Assembly (NCBI RefSeq): GCF_023913515.1
Contig: NZ_CP099391.1
Coordinates: 3,162,001-3,226,000 of the forward strand
Length of the DNA stretch: 64,000 nucleotides
DNA from: Natronococcus sp. CG52
GTDB taxonomy: Archaea; Halobacteriota; Halobacteria; Halobacteriales; Natrialbaceae
Direction: 5' to 3'
Under the pieces are notes generated by a model. The model was not told where the DNA came from. It was given only the letters and a program-made list of their open reading frames with translations, and ran no database searches. Every line of letters begins with the position of its first letter. Positions within the stretch are counted from its first letter, which is position 1. This document shows, piece by piece, positions 1 through 64,000 of the stretch. The position numbers and the translations under genes are program-made.

Positions 1-927
1 GCGGCAGAACTCCTTACCGGTCTCGAAGCCGTCGGGAACCGTCACGAAGCCGTTGACGCCGACGGGGTCGTACCACCCGAGGCCGTGTTTCTCGAGGAAC
101 TCTTGCACTCGATCGCGGTGGTCGGCGACGAGCGCGCGGTTCTCCGCGAGGATCTCCTCCTCCCGCTCGCCGAGAGCCTGCTTCGCGACGTGCTGGCCGA
201 AGATGGAGGGCGAGATGGTCGTGTAATCCTTCCAGTTCCAGGCCGTCTCGAGCAGGTCGGCGTCCCCGACGAGCCAGCCGAAACGCAGGCCCGCGAGCCC
301 GTAGGCTTTCGACAGACTCGCCGTCGAGAGCCCGTGCGGTCCCAGGCTCGCAACCGGCGGGAGGGGATCCTCGGCCAGCAGGCGGTACACCTCGTCACAG
401 AGCAGGTAGGCACCGTTGTCCTCGGCCAGGTCGTACAGGGCCTCGACTTTCTCGAGCGGGTGGTACCGTCCGGTCGGGTTGTTCGGGTTGTTGCACACGA
501 TCAGTTCCGTCTCGGGCCGGATCGCGTCGGCGACGGCGTCGACCGAGAGCTCCCAGTTCGGCGGCTCGAGCGAAACCGTCGTGACCTCACCGACGGACTT
601 CGGCACGGCGTGGAGCGCCTGGTAGGTCGGGGTGACGACGACCGCGTGCGCGTTCCGTTCCTGGAGCGTCGAGAGGAACGCCAGGAAGTTCGCCTCCTGG
701 GTCCCGCAGGTGCACAGCACCTCGTCGGCCTCGCGGTCGTAGCGGTCGGCGAGTTCCGCACGGAAGTCCGGATCGCCGTTCGTCGGGATCACGTAGCCGA
801 GTTCGCCGGGATCTGTGTCGAAGCGGTCCGTCGAGAGGCTTCGGACGCCGCTCTCGGCGAGCATGACGTCCGCCTCGTGTTCGTACTCGGCGAACCAGCG
901 CTCGAGGCCGAAGGTATCGATCTGCAT
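1..927 (-). CDS. Class I/II (PLP) aminotransferase, C-terminus cut by window edge
   Basis: The frame opens at ATG 927 and runs without a stop to base 1, giving about 309 residues of a fold-type I PLP enzyme. The N-terminal part carries the usual aminotransferase landmarks: CTCGTQEANF (cofactor-phosphate loop), CNNPNNPTGRY (Asn/Pro substrate-cofactor segment), LCDEVYRLL (Asp-x-x-Tyr) and TASLSKAYGLAGLRFGW, whose Ser-Leu-Ser-Lys supplies the Schiff-base lysine. A family member is normally 370-400 residues, so about 60-80 C-terminal residues lie outside the window. The amino-acid substrate cannot be told from sequence alone. It is transcribed away from the hairpin-rich gap to its right. Confidence 0.9.
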   Translation of the reverse strand, partial: MQIDTFGLERWFAEYEHEADVMLAESGVRSLSTDRFDTDPGELGYVIPTNGDPDFRAELADRYDREADEVLCTCGTQEANFLAFLSTLQERNAHAVVVTPTYQALHAVPKSVGEVTTVSLEPPNWELSVDAVADAIRPETELIVCNNPNNPTGRYHPLEKVEALYDLAEDNGAYLLCDEVYRLLAEDPLPPVASLGPHGLSTASLSKAYGLAGLRFGWLVGDADLLETAWNWKDYTTISPSIFGQHVAKQALGEREEEILAENRALVADHRDRVQEFLEKHGLGWYDPVGVNGFVTVPDGFETGKEFCR

Positions 928-1508
928 ACGGAAGCGTTGGCGGCAGTTCGTAATACGGGTTGTTCATTCGGAAGCGAGATGTCGAATCCGCTAGGAGAGA
1001 CCGCGAACGATGGCCCGTTTCGACCAACTCGAACCACGTCGCGGCGGCGCGCGCTGTCAATCACGTTCGAGCGAAGCGAGGTGCGAGCGTGCGAGCACCT
1101 CGAAAAACGAGCGGTGACCGGCAGGAACCGCGAGTACAGCGGGAACTGATCGACGACTCTGTGCGAGGTCTTCGCTCGTTCGCCTTCGCTCACTCGCTCA
1201 TCCACCGGAAGACGCCTCGCGTCTTCCGAGCCGTTCGCTCACTTCGTCTGCTCACGGGCGTTGCGGGACGGCAAAGCCGTCCCGACAGTCGCGGCACGTA
1301 GTGCCGCGCACTGCCCGTTCGCACGGTACGCGGGACCGAAGGTCCCGCGCTATTCACGAAGACCTCGCGCAATTTCGGCTGAGGGGTCGCGCCTCGCGTC
1401 GCTCGCCCTTCAGCCAGCGCGCGCCACCGCGGCATCGCTCGGTCTGCTCGAGTCGGACCCTCGTTCATCGCTACTCCGTCCCATACGGCTCACCGCTGCG
1501 AGGAGCCG
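928..1508. other. Intergenic gap with no convincing gene
   Basis: No frame here has haloarchaeal protein character; the translations are Arg/Ser-rich, as expected of shadows of GC-rich non-coding DNA. The first about 100 bases hold the promoter of the leftward aminotransferase. The rest is the repeat described at 1035-1470, a series of perfect short hairpins joined by reiterated TCGCTC-type sequence. Confidence 0.7.
1035..1470 (+). repeat. Dispersed intergenic repeat, copy A, with a run of four perfect hairpins
   Basis: Bases about 1035-1175 match, in opposite orientation, bases about 6860-6985 (copy B); shared blocks include GCGCGCGCTGTC, TTCGAGCGAAGCGAGGTGCG, GAGCACCTCG and TGTGCGAGG. Downstream are four perfect inverted repeats within 150 bp: 1207-1214/1220-1227, 1264-1272/1276-1284 (AAA loop), 1291-1297/1301-1307 (GTA loop) and 1329-1337/1341-1349 (GAA loop). 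The stems differ in sequence but keep 7-9 bp arms and mostly 3-base loops. No transposase is attached, so this looks like a non-autonomous intergenic element or structured RNA/DNA. Boundaries are approximate. Confidence 0.7.
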
Positions 1509-2576
1509 TCAGGACCACCGGAATCCGAGCGGTTCGGCCGGCGGCTCGAGCGGACTCGCCGGCAACCCGTCCCCGACCTCGGGATCGTTGTACGCTCCCG
1601 GCGCGACGTCGTTCGGCGTGTCGGGGTAGAACAGCGAGGCGAGCGCCTGGATCTGGCCTCGACCCACGCCGAGTTCGAACTGGCCGCCGCCGTACAGCCG
1701 GATGCCGCGCTCCCGACAGTACGATACCGTCTCGAGCAGCGACTCGAGCGAGCCGAAGCGCGACGGTTTGATGTTGAGCCACCGGGGCTCCCACGGCAGG
1801 TCCTCGACGTCGGCCAGTCCGTGAATCGGCGCGTCCCAGGACACCCGATCTCGAACCCGGGAATCGTCGAACAGCGGCTCCGTCGCCGACTCTAGCGCGG
1901 GATCTTCGACCACGGCGTCTGGGAACTCCTCGAGCACCAGTTCGTAGAGTTCGGGATCGGCCTCGACGTCGACCTCGGTGCCGTGGTACTGTCCCTTCAG
2001 ATCGAGGATGCGCACGGCGTCGGTCGACGCGAGCGCTTCGACCAGCTCGGCGTCCCATGCGGGAATCGGATCGAGTTTGAACTCGAGCCCGGGAACGGCC
2101 TCGAGCAGGTCGCCGATACGATCCGTCGTCGGCTCGTCGCCGAGTCGCGTGCTGGCGACGAAGCGGACGGGCTCGTACCGTTCGCCGAGCGCCGACGCCA
2201 GGTCCGTCTCGGCCTGTCGGAGCGCGAGGTCGAGCGCCGCGCTCTCGAGTCCCCACCGCCGGTAGTTGCGGAAGACCTCGCGGTCGGGTGCGCCGGCCGG
2301 AAAGCAGTCGATGTCGTCGAGGTGACTCGAAAAGGAGTCGATCGTGTACTCGCCGGTCAGGTCGGACAGTCCGGTTTCGGCCAGCGCGTCGTGCTCGTCG
2401 GTCTCGTAGGTGACGTCCTCGCCTACCCCCTCGACAGGGTCGCTATCCGGCCCGGGCCCGGCGAACGCGAACTCGGTGGTCACGCGGGTGAAGCCGCTCG
2501 AGGTGTCGCGTTCGAGGCGGTCCCTCGAGACGGAGTCGATCGTCAGCGGAAGGTCGGCGATCTGGTCGTACTCCAT
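1509..2576 (-). CDS. Enolase-superfamily (mandelate racemase/muconate lactonizing-like) protein
   Basis: 355 residues from ATG 2576. The C-terminal two thirds follow the enolase-superfamily barrel: FKLDP, ILDLKGQY, VVEDPAL and SWDAP stand where the metal-binding Asp/Glu/Asp set is expected, then LNIKPSRFG (general-base lysine strand) and YGGGQFELGVGRG (last barrel strand). The first barrel motif has a single lysine (K-L-D) rather than Lys-x-Lys, so one of the two usual bases may be missing. The N-terminal about 110 residues are the acidic capping domain. Substrate unknown; a dehydratase or o-succinylbenzoate-synthase-like activity is possible, but no menaquinone genes are nearby. It stands alone between the hairpin repeat and a small zinc-finger gene. 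Confidence 0.8.
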   Translation of the reverse strand: MEYDQIADLPLTIDSVSRDRLERDTSSGFTRVTTEFAFAGPGPDSDPVEGVGEDVTYETDEHDALAETGLSDLTGEYTIDSFSSHLDDIDCFPAGAPDREVFRNYRRWGLESAALDLALRQAETDLASALGERYEPVRFVASTRLGDEPTTDRIGDLLEAVPGLEFKLDPIPAWDAELVEALASTDAVRILDLKGQYHGTEVDVEADPELYELVLEEFPDAVVEDPALESATEPLFDDSRVRDRVSWDAPIHGLADVEDLPWEPRWLNIKPSRFGSLESLLETVSYCRERGIRLYGGGQFELGVGRGQIQALASLFYPDTPNDVAPGAYNDPEVGDGLPASPLEPPAEPLGFRWS

Positions 2577-2775
2577 ACATCACTCCTCGAGGGCCAGCGA
2601 AAAGAACGTTAGAGTCGAGGGTTCGACGGTCGCTTTACGGATTTGATATCTTACTCTTCCCTCGCCAAATATTGCCTGAAGAGAAACCCCAGACCGGACG
2701 TGTTCTTGACAGAATCGGAGGGTGCGACCCTTCCAGTCCTTAATTCAGAAATCCGTAAGAGCACGAAAAATTAGT

Positions 2776-2784
2776 TATTTATCC
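2776..2784 (+). promoter_or_regulatory. TATA-like element of the small zinc-finger gene
   Basis: TATTTATCC lies about 25 bp before ATG 2805 in an AT-richer stretch (2640-2800), the usual spacing for a leaderless haloarchaeal transcript. This supports the start chosen for the gene at 2805. Confidence 0.5.
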
Positions 2785-2804
2785 ACACAGTTCACACTTC
2801 AGTC

Positions 2805-3059
2805 ATGATGGGTACGGGGGGTGGAGGGGAGCGGTGCCGTTCGGAGCACTCGATCGTCTGGGTCGATCCGGACGAACTCTCGCGATCGACAGAATCGACT
2901 GCAAGGGATGCGGACGACGGCGAACCAGACCTCGAGAACGACCGCATCGACCTGGAGTTCGAGTGGTTCCAGCTCTGTCACGCCTGTGGCGAGCAGAAGT
3001 GGTTTCGTGCGATGATCTGCGACGACTGTCGAGGGCGATACGGGGTTTCTTGGCGGTAG
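2805..3059 (+). CDS. Small zinc-finger protein, function unknown
   Basis: 84 residues from ATG 2805 (a second ATG follows at 2808). The N-terminal 50 residues are Gly- and Asp/Glu-rich. The C-terminus carries CHACGEQKWFRAMICDDCRG, two Cys-x-x-Cys knuckles 13 residues apart that could bind one zinc. Such single-domain small zinc-finger proteins are common in haloarchaea. A good TATA-like box 25 bp upstream and the acidic bias support a real gene. It converges on the ABC1 kinase gene, with 25 bp between stops. No function can be given. Confidence 0.6.
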   Translation: MMGTGGGGERCRSEHSIVWVDPDELSRSTESTARDADDGEPDLENDRIDLEFEWFQLCHACGEQKWFRAMICDDCRGRYGVSWR

Positions 3060-3084
3060 CCGAACCGAGACAGTCAGGCCGCCG

Positions 3085-4689
3085 TTACTCCTCGCGACGG
3101 CGCTGCCGAAGATTTTGCCGCGTGAACTGCGGCTTCGCCTGGAGCGAGCGCGGCTCGCGGAACGAGCGGTAGAGTTGAACGAGGACGACCGCAGAGAAGG
3201 CCGCCGCGACGAGGGATCCCTCCGGTGTCTCGAGCGCGTACAGCACCCCCGTGGAGAACAGCGACATCGTCAGGAGCATGCCGTAGACCAGCCGCCTTGC
3301 GAGCTGGTCGAAGACGCCCTCCGAGTCCTCGACGCCGATGCGGACGTAGAGGTTGTCCCGCTCGAGTCGGTCGAGCGCGCGTTCGGTCTTCGGCGCGATC
3401 CGAGTCAGCGACTCTCCGGAGCGGCGGACCTGCTGGCCCGTCTCCTCGAGATACTTCCGAACGGACTCCTCGCGGTAGCCCTGTTCGGTCAGGTAGTCGG
3501 TCGCGGTCGCGATGAAGTCGAAGTCCTCGTCCAGCGTGACGCAAACGCCCTCGACGACGGTCGCGACCCGCAGCACGAGCGCGAGGTTCTTCGGCAGTCG
3601 GAACGGGAACTCGTAGATCGAATCCTCGATCTGGCCGACGATCTGCTGAACGCGGTACTGCTCGATGTCCTGACCGCGGGCGTCCTGGATGGCCAGCTCC
3701 ATCACCTCGGCCATCACCGACCGGTCTGCCTCGGGGCTCAGCGTGCCGATCTCGATGAGCGCGTCCAGGATCGCGTCGATGTCCTGGTTGGCGACCGCGA
3801 TGTAGAACTCGACGATCTTCCCCTGAACGAACTCGTCGACCCGGCCCGACATGCCGAAGTCGTAGAAGATGATCGCGCCGTCGTCGGTCACCGCGAGGTT
3901 TCCGGGGTGGGGGTCCGCGTGGAAGACCCCGTCGTCGACGATCATCTGGAGGTACGACCGCTGGAGGTTCTCCGCGACCCGACTCCGGTCGATCCCCTTG
4001 CGGTCGAGGGCCTCGACGTCGTTGATCTTCGTCCCGGGAATGTACTCCATCGTGAGCACCCGAGGGCCCGAGTGGCGCTCGATGACGGACGGGATCACGA
4101 ACCGGTCGTCGCCCGCGAAGTTCTCCCGAATTTCGGTCAGCATGGTCGCCTCGCGCACGTAGTCCATCTCCTCGCGGATCGTCTTCGCGAACTCGTCGGC
4201 GAGGTTCTCGAGCGAGAACGACCGGGACTCGTCGACGAAGTACAGCAGAATCGGTAGCGACCACCGGACGACCCGCAGGTCGGCCTCGACCAGTTCCTCG
4301 ATGTTCGGGCGGCGAATCTTCACGGCGACGGGATTCCCGTCGACCCGGGCGCGGTACACCTGTCCGAGGCTCGCGCCGCTGATCGCGTCGGTGTCGAACT
4401 CGTCGAAGTGGTCCTTCACCGGACCGAGTTCGTCCTCGAGGACCGTCCTCGCCTCGGGCCAGGGGGCCGGCGGCACCTCGTCCTGCAGCGCGGCGAGTTC
4501 GTCGATGTACTCCGGCGGCAGGACGTCGGGTCGCGTCGACAGCAGCTGGCCGAGCTTGATGAACGTCGGCCCGAGCGTCAGCAGCGACTCGAGCAGAACC
4601 TCGGCGCGGTGGCGCCGGGTGGCCGGATCGACGTTTCGCGGTCGACCGAACAGCAGGTATCGCCGCCGGTCGCGCGCGTAGGCCAGCAA
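3085..4689 (-). CDS. ABC1/AarF/UbiB-family atypical kinase
   Basis: 534 residues from TTG 4689. Family motifs are all present: KLGQ (45-48), the Ala-rich nucleotide loop SGASLGQ (104-110), the invariant lysine AVKIRRP (K124), HADPHPGN (257-264) and the metal-binding DFG (277-279). A hydrophobic hairpin near the C-terminus (LVYGMLLTMSLFSTG and SLVAAAFSAVVLVQL) probably anchors it in the membrane. Family members act in quinone or isoprenoid-lipid metabolism as ATPase/kinase-like proteins. The start is uncertain: the family N-terminus (here LRAYRRFVVVAWQFLPLL) extends upstream of 4689, but no in-frame ATG or GTG exists before the TGA that ends hsp20 at 4756-4758; CTG 4749 is the only other candidate. 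It is probably co-transcribed with the Hsp20 gene. Confidence 0.9.
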   Translation of the reverse strand: MLAYARDRRRYLLFGRPRNVDPATRRHRAEVLLESLLTLGPTFIKLGQLLSTRPDVLPPEYIDELAALQDEVPPAPWPEARTVLEDELGPVKDHFDEFDTDAISGASLGQVYRARVDGNPVAVKIRRPNIEELVEADLRVVRWSLPILLYFVDESRSFSLENLADEFAKTIREEMDYVREATMLTEIRENFAGDDRFVIPSVIERHSGPRVLTMEYIPGTKINDVEALDRKGIDRSRVAENLQRSYLQMIVDDGVFHADPHPGNLAVTDDGAIIFYDFGMSGRVDEFVQGKIVEFYIAVANQDIDAILDALIEIGTLSPEADRSVMAEVMELAIQDARGQDIEQYRVQQIVGQIEDSIYEFPFRLPKNLALVLRVATVVEGVCVTLDEDFDFIATATDYLTEQGYREESVRKYLEETGQQVRRSGESLTRIAPKTERALDRLERDNLYVRIGVEDSEGVFDQLARRLVYGMLLTMSLFSTGVLYALETPEGSLVAAAFSAVVLVQLYRSFREPRSLQAKPQFTRQNLRQRRREE

Positions 4690-4755
4690 CAGCGGGAGAA
4701 ACTGCCACGCGACGACGACGAACCGCCGATACGCGCGGAGAGATGCCAGTCTCGG

Positions 4756-5124
4756 TCACCTCGTGTTGTCCGGATCGACGACGTCGATAGTCGTTTCACC
4801 GTTGCCCGACCGTTTGGGGAGCGTCAACTCGAGCACGCCGCGTTCGACCGACGCCTCCGCATCGTCCCCGACGGCGTCGTCGGGGAGCGGCAGATCGACG
4901 TCGAGGAGGAGCGGTCTGTTCTCCTCGATGTATCGGTACTCGTCCTCCGCGTCCTTCTGTCGGCGTGCATCGATGGCGATGCGTCCGTCCGCGACCGTAA
5001 CGTCGGTCGAGTCGGCCGTGACGCCCGGGACGTCGAGGACGAGGAGATACGCGTCCTCGCTCTCGAGCAGATCGAAGAAGACGTCCTCGGAGAGATCCTG
5101 CAACGCGTCGCGGAGCGCTGACAT
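4756..5124 (-). CDS. Hsp20/alpha-crystallin small heat-shock protein
   Basis: 122 residues from ATG 5124. The central beta-sandwich is recognisable: AYLLVLDVPGV, a DGRIAIDARR strand, LDVDLP and the closing GVLELTLPKR, matching the family's A-x-x-x-n-G-v-L motif with an acidic haloarchaeal surface. There is no C-terminal I-x-I oligomerisation motif, though TTIDVVD may serve. It is an ATP-independent holdase chaperone. Its stop (4756-4758) lies in the same reading frame as the downstream ABC1 kinase, with no ATG or GTG between. It is divergent from moeA at 5246. Confidence 0.85.
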   Translation of the reverse strand: MSALRDALQDLSEDVFFDLLESEDAYLLVLDVPGVTADSTDVTVADGRIAIDARRQKDAEDEYRYIEENRPLLLDVDLPLPDDAVGDDAEASVERGVLELTLPKRSGNGETTIDVVDPDNTR

Positions 5125-5245
5125 GGCCGTGGATTCGGACGCGGGTACGAAAAAGCCCGCGGTAGCGGCCGATCCCGGAGCGCTCGCAGCGACGTCTCCG
5201 GTGGCGTCCCGTACCCTTTTGAGCCCCGCCGACCCGAGTCAGGGT

Positions 5246-6526
5246 ATGGAAGGAGCCGACCGCGAGCGCAAGGAGGCGGGGTTCAAGGTACGGACGCCCG
5301 TCGACGAGGCGCGCCGAACGCTCGAGGAGGCCGTCCTCGACGGCGAAGCGAGCGATCCACCGACGGGAACCGAGACGGTACCGCTCGAGCGAGCCGACGG
5401 ACGGGTCCTCGCGGCACCCGTCACCGCCGCACGGAACGTCCCTCACTACCAGCGAGCGGCGATGGACGGCTACGCCGTCCGGGCGGCGGACACCTTCGGT
5501 GCGAGCGACCGCTCTCCCGAGGTGCTCCGAATCGGCGATCGGGACGGGTCGGTCGGACCCGGGACAGCAGTTCGGGTCCACACGGGGAGCGCTCTCCCCG
5601 ACGGCGCCGACGCCGTCGTGATGATCGAATACGTCGAGGAACTCGAGGATCTCGGCGAACTCGAGGTCGGTGACGCGGTGGCGGAGGGCGAGAACGTCGC
5701 ACCCGTCGGCGAGGACGTCGAGGAGGGACGGCGACTTTACGACGCGGGTCACCGCCTTCGCCCCTCGGACCTGGGTCTCCTGCGGTCGGTCGGCTACACC
5801 CGCCTCGAGGTCGCCCAGCGGTCGACCGTCGGCGTGATCCCGACCGGCGAGGAACTCGTCGAGGGCGATCCCGGCCCCGGCGAGGTCATCGAGACCAACG
5901 GCCTCACCGTCTCTCGGATGGTCGACCGCTGGGACGGGAGATCGACCTATCGCGACGTCGTCACCGACGACGCCGAGTCGCTGCGGGTCGCCATCCAGCG
6001 CGATCTCACGAAGGACGTCGTCGTCACGACCGGCGGCTCCTCCGTGGGTGAACGGGACCTGCTACCCGAAGTGATCGACGAGCTCGGCGAGGTGATCGTC
6101 CACGGCGTCGGTCTCAAACCCGGCCACCCGGTCTGTCTCGGCGTCGTCGAGGAGACGCCCGTCCTCGCGCTGCCGGGCTATCCCGTCGCCTGTATCGTCA
6201 ACGCCGTCCAGTTCCTCCGGCCGACCCTGCGCTGGCTCGAGGGAACGACCCCCGAACCCCACCCGACGACGCAGGCCGTCCTCGAGCGAAAGATCCCGAG
6301 CGAGCCCGGCACGCGGACGTTCGCGCGGGTGCAACTCGAGGAACGCGACGAAGCTGATCTCGAGCGCGGCGAGCCGGCCTACCGCGCGACTCCGACGCGA
6401 GCGAGCGGGTCCGGAGTGCTCTCGAGCGTCGCCCTGGCCGACGGCTGGGTCGTCGTCGACGACGAACGCGAGGGAATTCCCGAAGGGGAAACGGTCGCGG
6501 TCCAGGACTGGGAGCCGAACGCGTAA
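5246..6526 (+). CDS. moeA: Molybdopterin molybdenumtransferase MoeA
   Basis: 426 residues. ATG 5246 follows a CTTTTGAG box by about 25 bp, so an in-frame extension to 4763 is not needed. MoeA inserts molybdate into adenylated molybdopterin. Domain order is intact: AMDGYAVRA, GTAVRVHTGSALPDGADAVV, GENVAPVGEDV, VGVIPTGEEL, then the MPT-binding TTGGSSVGERD and VGLKPGHP, and the LPGYPVA hinge leading to the C-terminal beta-barrel. A second MoeA-type protein is encoded 1.8 kb downstream; two paralogues are usual in archaea and may split molybdenum and tungsten loading. The coxSLM-like molybdenum hydroxylase at 38.7-42.4 kb is a possible client. Confidence 0.93.
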   Translation: MEGADRERKEAGFKVRTPVDEARRTLEEAVLDGEASDPPTGTETVPLERADGRVLAAPVTAARNVPHYQRAAMDGYAVRAADTFGASDRSPEVLRIGDRDGSVGPGTAVRVHTGSALPDGADAVVMIEYVEELEDLGELEVGDAVAEGENVAPVGEDVEEGRRLYDAGHRLRPSDLGLLRSVGYTRLEVAQRSTVGVIPTGEELVEGDPGPGEVIETNGLTVSRMVDRWDGRSTYRDVVTDDAESLRVAIQRDLTKDVVVTTGGSSVGERDLLPEVIDELGEVIVHGVGLKPGHPVCLGVVEETPVLALPGYPVACIVNAVQFLRPTLRWLEGTTPEPHPTTQAVLERKIPSEPGTRTFARVQLEERDEADLERGEPAYRATPTRASGSGVLSSVALADGWVVVDDEREGIPEGETVAVQDWEPNA

Positions 6527-7091
6527 CAGTAGATACTGGTAACGGTCTTCTCGGTGTGAAACACCCCGTCCGAATTCAGATCGGGTAGTTTGTTACCGAG
6601 AGGATGCGAACGTACCATTGCTGTCTTTGACGGAGTAGCCGAGAATTCGAGCGTCCTGTCCGAACTGGCGACAGGGGATCGCCACGTCCTCCCCAGCCGA
6701 TTCGTTCGATCACGGGTCGTTTCTCCACGTTCGCTCACTCATCCGCCGTCAGAGCAAGCTCTGACGAGCTCCTCGAAAATCAGGGATTTTCGTCATCACG
6801 AGGCGGCAAAGCCGCCTCGAACGACTTCGCTCGTTCCACTCGCGAAGGCCTCGCACAGTGTCGGCGCTCGGTTCTCGCTGTGCTCACGGCTCCCTGTGGT
6901 CGCCGTTCGTTTCCGAGGTGCTCGCACCTCGCTTCGCTCGAACCCGATCGACAGCGCGCGCCACCGCGACGTGGATCGGTCGGTTCGGGCGATACAGGGT
7001 TCGCCTGTCCGTAACGGGCGTTTCACGAGCGGTTCTGAACAGCGAAACCACGCTAGTGCCGACCGGTAACGAGCGAGCGACGAGACGTCCG
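6527..7091. other. Intergenic gap with no convincing gene
   Basis: The gap between moeA and the beta-lactamase-like gene shows no credible coding frame. Its first about 190 bases contain a short hairpin (GGCGA/TCGCC separated by CAGGGGA, near 6668-6684) and a run of Pro/Arg codons. From about 6720 it is the inverted counterpart of the repeat at 1035-1470. Confidence 0.65.
6720..7000 (-). repeat. Dispersed intergenic repeat, copy B, with three perfect hairpins
   Basis: The reverse complement of about 6860-6985 matches copy A, including the GCGCGCGCTGTC, TTCGAGCGAAGCGAGGTGCG and TGTGCGAGG blocks. Next to it are three perfect hairpins: 6747-6755/6758-6766 (AA loop), 6774-6781/6785-6792 (AGG loop) and 6799-6807/6811-6819 (AAA loop). 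The last shares the GGCAAAGCC core with the hairpin at 1264-1284, but the outer stem bases differ and co-vary. Opposite orientation to copy A means recombination between them could invert the 5 kb between. Boundaries are approximate. Confidence 0.7.
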
Positions 7092-8219
7092 CTACTGCAG
7101 CGCCAGCCGAACCGCGTCCGCGAGCGCGTTCACCCGGGCGACGTGCTCGTAGGAGCCGTCGCGAACGCCGTTGGTGACGTAGGAGAACGCGACGTTTTCC
7201 TCGGGATCCGCCCAGCCGACGCTGCTTCCCAGCCCAGCGTGACCGAAGACTCGTTCGGGGCTGAGAGAGCCGTACGGAGCGACCGTCGTCCCGCCCTTCC
7301 AGAACCCGAGCGCGAACCGCGCCTCCCGCGAGAGCGTGCCGTCGGATTCGGTCTCCGCCTGGACCGTCGTCATCTCGTCGACAGTCGACTCCGAGAGGAT
7401 TCGGCTGCCCTCGAGCTCGCCGCCGTTCGCCAGACAGGCGTAGAAGCGCGCCATGTCTCGAGCGGTACCGATCCCGTTCGCGGCGGGAATGACGGCCCGG
7501 TGGATCGCCTCGGTGTTGAACGGCGCCGCGACGACGGTGTGGTCGCCCAACCCCTCGCCGGGGTCGCGACAGCGGTCGAACTCGTCGAAGGCGACGAGCG
7601 TGGCGACGTCGTCCGGTTCGTGCTCGCGGAGTCCGATTCCGGTATCGGTCATCCCGAGCGGGTCGAAGACGCGCTCGGCGGCGACCTCGTCGACCCGCGC
7701 CCCGGACACCCGGCGGACGAGTTCGCCGACGAGCCAGCCGAACGTGAGCGCGTGGTAGGCCGGCCGTTCGCCCGGCGGGAAGACCGGCTCCATCTCCTCG
7801 AGGTGTTCGACGACGGTGGCCCAGTCGGTCCAGAGGTCGGGTCGGTCGTCGATCTCCCCCCGCGGGAGGCCGGCCGTGTGGCTGAGCACCTGCCTGACGG
7901 TGATCTCGGCCTTCGTCGACCCGTCGTCGGCGAACCCGGGCCAGTGATCGACCACCCGGTCGTCGTAGGCGATCTTTCCGTCGTCCGCGAGCGCGTGCAG
8001 CGCGACCGCGGCGTACGGTTTCGTACAGGAAAACAGGAGATGGCGCGTCGTCGGCGTCGTCTCCCCGCCGTCGGGGCCTGTCGTCCCGCCCGCGAGGTCG
8101 ATCGCGGACTCGCCGTCCGCGAAGACGGCCAGCTGGGCGCCGTGGTGGAGTCCGACCTCGAGGTGTCGGTCGAAGAGGGCGGCGATCCGCTCGCGATCCG
8201 CTTCGGTGACAGGTGACAT
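7092..8219 (-). CDS. Serine beta-lactamase-like hydrolase (class C / EstB family)
   Basis: 375 residues from ATG 8219. The catalytic Ser-x-x-Lys is SCTK (S64, K67), the Tyr motif is YHALTFGWLVG (Y155) and the third motif is HAGLGSSVGW (His-x-Gly). These fit the penicillin-binding-protein/beta-lactamase fold as used by EstB-type esterases and D-aminopeptidases. No signal peptide is seen, so it is probably cytoplasmic and more likely an esterase or amidase than an antibiotic-resistance enzyme. It lies between the two moeA genes on the opposite strand and has its own divergent promoter region with moeA2 (8220-8319). Confidence 0.85.
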   Translation of the reverse strand: MSPVTEADRERIAALFDRHLEVGLHHGAQLAVFADGESAIDLAGGTTGPDGGETTPTTRHLLFSCTKPYAAVALHALADDGKIAYDDRVVDHWPGFADDGSTKAEITVRQVLSHTAGLPRGEIDDRPDLWTDWATVVEHLEEMEPVFPPGERPAYHALTFGWLVGELVRRVSGARVDEVAAERVFDPLGMTDTGIGLREHEPDDVATLVAFDEFDRCRDPGEGLGDHTVVAAPFNTEAIHRAVIPAANGIGTARDMARFYACLANGGELEGSRILSESTVDEMTTVQAETESDGTLSREARFALGFWKGGTTVAPYGSLSPERVFGHAGLGSSVGWADPEENVAFSYVTNGVRDGSYEHVARVNALADAVRLALQ

Positions 8220-8290
8220 ATGTCATGCAACTGGCGGCGGTATTGTAATCGTTCCCCTCGAGACCAGCGAACCACGCCGATCGACCGACG

Positions 8291-8297
8291 TTTTTAG
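8291..8297 (+). promoter_or_regulatory. TATA-like element of the moeA-PBP fusion gene
   Basis: TTTTTAG lies 23-29 bp before ATG 8320, giving a leaderless transcript and fixing the start at 8320 rather than further upstream in the same frame. Confidence 0.5.
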
Positions 8298-8319
8298 CCC
8301 CGGCCCGTCAAGTGGCGGT

Positions 8320-10176
8320 ATGGACCGCAAGGAGTTTCGCGATCTCGTCTCCCCGCAGGAAGCGCGCGAGGCGATCCGCTCGCTGTCGCTCGAGGGCGGC
8401 GTCGACCGCGTCTCGCTGTCGGAGGCCCGCGGCCGAGTACTCGTCGCGCGACTGGACGCCGAACTCGACGTACCGGGGTTCGACCGGGCGAGCCTCGACG
8501 GCTACGCGCTTCGCGCGAGAGACACGTTCGGGGCCGACGAGGCGGACCCCGCCGAACTCGAGGTAACGGGCGAGGTTCACGCCGGGGAGAAGCCCGACGT
8601 AACCCTCGGCGAGGGCGAGGCCGTCGAGATTTCGACCGGCGCGGTGATGCCCCCAGGCGCGGACGCGATGGTTCCGGTCGAACGGACGGATATGGAAGGG
8701 AACGACGCGTTGATCCGGACCTCCGTCGCCCCCGGCGACAACGTCATGTTCGCCGGAGCCGACGTCGCCGCCGGCGAGCGGGCGCTCGGCCCGGGAACGC
8801 GGATCACGCCCCGGGATATCGGCCTCCTCTCGGCGCTCGGGATCGACGAGGTCCCGGTCCGAGCGAAGCCGCAGGTCGGAATCGTCTCGACCGGGGACGA
8901 ACTCGTCCGCCCCGGCGAAGACCTCGAGAGCGAGCGCGGCGAGATCTACGACGTCAACAGCTACACGATCGCCGCGGGCGTCGAGGACGCCGGCGGCGAG
9001 GCCGTACTTTACCCCCACGCCGGCGACGAACAGGCGGAGATGGAGCGCGTGCTTCGGGAGGCGGCCGAGGAGTGCGATCTCGTGCTCTCCTCCGGGTCGA
9101 CCAGCGCGAGCGCGGTCGACGTCATCTACCGCGTGATCGAAGAGCAGGGCGAACTGCTGCTCCACGGCGTCGGCGTCAAGCCGGGGAAGCCGATGCTCGT
9201 CGGACGGCTGGACGGCTCGGCGTACATCGGACTGCCGGGCTATCCCGTCTCCGCGATGATGGTCTTTCGGACGTTCGTCGCGCCGGCGATCCGCGAGGCG
9301 GCCGGGCTGCCGGAGACGGAAACCGCGACGATCACGGGCCGAATGGCCAGACAGGAGCGCTACGGCGAAGGCCGAATGCGACTTATGCCGGTGGGGGTCG
9401 TTACCGACGGAGACGGCGAGACCCTCGTCTACCCCGTCGACAAGGGCAGCGGCGCGACGACCAGTCTCGCCGAGGCCGACGGCGTCGTCGAGGTCGACGC
9501 CGAAACCGACTACCTCGAGGTCGACGAGTCCGTCACCGTCTCGCTGTTCTCGCCGGACGTCCGGCCGCCGACGCTGCTCGGCGTCGGCGAGGACGACCCG
9601 ACGCTTTCCCGACTGCTCGACGGCCTCGAGAACCCGCGCTACCTCTCGGTCGGCTCCCGCCCCGGCCTGCGACGCCTCCGGGAGGGTGTCCCCGACGTCG
9701 CCGTCGTCGCCGGTCCGATCGATCGGGACGTCGAGGCGGCGGAACTCGGCGGCTGGGAGCGCGAGTGGGGGCTGCTCGCTCGTCCCGGCAACCCCGATCG
9801 GATCGAGGGACTCGCCGACCTGGTCGACGACGAGCTCCGATTCGTCAACCGGACGACCGACTCCGGACTGCGCTCGAGTCTCGGGACCGCGGTGGCCAGC
9901 CTTGCAGACGATCGCGGCGTCGACCGCCACGAGATCGTCGACTCGATCGCCGGGTTCGACCTCGGTCTGCGCGCCCACGAGAGTCCCGCACGAAAGGTTA
10001 TGGCGGGCGAGGCCGACGCCGCGCTCGGTCTTCGAGAGACCGCCGACCGCCTCGACCTCGCGTTCGTCCCGCTCGGCACCCAGCGAGTGTCCGTCCTCGC
10101 GAACCCGGACCGCCGCGAGAAGCCCGGCGTCCGCGAGTTCGCGGCCGCACTCGAGGGGATTTCGGACGCGAGTTAG
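8320..10176 (+). CDS. MoeA-type molybdopterin biosynthesis protein fused to a periplasmic-binding-like domain
   Basis: 618 residues. Residues 1 to about 400 are a full MoeA: DGYALRARDTFG, EISTGAVMPPGADAMVP, GDNVMFAGADV, GIVSTGDELV, SSGSTSASAVD (MPT-binding, in place of GGxSxG), VGVKPGKP and LPGYPVS. The remaining about 200 residues (ARPGNPDRIEGLADL, FVNRTTDSGLRSSLG, IAGFDLGLRAHESPARKVMAGEADAALGLR) form a substrate-binding-like domain of the kind that senses molybdate or tungstate in bacterial regulators. The fusion is known in archaea. It may load or select the oxyanion, while the shorter MoeA at 5246 does the alternative job; that split is inference. Confidence 0.9.
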   Translation: MDRKEFRDLVSPQEAREAIRSLSLEGGVDRVSLSEARGRVLVARLDAELDVPGFDRASLDGYALRARDTFGADEADPAELEVTGEVHAGEKPDVTLGEGEAVEISTGAVMPPGADAMVPVERTDMEGNDALIRTSVAPGDNVMFAGADVAAGERALGPGTRITPRDIGLLSALGIDEVPVRAKPQVGIVSTGDELVRPGEDLESERGEIYDVNSYTIAAGVEDAGGEAVLYPHAGDEQAEMERVLREAAEECDLVLSSGSTSASAVDVIYRVIEEQGELLLHGVGVKPGKPMLVGRLDGSAYIGLPGYPVSAMMVFRTFVAPAIREAAGLPETETATITGRMARQERYGEGRMRLMPVGVVTDGDGETLVYPVDKGSGATTSLAEADGVVEVDAETDYLEVDESVTVSLFSPDVRPPTLLGVGEDDPTLSRLLDGLENPRYLSVGSRPGLRRLREGVPDVAVVAGPIDRDVEAAELGGWEREWGLLARPGNPDRIEGLADLVDDELRFVNRTTDSGLRSSLGTAVASLADDRGVDRHEIVDSIAGFDLGLRAHESPARKVMAGEADAALGLRETADRLDLAFVPLGTQRVSVLANPDRREKPGVREFAAALEGISDAS

Positions 10177-10213
10177 CGAGAGAGACAGTCAGGAGCGCCT
10201 GAACAGCGGTTTT

Positions 10214-10229
10214 TACACCGCGCGGTGTA
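10214..10229. promoter_or_regulatory. 16-bp perfect palindrome between TATA box and start codon
   Basis: TACACCGCGCGGTGTA is an exact palindrome overlapping the end of a TTTTTACA box (10210-10217) and ending 9 bp before ATG 10239. With a leaderless start the palindrome covers the gap between TATA and transcription start, where a bound repressor would block initiation. The downstream gene itself encodes an HTH regulator, so autoregulation is plausible. Confidence 0.5.
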
Positions 10230-10238
10230 CGGATCGTG

Positions 10239-10883
10239 ATGTCGACTATAGCCGAGTTTCGGGTTCCGGCTGCAGACACGACACTCGCGGAAACGTTCGA
10301 TCGGATACCCGACGCGACGATCGAACTCGAGTCGGCCGTCTCGCGGACGCAGCCCTGTCTCTGGGTCGCCGACGTCGACCAGGCGAGTATCGCTGCCGCC
10401 TTCGACAGCGATCCGTCCGTCGAGACGTACGACCTCCTCGTCGAGACGGGTGATCGACTGCTGTACGACGTGACGTTCACCGACGAGACGGAAACGCTGT
10501 GTGACAAACTGGTCGTCGAAGGGGGGTCGCTGCTCGAGGCCTGGGCGACGAACGGCTGGTGGCAGGCGCGGGTGCGGTACCGGGACCGCGAAACGCTCTG
10601 TGGCGTCCACGATCGACTCGTCGAACAGGGCGTCAGCGTCGACCTTCGGCGGGTAACCGACGTGACGACGGCCTCTCCGTCGGATACGCGCCTCACACCG
10701 GAACAGAAGGAAGCGCTCGAGTCCGCGCTCGAGCGGGGCTACTTCGAGATCCCGCGGGAGATCTCGATGGAGGAACTTGCAGCCGAACTCGGGATCTCTC
10801 ATCAGGCGCTGTCCGAGCGATTGCGCCGCGCCTACGAGACGCTCGTTCACGAAGAGGTACAGCCGGTGGGCGAACAGCCGTGA
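10239..10883 (+). CDS. Bat-type (HTH-10) transcriptional regulator
   Basis: 214 residues from ATG 10239 (GTG 10236 is directly in front). The N-terminal about 150 residues match the bacterio-opsin-activator ligand/dimer domain (AEFRVPAADTTLAETF at the start). The C-terminal about 55 residues are the HTH-10 DNA-binding domain: LTPEQKEALESALERGYFEIPR, then EELAAELGISHQALSERLRRA. It lacks the PAS/GAF sensory domains of the larger Bat proteins in this window. A 16-bp perfect palindrome sits at its promoter. It follows the MoeA fusion gene by 62 bp but has its own TATA-like box. Confidence 0.88.
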   Translation: MSTIAEFRVPAADTTLAETFDRIPDATIELESAVSRTQPCLWVADVDQASIAAAFDSDPSVETYDLLVETGDRLLYDVTFTDETETLCDKLVVEGGSLLEAWATNGWWQARVRYRDRETLCGVHDRLVEQGVSVDLRRVTDVTTASPSDTRLTPEQKEALESALERGYFEIPREISMEELAAELGISHQALSERLRRAYETLVHEEVQPVGEQP

Positions 10884-10964
10884 TCGAGAGCTTTCGAAAC
10901 GTTCCTCGCCGTCGAATCGACTCCCCCGCGTGACAGCGTTTTGCGTTCGGCCTCGTCCCCGCCA

Positions 10965-11318
10965 CTACTCGTCCGCCGGCTGAGAGCACGTCACGCTCGC
11001 GTCCCCGTTCACGTTCGTGATGACGATTTCCCTCTCCTGGGAAACGATTACGTCGTAATCCAGATACGAAAACGACAGTTGTAGGTCCGACCTGGCGTCG
11101 GCGGAGTCGAAGAGTCCGTCGAGTGCATCCGGATCGACGTACCCGTAGAGCGGCGGTAACTCGTCGGCCGGAACGCCGGCAAGTGCCGCAACTGCAGTGA
11201 TAATCGCAGTACTCGGTTCCTCCTCCCATTCGAGTTGTTTCTGGTGGTTCGCACACATAGTAGACCCATCGGAACGCGACGTGTCGCCATACGGTGGTTC
11301 GACAGTAACTGTCTGCAC
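10965..11318 (-). CDS. HalOD1 output-domain protein
   Basis: 117 residues from GTG 11318; an internal ATG at 11258 would give 97 residues beginning MCANHQKQLEWEEEPSTA and is equally plausible. The body resembles the haloarchaeal HalOD1 output domain: PSTAIITAVAALAGVPADELPPLYGYVDPDALDGLF (in parts), then a two-strand end with VIVSQEREIVI. HalOD1 proteins are small stand-alone outputs linked to haloarchaeal signal transduction, with unknown target. It lies between two Bat-type regulators, which fits a signalling role. Confidence 0.75.
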   Translation of the reverse strand: MQTVTVEPPYGDTSRSDGSTMCANHQKQLEWEEEPSTAIITAVAALAGVPADELPPLYGYVDPDALDGLFDSADARSDLQLSFSYLDYDVIVSQEREIVITNVNGDASVTCSQPADE

Positions 11319-11407
11319 TCGAGATCGGATATATCTCCGTGCGGGATAGCCAACCCGTACCGATCGGAGCGAGTTGACTATTCAGTCACCTCCGTAACGA
11401 GGCCGTG

Positions 11408-13744
11408 CTACGGTTCCTCGAGAGTCGCTTCGATCAGCGTCTGCTGGATGCGTCGCATGTGCTGGTAAAAACCCTGCGAGGAGATATCGAGTGCGGCGGC
11501 GACCTCGTCTCCCGTGCAGTGGCGGGGCGATTCGAAGTATCCCGCGTGGTACGCCGTTCGCAGGACCTGGAGCTGGCGCTCGGTCAACCGCTCTCGAAAC
11601 GCTGCGGCCGGAGAGCCGGGCACGGTCGGCCGCGATCGTTCCTCGCGCCTGGCCAGGAGTTTCAGCTTGGGGTACCGGTCGGCGATCAGTTCCGGGACGA
11701 GTCGGCCGTTCATCGGTTCGGGTTCGGAGACGACGAGTCGGGCAGCGGTCGGCGTCGCTGTTATCGACTCGAGCACCGCACCGTGGTTCGCCAGCGTGGT
11801 GCCGACGAACGGCTGCGTGAAGACGAGGTCGAGCAGGTACGTGTCGGCCGTTTCGTGGACGACGTCGCCCGAATCGATCGTTACCGAGGCGTCGACGGCG
11901 TCCGAAACGCGGTCGCGGGACGCGCCGTCCACGGTCGCGACGGCCAGAACGTGATCGTCGTCTTTCACGACGAGGTCCTCGACCTCGAGCGTACAGTCGG
12001 CGGATGCAGCGAGCTGGACGAACGGGAAGTTCGAGGCCGTGAGTTCGAACTCGAGCGATCGCCCCTCCCGAGCCCGGAACGCGGCCTCCTGTTCGACCAT
12101 GGTGATCCGTTGGCCGACGAGGGTCCCGAGTTCGTCTAGAATCTCCGACACCGACTCGGTGAACACCGCCGGCTCTGTCGCGTACACCGTCAGGGTACCG
12201 TAGGAGACGTCCGCGTCGGCGATCGGCACGCTCGCGACCGATCGGAAGCCGCGACCGACCGCATCGCGGCGCCACTCGTCGGTATGAAGGTCCTCCGCGA
12301 CGGCGGGGACGACGCGGGTCTCACCTGCGCGGCTGGCCGTCGTTGCGGGGTCGGAAACGCCGGCCGCCAGGGTGTCAGTCAGATAATCCTGGTCGGTGCC
12401 CGCCCAGGAACGCGGCGTCACCGTCTCGGCGTCCGACTCCACCTCGCCGATCCACGCGAACGCGAACGGATCGTGCGCGGTTACCGACTCGCAGAGCTGC
12501 GTCTCGATCTCGTCGCAAGTCGACCCGTCGACGATGGCCCGCAGCACCTGCCGGACGAGCGTGTTGACGGTTCGGAGTCGCTCGAGTTCCTCGCGTCTGG
12601 TCTCGAGTCGGTCGTCCTTGGCCGCTTCCACGAACGCGGCGTGAACGGCGGTCGCGAGAATGCGCGTGATCCGCAACTGGTCGTCGGTGAGTCCGTCGAA
12701 TCGTTCCGTCGCGACCGCGAGGGCGCCCGCATCGGTCACGGGAACGAACGTCAGCCGTCGGACGTCGGCGTCCGGGAGACCGAGGCCGTCGACGTCCCGC
12801 TGCGTCCGCTCGTGAGAGACGAAGGTCTCCCACGCTTGGTCGGAAAACCGCGATAGATCGCCGGCGTCCCCGGCGGTCCGGTCGCTGATCGCCGCGAGCT
12901 CGAGTTCCTGCTCGCACTGTTCGTATCGCCAGAACGCCGCCAGCGGCGCGTCGACCGCCTGCCGACTCGCCTCGGCCGCGACCGACGGGATCTCGTCACC
13001 GTCGACTTCGGAGAGCTGCTGGGTCGCCTCGGAGAGGGCAGCGATTCCGCGCTCCTGCTGTCGGCTCTCGCTGACGGCCGTGATCTTCTCGCGGTGAGCC
13101 TCGAGTTTCGCACCGATTTCGTCGCGCGAATCAGCGGTTTCGGCGACGGACGGGTCGTAGTACGCGTTGGCTCCGACGGTCTTCCGGTAGCCGAGCAACG
13201 GGTGGTGCCGAACGATCCCCTCCGCGACCGCCGGCGAGAGCTGCGTTCGATCGTACTGACAGAGGGCGACGTGCGGCATTTCGGGGAAGAGTTCGTTGAC
13301 GGCGTCTTCGTACGCGAGTAATTCGTCCGGGTCGACACCTCGCTCGAGCAATCCAGTCGTCTCGGCCGTGATACGGACCCCCTCGTATCGGTCCTCGTCG
13401 ACGCTCTCGACGAGCGCTTCGATATCGGCGATCATTCCTTCGGCCTCGAACTCGGCGCCGATCGGGTAGATCTCACTTAGGCCGACGATCGAGAGCGCGC
13501 CGGACTCGCGAGCGTCATCGACGGCGATACCGCCGTCGCGCAGCGCCTCGGTGACTTCCGGTTTCGAATTCTGCGAGACGGCGTAGATGACCCGTTCGCC
13601 CCGGTCGAGCCCGCGCTTGACGAACGGAACGGCGACTGCGAACTGCTCCGATCGCGTCTCGTACAGCAGAGCGAAGTGATCGTGATGATCATCATCGGCT
13701 TCGAGTTCCCGAAACGAGAGGGATGGAGAAGACGGAGAAGCCAT
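11408..13744 (-). CDS. MEDS-GAF-Bat multidomain transcriptional regulator
   Basis: 778 residues from ATG 13744. Residues about 15-170 resemble the MEDS (DcmR-type sensory) domain: HFALLYETRSEQFAVAVPFVKRGLDRGERVIYAV in parts, with MPHVALCQYDR near its end. Two GAF-like domains follow (about 235-385 and 390-540, the second with AFAWIGEVES and GFRSVASVPI), then the bacterio-opsin-activator domain (about 560-715) and a C-terminal HTH-10 (LTERQLQVLRTAYHAGYFESPR, EVAAALDISSQGFYQHMRR). It has no transmembrane segment, so it is a cytosolic one-component regulator sensing a small molecule or redox/light state. It is transcribed leftward towards the HalOD1 gene. Confidence 0.88.
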   Translation of the reverse strand: MASPSSPSLSFRELEADDDHHDHFALLYETRSEQFAVAVPFVKRGLDRGERVIYAVSQNSKPEVTEALRDGGIAVDDARESGALSIVGLSEIYPIGAEFEAEGMIADIEALVESVDEDRYEGVRITAETTGLLERGVDPDELLAYEDAVNELFPEMPHVALCQYDRTQLSPAVAEGIVRHHPLLGYRKTVGANAYYDPSVAETADSRDEIGAKLEAHREKITAVSESRQQERGIAALSEATQQLSEVDGDEIPSVAAEASRQAVDAPLAAFWRYEQCEQELELAAISDRTAGDAGDLSRFSDQAWETFVSHERTQRDVDGLGLPDADVRRLTFVPVTDAGALAVATERFDGLTDDQLRITRILATAVHAAFVEAAKDDRLETRREELERLRTVNTLVRQVLRAIVDGSTCDEIETQLCESVTAHDPFAFAWIGEVESDAETVTPRSWAGTDQDYLTDTLAAGVSDPATTASRAGETRVVPAVAEDLHTDEWRRDAVGRGFRSVASVPIADADVSYGTLTVYATEPAVFTESVSEILDELGTLVGQRITMVEQEAAFRAREGRSLEFELTASNFPFVQLAASADCTLEVEDLVVKDDDHVLAVATVDGASRDRVSDAVDASVTIDSGDVVHETADTYLLDLVFTQPFVGTTLANHGAVLESITATPTAARLVVSEPEPMNGRLVPELIADRYPKLKLLARREERSRPTVPGSPAAAFRERLTERQLQVLRTAYHAGYFESPRHCTGDEVAAALDISSQGFYQHMRRIQQTLIEATLEEP

Positions 13745-13884
13745 TAATAGTAACGTACCTGCACACGCGAGTTCTTAAACGTTATTCCCGGAAGTTGGGA
13801 TGTGACGGAACGGAGGAGCGGTAGCCACGGGAACGCAAACCCCGAAATCACCGTCCGCGTGTCGGAATCGAGCCGCCGGACCGC

Positions 13885-14514
13885 TCAGTAGAGTTCGTCG
13901 AACGACTGGACGCGGTAATCCCCGAGAACGCACTGTCCGCGGCGCTCGTGGCCGACGCGTTCGACGTGGATCGCGTCGAGGCCCGCGTTCCAGGCGGCAC
14001 CGACGTCGTTCGCGCCGTCGCCGGCCAGCACGCCCCTGTGACCGTTGTGAGCGACGCCGAGATCGCGCACGACTGACTCGACGGGAGCCGGATCGGGCTT
14101 CCAGCCGGTTTCCTCGGTACAGCAGAGTCGGACGTCGAACCAGTCGCGGATGCCGACGTGGTCGAGCACCGGCTCGCAGAGGAACTCCTGGCAGTGCGTG
14201 ACGAGTCCGACCGGAACGTCCAGATCGGCGACGAAGGCGGCGTCCGGGTGGAGGTAGGTCTGCTCGGCCCGAACCAGCGGATCCTCCTCGGCGTGAAACG
14301 CGTCCCAGAACGATCGGGGCTCGATACCCCACTCCAGGAGCTGTCGGTCACGGGAGCCGGTGAGGCCGTTCCAGAGGATGTCGGCCTCCTGGTCCGTGAA
14401 CGTGCGGCCGATGCGATCGCCGACTCGGTCGAACACCTCCCGAGCGTACGACCACTCGACGTCGACGAGCGTCCCGTCGAGATCGAGCAGCCAGTAGTCG
14501 TACTCGGAGACCAT
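13885..14514 (-). CDS. HAD-superfamily (subfamily IA) phosphatase
   Basis: 209 residues from ATG 14514. Motif I is LLDLDGTLVD, with nucleophile D11 and acid/base D13. Motif II is VGLVTH, motif III includes WKPDPAPVES, and motif IV is LAGDGANDVGAAWNAG, whose acidic residues bind magnesium. A helical cap lies between motifs I and II. Close relatives are phosphoglycolate phosphatase-like enzymes; the substrate is unassigned. It sits alone between the MEDS regulator and the CHAT/DUF7503 locus. Confidence 0.85.
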   Translation of the reverse strand: MVSEYDYWLLDLDGTLVDVEWSYAREVFDRVGDRIGRTFTDQEADILWNGLTGSRDRQLLEWGIEPRSFWDAFHAEEDPLVRAEQTYLHPDAAFVADLDVPVGLVTHCQEFLCEPVLDHVGIRDWFDVRLCCTEETGWKPDPAPVESVVRDLGVAHNGHRGVLAGDGANDVGAAWNAGLDAIHVERVGHERRGQCVLGDYRVQSFDELY

Positions 14515-14955
14515 TGGGACGTTTACCTACGGGACTCTCCAGTAAATGTGTGTCGCTCGGGTATGGTATCCGATACTTCGCGGGGAACCGTCGGTAACTC
14601 GAACGCTCGAGACGAGAGACGTCGTCGGTTTCTCCGAAGAGTTCGGTCACACCCGCTGTCCCGTTCCGGTTCGAACTCAGCGGATGGAGATAACTCGTTC
14701 GGGGATACTGCCGTCCAACGCTCGGACCCGCACGAGAGACGCTAACCGATCGACGGTTCACCCCGGTACCGCGCCCGGTTTCTCATCTCGGTAGTGGTAT
14801 CAAAAAGTATGAGAACTGATTGCGTTAACATAATACTTGGGTGCGATACATTTATAATTATTGTTCTGTCTAATATACGCGCGTGTAATTTTCTCCCATC
14901 TAGATAGAAATATTTAGAAATTTTTAATGAAGCAGATAACACATCTGCGGTTGCC
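14515..14955. other. Gap with AT-rich promoter island, no gene recognised
   Basis: Bases 14515-14790 are GC-rich with no frame that looks like protein. Bases about 14790-14955 are strikingly AT-rich for this genome and contain several TATA-like strings (14851-14860 TTTATAATTA; 14911-14928). The AT-rich part immediately precedes the 48-residue DUF7503-type ORF and probably carries its promoter. Confidence 0.6.
14921..14928 (+). promoter_or_regulatory. TATA-like element of the DUF7503-type small ORF
   Basis: TTTTTAAT ends 27 bp before ATG 14956, the standard leaderless spacing. A second candidate, TTTATAATTA at 14851-14860, would give a leader of about 75 bases. Confidence 0.5.
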
Positions 14956-15102
14956 ATGTCCGAAACACAGACTCGGCCAGGCGCTCGGTGCACAGAGTAC
15001 CTTAAAAATCACCCGCGAATGTTGGGAGTGCTGTTCACGATCTGCGTGCTCCTCACGCAGGCGGGGAACGCGGCGGCGGCGAACGGCGGTGCCGTCTTCT
15101 GA
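14956..15102 (+). CDS. Small secreted/membrane DUF7503-type protein
   Basis: 48 codons from ATG 14956 to TGA 15100-15102, easily missed by size filters. The protein begins MSETQTRPGARC, then has YLKNHPRMLGVLFTICVLL followed by TQAGNAAAANGGAVF. The KNHPRM-x-GxLFT core, hydrophobic stretch and TQAGNAAA end are what I recall of the haloarchaeal DUF7503 family. Almost the whole protein is a signal peptide or membrane helix (residues about 22-41); cleavage after the Ala-rich segment would release fewer than ten residues. A TATA-like box fits the start. It ends one base before the stop of the convergent CHAT protease gene, with no spacer. Confidence 0.75.
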   Translation: MSETQTRPGARCTEYLKNHPRMLGVLFTICVLLTQAGNAAAANGGAVF

Positions 15103-17253
15103 TCAAAGAGTCGCGGCGTCGATGCTGTGACTCCAACGTAATTCTTCGTCGATTCGAACGGGGACGTTTTCCAGCGCCAAGAACCGCCGGAGTTCGGCCC
15201 TCGAGAGGCGAAACGTCCCGAGCGCACCCCCGCACAGGAAGTACTCGCTATTCGACTCGATATACGGAATAAACATCGTTCCCATGCCCCGTCGCGTGGT
15301 CGGGTACGTCCTGATCTCGACCTTGAAGTCGTCGCCGACGGGTTCGATCTCGCACAGGTTCGGTACGGTGCTCTCGGCTTGCGCGATCGCGAATCCGCCG
15401 TCGCCGAGAACGATGTACTGCCCCCCGAGCAGGATAACGTCGCGAGCGATCTCGTGGGCTGCGTACAGCGGGAACCCGCGGTTGAGCAGGCGGGCGAGCG
15501 TCTGTCCCATCTCGATGGCCTCGCTGTTAACGAGGTTGCTCAGCGTGGCGATCCCGCCGATGCTGCCGCGCCGGATAAGATGGCGGCCCTGTTTGTACGA
15601 CCGGCAGGCGTTCAAGAAGAACGCGTCAGCCCCGACCTCCTCGAGGGTCGCGGCGTCGAGTTTTCCGTCTACGCACCGGAACCCCTCGTCGTCGATGTGA
15701 CCGATATAGTGGAGGAAATCGGTCGAGGAGCGAAGCACGGAGCGCAACTCGTCGACCGTCAGGTCGCGGTAGATGATGATGTCAAAAGGGAGGTCGGCGC
15801 GAGAACCGTACACTTCGTCGACGATATCTCGCTCGGCGTCCATACTGGTCTCGGTCTCGACGAGGGGGTTCGAGATGTCGATATCGTTACAGACGACGGT
15901 GATCTCGATATCGTCCTCGGTCGGACTGCGGCCGAGACGGTTCTGATACGCGTTGAGCAGCGCTTTGTTCGCCCCGAGCGGCGTACCGTCACCGATCCAC
16001 ACGTCTTCGAGCGAATCCGTTCGCTCCGGCTGAACGTACGCTTCGGCGGTCGACGCAGGACGCGTATTCTGCGTCCTGCTATCGTTCCGAAGGAACTCGT
16101 CGATGACCGCTTTCGGTTCGTCCGGGGGCGCTATTTCGCTTCCCCTGGACGAGCGTACGACGGCGAGACGGTGGGCGACGAACGGCAGTGCTTCGACGTT
16201 CTCGGGCTCCGGTTCGACGTGAGCGGTGAGTTTCCAGTCGGGGATCTGCGGTTCGAGTACCGAGAACGGGACGTCGAAGTAGGCCTCGATCCGCTCGGCG
16301 AGCGGGCGGTCGTACAGGGTAGCGAAATCGCAGTCGAGCCGCGATTCGATCATTCGACGCTCGTGTAAGTCCACCGGGTGCATCCCTTCCGTTCGGACTA
16401 CGCAATCGAGGAAGAACACCCGTTTCAACGCTCGTTCGACCGCCTCCTCGAAATCGTGACGCTCGCTGAGCGCGCGTTCGAAGCCGGTCTCGGTGACTAA
16501 TCGCGGCGCATCGGCCGGAACGAGGTCCGCTCCGAGATAGTATACGAGCGGTGCGACCGCGTAGATCAACCCGTACTCGGGCGGAACTTCGAGTCGAACG
16601 CCCGTATCGGGCGCGTCCATATCGGACGGGATCTGCAGCGCCTCTCCACGCCGGATCGTCGGCGGATGCCCGCGATACGAGGGATACGATCGTTCGGGAC
16701 GTCTCGTCTCGAGCGCCGACCCGAACGTCGACACGGCGGCCATCATATCCTGCGGTTTGTCCGTCGTCGTGATCGTCGCGGCCGGCTCTTTCCGATACGA
16801 ACGCGCTCCGACCAGCACCTCGGTCTCGCCGTCGAAGTCGACGTAGGTCTGCATCGAATCCGAAGAGACGGTGACGCTGCTGCAGGCCCGGAGATAGAGC
16901 TTGATCGGGGCGGCGAGTTCGAGGCTGTAGGTGTCAGCAGGAAGTTCTTCGGACGCGCACTGCTCTATTTTGGTCAGGAACGACCCGGACTCGTCACGAA
17001 CGTACACCGGAACGACGGTCGGCAGCGTGATCGCGGTCGTCGTCACCGCGACGGCTCCGTCGACTGGAAACGAAAATCGATCGACACCGAACGTTTCGGG
17101 CGATACGGGATCGGCCATCCAGAGCGTATACCGATTACGGTCGATTAGATCGATAACCTCGACGCCGTTGCCGTTTTGCACCGGTGAGAACGAGATAACG
17201 CTTCCCGCTTCATCCCGGTCTCGTTCGTCGTGCGATTCGTTCGGTGTACTCAT
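15103..17253 (-). CDS. CHAT-domain (caspase-like) cysteine protease
   Basis: 716 residues from ATG 17253. The C-terminal third is a CHAT peptidase: the catalytic His lies in LHYIGHIDDEGF (H519) and the catalytic Cys in FFLNACRSYKQG (C550), followed by GSIGGIATLSN, a family strand-loop. Residues 440-515 (ITVVCNDI, IIIYRDLTVDELRSVL) precede the His as in other CHAT/caspase folds. Residues 1-430 have no domain I recognise; they are rich in beta-strand-like segments and could be the target-recognition part. There is no signal peptide or transmembrane segment, so it is cytosolic. CHAT proteases act in regulated proteolysis and in some antiviral or cell-death systems. It is transcribed alone from a leaderless promoter and meets the DUF7503-type ORF tail to tail. 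Confidence 0.85.
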   Translation of the reverse strand: MSTPNESHDERDRDEAGSVISFSPVQNGNGVEVIDLIDRNRYTLWMADPVSPETFGVDRFSFPVDGAVAVTTTAITLPTVVPVYVRDESGSFLTKIEQCASEELPADTYSLELAAPIKLYLRACSSVTVSSDSMQTYVDFDGETEVLVGARSYRKEPAATITTTDKPQDMMAAVSTFGSALETRRPERSYPSYRGHPPTIRRGEALQIPSDMDAPDTGVRLEVPPEYGLIYAVAPLVYYLGADLVPADAPRLVTETGFERALSERHDFEEAVERALKRVFFLDCVVRTEGMHPVDLHERRMIESRLDCDFATLYDRPLAERIEAYFDVPFSVLEPQIPDWKLTAHVEPEPENVEALPFVAHRLAVVRSSRGSEIAPPDEPKAVIDEFLRNDSRTQNTRPASTAEAYVQPERTDSLEDVWIGDGTPLGANKALLNAYQNRLGRSPTEDDIEITVVCNDIDISNPLVETETSMDAERDIVDEVYGSRADLPFDIIIYRDLTVDELRSVLRSSTDFLHYIGHIDDEGFRCVDGKLDAATLEEVGADAFFLNACRSYKQGRHLIRRGSIGGIATLSNLVNSEAIEMGQTLARLLNRGFPLYAAHEIARDVILLGGQYIVLGDGGFAIAQAESTVPNLCEIEPVGDDFKVEIRTYPTTRRGMGTMFIPYIESNSEYFLCGGALGTFRLSRAELRRFLALENVPVRIDEELRWSHSIDAATL

Positions 17254-17276
17254 CGTCTACGTTAACGGACTGCCGA

Positions 17277-17311
17277 GATAAATGCACATCCACATAATAA
17301 CAGACGTGTTA
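17277..17311 (-). promoter_or_regulatory. Promoter and upstream dyad of the CHAT protease gene
   Basis: Read leftward, TTTATC (17277-17282) lies 24-29 bp before ATG 17253, indicating a leaderless transcript. Just upstream is an interrupted dyad, TAACA-GACG-TGTTA (17298-17311), in an AT-rich stretch. Its position before the TATA box suits an activator site. The rest of the gap to 17473 shows nothing further. Confidence 0.4.
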
Positions 17312-17473
17312 CTGACCGTAAAATTATACTGTCCGTACCCGGATTTGACCGCGTCGACGAACGTACCGGCGAAGTCCGCGCCCCCGACGCCGTTCGCTTG
17401 GGTAACGGAGTTCGAATTACTGCCTCACGGTGGTTCTATCCGACCGCCGCTTCCGGTCCCGAGCCGATCCGGA

Positions 17474-17872
17474 CTACTCGTCCGCGTCGCTAGGTAGTCG
17501 AACACTCGAGCCGAAGTACTTCGAGAGGACTTCGGACACGTTGTCAGCCTTGAACGCCTCGAGGTCCGACGCGATCTCGGCTTTCATCGCGTCGAAGTAC
17601 ACCTCGTCGGTCTGAAATTCGCGGAACTCGACGGACTCGACCGCGCCGAGCGGTTCGCCGAGCCAGTCCGCGGCCAGCCGTCTGGCGTACCGCTGGTCGC
17701 CGACCTCGCCGCGCCAGAGCGTGTTTCGGAAGAACAGCCAGCCCTCGGTGCCCGGCTCGGGGGCGTCTCGAGAGACCGTGACCGTCGTCTCGGCGGATCC
17801 CGTATCGACGCGGATCGACTCCGCGGCGGGCTCGAGACGAAGGGTGACGCGGAAGACGTATTCGGCGTCCAT
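17474..17872 (-). CDS. LWR-salt protein
   Basis: 132 residues from ATG 17872. It contains the signature FFRNTLWRGEVGDQRYARRLAADWLG (split: FFRNTLWRG then a basic patch), typical of the haloarchaeal LWR-salt family, and it is acidic elsewhere. The family is restricted to halophiles and has no known function. Its ATG lies 3 bp after the stop of the pterin carbinolamine dehydratase gene, so the two are co-transcribed. Confidence 0.8.
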   Translation of the reverse strand: MDAEYVFRVTLRLEPAAESIRVDTGSAETTVTVSRDAPEPGTEGWLFFRNTLWRGEVGDQRYARRLAADWLGEPLGAVESVEFREFQTDEVYFDAMKAEIASDLEAFKADNVSEVLSKYFGSSVRLPSDADE

Positions 17873-17875
17873 CGC

Positions 17876-18157
17876 TCAGTCGCTTCGCTCGGACTCGATC
17901 AGGTCCGCCATCTCGATGTCGTCCTCGGTGATTCCGCCCTCCTCGTGGGAGGTCAGCCGGATTTCGACCTCCTCGTAGCGGATGGTGATCTCGGGGTGGT
18001 GGAACTGCGCCTCGGCGATCTCGCCGACCATCTGGGCGAAGTTGACGCCGCGGAGGTAGTCGTCGAACTCGTACGTTCGAACGATCTCGTCGCCCTCCCG
18101 TGTCCACTCGTCGGGAAGTTGCGCGTCGATCTCGTCGTCTGAAAGCAGGTCGGCCAT
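17876..18157 (-). CDS. Pterin-4a-carbinolamine dehydratase
   Basis: 93 residues from ATG 18157; an in-frame extension to 18181 (MVGFVRLH) is not expected for the family. It dehydrates 4a-hydroxytetrahydrobiopterin. The active-site motif is EAQFHHPEITIRYEEVEI, with adjacent histidines and the downstream Thr-Ser-His of LTSHEEGG. Length matches the family (about 95). It is the upstream partner of the LWR-salt gene. Its pterin-linked partner is not in the window; in archaea the protein often has an unassigned pterin role. Confidence 0.9.
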   Translation of the reverse strand: MADLLSDDEIDAQLPDEWTREGDEIVRTYEFDDYLRGVNFAQMVGEIAEAQFHHPEITIRYEEVEIRLTSHEEGGITEDDIEMADLIESERSD

Positions 18158-18240
18158 GTGAAGCCGAACGAAACCCACCAAAATAACGATTGTGCCGTCT
18201 CGATCCTGTCGGTCGAAAACGGGAGACGTCGGAGCGGCGC

Positions 18241-19563
18241 TCAGTCGTCGTCCGTCGCGCCGAGCCGGACGTTCGACCGGCCGGTGTCTCCCGTTTCGAC
18301 GAACGACGGCGGCCGCCGCGAGTCCCCGCCGAAGTCGGGGTCGAACAGCTGCAGCGCGGTGTTGATCGTGCTCCAGTCGTCCTCCGCCGCGGCCTCTCGC
18401 AGGCTCTTGGTCGGCGGCGCGAGCAGCTGGCTGACCAGCGAGTCCGCCATCGACTCGACGATCTCGCGCTGATCGTCGTTTTCGCCGTCGAGTTCGGCGA
18501 GTGCGCGCTCGATTTCGCGCTCCTTGATGCGTTCGGCCGACTCGTACATCGCGGCGATCACCTCGTCCGCGCGGGCCCGCTTGTACTGATCACAGAGCAG
18601 GTCGAACTCCCGGCCGATCATCGCTTCTACCTCGCGGGCGGCGTCGGCACGCTGCTCGCGAGTCTCCGCGGTGATCGACTCGAGGTCGTCGAGGTCGTAG
18701 ACGGTCACCGACGGGAGGTCGTCGGTCGCCGGCGCGACGTCTCGCGGCTGACCGAGATCGACGATCACTCGCTCGTCGCCGTTCGTCTCGAGATGGTGCG
18801 GTGCGAGGACGGGTTCCGCGCTTCCGGTGGCCGTGATCACGACGTCTGCGTCGTCGACGACGGTCGTGAGGGCCTCGAGCGGGACGGCGCTGGCGTCGGC
18901 CTCGAGTTCGTCCGCGAGGTGGTCGGCGTGTGCGACCGTCCGGTTCGCGACGATCAGTTCGTCCACGTCGGCGTCCGCGAGACTGCGGGCCGCCAGCCGT
19001 CCCATCTCGCCGGCGCCGACGACCAGACTCGTCGCCCCCTCGAGGGCGACGTCGTTCGCCACGAGTCTCGTTGCGGCGGAGCCCAGCGAGACGACGCCCT
19101 CGTTGATCCCGGTTTCGGTGCGTGCGCGTTCGCCGACGTGGATCGCCTTCGTCACGGCGGCCTCGAGCATCGGACCGATACCGCCGGCGCTGCGGGCGTC
19201 CTCGTAGGCCGTCCGGACCTGGCCGATGATCTGGTCCTCGCCGAGGATAACCGACTCGAGCCCCGCCGCGACGCGAAGCAGGTGGCGTAGGCTCTCGTCG
19301 TGGTCGGTGACGACGAGCGCGTCGTCGTCCGTCGTCGCGAAAAACTCCTCGAGTGCGGCGCGGCCGACGGCGGCGTCGGTGGTGACGGTGTAGGCCTCGA
19401 CCCGGTTACACGTCGAGAGGACGTACGCCTCCTCGACGCCCGACACCGTACACAGATCCGCGACGCCGGCGCGCTGGCTCTCGGGGCTCGAAGCGGCGAG
19501 ATCGTCGACGCTTCCGCTCTCGTGCGTTACGCGCGCAGCCGTGATGACCCCCGCCGGTGTCAC
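18241..19563 (-). CDS. hemA: Glutamyl-tRNA reductase
   Basis: 440 residues from GTG 19563. First committed step of C5 tetrapyrrole synthesis: NADPH reduction of Glu-tRNA(Glu) to glutamate-1-semialdehyde. The catalytic Cys is in VLSTCNRVEAY, the substrate-binding segment is ESVILGEDQIIGQVRTAY, the NADPH site is LVVGAGEMG, and the C-terminal helical dimerisation domain follows. The C-terminal 40 residues (GDSRRPPSFVETGDTGRSNV) are an acidic extension. The GTG overlaps the upstream sirC stop by 4 bp, so it is translationally coupled in an operon with sirC and the siroheme decarboxylase gene. Confidence 0.95.
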   Translation of the reverse strand: MTPAGVITAARVTHESGSVDDLAASSPESQRAGVADLCTVSGVEEAYVLSTCNRVEAYTVTTDAAVGRAALEEFFATTDDDALVVTDHDESLRHLLRVAAGLESVILGEDQIIGQVRTAYEDARSAGGIGPMLEAAVTKAIHVGERARTETGINEGVVSLGSAATRLVANDVALEGATSLVVGAGEMGRLAARSLADADVDELIVANRTVAHADHLADELEADASAVPLEALTTVVDDADVVITATGSAEPVLAPHHLETNGDERVIVDLGQPRDVAPATDDLPSVTVYDLDDLESITAETREQRADAAREVEAMIGREFDLLCDQYKRARADEVIAAMYESAERIKEREIERALAELDGENDDQREIVESMADSLVSQLLAPPTKSLREAAAEDDWSTINTALQLFDPDFGGDSRRPPSFVETGDTGRSNVRLGATDDD

Positions 19564-20216
19564 GACCCATCACCCTCCGTCGACAGTTGCTCGCCGAGCA
19601 CGTCCTCGATCACTTGCGATGGCTTGGATACACCCGTACGTAAAGCTGTCCAAACGTCGGAAGAATTGACGACATCGGTGACGATCTCGCGTCGGCGCAC
19701 CGGCGCGACGCCCCGTGCTTTGAGTTCCGTCCGGAGCCCCGCACACACGGTCGCCATTTCGCCGGCACCGGAAAGCGTTTCGTCGAGTTCCTGTCGGAGG
19801 TGCTTGCTCAGCGCGGGCGCCGTTCCGCCGGTCGCGATCGAGACGACGACGGGATCCTCGCGAACGGTCGCGGGGACGACGACGCTACCGGGGTCGCGCT
19901 CACCGGAGCGATCGGCGCGATTGACCAGGCATCCTCGCTCCCGGGCGGCTTCCACCACGGCCTCGTTGACCGCACCGTCGTTCGTCGCGGCGACGACCAG
20001 CGCGGGTGCGATCCGTTCGATCCACGACGCGACCGCGGCCGGTTCGGGAGCGGCGCGCACCAGTTCGGCACCGCCGAACGCCTCGTCGGCGAACTCGGGG
20101 CTCACGACGATCACCTCGGCTTCGCGGGCGAACCGGCGAGCTTTCCGCGCACCCACCGGTCCGCCGCCGAAGACGAGCACCGTCGCGTCCGCGAAATCGT
20201 GGAGCAGCGGGATCAT
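19560..20216 (-). CDS. sirC: Precorrin-2 dehydrogenase / sirohydrochlorin ferrochelatase-like SirC
   Basis: 218 residues from ATG 20216. The NAD-binding loop is VLVFGGGPVGARKARRF and a second strand gives IVVSPEF, as in the N-terminal half of CysG/Met8. There is no methyltransferase domain, so it should oxidise precorrin-2 to sirohydrochlorin only, possibly with metal insertion. It overlaps hemA by 4 bp downstream and the siroheme decarboxylase gene by 4 bp upstream, one coupled operon. It supplies siroheme for the archaeal alternative heme route. Confidence 0.9.
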   Translation of the reverse strand: MIPLLHDFADATVLVFGGGPVGARKARRFAREAEVIVVSPEFADEAFGGAELVRAAPEPAAVASWIERIAPALVVAATNDGAVNEAVVEAARERGCLVNRADRSGERDPGSVVVPATVREDPVVVSIATGGTAPALSKHLRQELDETLSGAGEMATVCAGLRTELKARGVAPVRRREIVTDVVNSSDVWTALRTGVSKPSQVIEDVLGEQLSTEGDGS

Positions 20217-21289
20217 TCGACGTGGGGCGTACGGGATTCCGTGTTGGCGTCCGCGCGTTCCTCGAGTCGAATCCCCGTCTTCTTCAGGATCCGCGTCGAG
20301 AACAGCGAGTCCCAGTCGTCGTCTGTGACGTCCCAGTGCTCGCTCATCGTCTCGCGGACCTGCTCGATGCGCCGTTGACTCTCGGCCTCGCTACGGCCGT
20401 GGGTCATCGCGAAGAAGTTGTACGGCCAGACGCCCTCGTGGCGCGGCCGCTCGTAACAGTGAGTGACGAACGACAGCGAGGCGACCTCGGGGCCGACCTC
20501 GCTCACGACCTCGTCGGGAACGTTCCAGACGGTCATCCCGTTCTCCGTGTAGCCGAGCGCGTAGTGGTTCGGGACGACGCCGATCCGGCGGATCTTCCCC
20601 TCGCGCTCGAAGCGGGTGATCGTCTCGAGCACCCACTCGCGGTCCTTTCCGATCGCGTCGGCGACGTCGGCGTACGGCGTCTCTGAAAGCGGCAGTCCGT
20701 CCTGGATCTCGAGCACGAGATCGCGCTCGGCCGGCGACAGCGTCGTCGCGTCGGTCGGTTCGACGTCCGGTCCTCGATCCGAGCAGTCGATTCCGCCCTC
20801 GAGCGGGCCGTCGACGTAGAACTTCGCCTCGACGCGGAACTCCCGCTGTTTTGGCAGGTTGTACGTCTCCTGGCCCGTCTCGGTCTCGATTTCGGCGAGC
20901 ACTTCCGCCACTCGATCCTCCTCGGCGACGCTCACGACGAACCAGACGTTCAGGTGCGGATGCTCGCGCTCGTAGTTGTGCGCGACCTCGCGGCGGTCGT
21001 TGACGGCCTCGGCGACCTCGTCGAACCGGTCCTCGGGGGCGTGCATCGCGACCAGCGTCGCCGCGCCGCCGATCTCCTGGGCGTTCACGAGCGGGCCGAA
21101 CCGCGAGAGGACGCCCCGCTCGTCCAGGTCGCGAATCGTCTCGAGCAACTCCGTCGCGGTGATCTCGACCCCGTTGTCGCGCATGGCGGCGGCGGCGACC
21201 TCGAAGGGGTCGTCCGCGACGGGAAAGCCGCCCTGAAAGGCGTTGACGACCGCCCGTTCGCGGTCCGTGAGATCGACGTCAGTGGTCAT
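20213..21289 (-). CDS. Siroheme decarboxylase, AhbA-AhbB-type tandem fusion (Lrp/AsnC fold)
   Basis: 358 residues from ATG 21289. Two Lrp/AsnC-like halves lie in tandem: LTDRERAVVNAFQGGFPVADDPF with a following RFGPLV and HPHLNVWFVV, then LSPAERDLVLEIQDGLPLSETPY with IRRIGVVPNHYALGYTENGMTVWNV. The second half keeps RxGVVPNHYxLGY, typical of siroheme decarboxylases (AhbB/NirDLGH) rather than DNA-binding Lrp proteins. The enzyme removes acetate-side-chain carboxyls of siroheme on the path to heme. Bacterial and methanogen versions use two separate chains; here one chain holds both. First gene of the operon with sirC and hemA. Confidence 0.87.
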   Translation of the reverse strand: MTTDVDLTDRERAVVNAFQGGFPVADDPFEVAAAAMRDNGVEITATELLETIRDLDERGVLSRFGPLVNAQEIGGAATLVAMHAPEDRFDEVAEAVNDRREVAHNYEREHPHLNVWFVVSVAEEDRVAEVLAEIETETGQETYNLPKQREFRVEAKFYVDGPLEGGIDCSDRGPDVEPTDATTLSPAERDLVLEIQDGLPLSETPYADVADAIGKDREWVLETITRFEREGKIRRIGVVPNHYALGYTENGMTVWNVPDEVVSEVGPEVASLSFVTHCYERPRHEGVWPYNFFAMTHGRSEAESQRRIEQVRETMSEHWDVTDDDWDSLFSTRILKKTGIRLEERADANTESRTPHVE

Positions 21290-21388
21290 ACCGGATACTC
21301 GCGGCTGTCGATGCATAAGCGAACCGGGACCGGACCCGTCTGACAGCCGGTCGTTCGGTCCGGACTGTACGGTTGCGACTCGAGACGA

Positions 21389-21790
21389 CTACCCTTCGAC
21401 GCCGGTCACGTCGTACCCGAGTTCCTGAATCTCCTCGAGAATCGCTTCGTGGTCGGCGCTCGCCTCGTAGTAGATGACGATATCGAAACTCCCCTCGCGC
21501 AGCAGTTGCTGGCACTCCCAGACGAACTCCTCGTCGTCGAGGGTGAGCCCCTGGTGCTGGTTCGAGGAGAAGTCGGAGTCGTCGTTGCCCGAGTAGACGT
21601 AGCAGTCGGTCGGGTCGTGGCCGGCGTGTTCGGCGATGACGTCGCCGACGTCGATCGTCGCCTGCATCATCTGAACGTCCTCGCTGCCGTCGTAGTCGGT
21701 GTGGACGATCGCGCCGTTGAGTTCGACGTCACCGGGCTCGAGCAGCGCTTTCGTCCGCTGGTAGAGATCCTGGTCGAGTGTGTCCGTCAT
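21389..21790 (-). CDS. DUF5778-type haloarchaeal protein
   Basis: 133 residues from ATG 21790. A highly acidic soluble protein with YQRTKALLEPGDVELNGAIVHT, DPTDCYVYSGNDDSDFSSNQHQG and EFVWECQQLL; I recall this as the haloarchaeal DUF5778 family. No catalytic motif, zinc ligands or membrane segments are apparent. It is monocistronic, between the heme operon and uppS, and transcribed away from uppS. Function unknown. Confidence 0.75.
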   Translation of the reverse strand: MTDTLDQDLYQRTKALLEPGDVELNGAIVHTDYDGSEDVQMMQATIDVGDVIAEHAGHDPTDCYVYSGNDDSDFSSNQHQGLTLDDEEFVWECQQLLREGSFDIVIYYEASADHEAILEEIQELGYDVTGVEG

Positions 21791-21916
21791 TGTTCGAGAC
21801 GAGAGTTCCCGGACTGATAGCGGTCACGATTGCGCCTGGGGCCGTCGTGAGAACGTTTATCGGTGACGATGAGTCACACGCAAGACACATATTTCTCCCC
21901 GACGTCACGTCGAGTG

Positions 21917-22849
21917 ATGAACCGGTGGCTCCGTCAACGCGTCGACGCGGCGTACGAGCAGTTGCTCTCTCGGGAGATCGCCGGTGCGCCGACCCACGTC
22001 GCCGTGATTCAGGACGGAAACCGGCGCTACGCCCGACAACAGGGCGACGACGCGACCGAGGGTCACCAGGCCGGCGCGGAGACGACCGAGCGCGTCCTCG
22101 AGTGGTGTCAGGAGATCGGGGTCGAGGAGCTCACCCTCTACGCGTTCTCGACGGAGAACTTCAACCGGCCCCCGGAGGAGCGCGAGGCGCTGTTCGACCT
22201 GCTCTGTGAGAAGCTGCGGGAGTTTGCCGACGCCGAGCGCGTCCACGAGAACGAGGTCCACATTCGGGCGCTGGGCGCCGTCGACCGCCTCCCCGAGCGG
22301 GTCCAGGAGGTGGTCACGTACGCCGAGGAACGAACCTGCGAGTACGACCAGTTCGTCCTCAACATCGCGCTGGCCTACGGCGGGCGCTCGGAGCTCCTCG
22401 AGGCCACCCGCGGCGTCGCGGCGGACGTCGAGTCGGGTACCGTCGACCCCGACGACATCGACGTCGAGACGATCGAGCGCCGGCTCTACGACGAGCCGGT
22501 TCGCGACGTCGACCTGATCATCCGGACCGGCGGCGACGAGCGCACCTCGAATTTCCTGCCCTGGCACGCGAACGGCAACGAGGCGGCGGTCTTCTTCTGC
22601 ACGCCCTACTGGCCCGAGTTCTCGAAGGCCGACTTCCTTCGCGGGATCCGCACCTACGAGCACCGTCAGGAGTCCTGGCGGCGGACGCGGGCTCGGCGAG
22701 CGCTCGCCCTGCTCGGGGCGATGAGCGACCACGAACTCGTCGAAGCCCGCTCGATCGTCGACCGCTTTCGCGACTCGCTGCCGACCGCCGAGCAGCCGGA
22801 CGAGGAGGAGCTCGAGCCGGTCGACTCGAGCGGTCCGACGGCAGACTGA
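21917..22849 (+). CDS. uppS: Cis-polyprenyl diphosphate synthase (UppS family)
   Basis: 310 residues from ATG 21917; CATATTT about 24 bp upstream supports this over earlier in-frame starts. It extends farnesyl or geranylgeranyl diphosphate by cis-addition of isopentenyl units to make the dolichol-type carrier for glycosylation. Signature segments are intact: HVAVIQDGNRRYAR (catalytic Asp), LYAFSTENFNRP, and LIIRTGGDERTSNFLPWHANGNE (Arg/Gly diphosphate-binding). The C-terminal about 40 residues are an acidic tail. A divergent homologue lacking the catalytic motif lies 1 kb downstream on the other strand. Confidence 0.93.
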   Translation: MNRWLRQRVDAAYEQLLSREIAGAPTHVAVIQDGNRRYARQQGDDATEGHQAGAETTERVLEWCQEIGVEELTLYAFSTENFNRPPEEREALFDLLCEKLREFADAERVHENEVHIRALGAVDRLPERVQEVVTYAEERTCEYDQFVLNIALAYGGRSELLEATRGVAADVESGTVDPDDIDVETIERRLYDEPVRDVDLIIRTGGDERTSNFLPWHANGNEAAVFFCTPYWPEFSKADFLRGIRTYEHRQESWRRTRARRALALLGAMSDHELVEARSIVDRFRDSLPTAEQPDEEELEPVDSSGPTAD

Positions 22850-22894
22850 GACGGAACTCGAAACCTACAATCGGAGCGAGTTCGAACGTCGAGT

Positions 22895-23116
22895 ATGGAC
22901 CGCCGCCAGCTCGCCGTCGGGACTCTCGCGACGAGCACCGGCCTCGTATTGTTTCTCGTCCTCGGGCTGACCGGCGTTCTCCGCCACCCGCAGGCGGCGA
23001 CCGACCACACCCAGCCGGCGGAGTTTCTCGCGATCGGGAGCGGCTTTCTCCTGCTCACCATCGGGGTCCTCGTGCTGTTTCTGGCCTACGTCGAACTCCC
23101 CGATCCCGGCGCCTGA
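22895..23116 (+). CDS. Small two-helix membrane protein, unknown
   Basis: 73 residues from ATG 22895. Two clear hydrophobic helices (GLVLFLVLGLTGVL and SGFLLLTIGVLVLFLAYV) are joined by a charged loop with HPQAATDHTQPAEF. The start lies 45 bp after uppS, so co-transcription with the carrier-lipid synthase is likely. No family recognised. Confidence 0.65.
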   Translation: MDRRQLAVGTLATSTGLVLFLVLGLTGVLRHPQAATDHTQPAEFLAIGSGFLLLTIGVLVLFLAYVELPDPGA

Positions 23117-23291
23117 CGCTCCGGCGCGAGCGACGTCGGGCCGACCTCGAGAGGCGCGAGCACGACGACACGTACGGGACGCGCCGACGATCGGCGTTCA
23201 TCGTCCTGCGAACGCGACCACGCCAGATATCGCCCGCTCGAATCTCTCGAATACGAACGGTGATCACCGAGACGGATCAAAAGTCGGCGGA

Positions 23292-23471
23292 TCACTGGTG
23301 GAACCGCGGCCACTGTTCTTCGGGGAGTAACTCCGTCGAACCGCAACAGCCGCACTTTTCGGGCGCGTCGTACCGGTGATCGCCATCGGCCTGTGCGGAG
23401 ACCGTGCCGGCGTGCAGTATCTGACATTCCGTGCAAACGTACTTTTCTGGGTGCTCTGGGGCGTGAGCCAT
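23292..23471 (-). CDS. Small zinc-ribbon protein
   Basis: 59 residues from ATG 23471; the frame extends to 23594 but ATG 23471 starts the conserved-looking part. It has two knuckles, VCTECQILH and KCGCCGSTEL, about 30 residues apart, probably one zinc ribbon. Such proteins are common in haloarchaea and mostly uncharacterised. It lies between the small membrane protein and the hairpin repeat. Confidence 0.65.
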   Translation of the reverse strand: MAHAPEHPEKYVCTECQILHAGTVSAQADGDHRYDAPEKCGCCGSTELLPEEQWPRFHQ

Positions 23472-23570
23472 GTGTACAGATACCCCCGCTGGCGAGATAT
23501 AGACCGGGTGTGAGACAGTGACAGGATCGCCGAAATATACGTACCATTTCCGCCTCGAGATTCCTCGCTC

Positions 23571-23760
23571 CGCGAAGAACCGCTCGCTGCTCACGGGCGC
23601 TGCGAGACGATTTCACCGCCGTCTCGCGGGCGCTTTGCACGTTCGACTGCTCGCGGAACCAAAGGTTCCGCGCCAGGCGCGAAAAGCTACGCTAAAAAGG
23701 CCGCTCGCTCGCTTCGCTCGTTCGCGGGCGCGTTCCTCGCCGGGCGCCACTGGTCGTCTT
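23571..23760. repeat. Dispersed intergenic hairpin repeat, copy C
   Basis: The gap between the zinc-ribbon gene and the UppS-like gene contains no gene. It carries an 8-bp-arm inverted repeat (GCGAGACG/CGTCTCGC, about 23610-23635) and a perfect hairpin with 9-bp arms and AAA loop at 23652-23660/23664-23672. This is the same architecture as the hairpins in the repeats at 1.2 and 6.8 kb but a different stem sequence. The linking CTCGCTCGCTTCGCTCGTTCG motif is shared too. Confidence 0.6.
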
Positions 23761-23778
23761 CTCGAGCCGGGTATCGAG

Positions 23779-24411
23779 CTACCGGCCGAACCGCCTCGAT
23801 CGGTTGCAGTACTCCCGCACCGCTCGCAGAAAGTCCCGCTTACGGAAATCGCGCCAGTTGACGTCCGTGAAGTACAGCTCCGAGTAGACCGACTGCCAGA
23901 TCATGAAATCGGAGAGCCGCTCCGCGCCCGTCTTGATCACCAGGTCCGGTTCGGAGGGGAAGACGAGGTGCTCCTCGACGCGTTCGTCGTCGATCGCGCT
24001 CGGCTCGAGGTCTCCCGCGTCGACGCTCTCCGCGAGCGTCCGGACCGCGCTCGTGAACTCGTGTTTGCCGCCGAGACCGATGCCGATCTGGATCGGCGCG
24101 TCCGCCTGCGACCGATCGTCGGGAGTCCGAACCGCGACCTGCTGTGGCACGTCGACGCTCTCGAGTTCCCGTCGCAGGGCGGGGATCGCGGCGGTATCGA
24201 GGACGCTCACGTAGACGGTCACCCTGGAGGCGTACTCGAAGGCCCACTCGAAGAAGTCGGTGAGCGTCTCGTAGGCGCCGCGCTCTAAGAGATCCCGTTC
24301 GGTGATCACGAGCGCGATGTGGTCGGGACTGTCGGCCTCGTGGCGACGGATGCGAAGGGAGAGATACCGTTCGTACAGACCCACAGCGTCACGTTCCCAG
24401 TCCGATGACAT
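23779..24411 (-). CDS. Degenerate cis-prenyltransferase (UppS) homologue lacking the catalytic motif
   Basis: 210 residues from ATG 24411, about 100 shorter than the canonical homologue at 21917. The C-terminal signature is well kept: LVIKTGAERLSDFMIWQSVYSELYFTDVNW, close to bacterial UppS. The N-terminal catalytic segment HxAxIxDGNRR is replaced by HIALVITERDLLERG, with no catalytic Asp or Asn-Arg-Arg, and the FSTEN motif is absent. It thus resembles accessory subunits of two-chain cis-prenyltransferases (as NgBR/Nus1 assist DHDDS), or it has another function. The partnership with UppS is inference. It is divergent from the DUF92 gene. Confidence 0.85.
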   Translation of the reverse strand: MSSDWERDAVGLYERYLSLRIRRHEADSPDHIALVITERDLLERGAYETLTDFFEWAFEYASRVTVYVSVLDTAAIPALRRELESVDVPQQVAVRTPDDRSQADAPIQIGIGLGGKHEFTSAVRTLAESVDAGDLEPSAIDDERVEEHLVFPSEPDLVIKTGAERLSDFMIWQSVYSELYFTDVNWRDFRKRDFLRAVREYCNRSRRFGR

Positions 24412-24542
24412 ACCGGTTACGGGTTCGTTCGGCCGCAGCTGACCGTTCCCAGCATACCGTCAGCGAGCCTGAACGGAGGGAAAACCGGACTCGAGGCGGT
24501 TCACGAACCTTCAAGTAATCCCCACAGAAAGGACCGGATATC

Positions 24543-25868
24543 GTGACAGAACCCGTCCGGCGAGCCGGCGTCTTCGCGCTGTTGTGTACGCTCTCGCTCG
24601 CCGTTCCGCTCTTCGGTCCGGAGGTCGCGGCCGCACTCGCCGCGGTCGTCCTGCTGGGGGCGTTCGTCGTCACCGACGGGCCCGTCTTCGACCTTCTGGC
24701 GTATCCCGGCGACTACGAGGACGGACGGCTCTACGGGCTCATTACGTTCGTCCTGGCCGGGGTCGCTCTCGGGCTCCTCGCCACGCAGTCGTCGATGCCG
24801 ACGGCGGTATTCGTCGGGACCGTCTTTCTCATCGGGTACGGGAACGTCGTCGAACAGCTCGCTCGCACGCGAACGGACCGCGACGTCGTCCACGCGACGG
24901 TCTTCTGTCTGGCCGCAACGGCTGCGGCGGCCGTCGGGCAAGCCGCCTCGTTCGGACTTTCGGGCGTTCCGATCGAACCCCTCGTTCCGAGGGTCCTGTT
25001 TCTCGCAGCGAGCGGAGCGCTACTCGCCGCACTCCTGCGTGACGTCCTGTTGCTCTACGACGACCCCGTCGTGATGCTCTCGGTCGGATTCCTCCTCTGG
25101 TTGCTCGCGGAGCTCGATCCCGCTCTCGGAACGATCGAGATGACCGTCGCACTGACGGTCACCCTCGCGCTGGGCTACGTCTCCTACGCCCTCGAGACGG
25201 CGTCGATCGCCGGGATGCTCACCGGCGTCCTGCTGGGGCTGTTGACGATCGTGCTCGGCGGCTACGGCTGGTTCGTCGTACTCATCTCCTTTTTCGCCAT
25301 CGGCGGCCTCTCGACGAAGTTCCGCTACGAGCAGAAGGACGATCTCGGAGTCGCCGAGGACAACAACGGCGCCCGCGGAACCGGGAACGTCCTCGGTAAC
25401 GCCGCCGTCGGCCTCGTCGCCGTTCTCGGCTACGCCGCCAGTTCGGCCACCCTCGTTCCCGTCGAACCCGCGCTCTTTCTGTTCGCGTTCGCCGGCTCCG
25501 TCGCCACCGCGATGAGCGATACGCTCTCGAGTGAGATCGGCAGCATCTTCGACACGCCGCGGCTGATCACCACGCTCGAACCCGTCGAACCCGGCACCGA
25601 CGGCGGCGTCACCTGGCAGGGAGGGGTCGCCGGCTTCGTCGGCGCAGGAATCGTCGCCGCGATCTCCTACGGGCTCTTCCCGGAGGTCGGTCCGGTCGGG
25701 GCGGCGATCATCGTCGCCGCTGGTTTCATCGGGATGACCGTCGACAGCCTCCTCGGCGCGACGCTCGAGGGATCGCTCCTGGGGAACCAGGGCGTGAACT
25801 TCCTGGCGACGCTGTCGGGGGCGCTCGTCTGTGCACTGCTCGTTCTCTCGCTGGCGATGCTCGGCTGA
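24543..25868 (+). CDS. DUF92/TIGR00297-family membrane protein (phytol-kinase-like)
   Basis: 441 residues from GTG 24543. About ten to twelve hydrophobic helices. Family hallmarks occur in the second half: FFAIGGLSTKFRYEQKDDLGVAEDNNGARGTGNVLGNA in parts, AMSDTLSSEIGSIF, and GGVTWQGGVAGFVGA. DUF92 includes plant VTE6, a phytyl-phosphate kinase acting on isoprenoid alcohols. With two cis-prenyltransferase homologues adjacent, a polyprenol or polyprenyl-phosphate recycling role is attractive but unproven. Its first half, with about six helices, is an extra membrane part. Confidence 0.85.
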   Translation: MTEPVRRAGVFALLCTLSLAVPLFGPEVAAALAAVVLLGAFVVTDGPVFDLLAYPGDYEDGRLYGLITFVLAGVALGLLATQSSMPTAVFVGTVFLIGYGNVVEQLARTRTDRDVVHATVFCLAATAAAAVGQAASFGLSGVPIEPLVPRVLFLAASGALLAALLRDVLLLYDDPVVMLSVGFLLWLLAELDPALGTIEMTVALTVTLALGYVSYALETASIAGMLTGVLLGLLTIVLGGYGWFVVLISFFAIGGLSTKFRYEQKDDLGVAEDNNGARGTGNVLGNAAVGLVAVLGYAASSATLVPVEPALFLFAFAGSVATAMSDTLSSEIGSIFDTPRLITTLEPVEPGTDGGVTWQGGVAGFVGAGIVAAISYGLFPEVGPVGAAIIVAAGFIGMTVDSLLGATLEGSLLGNQGVNFLATLSGALVCALLVLSLAMLG

Positions 25869-25894
25869 GTACGCAAACGGTGTGCCCGGGAGTG

Positions 25895-26101
25895 TCAGTC
25901 GTCCGATCCGGAAGCGACCGATTCCGACGCAGACCGTTCGGCCTGCTCGCGGGTACGAGCGTCGCGGTCTCCCAAGGATGAGGGCGAGCGGAACTGGTCC
26001 AAAGCCGGCGCGTTGGTGACGGCGAACGTCACGAGTATCCACGCGCCGAGCAGAACGAGCGCGACGGAGGCAGATAGGGCATCGTCGTTCGGGTTCGGCA
26101 C
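25895..26101 (-). CDS. Small single-pass membrane protein, unknown
   Basis: 68 residues from GTG 26101; TTG 26152 would add 17 unremarkable residues. One hydrophobic helix, ASVALVLLGAWILVTFAV, is followed by an Asp/Glu/Arg-rich tail ending SESVASGSDD. It converges on the DUF92 gene. Probably a conserved haloarchaeal membrane peptide, but I recognise no family. Confidence 0.5.
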   Translation of the reverse strand: MPNPNDDALSASVALVLLGAWILVTFAVTNAPALDQFRSPSSLGDRDARTREQAERSASESVASGSDD

Positions 26102-26201
26102 CGACCAGTTATCGACACCTCGGACGAGCACGCGTTCGGGCGCGATACGCAAACACAGCCGCCGCTCACAGTGCGTTCGTCACCTGCTCGAGAACCGGTC
26201 G

Positions 26202-27587
26202 TTACCTGGGTGGCGTTTCGGCAATCTCGTCGACCGAGTGGATCCGAACGCTCGTCGGCCGTTTCGTGAACTGGCCCAGCGAGTGTGCCACGATCCGTTC
26301 GACGCCGCGATCCGCCGCGAAATCGAGCAGCGACTGCTCGAGGATCTCGTCGAGGACGACCGTCGTCGGTGTCGTCTCGAGGGACTCGAGGGCGTCGTAG
26401 GCGGCACTCGCCGGTGCCTCCGCGATCACGTCGGCGTTCTCGTCGAGGAACCGGACCTGATCGGTCTCCCCTCTGATGATCGCCGTCGCGTGTCCGTAGA
26501 TCGTCTCGGGATCGCCTGCGTCGGTGTCGGCCGCCGACTCGGCACCGCTATCGTCCGGGTGAGCCGCGTCGGCATCCGCACGTGTGTCCGGTTCACTCGC
26601 CGACGCCAACTGTGCGTCCGTAGACCGGGACGAACTCGCGTCGGACGCCGGCTCCAGTCCGCGGTTTTCGTCCCCGTCGGATCGCTCCAGAGGCTCCTCG
26701 TCGATCGTCGTCGGCGACCTCGTCGGCGGCGCCGGCGTCGCACTGCCGTCGGTCGCGGCGATCGCTTCACGGGGCTCGTTCAGTCCGGAAACGGTGTCGT
26801 AGGGGACCTTGTTGCGAAGGGCGGCAAACAGCTGGTGGTGATCGAGTTCTTCGACCGATTCCCCCGACGGAGCGAAGGCAACGTAGTCGATGTCGCCGAC
26901 CTGCGAGAGTTCCTCGAAGATCAGGTCGCCGCCGCGGTCGCCGTCGAGAAAGACGGTGACGGTGCGGTGGCGAGTGAGTTCGCTAACGGCGTCGGGCACG
27001 TTGGTCCCCTCGACCGCGATACCGTTCTTGACGCCGTACTTGAGCAGCGTCAGCACGTCGGATCGGCCCTCGACGATGATGATCGCGTCGCTGTCGGTGA
27101 CCCGGGGTCCGGCGGGAAGGCCCTCGTACTCGGTGATGTCCTCGACGCGGACGTGCTGGCGCACCTCCGCGAGAATCTCCTCGGAGGTCATCACGCTGTC
27201 GTCGAAGCCCGTCCGAAGGAGTTCCTTCGCGCGGTCGACGACTTCCTTGCGTTTGGCCGCGCGGACGTCCTCGATCTCGGTGACCTCGAGGGAGGCGCGA
27301 CAGGGACCGACTCGAGTGATCGTCTCGAGCGACGCCGCGAGCGTCGCCGTCTCGACCTTGTCGAGGCTGGTGGCGATGGTAAGCCGGCCGTGTGACTGCC
27401 CCTTCGTGCTGGTTATTTCGACGTCGATGCGACCGACCTTCTGTGACTGCCGGAGATCGCGGAGATCGAGTTCGTCGCCGAGTAACCCTTCGGTCTGGCC
27501 GAAGATAGCGCCAACGACGTCGCTCCGCTCGACAACTCCGTCAGCGGTTACGTCAGCGTGAATGTGGTATTTCGAGGTGTCTTCCAT
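26202..27587 (-). CDS. dnaG: Archaeal DnaG-type protein
   Basis: 461 residues from ATG 27587. The N-terminus (MEDTSKYHIHADV, FGQTEGLLGDELDLRDLR) and the Toprim core are typical: IIIVEGRSDVL with the metal-binding Glu, then TVFLDGDRGGDL with Asp-x-Asp. As in other archaea the bacterial zinc-finger and helicase-binding domains are missing. In archaea DnaG can prime DNA but is mainly known as an exosome subunit. Residues about 280-370 are an acidic low-complexity insert (SGAESAADTDAGDPET). The C-terminal part ends TSVRIHSVDEIAETPPR. A monocistronic gene. Confidence 0.93.
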   Translation of the reverse strand: MEDTSKYHIHADVTADGVVERSDVVGAIFGQTEGLLGDELDLRDLRQSQKVGRIDVEITSTKGQSHGRLTIATSLDKVETATLAASLETITRVGPCRASLEVTEIEDVRAAKRKEVVDRAKELLRTGFDDSVMTSEEILAEVRQHVRVEDITEYEGLPAGPRVTDSDAIIIVEGRSDVLTLLKYGVKNGIAVEGTNVPDAVSELTRHRTVTVFLDGDRGGDLIFEELSQVGDIDYVAFAPSGESVEELDHHQLFAALRNKVPYDTVSGLNEPREAIAATDGSATPAPPTRSPTTIDEEPLERSDGDENRGLEPASDASSSRSTDAQLASASEPDTRADADAAHPDDSGAESAADTDAGDPETIYGHATAIIRGETDQVRFLDENADVIAEAPASAAYDALESLETTPTTVVLDEILEQSLLDFAADRGVERIVAHSLGQFTKRPTSVRIHSVDEIAETPPR

Positions 27588-27701
27588 GTGAAATCTACCC
27601 CCGGACAGGGGTGCAGTGACGCGAAACGCGTCCAGAGACTTATCTAGAGTAAGGATCGTGAGAGGCAAATAGCTGTTGACCTGCGGAGCGGCGATCGGCG
27701 G

Positions 27702-28679
27702 TCAGTACGCCGGCCGATACCAGTACCAGTAGAGCGTGGCGGCGAGGAGGACGACTAATCCGCCGAGGAAAAAGAGCAGTCCCGGCGGGATCGTCCCGAA
27801 GACCGCGTCTGCAGCCTCGGCACCGCCGTCGGCGAGAGTTTCGTTGCCGCCGTCGGCGACGGTTTCGGTCCCTTCGATGTCGCCGTTGCCGGCGGTTGCG
27901 CCGTCGTCGGACGTCTCGTACCCGTCCGATCCGGTATCCGCGTCGGTCCGGTTGGCGCTGGCCTCGTCGGCGCTATCGGCCCCGTTTTCACCGTTCTCGT
28001 CGTCACTGTCGGCCATCGTGAAATCGTCGGCCGCATCCTCTTCAGCTTCTGAGTCCTCCGAGGGGCCGTCGCCTACCGTCTCGTCGCCGGATTCGCCCTG
28101 CTCGTCGGCCGCCCGGTCATCATCCGCTGCATCGTCACCGGCCGGCACGTCACCGCTGTCGCTCTCGTCCGCGCTGTCTTCGCCGCCCGTCGGCACGAAT
28201 CCGTCCGACTCCGTTCCCGTTCCGAACCATCGGGTAACACCGTGCTGTACCAGCAGACTGCCCCCCGCCAGCGCACCGATTCCGCCGATGAGCCGCGAGA
28301 GGGCCGTCCGCAACTGCGAGGCCCGCGACTCGTCGCTCGTGACGATCAACGGCCCGTCCGTCGTCGCGTAGACGCTCATCTCGTTTCCACGCGAGGAGTA
28401 CCACGTGTCCACGACTTCGACCAGACCCGCGCCCTCCAGGTTCTCGAGGTGGTACCGGACGTTCTGAATCGAGGAATCGATCGCGTCGGCGACGTCGCTC
28501 GGCGTTCCGGGTTCGTCGTCGAGTCGCGCGTAGATCCGACGGGCCGTCGTCGACGAGAGGGCACCGAACACCGCGTCGGCGTCCTCGCCCTCGAGGTCGA
28601 CGACACGCGGTTGCCCCTCCCCGGTAGACGGCTCCGAGCGGAAGGGGAACAGGCGGGCCATATCGGGTTCGTCTCCCAT
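27702..28679 (-). CDS. Membrane-anchored winged-helix (ArsR-like) regulator
   Basis: 325 residues from ATG 28679 (next ATG 28661). The N-terminal domain is a winged helix: ARRIYARLDDEPGTPSDVADAIDSSIQNVRYHLENLEGAGLVEVVDTWYSSRGNEM. A hydrophobic helix (LIGGIGALAGGSLLVQ) sits near residue 160. Then comes a long Asp/Glu/Ser/Gly low-complexity stretch of about 130 residues and a C-terminal helix (LLFFLGGLVVLLAATLYWYWY). The topology suggests a DNA-binding domain tethered to the membrane with an acidic loop outside. Signal and targets unknown. It is divergent from the DUF3311/symporter operon, a possible target. Confidence 0.8.
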   Translation of the reverse strand: MGDEPDMARLFPFRSEPSTGEGQPRVVDLEGEDADAVFGALSSTTARRIYARLDDEPGTPSDVADAIDSSIQNVRYHLENLEGAGLVEVVDTWYSSRGNEMSVYATTDGPLIVTSDESRASQLRTALSRLIGGIGALAGGSLLVQHGVTRWFGTGTESDGFVPTGGEDSADESDSGDVPAGDDAADDDRAADEQGESGDETVGDGPSEDSEAEEDAADDFTMADSDDENGENGADSADEASANRTDADTGSDGYETSDDGATAGNGDIEGTETVADGGNETLADGGAEAADAVFGTIPPGLLFFLGGLVVLLAATLYWYWYRPAY

Positions 28680-28837
28680 TCTTTCGCCGACACTTATACC
28701 CCTTTTCCTCCCTGAAAGAGCGATTTCACCTACCGAAGACCGCAAGACGTGGCGACGAAGCGATATTGATGGGAATTTTCGTTCAATAACCGGGATCGAA
28801 CAGTAACAGTTACCCACCCCGAGACGAACCATCGACC

Positions 28838-29119
28838 ATGCCGCGTCTGGAACTGTGGGGGTGGCTCGCCGTCGCCGTCGGACTCAGTGCACTCGCGATA
28901 CCGTGGTTCCTCTGGAACGACGCGACGGTCGTCGCGGGACTCCCGCTGTGGCTCTGGTGGCACGTCGGCTGGATGGTGCTCGCGTCGCTCGTCTTCTGGC
29001 TGTTCACCCGACGCGCGTGGGGAGTCGGAATCGAATCGACCGACGGCGACTCGAGCGGCGATCGAGAACGCCGGCGGGAGCGCGGTTCCGGAGCCGAAAC
29101 CGGGGGTGACGCGCGATGA
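28838..29119 (+). CDS. DUF3311 membrane protein
   Basis: 93 residues from ATG 28838. Two hydrophobic helices, WLAVAVGLSALAIPWFLW and VGWMVLASLVFWLFTRRAWG, then an Arg/Glu-rich tail. DUF3311 proteins are small partners encoded next to sodium:solute symporters. Its stop overlaps the symporter ATG by 4 bp (ATGA), so the two are translationally coupled. Confidence 0.85.
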   Translation: MPRLELWGWLAVAVGLSALAIPWFLWNDATVVAGLPLWLWWHVGWMVLASLVFWLFTRRAWGVGIESTDGDSSGDRERRRERGSGAETGGDAR

Positions 29120-30585
29120 GCGTCGCGATTCAACTCGCCATCATCGTCAGCTACCTCCTGCTGGCGCTCGCGATCGGACTGGTCGCCTACCGACTCACCG
29201 ACCGGACGGCAGAGGACTTTTACCTCGCCAGCCGATCCGTGGGAACGGTCGTCCTGCTGTTTACGACGTTCGCGACGTTGCTGTCGGCGTTTACCTTCTT
29301 CGCCGGACCGAACGTCGCCTACTACGAGGGGCCGGAGTGGATCCTCGTCATGGGGCTGATGGACGGAATCATCTTCGCGATTCTCTGGTACGTTATCGGC
29401 TACAAGCAGTGGCTGCTCGGCCGACGGTACGAGTTCGTTACCCTCGGAGAGATGCTCGGCGACCGGTTCGCCTCGAAGCGGCTTCGCGGACTGGTCGCAG
29501 GTGTCAGCCTGCTCTGGCTGTTCCCGTACGTGATGCTCCAGCAGGTCGGCGCCGGCACCGCACTACAGGCGCTGACCGAGGGGGCGGTCCCGTACGCCGT
29601 CGGCGCCGGACTGATCACGGCGTTCATGATCCTCTACGTGGTCGTCGCCGGCTTCCGGGGTATCGCTTGGACCGACACCCTGCAAGGGGCGTTCATGCTC
29701 GTCACGACCTGGATCGCGCTGGTGTGGGTCCTCGCCGTCGTCGGCGGTCCCGGCGCCGCCACGGCCGCGCTCGAGGGCGAGGCGGCCCACCACCTCGCAC
29801 TCGGTAGCGATCACTACACGCCCCAGTGGATGCTCTCGACGGCGATCGTGATCGGATTCGGCGTCGCGATGTTCCCGCAAGTCAACCAGCGCTTCTTCGC
29901 GGCCGGTTCCCGGACCGTCCTCGAACGGTCGTTCGCGCTCTGGCCGATCCTCTGCGTGTTGCTGTTCGTCCCGTCGTTCATGCTCGGCGCGTGGGCGCGG
30001 GGCCTCGACGTGGCGATTCCGGAGGGCGAGAACGTCCTCCCGGTCATCCTGGCCGAGTTCACGCCAGTCTGGTTCGCCGCGCTGGTCATCGCGGGCGCGA
30101 TGGCCGCGATGATGTCCTCGTCGGACTCGATGCTGCTGTCGGGATCCTCGTACTTCACCCGAGACCTCTACCGGCCGTTCGTCGAGGCCGACCTCTCGGA
30201 GCGGCGCGAGGATCTGCTCGCCCGCGTCGGGGTCGTCGTCTTCGCGACGGCGTCGTTCCTCGCCAGTCTCGCGAACCCCGCGACGCTGTTCGAACTGGGC
30301 GACGCGGCGTTCAGCGGCTTCGCGCAGCTCGCGCTGCCCGTCATGGTCGCACTTTACTGGCGGAAGACGACTCGGACGGGGATCACGGCCGGGATCCTGG
30401 TCAGTCAACTATTCTACCTCTCGAGTCTCTTCCTCGCCGTCGTCCCCGGCAGCTACGCCGGCTGGACGGCCGGACTCGTCGGGATGGGGCTCGGACTCGT
30501 CGTCACCGTCGGCGTCTCCCTCGTGACGACGCCGGCGGCCGACGAGCGACGGGCGATCTACTTCGACGGGCTCGGCGCGGACTGA
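29116..30585 (+). CDS. Sodium:solute symporter (SSF family)
   Basis: 489 residues from ATG 29116, with about 13 predicted helices. SSF signatures include DFYLASRSVGTVVLLFTTFATLLSAFTFFAGPN (in parts), FVTLGEMLGDRFASKRLR, MFPQVNQRFFAAGS and AMMSSSDSMLLSGSSYFTRDLY; the Ser/Ser-Asp near the last belongs to the second sodium site. It imports a solute, probably a carboxylate or amino-acid-like compound, driven by sodium. The substrate is not predictable. Coupled to DUF3311 by a 4-bp overlap. Confidence 0.88.
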   Translation: MSVAIQLAIIVSYLLLALAIGLVAYRLTDRTAEDFYLASRSVGTVVLLFTTFATLLSAFTFFAGPNVAYYEGPEWILVMGLMDGIIFAILWYVIGYKQWLLGRRYEFVTLGEMLGDRFASKRLRGLVAGVSLLWLFPYVMLQQVGAGTALQALTEGAVPYAVGAGLITAFMILYVVVAGFRGIAWTDTLQGAFMLVTTWIALVWVLAVVGGPGAATAALEGEAAHHLALGSDHYTPQWMLSTAIVIGFGVAMFPQVNQRFFAAGSRTVLERSFALWPILCVLLFVPSFMLGAWARGLDVAIPEGENVLPVILAEFTPVWFAALVIAGAMAAMMSSSDSMLLSGSSYFTRDLYRPFVEADLSERREDLLARVGVVVFATASFLASLANPATLFELGDAAFSGFAQLALPVMVALYWRKTTRTGITAGILVSQLFYLSSLFLAVVPGSYAGWTAGLVGMGLGLVVTVGVSLVTTPAADERRAIYFDGLGAD

Positions 30586-30658
30586 GCGCCGGCGTTCTCC
30601 CGAGTGCAGGGAGCGACAAGCGACACACCGAAAGGACCGGGTCGCATACCGCAGGGCG

Positions 30659-31276
30659 ATGACGATCGATCTGCCGGAGTCGCTCGCCGAGACGTGGCAG
30701 CCGCTCGGAACGCGAACCGGAGAGGCCTCAGTTCTCGTGGCCACGATAACGACCGAGACGACGCTGTACGAGCCGACCGATTCGACAGCACCGTCCGAAC
30801 TCGGACCCAGCAGGATTCCCGTTCGGTCGCTGTTCGCCGTCGACGTATCGATTTCGCCGTCGCTGTCGGTGATCGGCGTCTCGCCCGAGTCGACGCTCTC
30901 GAAGGCCGCACCGAAGGCGAAATCGCAGTTCGTCGACACCCTCACGGACGAAGGGTTGGTCGTCGACGGAACGCGAGAGACGCTCGAGTTCGAGGGGCCG
31001 AACGGAAACGCCGGGAAGTGGTACGTCCTCGATGCGGCCTACCCCGTCGATTCCGATCTCACGGACGGTGACACGGATCGAATCGCGGCCGAAGCACACG
31101 TCGCGGTCTGGCCGACGGAGACGAGCTACGCGATGGCTGGCGGAACGCTCCCGCTGGAGGTTCCGGACGAGGTCACGGACGCGCTCGAGGAATCCCTCGA
31201 CGTCGATCCCGAGCGCGACCGCGAGACGGTTGCAGCGTTGATCCGAACGATCGAGCCCGATGAAACAACCGACTAA
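30659..31276 (+). CDS. Uncharacterised haloarchaeal protein
   Basis: 205 residues from ATG 30659. Soluble and acidic with no membrane helix or recognisable domain; segments include SLFAVDVSISPSLSVIGVSP, GKWYVLDAAYP and HVAVWPTETSYAMAGGTLPLEV. Composition and haloarchaeal codon bias support a real gene. It stands alone 73 bp after the symporter, so it may be transcribed with it. I do not recognise the family. Confidence 0.65.
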   Translation: MTIDLPESLAETWQPLGTRTGEASVLVATITTETTLYEPTDSTAPSELGPSRIPVRSLFAVDVSISPSLSVIGVSPESTLSKAAPKAKSQFVDTLTDEGLVVDGTRETLEFEGPNGNAGKWYVLDAAYPVDSDLTDGDTDRIAAEAHVAVWPTETSYAMAGGTLPLEVPDEVTDALEESLDVDPERDRETVAALIRTIEPDETTD

Positions 31277-31411
31277 CGAACCGGTAGTGCGAACGTAAGC
31301 TTCGGTCACCGCAGTCCAACGCGTATCGTACCGACTATTATGCAGACGGATGTATTCAAGAAAGAGTACGTTACTCGCTATACTTATACGGCTGAGTAGC
31401 ACTGTTGAGCT

Positions 31412-33031
31412 ATGGACGAGAACCGACGGCCCATCGAGGCCGGTTCTCTCGTCGGAAGCGATGGCGTCTCTGATCGCGTCCAGGCGGTGTTCGATCGACT
31501 ACCCGACGGCGTCTACGTACTCGATGCCGACTTGCAACACGTCGTCGTTAACGAACGCGCCAGCGAACTCCTCGAAATCGAACGAACGGAAGACGACGGG
31601 ATAACGGAGAGACTCCGCTCGCTGTTCGATGGGGCTCACGAACGAGCACTCGAGCACCAGGAGCTGATAATCGCCGACGCGTACCATCCGTCCACCGACT
31701 CCTGGCTCGAAGCGCGCATTTCTCCCTCACAGACGGACGTAACGGGCTACGTTCGGGACGTAACCGAACGGAAAGAGCGCGACCGTCGGTCCGAGCGTCA
31801 ACGCGAGCAGATGGAAGTGCTAAACGGCGTCTACACCGTCATGCAGGCGATCAACGACACGATCGTTACCGATTCGACGCGGGACGAACTCGAGCGCGTT
31901 ACCTGCGAAACGCTCGCGAACGTACCAGCGTACGAGTTCGCGTTCGTTGCCGCAGTCAACTCGAAGACGGGAGACGTGATTCACCGGGTCGAAGCGGGTG
32001 TCGAGGGATACGTCGAGAGTATTCCGCTCTCGACCGATCCGGACGACCCGGCGGGTCGCGGGCCGGCAGGACGCGCAATTCGGACTCAGCGGCTCCAGGT
32101 CTCGAACGACGTCTTCACCGATCCCGACTTCGAACCCTGGCGCGAGGACGCCCACGAGCGCGGCTACCAGTCGGCCGCTGCGATCCCGATCGTTCACAGC
32201 GGCGGGCTGTACGGCGTTCTCGGGGTCACGAGCGCGAACCGATACGCGTTCGCGGACGAAGTACGGGAGGGGATCGGACAGCTCGGAGAGATTCTCGGCC
32301 ACGCGATCGCCGCCCTCGAGCGCAAGCGCGCGCTGATGGGAGACGAACTGATTGAACTCGAGTACGAGATCCAGAACGCAGTCGACCTGTTCGACGGGCC
32401 GCCGATGGCCGATCAGTACGTCTCGTTCGAGCGCGTCGTACAGGTCGACGACGAGCAGTTCCTCGAGTACGGCATCACGGCAGTTGAGACGTTTCCGAAC
32501 GTGGAGGAACTGACCGAATGCATCCCCCACTGGGAGGACGTAACGGTACTCGACGAGTCGGCCGGAGAGGTCACGTTCGAACTCGCGATCACGTCGCCGC
32601 CGATGTTCTCGGTCGTCGCCTCACACGGCGGCTACGTCGAGGCGGCCGCCATCGACGACGGCGATTACACGATGACGATTCACCTTCCGGAGAGCACGGA
32701 CGTTCGCGCCGTTACCGAGGCGATTCGGGCCGTCTATCCGACGGCGACGAACGTCGCCCGGCGGCAAGTGACGCCCTCCAACGAGTCGATCGCGCAGATC
32801 CAGGACCATCTATACGGTGCACTGACCGAGCGCCAGCGCACCGTCGTGGAGACGGCGTACTACGCCGGTTTCTTCGAGTGGCCTCGAAACAGCTCCGGCG
32901 AGGAGATCGCGGCGACGCTCGGGATCACGCCGGCGACTTTCCACGAACACCTCCGGTCGGCCCAGCAGAAGATCGTCGCGGCGGTCTTCGACGAGCCGGA
33001 TACGACGCGTGCGGATTCCAAACGGGACTGA
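31412..33031 (+). CDS. PAS-GAF-Bat transcriptional regulator
   Basis: 539 residues from ATG 31412; a CTTATA box about 25 bp upstream suggests a leaderless transcript. Residues about 22-125 form a PAS domain (FDRLPDGVYVLDADLQHVVVNERA) ending in the usual VRDVTERKERDR linker. A GAF domain follows (about 155-310; AIPIVHSGGLYGVLGV), then the bacterio-opsin-activator domain (about 325-475) and a terminal HTH-10 (LTERQRTVVETAYYAGFFEWPR, EEIAATLGITPATFHEHLR). A one-component sensor-regulator, probably of light, redox or oxygen response. It precedes an HFX_2341-type regulator gene by 56 bp. Confidence 0.9.
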   Translation: MDENRRPIEAGSLVGSDGVSDRVQAVFDRLPDGVYVLDADLQHVVVNERASELLEIERTEDDGITERLRSLFDGAHERALEHQELIIADAYHPSTDSWLEARISPSQTDVTGYVRDVTERKERDRRSERQREQMEVLNGVYTVMQAINDTIVTDSTRDELERVTCETLANVPAYEFAFVAAVNSKTGDVIHRVEAGVEGYVESIPLSTDPDDPAGRGPAGRAIRTQRLQVSNDVFTDPDFEPWREDAHERGYQSAAAIPIVHSGGLYGVLGVTSANRYAFADEVREGIGQLGEILGHAIAALERKRALMGDELIELEYEIQNAVDLFDGPPMADQYVSFERVVQVDDEQFLEYGITAVETFPNVEELTECIPHWEDVTVLDESAGEVTFELAITSPPMFSVVASHGGYVEAAAIDDGDYTMTIHLPESTDVRAVTEAIRAVYPTATNVARRQVTPSNESIAQIQDHLYGALTERQRTVVETAYYAGFFEWPRNSSGEEIAATLGITPATFHEHLRSAQQKIVAAVFDEPDTTRADSKRD

Positions 33032-33087
33032 GCGAGCCGTCGGTGCGACCTCCCGGGATTCATTACGAAGCCGACGAAGTATCGCGT

Positions 33088-42431: not shown

Positions 42432-42680
42432 TCATTGACCTCTGCGTTTGCGCCTCGTCTCGATGTGTGGATCGTTTCCAACCACCACGTTACGACCTCT
42501 CGTATCGTAGTTACCACATCGAGATAAATAGGTTTGCAACCGGGATCGCAGGCGGTGACGATCAGCGATGCGAGCGAAGGTTTACCGTCTGGAGCCCATT
42601 TGAGGGACAAGGATCCCCAATGGATACGAGACTCACTGACCGTCGACGGACGGTCGAACGGTCGCCGCCCGGGGTGAGAG

Positions 42681-43649
42681 ATGACTGAACCGACTGCGAC
42701 CCAGTTCGCGACGTTCACGGAGTCGGATCTCAGGCGACTCTTCGACCGGCAAGAGTACGTCGCCGAGGACGACGTCGTCGTTCCGGTACTGCTCGCACTC
42801 CGACTCGGGAAACCGCTGCTCGTCGAGGGCGAACCCGGCAGCGGGAAGACGGAACTGGGGAAGGTGCTGGCGGACGGTCTCGAGACCGAGCTCGTTCGGT
42901 TACAGTGTTACGAGGGACTGGCGGCCGAAAACGCGCTTTACGAGTGGAACTACACCAAACAGCTGCTTTCGGTGCAGGCCGGCGAGCGCGGCGTCGCCGA
43001 CGACGGCTCGGTGTTCGACGAGGAGTACCTGCTGGAGCGCCCGCTGCTCCGGGCGCTGTCGGGCGAGCGTGAGCAGCCCGCCGTCCTCCTCATCGACGAA
43101 GTGGATCGGGCCGACCGGGAGTTCGAGGCGCTGCTACTCGAGTTCCTCTCGGAGTTCCAGGTCACGGTACCGGAACTGGGAACGGTCGAGGCGTCGGTGC
43201 CCCCGATCGTCCTCCTCACGTCGAACCGAACGCGGGGATTGAGCGACGCGCTCAAACGGCGCTGTCTGTATCTCCACCTGCAACCGCCGTCGTTCGAGAA
43301 GGAACGGGAAATCGTTCGGCGAAAGGCGCCGGAGCTCGACGGCGCGACGGCCGCCGAGATCTGCGGTGTCGTCCAGCGGCTTCGCGAAGAACCCCTGTTG
43401 AAACGGCCGGGAATCGCGGAGACGCTCGACTGGTCCCGTGCGCTCCTCGCGCTTCGATCCGAGACCGAGGGCGCCGGTAGTGAAGACGACGACGGCGAAC
43501 CCGACACCGCGCTTTCACCCCAACTGATCGACCGAACGCTGTCGTGTCTGTTGAAGGAAGTCGAGGACGCGTCTCGGATCGACGACGACCTGCTCGAGAC
43601 TCTCGCTCGGGCGGGCCGCGACGCTCGAGAGCGGACGGAGGCGCAGTGA
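42681..43649 (+). CDS. MoxR-family AAA+ ATPase (CoxD-like)
   Basis: 322 residues from ATG 42681. Walker A is VEGEPGSGKTELG, Walker B is AVLLIDEVDRAD, sensor 1 is LLTSNRTRG and an arginine finger region follows (LKRRCLYLHLQPPS). CoxD-type MoxR ATPases help insert the sulfurated molybdenum-copper or molybdenum site of Cox-type hydroxylases. Divergent from coxSLM-like genes, fitting that maturation role. Overlaps the VWA gene by 4 bp (GTGA/TGA). The acidic insert GAGSEDDDGEPDT is haloarchaeal. Confidence 0.9.
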   Translation: MTEPTATQFATFTESDLRRLFDRQEYVAEDDVVVPVLLALRLGKPLLVEGEPGSGKTELGKVLADGLETELVRLQCYEGLAAENALYEWNYTKQLLSVQAGERGVADDGSVFDEEYLLERPLLRALSGEREQPAVLLIDEVDRADREFEALLLEFLSEFQVTVPELGTVEASVPPIVLLTSNRTRGLSDALKRRCLYLHLQPPSFEKEREIVRRKAPELDGATAAEICGVVQRLREEPLLKRPGIAETLDWSRALLALRSETEGAGSEDDDGEPDTALSPQLIDRTLSCLLKEVEDASRIDDDLLETLARAGRDARERTEAQ

Positions 43650-45010
43650 CCGGAGACGCGGAGTCCGCCGCGCTCGAAGCCGTTCGCGATCACGTTATTA
43701 GCGAAGTCGTAACGTTCGCCGAGGCGCTCCGGTCCGAGGGTGCAGTCGTTCCACCAACGGTGACTGTGACAGCCGCTCAGGCTATTGCGGAACTCCCCGA
43801 GTACGACGAGACGAGAGTTCGGGCTGCCCTTCGTGCTACACTCGTCTCTCAGCAACCGGATATCTCCACGTTCGAGCGGCACTTTCCGGCCTTCTGGACC
43901 AGACTCACGGGAGGCGAGACCGACGAGTCGTCCGCGGCCTCCGACAGCGCAACGCAGCCCTTTGCGGTGCCACAGGTTGGTGAATCGGACCAGGAGGGGA
44001 GAGACCGCAGTGATGCTGCGGAGTCTATCGAGCGGACAGAACGCGCGCAGTCGGCCGTGGTGGGATCGCACGCGTCTCCGGACGAGGACGACGAACCGGA
44101 GGCCGAACGGGACGATAGTCACGCGTTTCACGCGCTATCAACTCGAACCGGTCGCTCGGAACCGGTCGTCGTCGACGACGTCACGATACCCGATACGGAC
44201 GGTCGCGAGCCGCTCGAGCGAATCGGCCGAGCCCTGGGACGGAAGCGAGGACGACGCTTCGAAGACGCACCGGAAGGGTCCAAGCTGAACGTCCGCCGAA
44301 CCCTTCGACGGAGTTTCGGGACCGGCGGAACCGCGCTCGAGGTCGAGCGACACGATTACGATCGGACGGCGGTGAGCGCCGTCGTTCTCGTCGACGTCAG
44401 CCGGTCGGTCCTCGACAGTATCGATCGGGGGTTCTTGCTGGGCGTCCTCCGACGAATACACGCCGACTGGCGATCCGTCCGCGTATTCTTCTTCGATACC
44501 AGCCTGCGAGAGGTCACGGCGCAGTTCGACGAGCCGTCCGCCGATCGCGCGGTCACAGCCCTCGAGCGAGCCGAGACCGAGTGGGGCGGCGGTACCCGGA
44601 TCGGAGACGCGATTTCGACCCTGCAAACCGACTACCCGGACGCCGTCGACCGAGAGACTGCCGTGCTCGTCATCAGCGACGGCCTCGAAGTCGGCGAACT
44701 CGATCGACTCGAACGGGGGATGGTCTGGCTCTCGACGAGAGCGGATTCCCTCCTCTGGCTCAATCCGCTGGCGACCGATAGCGAGTACGAACCGACGTGT
44801 CGAGGAATGGCGATCGCCTCCCCGTTCGTCGACGGACTGTTCGGGTTCGCTCGGCCGGCGGACCTCGAGGAGATCGCCAGACAGCTCTCGCTTCGTGGCG
44901 TTCACGGTCGGATCGGCTACGAGTACGACGGTCGTGGCGATTTGGTGCGGCTTCCACGAGAGAGACGCCGGGCGTGCGCGGACACGACGTCCGAGGTCGA
45001 CGAGCAGTAA
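43646..45010 (+). CDS. CoxE-like VWA-domain protein
   Basis: 454 residues from GTG 43646, whose start overlaps the MoxR stop. The C-terminal half is a von Willebrand factor A-like domain of the CoxE family: VSAVVLVDVSRSVLDSI gives the Asp-x-Ser-x-Ser metal-ion-dependent adhesion site, followed by FFFDTSLREV, WGGGTRIGDAISTL and VISDGLEVGEL. The N-terminal about 200 residues are helical and acidic. MoxR-VWA pairs act as metal-centre chaperones; this one is probably for the divergent hydroxylase. Converges on the acyl-CoA synthetase gene. Confidence 0.88.
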   Translation: MTGDAESAALEAVRDHVISEVVTFAEALRSEGAVVPPTVTVTAAQAIAELPEYDETRVRAALRATLVSQQPDISTFERHFPAFWTRLTGGETDESSAASDSATQPFAVPQVGESDQEGRDRSDAAESIERTERAQSAVVGSHASPDEDDEPEAERDDSHAFHALSTRTGRSEPVVVDDVTIPDTDGREPLERIGRALGRKRGRRFEDAPEGSKLNVRRTLRRSFGTGGTALEVERHDYDRTAVSAVVLVDVSRSVLDSIDRGFLLGVLRRIHADWRSVRVFFFDTSLREVTAQFDEPSADRAVTALERAETEWGGGTRIGDAISTLQTDYPDAVDRETAVLVISDGLEVGELDRLERGMVWLSTRADSLLWLNPLATDSEYEPTCRGMAIASPFVDGLFGFARPADLEEIARQLSLRGVHGRIGYEYDGRGDLVRLPRERRRACADTTSEVDEQ

Positions 45011-45048
45011 TACGGCGACCGACGTCACGGGATGTCTGCGGAATCAGG

Positions 45049-46740
45049 TCAGTCGTCCATCGAGGATTCGCGGAGTTCGTCGCGGCGAATCCCTCCGGTC
45101 GTGGCTCGCGGCAGCGAGTCGCGGAACGCGATCGCTTCCGGGGTCGCGAGTTCCGGAAGCCGTTCGGCCGCGTGCGTGCGAAGTTCGTCACCGAGTGCGT
45201 CGCTCGCCTCGTGATCGTCGCCGAGGACGACGAACGCCTTCACCGCCTGCTCGAGGTCGGGATCCGGCGTCGGGGCGGCGGCGACCTCCGCGACGGCGTC
45301 GTGGTCCGAGAGGGCGCGTTCGACGGCGTAGGGGCCGATCCGCGAGCCGCCGCTGATGATCACGTCGTCGGCCCGGCCCTGGTACCAGACGTAGCCGTCC
45401 TCGTCGAGCCGACCCAGGTCGCCCGTCAGGTACCAGTCGCCGACGAACGTCTCGTCGGTCGCTTCGGGATCCTCCCAGTAGCCTAGGAAGAAACACGGGA
45501 ACTCGCCGCGGACGGCGATCTCGCCCGTCTCGCCGGGCTCGAGTTCGTCCCCGGTGTCGGGGTCGACGACCGCCGCCTCGACGCCGGGGAGCGGCTTGCC
45601 CATGCTCCCCGGGCGCGTCTCGATCGAGGGGTAGGTGTTGACGATCATGTTCCCCGTCTCGGCCTGCCCGTAGCTGTCGTGGATCGGCGTTCCGAGCGTT
45701 TCCTCGCTCCACTCAATCAGGTCGGCGTCGAGGGGCTCGCCGGTGCTCACCGCGCGGTGGAGGTCGAGGTCTGCGTCGGCGAGGAGGTCGTCGCGGTCGC
45801 GGAGGCGACGGTAGAGCGTCGGCACGCTCGAGAGGGCGGTGACGGGAAACTCGTCGAGCAGCCCGACCCACGTTTCGGGGTCGAACTCGCCCTCGTAGGC
45901 GAGGAGGCTGTGGCCCCAGAACCACACGCCGAGCGCGTTGACCGGCGCGGTCAGCCAGCCGCGGTCGCCCGTCGCCCAGTAGAGGTCGGTCTCGTGTTGC
46001 TGGAGGTCGGCCGCGTACAGCTGGGCGGCGGCGACGCCGACGATCCACCGGTGGCCGTGGACGATCCCCTTCGCCGGCCCCGTTACGCCGCTGGTGTAGT
46101 ACAGCAACGCGGGATCGGAGCCCTCGGTCCGGACGGTGTCGTACTCGAAGGCAGCCCGCTCCATCGCCTCGTAGTAGCTGACGTCGCCGCGCCGGACGCC
46201 GATCCCGTCGTCGCTGACGACGATCACGTGCTCGACCGACGGGACGTCCTCGAGCGCCGTCGCGATCGTCTCCCGGTGGTCGGGCGTCGTGAGTACGACG
46301 CGGGCGCCGCCGTCCTCGAGTCTGTAGGCGACCTGTTCGGGCCCGAACTGCTGATCGATGCCGCCGAAGACGCAGCCCGTCTTGAGCGTCCCGAGCATCG
46401 CGACGTACTGCTCGGGAACGCGGGGCACGTACGCGAAGACGCGGTCGCCGCGGTCGACGCCGAGGTCCTCGAGCAGGTTCGCGAATTTGTTGGACCGCTG
46501 GGCGAGCTCCCAGAACGTGATCGGCTCGCGCTCGCCGTCGGCGCCGACGAAGTACAGCGCGACGGTGCCGCGTTCGGTCCGGTGGCGATCGCAGACCTCG
46601 TGAGCGACGTTGATCTCGTCGGGTGCCTCCCAGTCGGCGTCCGAGTAGATGCTCTCCCACTCGAATACCTCGGAGAGTCCCTCGTAGTCCGCGAGGTTCG
46701 GTGCGGTATCCATGTCCGGAACACCTACGGCGTCGGACAT
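45049..46740 (-). CDS. AMP-forming acyl-CoA/acetyl-CoA synthetase-like protein, usual C-terminal lysine not seen
   Basis: 563 residues from ATG 46740 (ATG 46713 is the next choice). ANL-superfamily motifs: LLYYTSGVTGPAKGIVHGHRW (phosphate loop, SGVTGPAKG), HDSYGQAETGNMIV, DWYLTGDLGRLDEDGYVWYQGRADDVIISGGSRIGPYAVE (hinge Asp present, in parts). At the C-terminus the usual PKTxSGKIxRR is RATTGGIRRDELR: the adenylation lysine is Gly. That would hamper the first half-reaction, though thioesterification of a supplied acyl-adenylate may remain. Close to acetyl/propionyl-CoA synthetases; substrate open. Divergent from valS. Confidence 0.88.
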   Translation of the reverse strand: MSDAVGVPDMDTAPNLADYEGLSEVFEWESIYSDADWEAPDEINVAHEVCDRHRTERGTVALYFVGADGEREPITFWELAQRSNKFANLLEDLGVDRGDRVFAYVPRVPEQYVAMLGTLKTGCVFGGIDQQFGPEQVAYRLEDGGARVVLTTPDHRETIATALEDVPSVEHVIVVSDDGIGVRRGDVSYYEAMERAAFEYDTVRTEGSDPALLYYTSGVTGPAKGIVHGHRWIVGVAAAQLYAADLQQHETDLYWATGDRGWLTAPVNALGVWFWGHSLLAYEGEFDPETWVGLLDEFPVTALSSVPTLYRRLRDRDDLLADADLDLHRAVSTGEPLDADLIEWSEETLGTPIHDSYGQAETGNMIVNTYPSIETRPGSMGKPLPGVEAAVVDPDTGDELEPGETGEIAVRGEFPCFFLGYWEDPEATDETFVGDWYLTGDLGRLDEDGYVWYQGRADDVIISGGSRIGPYAVERALSDHDAVAEVAAAPTPDPDLEQAVKAFVVLGDDHEASDALGDELRTHAAERLPELATPEAIAFRDSLPRATTGGIRRDELRESSMDD

Positions 46741-47313
46741 AATTCGTGTGCCGGCGAGTCGGGTTCGCGTCCGGCGGGGGGATCCGCTCGAGTAACCGTT
46801 CGCGAAGCACGGCAACACGGTGAGACGGACGACGAACGCGAGGACGGTGCTCAGGCCCGTCACGAGATCGAACCGCCGAAGCGGCAGCGCGAGTACGAGG
46901 ACGGGAAGGCCGCGAGCATCGCGAGAATGCGGCCGGCGCTCGAGGTCGCGAAATCCCGAATCTCGAGGAGGGGCTGACGGCGGTTCGAGAGGGAGGGGAG
47001 ATTCGGCAGCCGACGCCCTCGCGGACCGAAATTCGACTGGACGACGACGAGCGGTCGGCCCGACGCGAAACATCTAACAGCGACCGAGAGGAAAGAGAAG
47101 GTATGACCGACTCCGTCGGCGCCGAACTCGACACCGGCGACTCCCGCGACGCCGTTTTCGTAGGGGCTCCGTAGTCCCCTACTCCCACCCCGTATCGACG
47201 GATGTATTGTATCCGACCAGCATTCACCGAGCAACGACCGGTATGCAGATGTACGATCAACTTCCGCAACTTCCGACGACGAATCGACGACGCCCGCGCC
47301 GGGCGGTGAGACC
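46741..47313. other. Divergent region before valS, with a 23-codon ORF and hairpin
   Basis: No convincing full gene. A short ORF runs from ATG 47103 to TAG 47172-47174 (begins MTDSVGAELDTGDSR, ends AVFVGAP). Its stop lies inside a perfect hairpin, GTAGGGG (47160-47166) / CCCCTAC (47176-47182), with a 9-base loop. The valS start follows 131 bp later. The ORF could be a leader peptide, a remnant or chance. The 46741-47100 part shows only Arg/Ser-rich shadows and the promoter of the acyl-CoA synthetase. Confidence 0.5.
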
Positions 47314-49980
47314 ATGAGCACGGACGCCGACCACCGAGAACGCGACGAGGCGAGCCTCGAGGGCGGCTACGATCCCGAGGCCGTCGAGAACCGCTGGCAG
47401 GACCGCTGGGTCGACGAGGAGGTCTACGCCTACGACGGCGATCCAAAGCGCGATCCGAACACGGTCTACTCGATCGACACGCCGCCGCCGACTGTTTCGG
47501 GGAGCCTCCACATGGGCCACCTCTACGGCTCGACGCTCCAGGACTTCGCCGCGCGCTTCCAGCGGATGCACGACGGCGAGGTGCTGTTCCCCTTCGGCTA
47601 CGACGACAACGGGATCGCCTCCGAACGACTGACCGAGGAGGAACTGGACATCCGCCACCAGGACTACGAGCGCCGGGAGTTCCAGGAACTCTGCCGCGAG
47701 ATCTGTACGGAGTACGAAGCCGAATTTACCGACAAGATGCAGGGGCTCGGCTGTTCGATCGACTGGAACAACACCTACAAGACGATCGAGCCGCGCGTTC
47801 AGCGCATCTCGCAGCTCTCCTTCCTCGATCTCTACGAGAAGGGCCGCGAGTACCGCAAGAAGGCCCCGGCGATCTGGTGTCCCGAGTGCGAGACGGCGAT
47901 CTCGCAGGTCGAGATGGAGGACGACGAGCGCCACTCCCACTTCAACGACATCGCGTTCGAGGTCGCTAGCGGAGGTGCAGAGCGCGACGAGTTCGTCATC
48001 TCCACCACTCGCCCGGAGCTGATCCCCGCCTGCGTCTCCGTCTTCATCCACCCCGACGACGACGAGAACCAGGATCTGGTCGGCGAGACCGCCCGCGTCC
48101 CGATCTTCGGTCACGAGGTACCGATCATCGCCGACGACCGCGTCGACATGGAGAAGGGCAGCGGCATCGTCATGTGCTGTACGTTCGGCGATCAGAACGA
48201 CATCGAGTGGTACCAGGCCCACGACCTCCCGCTTCGCGTAGCGATCGACGAGTCCGCGACGATGACCGACCTCGCCGGCGACTACGAGGGGCTCTCTACG
48301 GAAGAAGCCCGCGAGGCTATCGTCGAGGACCTCGAGGACGAGGGCTACCTCCGGGACCGCTGGGAGATCACCCACGCCGTCCAGGTCCACGAGCGCTGCG
48401 ACACCTCCGTCGAGTTCCGCGTCTCCAAGCAGTGGTACGTCGAGATTCTCGACCACAAGGAGGAGTATCTCGAGGCCGGCCGGGAGATGGACTGGTACCC
48501 GGAGAAGATGTTCTCCCGGTATCGCCACTGGATCGAGGGCCTCGAGTGGGACTGGCTGATCTCCCGCCAGCGCGACTCGGGAATCCCGTTCCCGGTCTGG
48601 TACTGTACCGACTGCGACCACGAGATCACGGCCGACCGGGAGGAGCTGCCGGTCGACCCCCTGAGCGACCAGCCGCCGGTCGACAGCTGTCCGGAGTGCG
48701 GCGCCGAGGAGTTCGTGCCCGAAGAGGACGTCTTCGACACCTGGGCGACTTCCTCGCTGACGCCCCTCATCAACGCCGGCTGGGACTGGGACGGTGAGGC
48801 CGAGGAGTTCACGATGGACAACCCCGAACTCTACCCGTTCGACCTCCGACCCCAGGGCCACGACATCATCTCGTTCTGGCTGTTCCACACCATCGTCAAG
48901 TGCTACGAGCACACCGGCGAGGTGCCCTTCGACGCGACGATGATCAACGGCCACGTGCTCGACGAGAACCGCGAGAAGATGTCCAAATCGAAGGGTAACG
49001 TCGTCGAACCCGACGAGGTGCTCGCCGACTACCCCGTCGACGCGGTTCGGTTCTGGGCGGCCAGCGCCGCCGTCGGCGACGACTTCCCGTACCAGGAGAA
49101 GGACCTGACCGCGGGCGAGAAGCTCCTGCGCAAGCTCTGGAACGCCTCGAAGCTCGTCGACAGCCTCGCGCCGGCCGATCCCGAGGAACCCGCCGAACTC
49201 GAGGCGATCGACCGCTGGCTACTGGCGGAGCTCGACGACGCCGTCGAGGAGCTGACGGCCCACCTCGACGACTACGAGTTCGCGAAGGCCCGCGACCGGC
49301 TGCGGACGTTCTTCTGGAACACCTTCTGTGACGACTACCTCGAGATCGCCAAGGGACGCGAGGACAACCCCTCGACCCAGTACGCGCTGCGGACCGCACA
49401 CCGAACGTTCCTCGAGCTGTGGGCGCCGTTCCTGCCCCACGTCACGGAGGAAATCTGGCAAGCCCGCTACGCCGACGCTGACGGAGCTCTCGCCGAGACC
49501 AGCATCCACACTCGCGACTGGCCCGCCACGCAGGGACACGAGGCCGACCTCGAGGCCGGCGAGACCGCGATGGAGGTCATCTCGGCGCTCCGACGCCACA
49601 AGAGCGAGAATCAGCTGCCGCTGAACGCCGAACTCGAGTCGGTCTCGGTCTACGGACCCGTCGAGGGCTTCGAGGACGCGATCCAGAACGTGATGCACGT
49701 CCGGGAACTCGTGGTGCTCGAGGAGCCGCCCGAGATCACGACCGATGTCGCCGCGATCGACCTCGACTACTCGACGCTCGGCCCCCGCTACGGCTCGAAG
49801 GTCGGCGACATCGACGCCGGCATCGAGAGCGGAGAGTACGAGATCGACGACGACGAGGGTGTGCTCCGGGTCGCCGGCGAGGAACTCGAGGACGACCTGT
49901 TCGAGGTCGAACTCGAGCGAACGTACTCGGGCGAGGGCCAGATGCTCGAGACCGAGTCGGCGATCGTCGTTCTCGAGTAG
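47314..49980 (+). CDS. valS: Valyl-tRNA synthetase
   Basis: 888 residues from ATG 47314. Class Ia signature sequences: GSLHMGHLYGST (HIGH-type), the editing domain about 190-350, PQGHDIISFWLFH and EKMSKSKGNVV (KMSKS). The C-terminal anticodon-binding domain is present, but I see no long coiled coil as in bacterial ValRS. It charges tRNA-Val. Its last 94 bp occur again in inverted orientation at 54021-54114. Confidence 0.96.
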   Translation: MSTDADHRERDEASLEGGYDPEAVENRWQDRWVDEEVYAYDGDPKRDPNTVYSIDTPPPTVSGSLHMGHLYGSTLQDFAARFQRMHDGEVLFPFGYDDNGIASERLTEEELDIRHQDYERREFQELCREICTEYEAEFTDKMQGLGCSIDWNNTYKTIEPRVQRISQLSFLDLYEKGREYRKKAPAIWCPECETAISQVEMEDDERHSHFNDIAFEVASGGAERDEFVISTTRPELIPACVSVFIHPDDDENQDLVGETARVPIFGHEVPIIADDRVDMEKGSGIVMCCTFGDQNDIEWYQAHDLPLRVAIDESATMTDLAGDYEGLSTEEAREAIVEDLEDEGYLRDRWEITHAVQVHERCDTSVEFRVSKQWYVEILDHKEEYLEAGREMDWYPEKMFSRYRHWIEGLEWDWLISRQRDSGIPFPVWYCTDCDHEITADREELPVDPLSDQPPVDSCPECGAEEFVPEEDVFDTWATSSLTPLINAGWDWDGEAEEFTMDNPELYPFDLRPQGHDIISFWLFHTIVKCYEHTGEVPFDATMINGHVLDENREKMSKSKGNVVEPDEVLADYPVDAVRFWAASAAVGDDFPYQEKDLTAGEKLLRKLWNASKLVDSLAPADPEEPAELEAIDRWLLAELDDAVEELTAHLDDYEFAKARDRLRTFFWNTFCDDYLEIAKGREDNPSTQYALRTAHRTFLELWAPFLPHVTEEIWQARYADADGALAETSIHTRDWPATQGHEADLEAGETAMEVISALRRHKSENQLPLNAELESVSVYGPVEGFEDAIQNVMHVRELVVLEEPPEITTDVAAIDLDYSTLGPRYGSKVGDIDAGIESGEYEIDDDEGVLRVAGEELEDDLFEVELERTYSGEGQMLETESAIVVLE

Positions 49981-50039
49981 CCTCACCGACCTCGTCCTGT
50001 CGCGAGGCCGGCCGCCGAACTTAGCAACGGCTCGCCGAC

Positions 50040-51041
50040 TTACTCCTCCGTTAGCTCCCGCTCTCGCCACAGGGCCGTCGCGGCGACGCGGTCGCCGTCG
50101 ACGTCGACCGACTGTTGCTCCCCGGAGGCGCCCAAGAGCGACTCGAGTGCGGCCTCGTCGGGGTCGTCGATAACCGCCGCGAACTCGCCGGTGGAGGTCT
50201 CTTCGTCTCGGACCGAAAGCGACGAGACGATGCTCTCGGCGTCCGCGAGCTCCTCGTACCCGAAGTCGACGAGTCCGCCGTCGTCGTCCGGCGTCCCGGC
50301 CTCGGGACCCGACTGACCGACGGCGACGTCGCCGGCGCCGGCGCTCGAGACGGCCCACGCGAACGCCTCGGAGGCGTCCGTCGCCCGCTCGCCGCCGCCC
50401 GTCGCGGCGCCGATGGTCGTCTCGAGGATCGGGACCGGATCGTCGGCCTCGCTGACGACCACGAGCGCGTCGCTGCCGACGGCGATGGCCGCGTCGTCGC
50501 CATCGACGGGAGTATAGACGTCGTACTCGCCGATCTCGGTCGTCGGCTCGAGTTGCCTGACGAAGTCGGCCTCCGGTTCGGCTGTAAGTCGGGTGTCGAT
50601 CTCCGCGGGGGCGATGCTCCCGATCACGACGAACGCTTCGGGGGTCTGGAGCAGTTCCGAGACGGTCGACTCGAACGCGTCGTCGTCGTCCAGGAGCCGC
50701 CCGAGCCTGAACGGGGCGAGATTCAGCCCGACGAAGAAGTACGTCGAGAGCGCCCCCTCCGAGACGGGCGCGATCATCGGATCCGCCTCGTACTCCGCCG
50801 GGACCTCCTCGTCCGGATCCGCCTCCTCGAGTTCTCCCTGTACGTATTCATCGAGGCGCGCCCAATCGACGTAGGCGAACTCGAGTCCGCCGTCGTCGAT
50901 CGTGAGCCACCGACTGTACGCCGGGAGTTCGTCGTCGGCCGTCTCCTGTGCAGCGACTGTGACAGAACCTGCGGTTCCGACGGTGGCCACCGATGCTGTC
51001 GCGCCCGCGCGTTTCAGTACTTCCCGTCGACTCGGCGTCAT
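50040..51041 (-). CDS. Tat-exported protein of unknown function
   Basis: 333 residues from ATG 51041. The N-terminus is a twin-arginine signal, MTPSRREVLKRAGATASVAT, with a hydrophobic run and Ala-rich cleavage site (VTVAAQ), so it should be folded before export. There is no lipobox Cys. The mature part is acidic and repetitive (FAYVDWARLDEYVQGELEEADP, TYFFVGLNLAPFRLG, EELADAESIVSSL), and resembles a haloarchaeal extracellular family I cannot name. It ends 60 bp after valS, convergent, and precedes the ABC-exporter genes. Confidence 0.8.
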   Translation of the reverse strand: MTPSRREVLKRAGATASVATVGTAGSVTVAAQETADDELPAYSRWLTIDDGGLEFAYVDWARLDEYVQGELEEADPDEEVPAEYEADPMIAPVSEGALSTYFFVGLNLAPFRLGRLLDDDDAFESTVSELLQTPEAFVVIGSIAPAEIDTRLTAEPEADFVRQLEPTTEIGEYDVYTPVDGDDAAIAVGSDALVVVSEADDPVPILETTIGAATGGGERATDASEAFAWAVSSAGAGDVAVGQSGPEAGTPDDDGGLVDFGYEELADAESIVSSLSVRDEETSTGEFAAVIDDPDEAALESLLGASGEQQSVDVDGDRVAATALWRERELTEE

Positions 51042-51130
51042 TAGACGGTAGCACGCCCTCGATTTCGATATAGCCCAGGCCATCGTTCGTCCCTCCGTGA
51101 CTATCGAAGTCGTAACGAGTACCGGCACGC

Positions 51131-51913
51131 TCAGATATCTTGGCGCGTGAAGATCAGCAGGGCAAGGCCGAGCAAGACGAAAAACGCTACGAGAAGAACC
51201 CCGGCGTCGAGGAACGCGTACTCCTCGCGGACGAGAATGGCCGTCTCGTCGTAGTACTGACTCGGCGTGAAGTCGCCGATCCACTCGAAATCCGGGTCCA
51301 CCCTCGATACGGCGTCGATCAGCCAGAGGACGAACACGAGGGACAGGGCCGCCGCTCTGGCGGTTCGCACGCGGTCGACGAGCACCGAGATTACGAGTCC
51401 GATGCCGGCACAGACCAGCAGGTAGGGAACCGAGAGCAGGTGCACCATCGCGAGGGCAACCGGGTTGAACGACTCGCCGACGACGAGCGCGCCGACGTAG
51501 ACGATGACCGGAACCCCGACGTTCAACGCGACCAGGGGGACCCACAGGGCGGCAACCTTCTGGAGCACCACCGACTCGCGAGAGACTGGATTGGAGAGCG
51601 TGAGGTCCATTTTCCGGTTCTGTACGTCGCCCGCGATCAGGCCGGCCCCGACGTACGCGAAATAGATGGCGACGAGGAGCACCCAGAAGAAGGAGTAGAT
51701 CTCGGCAGCGATGAACCCCTCGATCGTGTGTAATTCTTCGATCCCGAACAGGTCGAACATATAGCTCGGGAACGCCTCCTCGAGCACGTCCATCTCCTCC
51801 TGGATCCCCGGAAACATCGAGAAGTAAAGCGCCGACAGCAGGGCGAATACGACGATCAGAAAGACCGAACTCCGGACATGCTTCCTGGACTCGAGTCGGA
51901 GAACGGCCGTCAC
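51131..51913 (-). CDS. ABC-2-type exporter permease, paralogue 2
   Basis: 260 residues from ATG 51913. About six hydrophobic helices. Very similar to the permease at 52024 and identical in length; shared segments include LSNPVSRESVVLQK, AALWVPLVALN, GESFNPVALAMVHLL and PYLLVCAGIG. It probably forms a heterodimeric channel with it, driven by the ATPase at 52803. It follows paralogue 1 after a 110-bp gap, the sign of a tandem duplication. Substrate unknown. Confidence 0.85.
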   Translation of the reverse strand: MTAVLRLESRKHVRSSVFLIVVFALLSALYFSMFPGIQEEMDVLEEAFPSYMFDLFGIEELHTIEGFIAAEIYSFFWVLLVAIYFAYVGAGLIAGDVQNRKMDLTLSNPVSRESVVLQKVAALWVPLVALNVGVPVIVYVGALVVGESFNPVALAMVHLLSVPYLLVCAGIGLVISVLVDRVRTARAAALSLVFVLWLIDAVSRVDPDFEWIGDFTPSQYYDETAILVREEYAFLDAGVLLVAFFVLLGLALLIFTRQDI

Positions 51914-52023
51914 AGTGTCACCTCCATTCGATCGCCTGTGTCGTAGTCACGACGGACCAAGTGAGCGATCCCACAATCGACTCGATCGGTGTGCTCGTCG
52001 TACGGCCGTGTTCGGACGTCATG

Positions 52024-52806
52024 TCAGATATCCCTCCGTGTGAAGATCAGGACGGCGACGCCCAACAGGACGAGAAACACCGCGAGGAGGATCCCGGCGT
52101 CGAGAAACGCGTACTCCTCGTGGACGAGAATCGCCGTCGGATCGTAGTACCGACTCGGCGTGAGGTCGCCGACCCACTCGAAATCGGGATTCATGTGGGA
52201 GAGGCCGTCGACCAGCCAGAGGACGAACACCAGCACCAGTGCCGTACCCTGGGCGGTTTCGACGCGATCGGCGAAGACAGACAGGACGATCCCGATTCCG
52301 GCACAGACCAGCAGATAGGGGATCCCAAGCAGGTGCACCATTGCAAGGGCAACCGGGTTGAACGACTCTCCGAGGAGATTCGAACCGACGAGTAGCACGA
52401 TCAGCAGCCCGATATTCAACGCGACCAGGGGGACCCACAGGGCGGCGATCTTCTGGAGGACGACCGACTCGCGAGAGACCGGATTGGAGAGGGTGAGATC
52501 CATCCGACGCGTGCGGATGTCCCTCGAGATCATGCCCGCGCTGATGTACGCGAAATAGATTCCAGCGAGGAGGAGCCAGATGAACGGGAAGATGTAGCCG
52601 CCGACGAATCCCTCGATCGTGTGTAGCTCTTCGATACCCAGCAGTTCGAGTATGAACACCGGATACACGTCCTCGAACAACTCCGCTTCTTCCTGAATGC
52701 TCGGGAATACGACGAGAAAGAACGCTGAGAGCAGGACGAGCAGCCCGGTCAGGGTGAGTGTACCGCGGAGAAGCTTTCCCGACTCGTTGCGAAGGATGGC
52801 CGTCAT
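52024..52806 (-). CDS. ABC-2-type exporter permease, paralogue 1
   Basis: 260 residues from ATG 52806. About six helices (first GTLTLTGLLVLLSAFFLVVF). The cytoplasmic loop ISRDIRTRRMDLTLSNPVSRESV is typical of permeases coupling to a NatA-type ATPase. Its ATG overlaps the ATPase stop by 4 bp, so it is co-translated with it. Highly similar to the next gene, which diverges most in helices 1 and 4. Confidence 0.87.
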   Translation of the reverse strand: MTAILRNESGKLLRGTLTLTGLLVLLSAFFLVVFPSIQEEAELFEDVYPVFILELLGIEELHTIEGFVGGYIFPFIWLLLAGIYFAYISAGMISRDIRTRRMDLTLSNPVSRESVVLQKIAALWVPLVALNIGLLIVLLVGSNLLGESFNPVALAMVHLLGIPYLLVCAGIGIVLSVFADRVETAQGTALVLVFVLWLVDGLSHMNPDFEWVGDLTPSRYYDPTAILVHEEYAFLDAGILLAVFLVLLGVAVLIFTRRDI

Positions 52807-53744
52807 CCTCCCTCCGCGGGGGAGTCGTCCCCGTAGTAGTGTTTGAAGATGTCGTCGAGCTGGGGATCCCCGATATCGACGTCTTCGATCTCGAACCGGA
52901 CGAGATGCTGCAGCAACGCGGCGGATTCGCCGGTGTAGGTGAACCGAACCGTGCTGTCGACGGTCTCGACGTCGATCATCTCCGCCGTGACGAACCGCTT
53001 CTCGTCGACCGCCTCCGCCAGCTGCACCCGAACGTGCTTTCCGCCCCGCTCGAGCAAGTCGTCGACGTCCTCGAGGGCAACCAGTCTCCCGTCCCGAATG
53101 ATACCCACGCGATCGCAGATGCGTTGCACTTCACTGAGGACGTGTGACGAGAAGAAGACGGTCTTTCCGGCGTCGCGTTCCGCCTCGAGGAAGGCGTGCA
53201 TCCGGTCCTGCTTGAGCGGGTCCAGCCCGGCCGTCGGTTCGTCTAGAATGGCGAGGTCTGGATCGTGCATGAACGCCTGTACGATTCCGAGCATCCGACG
53301 ATTCCCCGCCGAGTACGTCTCGATCCGCTGATCGAGCGGCGGATCGAACAGCTCCAGTAACTCCTCGCGTCGCTCGTCGCCACGCATCCGAGCGAAGTAA
53401 TCGAGTGCGTGGCGACCGGTGAGTCGCTCCTCGAAGCCGAGCGTATCCGGCAGATACCCGACGTTGGCTTTGACCTCGGTGAGCGCCCGTCGATCTCGGA
53501 TGTCTGCACCAAGTACTTCTGCGGTACCCGAGGTCGGTTTGATGAGCCCGAGCAACAGCCGAATAGTCGTCGTCTTTCCTACTCCGTTCGGACCGAGGTA
53601 GCCGAATATTTCGCCGGCCTCGATGTCGAAGGTGACAGCATCGTTGGCGGTGATGTCACCGTAGCGTTTGGTGAGGCTGTCCAACCTGATCGTAGCCGTA
53701 TCGTGGTCCGATTCGGTCTCGACTTCTTCGGTCTGGGTACGCAT
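52803..53744 (-). CDS. ABC exporter ATPase (NatA/bacitracin-efflux type)
   Basis: 313 residues from ATG 53744; GTG 53792 would suit a leaderless start 26 bp from the TATA-like ATTTTATAT near 53814-53823 and is a fair alternative. Walker A is LGPNGVGKTTTIRLLLGL, the signature is YSAGNRRMLGIVQA (in place of LSGGQ), Walker B is LAILDEPTAGLDP and the H-loop is FFSSHVLSEV. The C-terminal about 80 residues form the domain typical of drug/bacteriocin exporters. With two permeases downstream it makes a complete exporter. An 8-bp-arm dyad lies upstream of its promoter. Confidence 0.92.
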   Translation of the reverse strand: MRTQTEEVETESDHDTATIRLDSLTKRYGDITANDAVTFDIEAGEIFGYLGPNGVGKTTTIRLLLGLIKPTSGTAEVLGADIRDRRALTEVKANVGYLPDTLGFEERLTGRHALDYFARMRGDERREELLELFDPPLDQRIETYSAGNRRMLGIVQAFMHDPDLAILDEPTAGLDPLKQDRMHAFLEAERDAGKTVFFSSHVLSEVQRICDRVGIIRDGRLVALEDVDDLLERGGKHVRVQLAEAVDEKRFVTAEMIDVETVDSTVRFTYTGESAALLQHLVRFEIEDVDIGDPQLDDIFKHYYGDDSPAEGG

Positions 53745-53843
53745 AGTCACCACCTGTTTTGAAAACGCGTAGCCGAACGCGACAACCGCCACACACTCCT
53801 CGACGACTCAGTCGAATATAAAATACTGTTTGTGACATTACAC

Positions 53844-53865
53844 ACTATCCTAACGAGAGGATAGT
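53844..53865. promoter_or_regulatory. Perfect 8-bp-arm dyad upstream of the ABC exporter operon
   Basis: ACTATCCT (53844-53851), six-base spacer, AGGATAGT (53858-53865). Reading leftward it lies about 20 bp before the TATA-like element (53814-53823) of the exporter operon, a usual place for an activator or repressor site. Confidence 0.45.
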
Positions 53866-54357
53866 ATTGACTGGCGAACACATTCCGTCAGGATACACGC
53901 AGGCCCTGTAGCAGCCGATCACTCCGTCCCGACCGTTCACCTCGAGGAGTACAACGGGACGGTCCCGCTATTCGTCGCGACGGCGATGGGCACGACGAAC
54001 ACCGGTTGGGCGTAGCCGACACTCGAGAACGACGATCGCCGACTCGGTCTCGAGCATCTGGCCCTCGCCCGAGTGCGTTCGCTCGAGTTCGACCTCGAAC
54101 ACGTCGTTCTCGAGGACGCCTGACTCGCACCCGATAGTTTACCTTTCGAAGCAACCGCTCGTCCCTCCCGTATGGTGATTTCTCCCGAAACCGCCCGGAA
54201 TCGTTCACGGGTGTGGGACGTACTCGAGAGTTGTCCGCTACTCGCCCGCTAGAGAAGAGTTATGTGAACCACCGACAACCGTCCGCTGTGCTCTGCTGAA
54301 GTTGATCGAAGCCGACACGTCGGCGTTTGCTGTGTAAGCCGAGTACGGAGCACACTA
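53866..54357. other. Gap with gene debris beside the exporter operon
   Basis: Apart from the valS copy (54021-54114) the gap holds scraps. One is a plus-strand frame ending at the stop TAG near 54015 that reads protein-like (VPTVHLEEYNGTVPLFVATAM) but is broken upstream. Another is a 26-codon ORF from ATG 54172 (MVISPETARNRSRVWDV) stopping at TAG near 54250. Neither resembles a complete gene. It looks like a site of past rearrangement. Confidence 0.45.
54021..54114 (-). pseudogene. Inverted partial copy of the valS 3' end
   Basis: Read leftward, these 94 bp match valS 49885-49978 with three mismatches by hand count, including the block ending in ATCGTCGTTCTCGAGT. It encodes the last about 30 valS codons (ELERTHSGEGQMLETESAIVVLE) but lacks the stop, and reading continues into CRLRPTG before stopping. 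No other valS sequence is adjacent. It lies inverted to valS and 4.04 kb from it, bracketing the exporter region. Confidence 0.85.
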
Positions 54358-54711
54358 ATGACGACAGAAACTACACACGGAGACGTATCCGACACGCACG
54401 CCACTCTCTCACCAGCTACCGTCTTCGAGTTGCTTCTCGACGACCGACGTCGATACGCGCTGTACTACCTCTCTCGACGGGTCGGAGCGATCTCGCTCGA
54501 GGAACTCGTCGACGGCGTCGCGCGGATGGAGGGTGTACCGACACGGCGGCGACTCGACGCGATCGCGATCGAGTTCCACCACAATCACCTGGACCGGTTG
54601 GTCGAGGCGGGCGTGTTGCGGTACGATCGGGACGCCGAAACGGTCGAACGGCGTCCGGCGGCGCGAGCGCTCGATCCGCACCTCGAACTGGTGTACGGCG
54701 AGCGCCCGTAG
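54358..54711 (+). CDS. DUF7344-type HTH protein
   Basis: 117 residues from ATG 54358. The fold reads as a winged helix: FELLLDDRRRYALYYLSRR, ISLEELVDGVARME, then HHNHLDRLVEAGVLRYDRDAETVE. This is the DUF7344 pattern, abundant in haloarchaea and probably DNA-binding. It stands alone after the debris region and converges on the DUF1405 gene (11 bp between stops). Confidence 0.78.
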   Translation: MTTETTHGDVSDTHATLSPATVFELLLDDRRRYALYYLSRRVGAISLEELVDGVARMEGVPTRRRLDAIAIEFHHNHLDRLVEAGVLRYDRDAETVERRPAARALDPHLELVYGERP

Positions 54712-54722
54712 CGCCGAGCGAG

Positions 54723-55421
54723 TTAGCGGTCGGCGGTTCGTTCGCGGGCCGCCTCGCACTTTTTGACCCGCGTCGCGAGCGCGAGAAACAGCGCGAGCAG
54801 CACGAACGTCGTCTCGCCCGCGGCGACGACTCCCAGCGCGTCGGCCCCGAGGAATAACGGCTCGTCCCGCGGGACGGGGATCACGGTGTGGTGGGGGTCG
54901 CCGACGATCGGGATGTGATAGTCGACGAGCAGGTTGCTGGCGTACCAGACGAGCGCGACGGCGACCCCCCAGACGGGGAAGTCGGTGATTCGGTGGAGGA
55001 CGTACGCCTGGACGACCATCCCGAGGTGGCTCCAGAAGAGGAACTGGTACATCAGCGGGTGCAGCGGCGAGTAGGCGTCCGCGAACACGAGCAGCGTAAA
55101 CGGCGTCCACAGACCGAGGACGATGTTTCCGAAGAAGGCGAGCGCGGTCAGCCACGGCTGCTCGTGGCCGAGTTTCCACGCGGCGATCGCGAGCACGATA
55201 AATAGCGTCGCCAGCGGGCTGTCGGGCACCCACGGCCACATCACCGTCGGCGTGGTGGCGAACTGGCCGGCGTAGTACCAGAATCCAAAGGCCGTCCCGG
55301 CGAGGTTGATCGCGACGATCAGCCACGCGAATCGTAGTCCGAGATCCTCGATCGTCTTCGGGAGGGGAGCGAGGTAGCTCGGCAACGGATCACGGTCGGG
55401 CAGCCCGGTCGGCGCGGTCAT
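54723..55421 (-). CDS. DUF1405 membrane protein
   Basis: 232 residues from ATG 55421. Six to seven hydrophobic helices, with FAWLIVAINLAGTAFGFWYYAGQF, HEQPWLTALAFFGNIVLGLWTPF, LFWSHLGMVVQAYVLHR (in parts) and VDYHIPIVGDPHHTVIPV. These fit DUF1405 of Bacillus YpjA and archaeal homologues, function unknown. Conserved His/Asp residues near VDYH and DPHH may bind metal. Divergent from the acetoacetate-decarboxylase-like gene. Confidence 0.82.
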   Translation of the reverse strand: MTAPTGLPDRDPLPSYLAPLPKTIEDLGLRFAWLIVAINLAGTAFGFWYYAGQFATTPTVMWPWVPDSPLATLFIVLAIAAWKLGHEQPWLTALAFFGNIVLGLWTPFTLLVFADAYSPLHPLMYQFLFWSHLGMVVQAYVLHRITDFPVWGVAVALVWYASNLLVDYHIPIVGDPHHTVIPVPRDEPLFLGADALGVVAAGETTFVLLALFLALATRVKKCEAARERTADR

Positions 55422-55524
55422 CTTTCGTATCAGCCGCGACGAACGGGGAACGCAAAATGGTAGCGGTTGTCCCGCGGCAGACGACGCCCGTAGCACTATT
55501 TTACTCGTCACCGTCCGGTCGGCT

Positions 55525-56295
55525 ATGGCACTCGCGACCGGTGATCGAGAACGGCGGGAGCTCTCGACCGGCCACACGGTTTCGCTTCCGCTCGAGCTCG
55601 CGTTCGCGGTGGGCGTCGTCGTCGTCCCCGCCCGGCGCGAGCGCCTCGAGTCGGTTCTCCCGAACCCGCTCTCGTCGCTGGCGATCGCACCGGGCGTCGG
55701 CTGCGTTTCGCTCGTCGGCATCCAGTATCATCGCGTCGGTCCCTCCGAGCCCAGCTTCGAGCCCTACGACGAGTTCGCGGTTATCGTCCCTGCGGTCCGC
55801 GGGAGCCGAACCGACCTGCCGTTCGGACGACTCGCCGACGGGGAGATCGGCGGCTACGTCCACTGGATGCCCGTGACGACCGACGCGTCGGTCGCGCTCG
55901 GTCGCGAGATCTGGGGGTACCCGAAGGAGCGCGCCCCGATCACCGTGACGGACGGCCCGCGCGGCGTTCGAACCGTGGTCGGTGACGGCGACTCGAGCGA
56001 GGACGCGATCCGACTCGAGGTTACTCGACCGCGAACCGACGTGGAGCTTCGCGGGGTGACGCTCTCGAGTTTCACCGCCCGAGACGACGAGTTGACCCGG
56101 TCACGAATGCAACTTCGCGGCGAGGTTTCGATCGGCCCACCGGTCGGCACGCGCCTCGAGGTCGCGCCGGACTTGGCGTCGGAACTCGGACTGTGGAAGC
56201 GACCGCTCGTCCGGCTGACGGGGTCGCGAGTTCACGCGCGGCTGTTCGACTGGGAGCCGGTAGCGGCGCCGAGCCGCGCGGATTCGGCCCGATGA
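55525..56295 (+). CDS. Acetoacetate decarboxylase-family protein
   Basis: 256 residues from ATG 55525; ATTTTACT about 25 bp upstream suggests leaderless transcription. The key family motif is ALGREIWGYPKERAPI, where the Lys would form the Schiff base. Further segments are FAVIVPAVRG, GGYVHWMPVTTDASVA and SGxxLRGVTLSS-like LRGVTLSSFT. Haloarchaeal members of this family are not known to make acetone; a role on a keto acid or as a lipocalin-like binder is possible. Confidence 0.78.
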   Translation: MALATGDRERRELSTGHTVSLPLELAFAVGVVVVPARRERLESVLPNPLSSLAIAPGVGCVSLVGIQYHRVGPSEPSFEPYDEFAVIVPAVRGSRTDLPFGRLADGEIGGYVHWMPVTTDASVALGREIWGYPKERAPITVTDGPRGVRTVVGDGDSSEDAIRLEVTRPRTDVELRGVTLSSFTARDDELTRSRMQLRGEVSIGPPVGTRLEVAPDLASELGLWKRPLVRLTGSRVHARLFDWEPVAAPSRADSAR

Positions 56296-56397
56296 GATCG
56301 AAAAGCGACCATCCAGCGAACTCGAGTCACTGACGACGCGCTTCGGGTCCCGCTGTCAAAGGACACGCGTAAGTGGAGCGGATCCTAACGCCGCAGT

Positions 56398-57306
56398 ATG
56401 ACCGAGACCACCGATCTCGAGGAACTGCGGCGCGGAACCGACCTCGTCAAGCGCGGCTTCGCCCAGATGCAGAAGGGCGGCGTCATCATGGACGTCGTCA
56501 ACAAAGAGCAGGCGCGAATCGCCGAGGACGCCGGCGCGGTCGCCGTCATGGCGCTCGAGGCCGTTCCCGCGGACATCCGCAAGCGCGGCGGCGTCGCCCG
56601 GATGGCAGACCCCGCGGACGTCGAGGGGATCGTCGACGAAGTGTCGATTCCGGTGATGGGGAAGTCCCGTATCGGCCACACGAAGGAGGCCCAGATCCTC
56701 GAATCCGTCGGCGTCGACATGATCGACGAGTCCGAGGTGCTCACCCCCGCCGACGACGCCTACCACATCGACAAGCGCGACTTCGCCGCACCGTTCGTCT
56801 GCGGCGCTCGCGACCTCGGCGAGGCGCTGCGACGGATCGGCGAGGGCGCGGCGATGATCCGAACCAAGGGCGAGGCGGGAACGGGCGACGTCAACCAGGC
56901 CGTCCACCACCAGCGGACGATCAAGGGCGCGATCCGCGAGTTGGAGGGGATGACCCACGAGGAACGCGAGGCCCTCGCCCGCGAGATCGAAGCGTCCGCG
57001 GAACTGGTCCACGAGACCGCCGAAATGGGCCGGCTTCCGGTGGTGAACTTCGCCGCCGGCGGCATCGCGACGCCGGCCGACGCGGCGCTCATGATGCACC
57101 ACGAGTGCGACGGCATCTTCGTCGGCAGCGGGATCTTCGGCGCCGAGAACCCGCCCGAGATGGCCGAGGCGATCGTGGAGGCGACGAACAACTGGGACGA
57201 CCCCGAAACCCTCGTCGAGATCTCGAAGAACCTCGGCAAGAGCATGAAGGGCGACGCGAACGCCGACCTGCCCGAGGAAGAGCAGCTGCAGGGCCGCGGC
57301 GTCTAA
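56398..57306 (+). CDS. pdxS: Pyridoxal 5'-phosphate synthase lyase subunit
   Basis: 302 residues from ATG 56398. The sequence is highly conserved: [42 protein letters not shown] (in parts), [31 protein letters not shown] and [17 protein letters not shown]. It builds PLP from ribose-5-phosphate, glyceraldehyde-3-phosphate and ammonia; the ammonia subunit PdxT is not in the window and must be elsewhere. Two Lys are catalytic in the family: both regions are present. Confidence 0.95.
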
Positions 57307-57404
57307 CTGACGCCAGCGAGAACCGGTTTCGTATCCTGACTGTCCAGAACCGCAACTGATCGGCAAGCACGCCCGTTTTCTCCGTGTACAGCCTTCCGAG
57401 CTGT

Positions 57405-58184
57405 ATGAGTCACGCGACGTCACCAACCACCTTCGAACAGCTGTCCGGTCAGGTCAAAGCAGGAACCGAGCGGTTGCTCCGGGAAACCGAGACCGAGGCA
57501 TCGGACGAGACGCTGTCGACGACGGCAGCGGAACTGTGGGACGTGGTCGAGGAAGTCGAAGACGTCCTCGAGACGATCGACCTCGAGAAGCTGCCGGACA
57601 CCGTCGAGGTATCGGCGCTCCCTGACCTCCTCGACCTCGGCGAACTTCCGAACGCGATCCGCGAGAACGATCCGGACCTGGCGCTGGACCTCAGCACGCT
57701 CCGGCACGCCATCAAACTGCGAGAGCTCTGGAACACCGTCGATCTCGTCGATTTCGGGAGGGAGATGCGACAGCTCAGGGCCGAACTCGAGGACGTCGTC
57801 GGGCCCGATGCGCTCGAGTCGAACGGCGATTCCGAAGCGGCAGCCGAAGTCACGAAGTTCGTCGACGAGGTGAAAGGGGACGCGACGAACGTGGCGTTTC
57901 AGCAGGAGACGAAAGAACGGATAGATGCGGCTCGAAACGCGGTCGTCGAAGGACACTCCAAATTTGAGGAACTGTACGAATCGAACCTGCGCGGATCCGG
58001 CTACGCCGGCCGACGACCGGTCTCGAACAACCCGACGGCTGTCTCGTCGGTCCCTCACGGCCCGCTTCCGGCTAGCGTTTCCACGAGGGTCTCGACCGTT
58101 CCGACGAACGTCCGGTACGCGAAGCTCGACGCGTCCCCGCGGATCTACAGCCGCCGCTGGAAGAGCGCTTCCAGACGTCCCTGA
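57405..58184 (+). CDS. Uncharacterised haloarchaeal protein
   Basis: 259 residues from ATG 57405; the frame extends slightly upstream. Residues 40-130 are a run of amphipathic Leu/Asp segments (VLETIDLEKLPDTVEV, LPDLLDLGELPNAI, LRELWNTVDLVDFG), suggesting helix-turn packing. The C-terminal about 60 residues are basic with NNPTAVSSVPHGPLPASVSTRVSTVP, which is odd against the acidic body but reads intact. It converges on a small membrane protein gene, with stops adjacent. I recognise no domain. Confidence 0.65.
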   Translation: MSHATSPTTFEQLSGQVKAGTERLLRETETEASDETLSTTAAELWDVVEEVEDVLETIDLEKLPDTVEVSALPDLLDLGELPNAIRENDPDLALDLSTLRHAIKLRELWNTVDLVDFGREMRQLRAELEDVVGPDALESNGDSEAAAEVTKFVDEVKGDATNVAFQQETKERIDAARNAVVEGHSKFEELYESNLRGSGYAGRRPVSNNPTAVSSVPHGPLPASVSTRVSTVPTNVRYAKLDASPRIYSRRWKSASRRP

Positions 58185-58535
58185 CTACCACCACGTCTGC
58201 GGCGGCGGAACGATTTCAGTTCGGACGAGCGTCAGAAACGCGAGATAGGTTATCGCCGCGCCACAGCACAGCGACAGCACCGGTTCCGGGGCGACTCGAG
58301 CGCCGACCGCAGCAACGCCGATCGCAACCGCGAGCGACGCGAACTGGACGTCCCGCCGCTCCCAGTATCGACGCACGAGCGCGTACTCTCGAGCCGCGAG
58401 CAGTTCGAACGCGAGGGTCGCGAGACCGCCGACGAACAGAAAGGGCGGAGAGAGCGAGGCGTCGACGATGACGACGAAGCCAACCAAGACGGCGAGCGCG
58501 GCGAGCGCGAGCGTCGCGTCGGTTCGTGCACCCAT
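58185..58535 (-). CDS. Small multi-helix membrane protein, unknown
   Basis: 116 residues from ATG 58535. About four hydrophobic helices (LALAALAVLVGFVVIVDASL, FLFVGGLATLAFELLAAREYALV, FASLAVAIGVAAVGARV, LSLCCGAAITYLAFLTLV). The start lies 12 bp after the thrB stop, so it is probably in the thrB operon. No family recognised. Confidence 0.65.
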   Translation of the reverse strand: MGARTDATLALAALAVLVGFVVIVDASLSPPFLFVGGLATLAFELLAAREYALVRRYWERRDVQFASLAVAIGVAAVGARVAPEPVLSLCCGAAITYLAFLTLVRTEIVPPPQTWW

Positions 58536-58546
58536 CCGTACCCGGG

Positions 58547-59434
58547 TTACGCTTCGTCGCGGTAGAGCCGTGCGCCCTCGCCGACGGTCGTCTGGTAGGC
58601 TCGACTCTCGATTCCGGCGGCGTCGAAGGCGTCGATCATCGCCCCGGCGATGGCGCGCCGGTCGGGTTCGTGACAGACCGCGAGGATGCCCGGACCGGCG
58701 CCGCTGACGGTAACGCCGGTCGCGCCCGCCTCGAGCGCGGCCTCGCGGACCGCCTCGTAGCCGTCGATGAGCGCGGATCGCTCGGGCGTGACGATCTCGT
58801 CGTTCATCCCCGTTCCCACGAGGTCGGGATCGTCGCGGGTCATCCCGACGGTGAGCGTGGCGGCGTGGCCGACCGTGTCGACGACGGCCTCGATCGCGGC
58901 CGTCTTCGGAACGACGCCGCGCGCGTCCCGCGTCGAGACGCTCGTCTCGGGGAGACACGCGACGAGCGGAATATCCGCGTCGACCTGCGTCACGCCGTCG
59001 TCGGTGGCGATCGTGAAGCCGCCCAGCAGGGAGGGGGCGACGTTGTCCGCGTGGGCCTCGCCGGAGACCAGCGCCTCGCCCTCGGCGGCGATCGGGACGA
59101 GTTCCTCCCGGGACAGCCCCCGGTCGTACAGCGCGTTGAGGGCGACGGCCGCCGCAGCAGCGCTGGCCGCGGAGGAGCCGAGTCCCGAGGAGGGGCGAAT
59201 CCCCTTGTCGATTCGGATTCGCGCGGGTGCGTCGAGCGCCTCCGCGACGGCTCCGACGGTGTTCTGTGCCGGGTCTTCGGGGATGTACTGACTTCCCGCC
59301 CCGGTGATCTCGATCGTCGTCTCCGAGGCGCGCTCGACCCGGACCACGTCGGCGGGCGTCCCGAGAGCGACGCCGAAGACGTCGAAACCGCTCCCGAGGT
59401 TCGCACTGGTCGCTGGAGCCCGCACGGTGAACAT
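58547..59434 (-). CDS. thrB: Homoserine kinase
   Basis: 295 residues from ATG 59434; an in-frame extension to 59461 adds MPVLSEETD. GHMP-kinase family: VRAPATSANLGSGFDVFG, IRPSSGLGSSAASAAAAAVALNAL (ATP-binding Gly/Ser loop) and VSGAGPGILAVC. It phosphorylates homoserine in threonine synthesis. Other threonine genes are absent here. Confidence 0.92.
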   Translation of the reverse strand: MFTVRAPATSANLGSGFDVFGVALGTPADVVRVERASETTIEITGAGSQYIPEDPAQNTVGAVAEALDAPARIRIDKGIRPSSGLGSSAASAAAAAVALNALYDRGLSREELVPIAAEGEALVSGEAHADNVAPSLLGGFTIATDDGVTQVDADIPLVACLPETSVSTRDARGVVPKTAAIEAVVDTVGHAATLTVGMTRDDPDLVGTGMNDEIVTPERSALIDGYEAVREAALEAGATGVTVSGAGPGILAVCHEPDRRAIAGAMIDAFDAAGIESRAYQTTVGEGARLYRDEA

Positions 59435-59556
59435 GTCGGTTTCTTCCGAGAGAACAGGCAAAAAGGTAGCGAACGACGGTGACCGCGCGCGTAATCGGTG
59501 ATCGAGAGTTCGATTCGCGACCGCCTCGAAACGGAAATCAGCGACGAAAACCGCCG

Positions 59557-62526
59557 TTACTGCTCGTCACCGTCGCCGAAGGTGAACACTTCGTCCGATC
59601 CGTCCGCGTCCTCGGCGGTGTCGTCCGTAGTATCTTCGCCAACGTCGTGGTCGTCAGCCGCCTCCTCGAGTTCGTCGGCGACTTCGGCGAACGGATCGGG
59701 TCCCTCGTCTTCGGCGACCGTCGCGTCCTCGACCGCCCCGAGCTGATCGTCGTCGGGTTCGTCCACGCCGGTTGGCTCGAGCGCTAACGGATCGTCGGCG
59801 CGCGCGTCACCCTCGTCCGGTTCGACGGGATGGCCGGCGACCGGTTCGGCGTCGTCCGCCGGGATCACGGGTTCACCCTCGTTCGCAGTGTACTCCGAAT
59901 CTGGAACGGAACCGGACGACAGTGTCGAATCGACGGAGGTGTCCGTCGGCTCCGATCCGGGTTCGTCGGCACTGTGTGACTCCGCCCGCACGGTATCGTG
60001 TGCGACTTCACCGGGAGCGACCGGCGGTTCGCCTCGTTCGTTATCCTCAGGGACCGGCCCCGCCGGATCGGCCGGCGATTCCCCCGCGGTTTCGGGAGCT
60101 ACAGCGATCGACTCGCCGTCGCGCTCCGACGGAGCTGCGACGGTGTCGTCCTCCCCGTTCGCTCCGAGGAGTTCCTCCGCGCCGACCGACGAATTCTCGA
60201 TCGACGACTCGTCGGTACCGGTTTCGAACCGGTCGAGCCCCTCCGAAAGCTCTGCAGCCTGCTCCGAGAGGTTCGACGCGGACTCCGTCACTTCCGTCAG
60301 CGCGGTGGTCTGCTCTTCGGCCGCTGCAGCCACGTTCTCGGACTCCGCGGACGTCTGGTCGGAGATCGACGCCGCGTCGTCGACCATGGCGACGACCTCC
60401 TGGGTCGACGCCGCCTGCTCCTCGGTTGCCGCCGAAATCTCCTGAACGCCGACGTTCGTTTCCTGTGCGAGGCCGGTAATCTCTTCGAGCGCCTCGACCG
60501 CTTCGCGCACCTGCTCGCTGGCGTCGTCGATCTGGTCGCTGGTGACCTCGACCTCCTCGGCGGACCGTTCGGTCCGCTCGCGGATCGCCTCGAGCCGATC
60601 TTCGGCCTCGTCGGCCGCCTCGGCGACGTCCTCGGAGAGGGCCTTGACCTCCTTTGCGACCACGGCGAACCCTTCGTCGTCGTCGCCGGACGCGGAGCGC
60701 GACGCCTCGATGTTGGCGTTCAGCGCCAGCATGTTGGTCTGACGGGCGATCTCGGAGATCGTTGCGATCAGTTCGTCGATCTGCTGGACCTCCGCTTCGA
60801 GCCGTCGGATCTCGCTGACGGCCTGCTCTGACTCGGTCTCGATCTCGTTCATCGCCGTGATCGCCTCGTGGGCGGCGTCCTGCCCCTCGCGGCCGGTTTC
60901 GGCCGTTCGTTCGGCGATGTCGGCGACCTCGTTCGAGGAGGCGGCGATCTCCTCGGTCGTCGTCGAGAGCCCGCTCATCTCCTGGTTGACCGACTGCAGG
61001 GACTGGTTCTGCCGGTCGGCGCCGTCGGAGATCTCCTGGACCGAGCCGGTAACTTGCTCCGAGGCGGAGCGGACCTCCTCGCTCGAGGCCGTGACCTCCT
61101 CGCTGGCGATCGCGACCGAGGTCGCGAACCGGTTCAGTTCGGCCACCGTCTGCTCGATTTCCTCGAGCATGTGGTTGAACTCCCGGCCGATCTCCGACAT
61201 GACCTCGTTCTCGCTTTCGGCGTCCGCGCGGGCCGTGAGATCGCCGTCCGCGGCCGCGCCCATCACGTCACAGTACTCCGTCGCCTTCTCCTCTAAGTGG
61301 TCGTTGAGCTCCGCGACGCGCTCGCGTTCGCGTTCGGCCTCTTCCCTGGCGGCTTCCGCCTCGTCGATCTGCTCGCGCAACGCGACCCGCATCGAGTCGA
61401 AGCCCTCGTAGAGTCGGCCGATGTTGTCGATCCGTTTCGTCTCGAGATCGACCTCGAGGTTCCCCTCCTCCATCTCTCTCGCCTTGCTGGTGAGGCGGTC
61501 GGTCGCGACGGCCGTGTTGCGGCCGAGCACGGCACCGACGAGACCGATCAGGAGCACGCCACCCGCGGTCGCCATCATCCCGTACTGGTCGACGTCGTTG
61601 ACGAACCCGTACGCCTCGTCCATCGAGGTGTGCATCAACACGATCCAGCCCATGTCGGTCGTGTGGTAGGCCGCGACGTAGCCGTCCGGTCCGAAGCCGT
61701 AGGGCTCGTCTTGAAGGGTAGCACCCGGCTGGTTGTCGAACGCCATCGCGCCGGAGCTGTTGGTGCCGTTCGCGGCGAGCGCCGCCTCGAGCAGGCCGTC
61801 GTCGTCGGCGTACTCCTGGCGGAACGCGTCCTCGGTGTAGTTATCGATCAGCGCGTCGCCGCCCGTCCCGGTGAACGTGTCGTCCGCGACGATCTCGCCG
61901 TTCGAGTCGATCGCCATCGTCACGCGTTCGCCCTCGACCGACTTGCCGAAGTCGGCCATCATGTCCTCGAGGTTGAACGTCATGACGATCGCCGTATCGT
62001 CCGACCCGCCGGTTTTGATGTAGTACGAGACGACGGGCGTGCCGTCGCTCTCGTAGGCCGCCGTCCGTTCGACGCTCGAAGCCGACAGGTCGTCGTCGAT
62101 CGCCGCCGTCGCCGGGAAGTCCACGTCGTCGAGCGTTTCGGCGTCGTTCGTCGTGGTCGCTTCCAGTTCGTGGCTATCGACGTTCACGTAGTGAATCGCG
62201 GTCACTTGGTCGGAGAGTTCGAGGTGGAGACTGTTCAGATAGGATTGAATCTCCTCCTCGTCACCCGATTCAACGACCGGAGTGTTGGACGTACTCGCCG
62301 TTCGCCTGTCGTTCTGTTCGTTCCAGTTGTCGAGAGCCGTCGCCTCCTGCCCCGCGAGGGCCTCCTGGTCTTCCAGTGCGTTCTGCTCGACGCTGTCGGT
62401 GATCTGTGCGGTTCCGATAACCCCGATCAGACCGACCGACAGCCCGAGGATCAACAGTGCGATCCCGAACTTGACTGCGTACCTGCGCCGAATCGGCGCC
62501 GGCACCAGCCGTCGAAGGAACTCCAT
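59557..62526 (-). CDS. Methyl-accepting transducer (Htr family) with a long acidic tail
   Basis: 989 residues from ATG 62526. TM1 (about 19-41), an extracytoplasmic double-CACHE-like sensor (about 45-305; YGFGPDGYVAAYHTTDMGWIVLMH), TM2 (about 316-335), one or two HAMP domains (about 336-460) and a methyl-accepting domain with the tip EIARQTNMLALNANIEASRSASG (591-613, in parts). It should signal to CheA through CheW. The last about 215 residues (from 775) are a disordered acidic stretch ending FTFGDGDEQ, much longer than the usual tail. Ligand unknown. No other che gene is in the window. Confidence 0.9.
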   Translation of the reverse strand: MEFLRRLVPAPIRRRYAVKFGIALLILGLSVGLIGVIGTAQITDSVEQNALEDQEALAGQEATALDNWNEQNDRRTASTSNTPVVESGDEEEIQSYLNSLHLELSDQVTAIHYVNVDSHELEATTTNDAETLDDVDFPATAAIDDDLSASSVERTAAYESDGTPVVSYYIKTGGSDDTAIVMTFNLEDMMADFGKSVEGERVTMAIDSNGEIVADDTFTGTGGDALIDNYTEDAFRQEYADDDGLLEAALAANGTNSSGAMAFDNQPGATLQDEPYGFGPDGYVAAYHTTDMGWIVLMHTSMDEAYGFVNDVDQYGMMATAGGVLLIGLVGAVLGRNTAVATDRLTSKAREMEEGNLEVDLETKRIDNIGRLYEGFDSMRVALREQIDEAEAAREEAERERERVAELNDHLEEKATEYCDVMGAAADGDLTARADAESENEVMSEIGREFNHMLEEIEQTVAELNRFATSVAIASEEVTASSEEVRSASEQVTGSVQEISDGADRQNQSLQSVNQEMSGLSTTTEEIAASSNEVADIAERTAETGREGQDAAHEAITAMNEIETESEQAVSEIRRLEAEVQQIDELIATISEIARQTNMLALNANIEASRSASGDDDEGFAVVAKEVKALSEDVAEAADEAEDRLEAIRERTERSAEEVEVTSDQIDDASEQVREAVEALEEITGLAQETNVGVQEISAATEEQAASTQEVVAMVDDAASISDQTSAESENVAAAAEEQTTALTEVTESASNLSEQAAELSEGLDRFETGTDESSIENSSVGAEELLGANGEDDTVAAPSERDGESIAVAPETAGESPADPAGPVPEDNERGEPPVAPGEVAHDTVRAESHSADEPGSEPTDTSVDSTLSSGSVPDSEYTANEGEPVIPADDAEPVAGHPVEPDEGDARADDPLALEPTGVDEPDDDQLGAVEDATVAEDEGPDPFAEVADELEEAADDHDVGEDTTDDTAEDADGSDEVFTFGDGDEQ

Positions 62527-62784
62527 TGATAGCACACGGATCTCATCACCACTACATAAATGGTCAGCCTCCATTATTAGTATTGATAATCGGACGGGTA
62601 CTTTCGAGCGCAAAAGCCACGTGGACCGTGTCACCACTCACCGCGTCGAATTCGAACGATACGTGCGCAGGAGTTTCCACTCAAACATCCGAGAGAACGA
62701 GCGAATACGCGTTTCGAGGTGACTCACTTCCTGACGCTCGCGCTGCAACTGCGAGCGATCGGCGGCGAAAGAGGCGGAGGATTT

Positions 62785-64000
62785 CTAATCGTCCGTCGTG
62801 GAGTCGACCGGTCGGTCCGTCTCGACGAACCGGTCGAGTCCCGAAGCCAGCGCCACCGAGAGGAGCATCCCGACGAGCGCGAAGCCCGCGATCATCACGA
62901 AAAACCAGCTCAGCGAGACGTCGAGGACGAACCCGCCGAGTGCGATACTGGCGGCGCCGAAACCGAACTCGCCCAGATAGGTGTAGCCGTAGGAGAGACC
63001 GCGACTGTCCGCCGGCGTGTAGACCGCGACCGCGTTCTGGTAGAACGGCTGGATGGCAAACAGGAAGAAGCCGAAGACCCCGCAGAGAGCGGCGATCGCC
63101 ACCAGCCCCAGTCCGGTAACCGGAACGAACGTGACCGCCAGTACCACGAGCACGGCGAAGATAGCCGCCAGACCGCGAGCGGGCGGCACTCGGTCCGTTA
63201 GCTTGCCGCCGACGTACTGGCCGCCCATCCCGACGACCAGCAGGCCGACGTAGATGTAGAAGGACGGTTCGATTCCCTCGAGCCCCGTCGGGAGTGCCAG
63301 CCCCGCTATCGCGGGCAGTCCGTACAGGATCTCGGGGAGATAGGTGAGCATCCCCCGGTAGTACAGCCCTTCGAAGGTGACGATGACGAAGACGACGGCG
63401 AACGCGCTCGCGAAGAGGGCCTTCGAGTTCCCGACGAGCGTCGAGAGCGACAGCGCTTCGTCCGGGCCCGCGTCGACGTCGTCCTCGACGGCCGCGGTCG
63501 GCTCGAACTCCGCCGAGAGGCCGTAGAGGACGGCGAGAATTCCGGGAACGGCGAGCAGTGCGGCGACGAGTTGCCAGTCGAGGAAGATCAGCATGGTCGC
63601 GGCGGCGAACGGCCCGAGCGCGATGCCGGCGTTGCCGGCGATGCCGTGCCAGGCGAAGACGGTCCCGCGTTCCTCGACGCCGGTGCTGATGAGTGCCAGC
63701 CCCGCGGGATGGTAGATGCTGGCGGCGATCCCCCACAGCAGCAAGCCGAGGGCGACCATGTAGATCGAGGTGCTCATCGCGAGGACGACGAACGCGAGGC
63801 TCATCCCCGCGAGACAGAGCACGATGAGTCGTTTCGTTCCGTACCGATCCGCCAGGATGCCGCCCGGCAGGGCGCCGATCCCGAACGGTGCGTAGCCGAG
63901 CGCGACGACGAGTCCCATCAGGGCGACGGCGACGTCGAACTCGGCGAGCCAGACGACCAGAAAGATCGGAATCGCCGTCTCGAACCAGTGAACCAGCGCG
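62785..64000 (-). CDS. MFS transporter, N-terminus cut by window edge
   Basis: At least 404 residues, open to base 64000; an internal ATG 63918 is not the true start, because reading continues upstream with hydrophobic sequence (ETAIPIFLVVWLAEF). MFS hallmark ILADRYGTKRLIVL (loop 2-3) is present, and about ten helices follow. The C-terminus is short and acidic (TDRPVDSTTDD). Substrate unknown; a helix pattern like nitrate/nitrite or sugar-type facilitators. Last gene of the window. Confidence 0.85.
   Translation of the reverse strand, partial: ALVHWFETAIPIFLVVWLAEFDVAVALMGLVVALGYAPFGIGALPGGILADRYGTKRLIVLCLAGMSLAFVVLAMSTSIYMVALGLLLWGIAASIYHPAGLALISTGVEERGTVFAWHGIAGNAGIALGPFAAATMLIFLDWQLVAALLAVPGILAVLYGLSAEFEPTAAVEDDVDAGPDEALSLSTLVGNSKALFASAFAVVFVIVTFEGLYYRGMLTYLPEILYGLPAIAGLALPTGLEGIEPSFYIYVGLLVVGMGGQYVGGKLTDRVPPARGLAAIFAVLVVLAVTFVPVTGLGLVAIAALCGVFGFFLFAIQPFYQNAVAVYTPADSRGLSYGYTYLGEFGFGAASIALGGFVLDVSLSWFFVMIAGFALVGMLLSVALASGLDRFVETDRPVDSTTDD

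Follow-up and report, generated by a model that had tools for sequence, protein, structure and literature searches.

A cysteine protease gene and a micropeptide gene meeting at their stops

The window, the whole 64,000-nucleotide stretch of Natronococcus sp. CG52 analyzed here, carries a gene for a 716-residue protein and a 48-codon gene on opposite strands (Table 1). Both open reading frames lie tail to tail where the first-pass annotation had placed them, and their stop codons abut with no bases between (TGA at 15100–15102, TCA at 15103–15105). The micropeptide (MSETQTRPGARCTEYLKNHPRMLGVLFTICVLLTQAGNAAAANGGAVF) had also been called DUF7503-type, and it matches that family at 69.4 bits, where the curated cut-off is 27. 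DNA upstream of DUF7503 start codons is about 80% AT from −40 to −26 and about 50–59% AT from −25 on, a profile compatible with a putative TATA box and with transcripts that have little or no leader. The pair is flanked on the micropeptide side by moeA, bat-type regulators (one with MEDS) and a HAD hydrolase, and beyond the protease by genes for a pterin dehydratase, glutamyl-tRNA reductase and sirohaem synthesis.

Table 1. Features of the protease–micropeptide locus, in window coordinates.
Feature	Position	Strand	Basis or remark
Clan-CD/CHAT-type cysteine protease gene (fold predicted)	15103..17253	−	ORF, 716 aa; homologue in 54 of 61 related genomes; AF2 model
Catalytic histidine codon, H519	15697..15699	−	H in 145/145 homologues
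Catalytic cysteine codon, C550	15604..15606	−	GCA on the + strand, Cys on the − strand; C in 145/145 homologues
Predicted clan-CD catalytic region, residues ~339–661	15271..16239	−	VIA-align structure comparison
Predicted N-terminal β-sandwich domain, residues ~20–163, without a clear known relative	16765..17196	−	Separate AF2 model of this domain
Micropeptide gene (DUF7503), 48 aa, convergent to the protease gene	14956..15102	+	Pfam PF24335, E = 1.9e-19
Conserved HPR motif preceding the hydrophobic helix; putative cleavage site	15010..15018	+	Conservation in 110 DUF7503 partners
Hydrophobic helix; conserved residues specific to the family (consensus G-V-L-F-T...L-S-Q-A-G)	15019..15078	+	Column conservation, 110 DUF7503 partners
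C-terminal heptapeptide tail ANGGAVF	15079..15099	+	In relatives, 7 residues, or 6–7 residues plus Gly-Pro

The 716-residue protein has no match at E < 1 in Pfam, NCBIfam, PADLOC or the PDB sequences, no credible solved relative was found by sequence, and no signal peptide is evident at its N-terminus. Its relatives reach 14.9–18.5 bits against Pfam CHAT (PF12770; cut-off 24), and one reaches 18.3 bits against Peptidase C25 (cut-off 23; E = 0.0014), all below threshold. Judged by these scores, the window protease is a divergent branch outside Pfam CHAT; one plasmid-borne relative is annotated as CHAT domain-containing. The first-pass annotation had described an intact His-Cys dyad, and this is borne out, since every one of 145 aligned homologues has H519 and C550. 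H515, G518, C527 and N548 near the active site are likewise invariant. D457, where the first strand of the catalytic domain ends, is kept in 136 of the 145.

In the AF2 model (122 sequences; pLDDT 91.5, pTM 0.92), residues 339–661 match gingipain RgpB best (VIA-align Z = 20.7 over 246 residues), and the catalytic domain also resembles SAVED-CHAT (Z = 18.6 over 175 residues), separase (Z = 17.3), DdvA (Z = 16.2) and the TPR-CHAT protease of Craspase (Z = 12–14), giving a range of 12–21 against clan-CD enzymes. The relatives' sub-threshold CHAT and Peptidase_C25 matches (E = 0.0015–0.019) cover the same region as this fold. From these matches, the invariant dyad and the model together, we assign the 716-residue protein, with its fold predicted, to the clan-CD/CHAT-type proteases, which are defined by a His-Cys dyad placed at strand ends of the caspase–haemoglobinase fold. 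The N-terminal 430 residues, previously left undescribed, can now be divided in the model into a β-sandwich (~20–163), an α/β region and the start of the clan-CD fold at ~339, with no TPR helices of the kind that define the Craspase TPR-CHAT architecture. Folded alone, the β-sandwich reaches pLDDT 90.4. It found only middling structural matches, the best to the β-sandwich of β-galactosidase (Z = 8.9; Foldseek E at best 0.004), and no known fold was assigned to it.

Conservation of the pair across haloarchaea

The first-pass annotation had also proposed that the two genes are partners, an idea that would have fallen had they co-occurred nowhere else; the reverse was found. The protease was found in 54 and DUF7503 in 52 of 61 genomes, and 81 of 83 DUF7503 matches (82 pass the Pfam cut-off and one scores 26 bits) lie tail to tail with a protease homologue. 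Of the two remaining copies, one is cut off by a contig end 98 bases away, and the other keeps the tail-to-tail orientation but is separated from a protease gene by about 4.5 kb. The median stop-to-stop gap is about 6 bp. Gaps of −4 to +10 bp occur in 65 of 112 DUF7503 pairs, compared with 7 of 62 other convergent pairs at the same loci, whose genes were called by a simple acidic-ORF rule (Fisher p = 5e-10). The pairing is far above chance, and it spans genera including Haloferax, Halorussus, Halogranum, Haladaptatus, Natrinema, Halobellus and Salinarchaeum. Selection acts on the reading frame of DUF7503, with dN/dS of 0.21 in 24 disjoint pairs vs. 1.33 in the +1 frame.

The protease is usually present in several copies per haloarchaeal genome. 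Among 172 distinct proteases, 112 have a DUF7503 partner (81 of these ending in Gly-Pro, hereafter GP), 34 have another GP-ending partner, and 26 have none that we recognized. Several of these 26 are second copies of tandem pairs and mostly adjoin a partner-bearing copy. At five tandem pairs (L120, L122, L124, L126 and L127), DUF7503 sits beside one protease, and the second copies form a partnerless clade. A replicon of the window's own genome carries another protease–DUF7503 pair (L134) that is truncated or frameshifted and probably decaying.

Other neighbors recur at some loci. DUF7504 lies directly upstream of 41 of the 172 proteases on the same strand (e.g. L067:9231-9947 and L124:8491-9228), and in Haloferax and a few others DUF7503 is preceded by a HalX response regulator; many pairs, that of the window included, have neither gene beside them. 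DUF7504 was rejected as an obligate third component on this count and as a family of 4–11 copies in most genomes sampled. A 236-residue protein without a Pfam family lies 94–160 bp upstream of the protease at seven loci (L083:9191-9901, L065, L076, L082, L094, L096 and L097). Distant protease homologues from another family of the same phylum (L212–L215) have no GP partner and adjoin UPF0146/RimI-like genes, identified from their sequences; one of these loci has overlapping 3′ ends.

Partner types and their shared C-terminal tail

DUF7503 partners consist of a head, the motif Y-L-x-x-[HN]-P-R-M, a hydrophobic helix (conserved G, L-F-T, L-L-L and S-Q-A-G), a [VA]-A-A sequence and a tail. Within [HN]PR[ML], proline is present in 110 of 110 partners and the following residue is arginine in 102 and lysine in 6; the final position of [VA]-A-A is alanine in 101. 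Conservation in the helix goes further than hydrophobicity alone would require. The tail is uncharged and rich in β-branched and small residues. It extends 8–9 residues past [VA]-A-A in the GP type and mostly 7 in the non-GP type, in which the last two residues look to be missing (GNGGVIS vs. GNMGVISGP). The window micropeptide has the shorter, non-GP kind of tail, which is why the Gly-Pro end escaped the first-pass annotation.

A FastTree tree of the proteases implies seven or more switches of GP state within the DUF7503 pairs. All four glycine codons, all four proline codons and all three stops are used at Gly-Pro ends, and this free variation indicates that selection acts on the protein. 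It likewise rules out a signal in the DNA itself, for instance a terminator. Ribosome arrest at Gly-Pro-stop was also set aside, there being no downstream cistron to regulate in a convergent arrangement. Many protease columns differ between GP and non-GP pairs, among them 557, 578 and 581 after the catalytic cysteine, a difference that phylogeny alone could explain given about seven independent switches.

In 31 genomes, a second protease clade (~35% identity) is encoded divergently from a gene identified by sequence as glyA (L100–L119 and L180–L201). DUF7503 is absent from this core haloarchaeal clade. Most of its members instead meet, tail to tail, a small ORF of different and mostly non-hydrophobic sequence that ends in ...[KR][VI]STYGGP or ...[VI]STYSGP, with S-T-Y residues preceding the GP end. 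A few have other helix-bearing, GP-ending partners (L118 and L190), as do L062, L080 and L128. Since these second-type partners were chosen by their GP end, all of them end in GP by construction. Evidence independent of this choice comes from the S-T-Y residues and from GP enrichment next to the protease: of 189 convergent ORFs whose stop lies −20 to 60 bp from a protease stop, 89 end in GP, compared with 230 of 20482 ORFs overall. The pattern S-T-Y-x-G-P-stop occurs at 34 sites in the 61 genomes vs. 8 for a backward control; 33 of the 34 end a small ORF, and 27 of these lie beside a protease. As a further independent line, the second-type partners are under purifying selection (dN/dS = 0.34, from three pairs only).

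The first-pass annotation had emphasized the membrane helix. The window's DUF7503 does have one, but some partners are helix-free, and by sequence the element common to the partner types is the C-terminal tail. Six relatives of the soluble partners, ending in STYSGP or STYGGP, have no protease found nearby (L244, L250, L254, L255, L263 and L266). The surroundings of these six differ (wider views, L267–L272): one is close to the end of its contig, and two lie a few kb from an ORF that looks Orc1/Cdc6-like.

A candidate control module and its alternatives

Our preferred reading, which we hold tentatively, is that the two genes make up a dedicated control module: the protease would recognize the tail of its partner, and the partner would most likely be a dedicated substrate or regulator cut after arginine. 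A cytosolic clan-CD (CHAT-type) protease and its own micropeptide, encoded by convergent genes with nearly touching stops, would form one module. Recognition would be through the short uncharged C-terminal tail, typically ending in Gly-Pro, and the body of the partner would be exchangeable, being either a conserved membrane helix (DUF7503) or a small non-membrane body (the glyA-linked clade). The tail is the likely contact because it persists while partner bodies differ. Two of the nearest folds, gingipain R and separase, cleave after basic residues. Together with the retention of D457, this favors cleavage after the near-invariant arginine of [HN]PR, just before the helix, as the most likely cut in DUF7503 partners; soluble partners would be cut after the basic residues preceding the tail. 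Cleavage may then alter how the pair associates with the membrane or whether it is inhibited. The conserved pairing, the selection on the partner's reading frame, the invariant dyad and the persistence of the tail on unrelated bodies are shown, and the clan-CD fold is predicted. We infer the direct tail–protease contact, cleavage at arginine, a trigger and a downstream target, and the partner may serve as substrate, inhibitor or sensor.

The main difficulty for a cleavage module is topology, and it is the reason for our caution. The charge pattern of DUF7503 suggests an N-in/C-out orientation. The tail would then face the exterior, out of reach of a protease that has no signal peptide, unless contact precedes insertion. 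The 26 partnerless proteases and the six soluble-partner homologues found away from any protease also count against a module. A regulatory inhibitor is nearly as likely as a cleaved substrate. Here the partner would act at the membrane as a sensor or inhibitor, its tail occupying the protease until released by a membrane signal, with upstream DUF7504 and, at some loci, HalX feeding the signal. On balance we think this less likely than not. The conservation of the DUF7503 helix, the DUF7504 and HalX genes where they adjoin, and a tail composition like that of a strand in a cleft all argue for it, but many pairs, including that of the window, lack both neighbors, and the predicted topology is as awkward here as for cleavage.

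Quite improbable is a toxin–antitoxin-like arrangement in which the protease removes a membrane-toxic micropeptide. DUF7503 hardly ever occurs without the protease and the protease does occur without DUF7503, as expected of a toxin that depends on its antitoxin; however, the glyA-linked clade has helix-free partners, the module is near-universal and sits at a core locus in that clade, and a few soluble partners are orphans. We give similarly little credence to peptide signaling, by which DUF7503 would be a precursor that signal peptidase cuts at [VA]-A-A, freeing a 7–9-residue tail later sensed by the protease, as in Rap-Phr and AimR-AimP. The near-fixed tail length after a signal-peptidase-like site and the variation of the tail between paralogues fit this idea, but soluble partners have no signal peptide, the helix is conserved beyond what a signal peptide needs, and the pairs have no conserved permease or transporter neighbor. 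Finally, the antiviral suicide pair of the first-pass annotation is very unlikely. CHAT-family proteases act in bacterial gasdermin systems, and some protease copies here are plasmid-borne. A CHAT-family protease also acts in Craspase (PMC9729208). In contrast, PADLOC matched neither protein nor any of ten flanking genes in the window, which removes a defense-island setting; the neighbors are core-metabolism and regulator genes, one clade occupies the core glyA locus, and the protease is present in most sampled haloarchaea. A viral contig scan and a phage tblastn search found no protease in virus or phage records, and a viral origin was rejected. A cell death or defense role is not supported.

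Comparison with known systems helps to place the pair. Like Csx29/TPR-CHAT with Csx30 (Craspase), it joins a clan-CD CHAT protease of similar catalytic fold to a dedicated protein partner, but it has neither TPR nor CRISPR effector, an N-terminal β-sandwich instead, and a convergent micropeptide of 40–50 residues as partner. The type III CRISPR-linked SAVED-CHAT is alike in its catalytic domain; its N-terminal architecture differs, and no CRISPR genes occur among the recurrent haloarchaeal neighbors. Gingipains (family C25), the best match of the catalytic half, are alike in fold only: they are secreted and carry their own propeptide, whereas the haloarchaeal protease has a separate micropeptide and no evident signal peptide. 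Rap-Phr and AimR-AimP are peptide–receptor pairs with a TPR receptor. They share with our pair a receptor-sized gene beside a 40–50-codon gene encoding a signal-peptide-like helix and a short variable tail, but here a protease replaces the TPR receptor, the genes are convergent and some partners are helix-free. DUF7503 is far smaller than any gasdermin.

Our literature search found no paper on DUF7503, or on the CHAT domain together with haloarchaea or Haloferax, and the pair, which nearly every haloarchaeon sampled carries, appears undescribed in the literature searched. The pair gives a function-testable meaning to DUF7503, and to DUF7504 where adjacent, both families of unknown function, and it would supply a sequence-defined recognition tail. 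Haloferax volcanii has strong caspase-4-like activity, and in the available parts of that report archaeal genomes are said to have no clear caspase homologues and no gene is named for the activity (PMC3615174). The protease family offers a concrete candidate for the caspase-like activity measured in H. volcanii. It is unlikely, in our estimate, that the pair reflects a class-wide haloarchaeal signaling system in which a caspase-like protease reads a micropeptide tail (a heptapeptide with or without Gly-Pro, on a membrane-helix or soluble body) and which underlies part of the orphan Haloferax activity. Among our control rows, H. volcanii has both DUF7503 and DUF7504.
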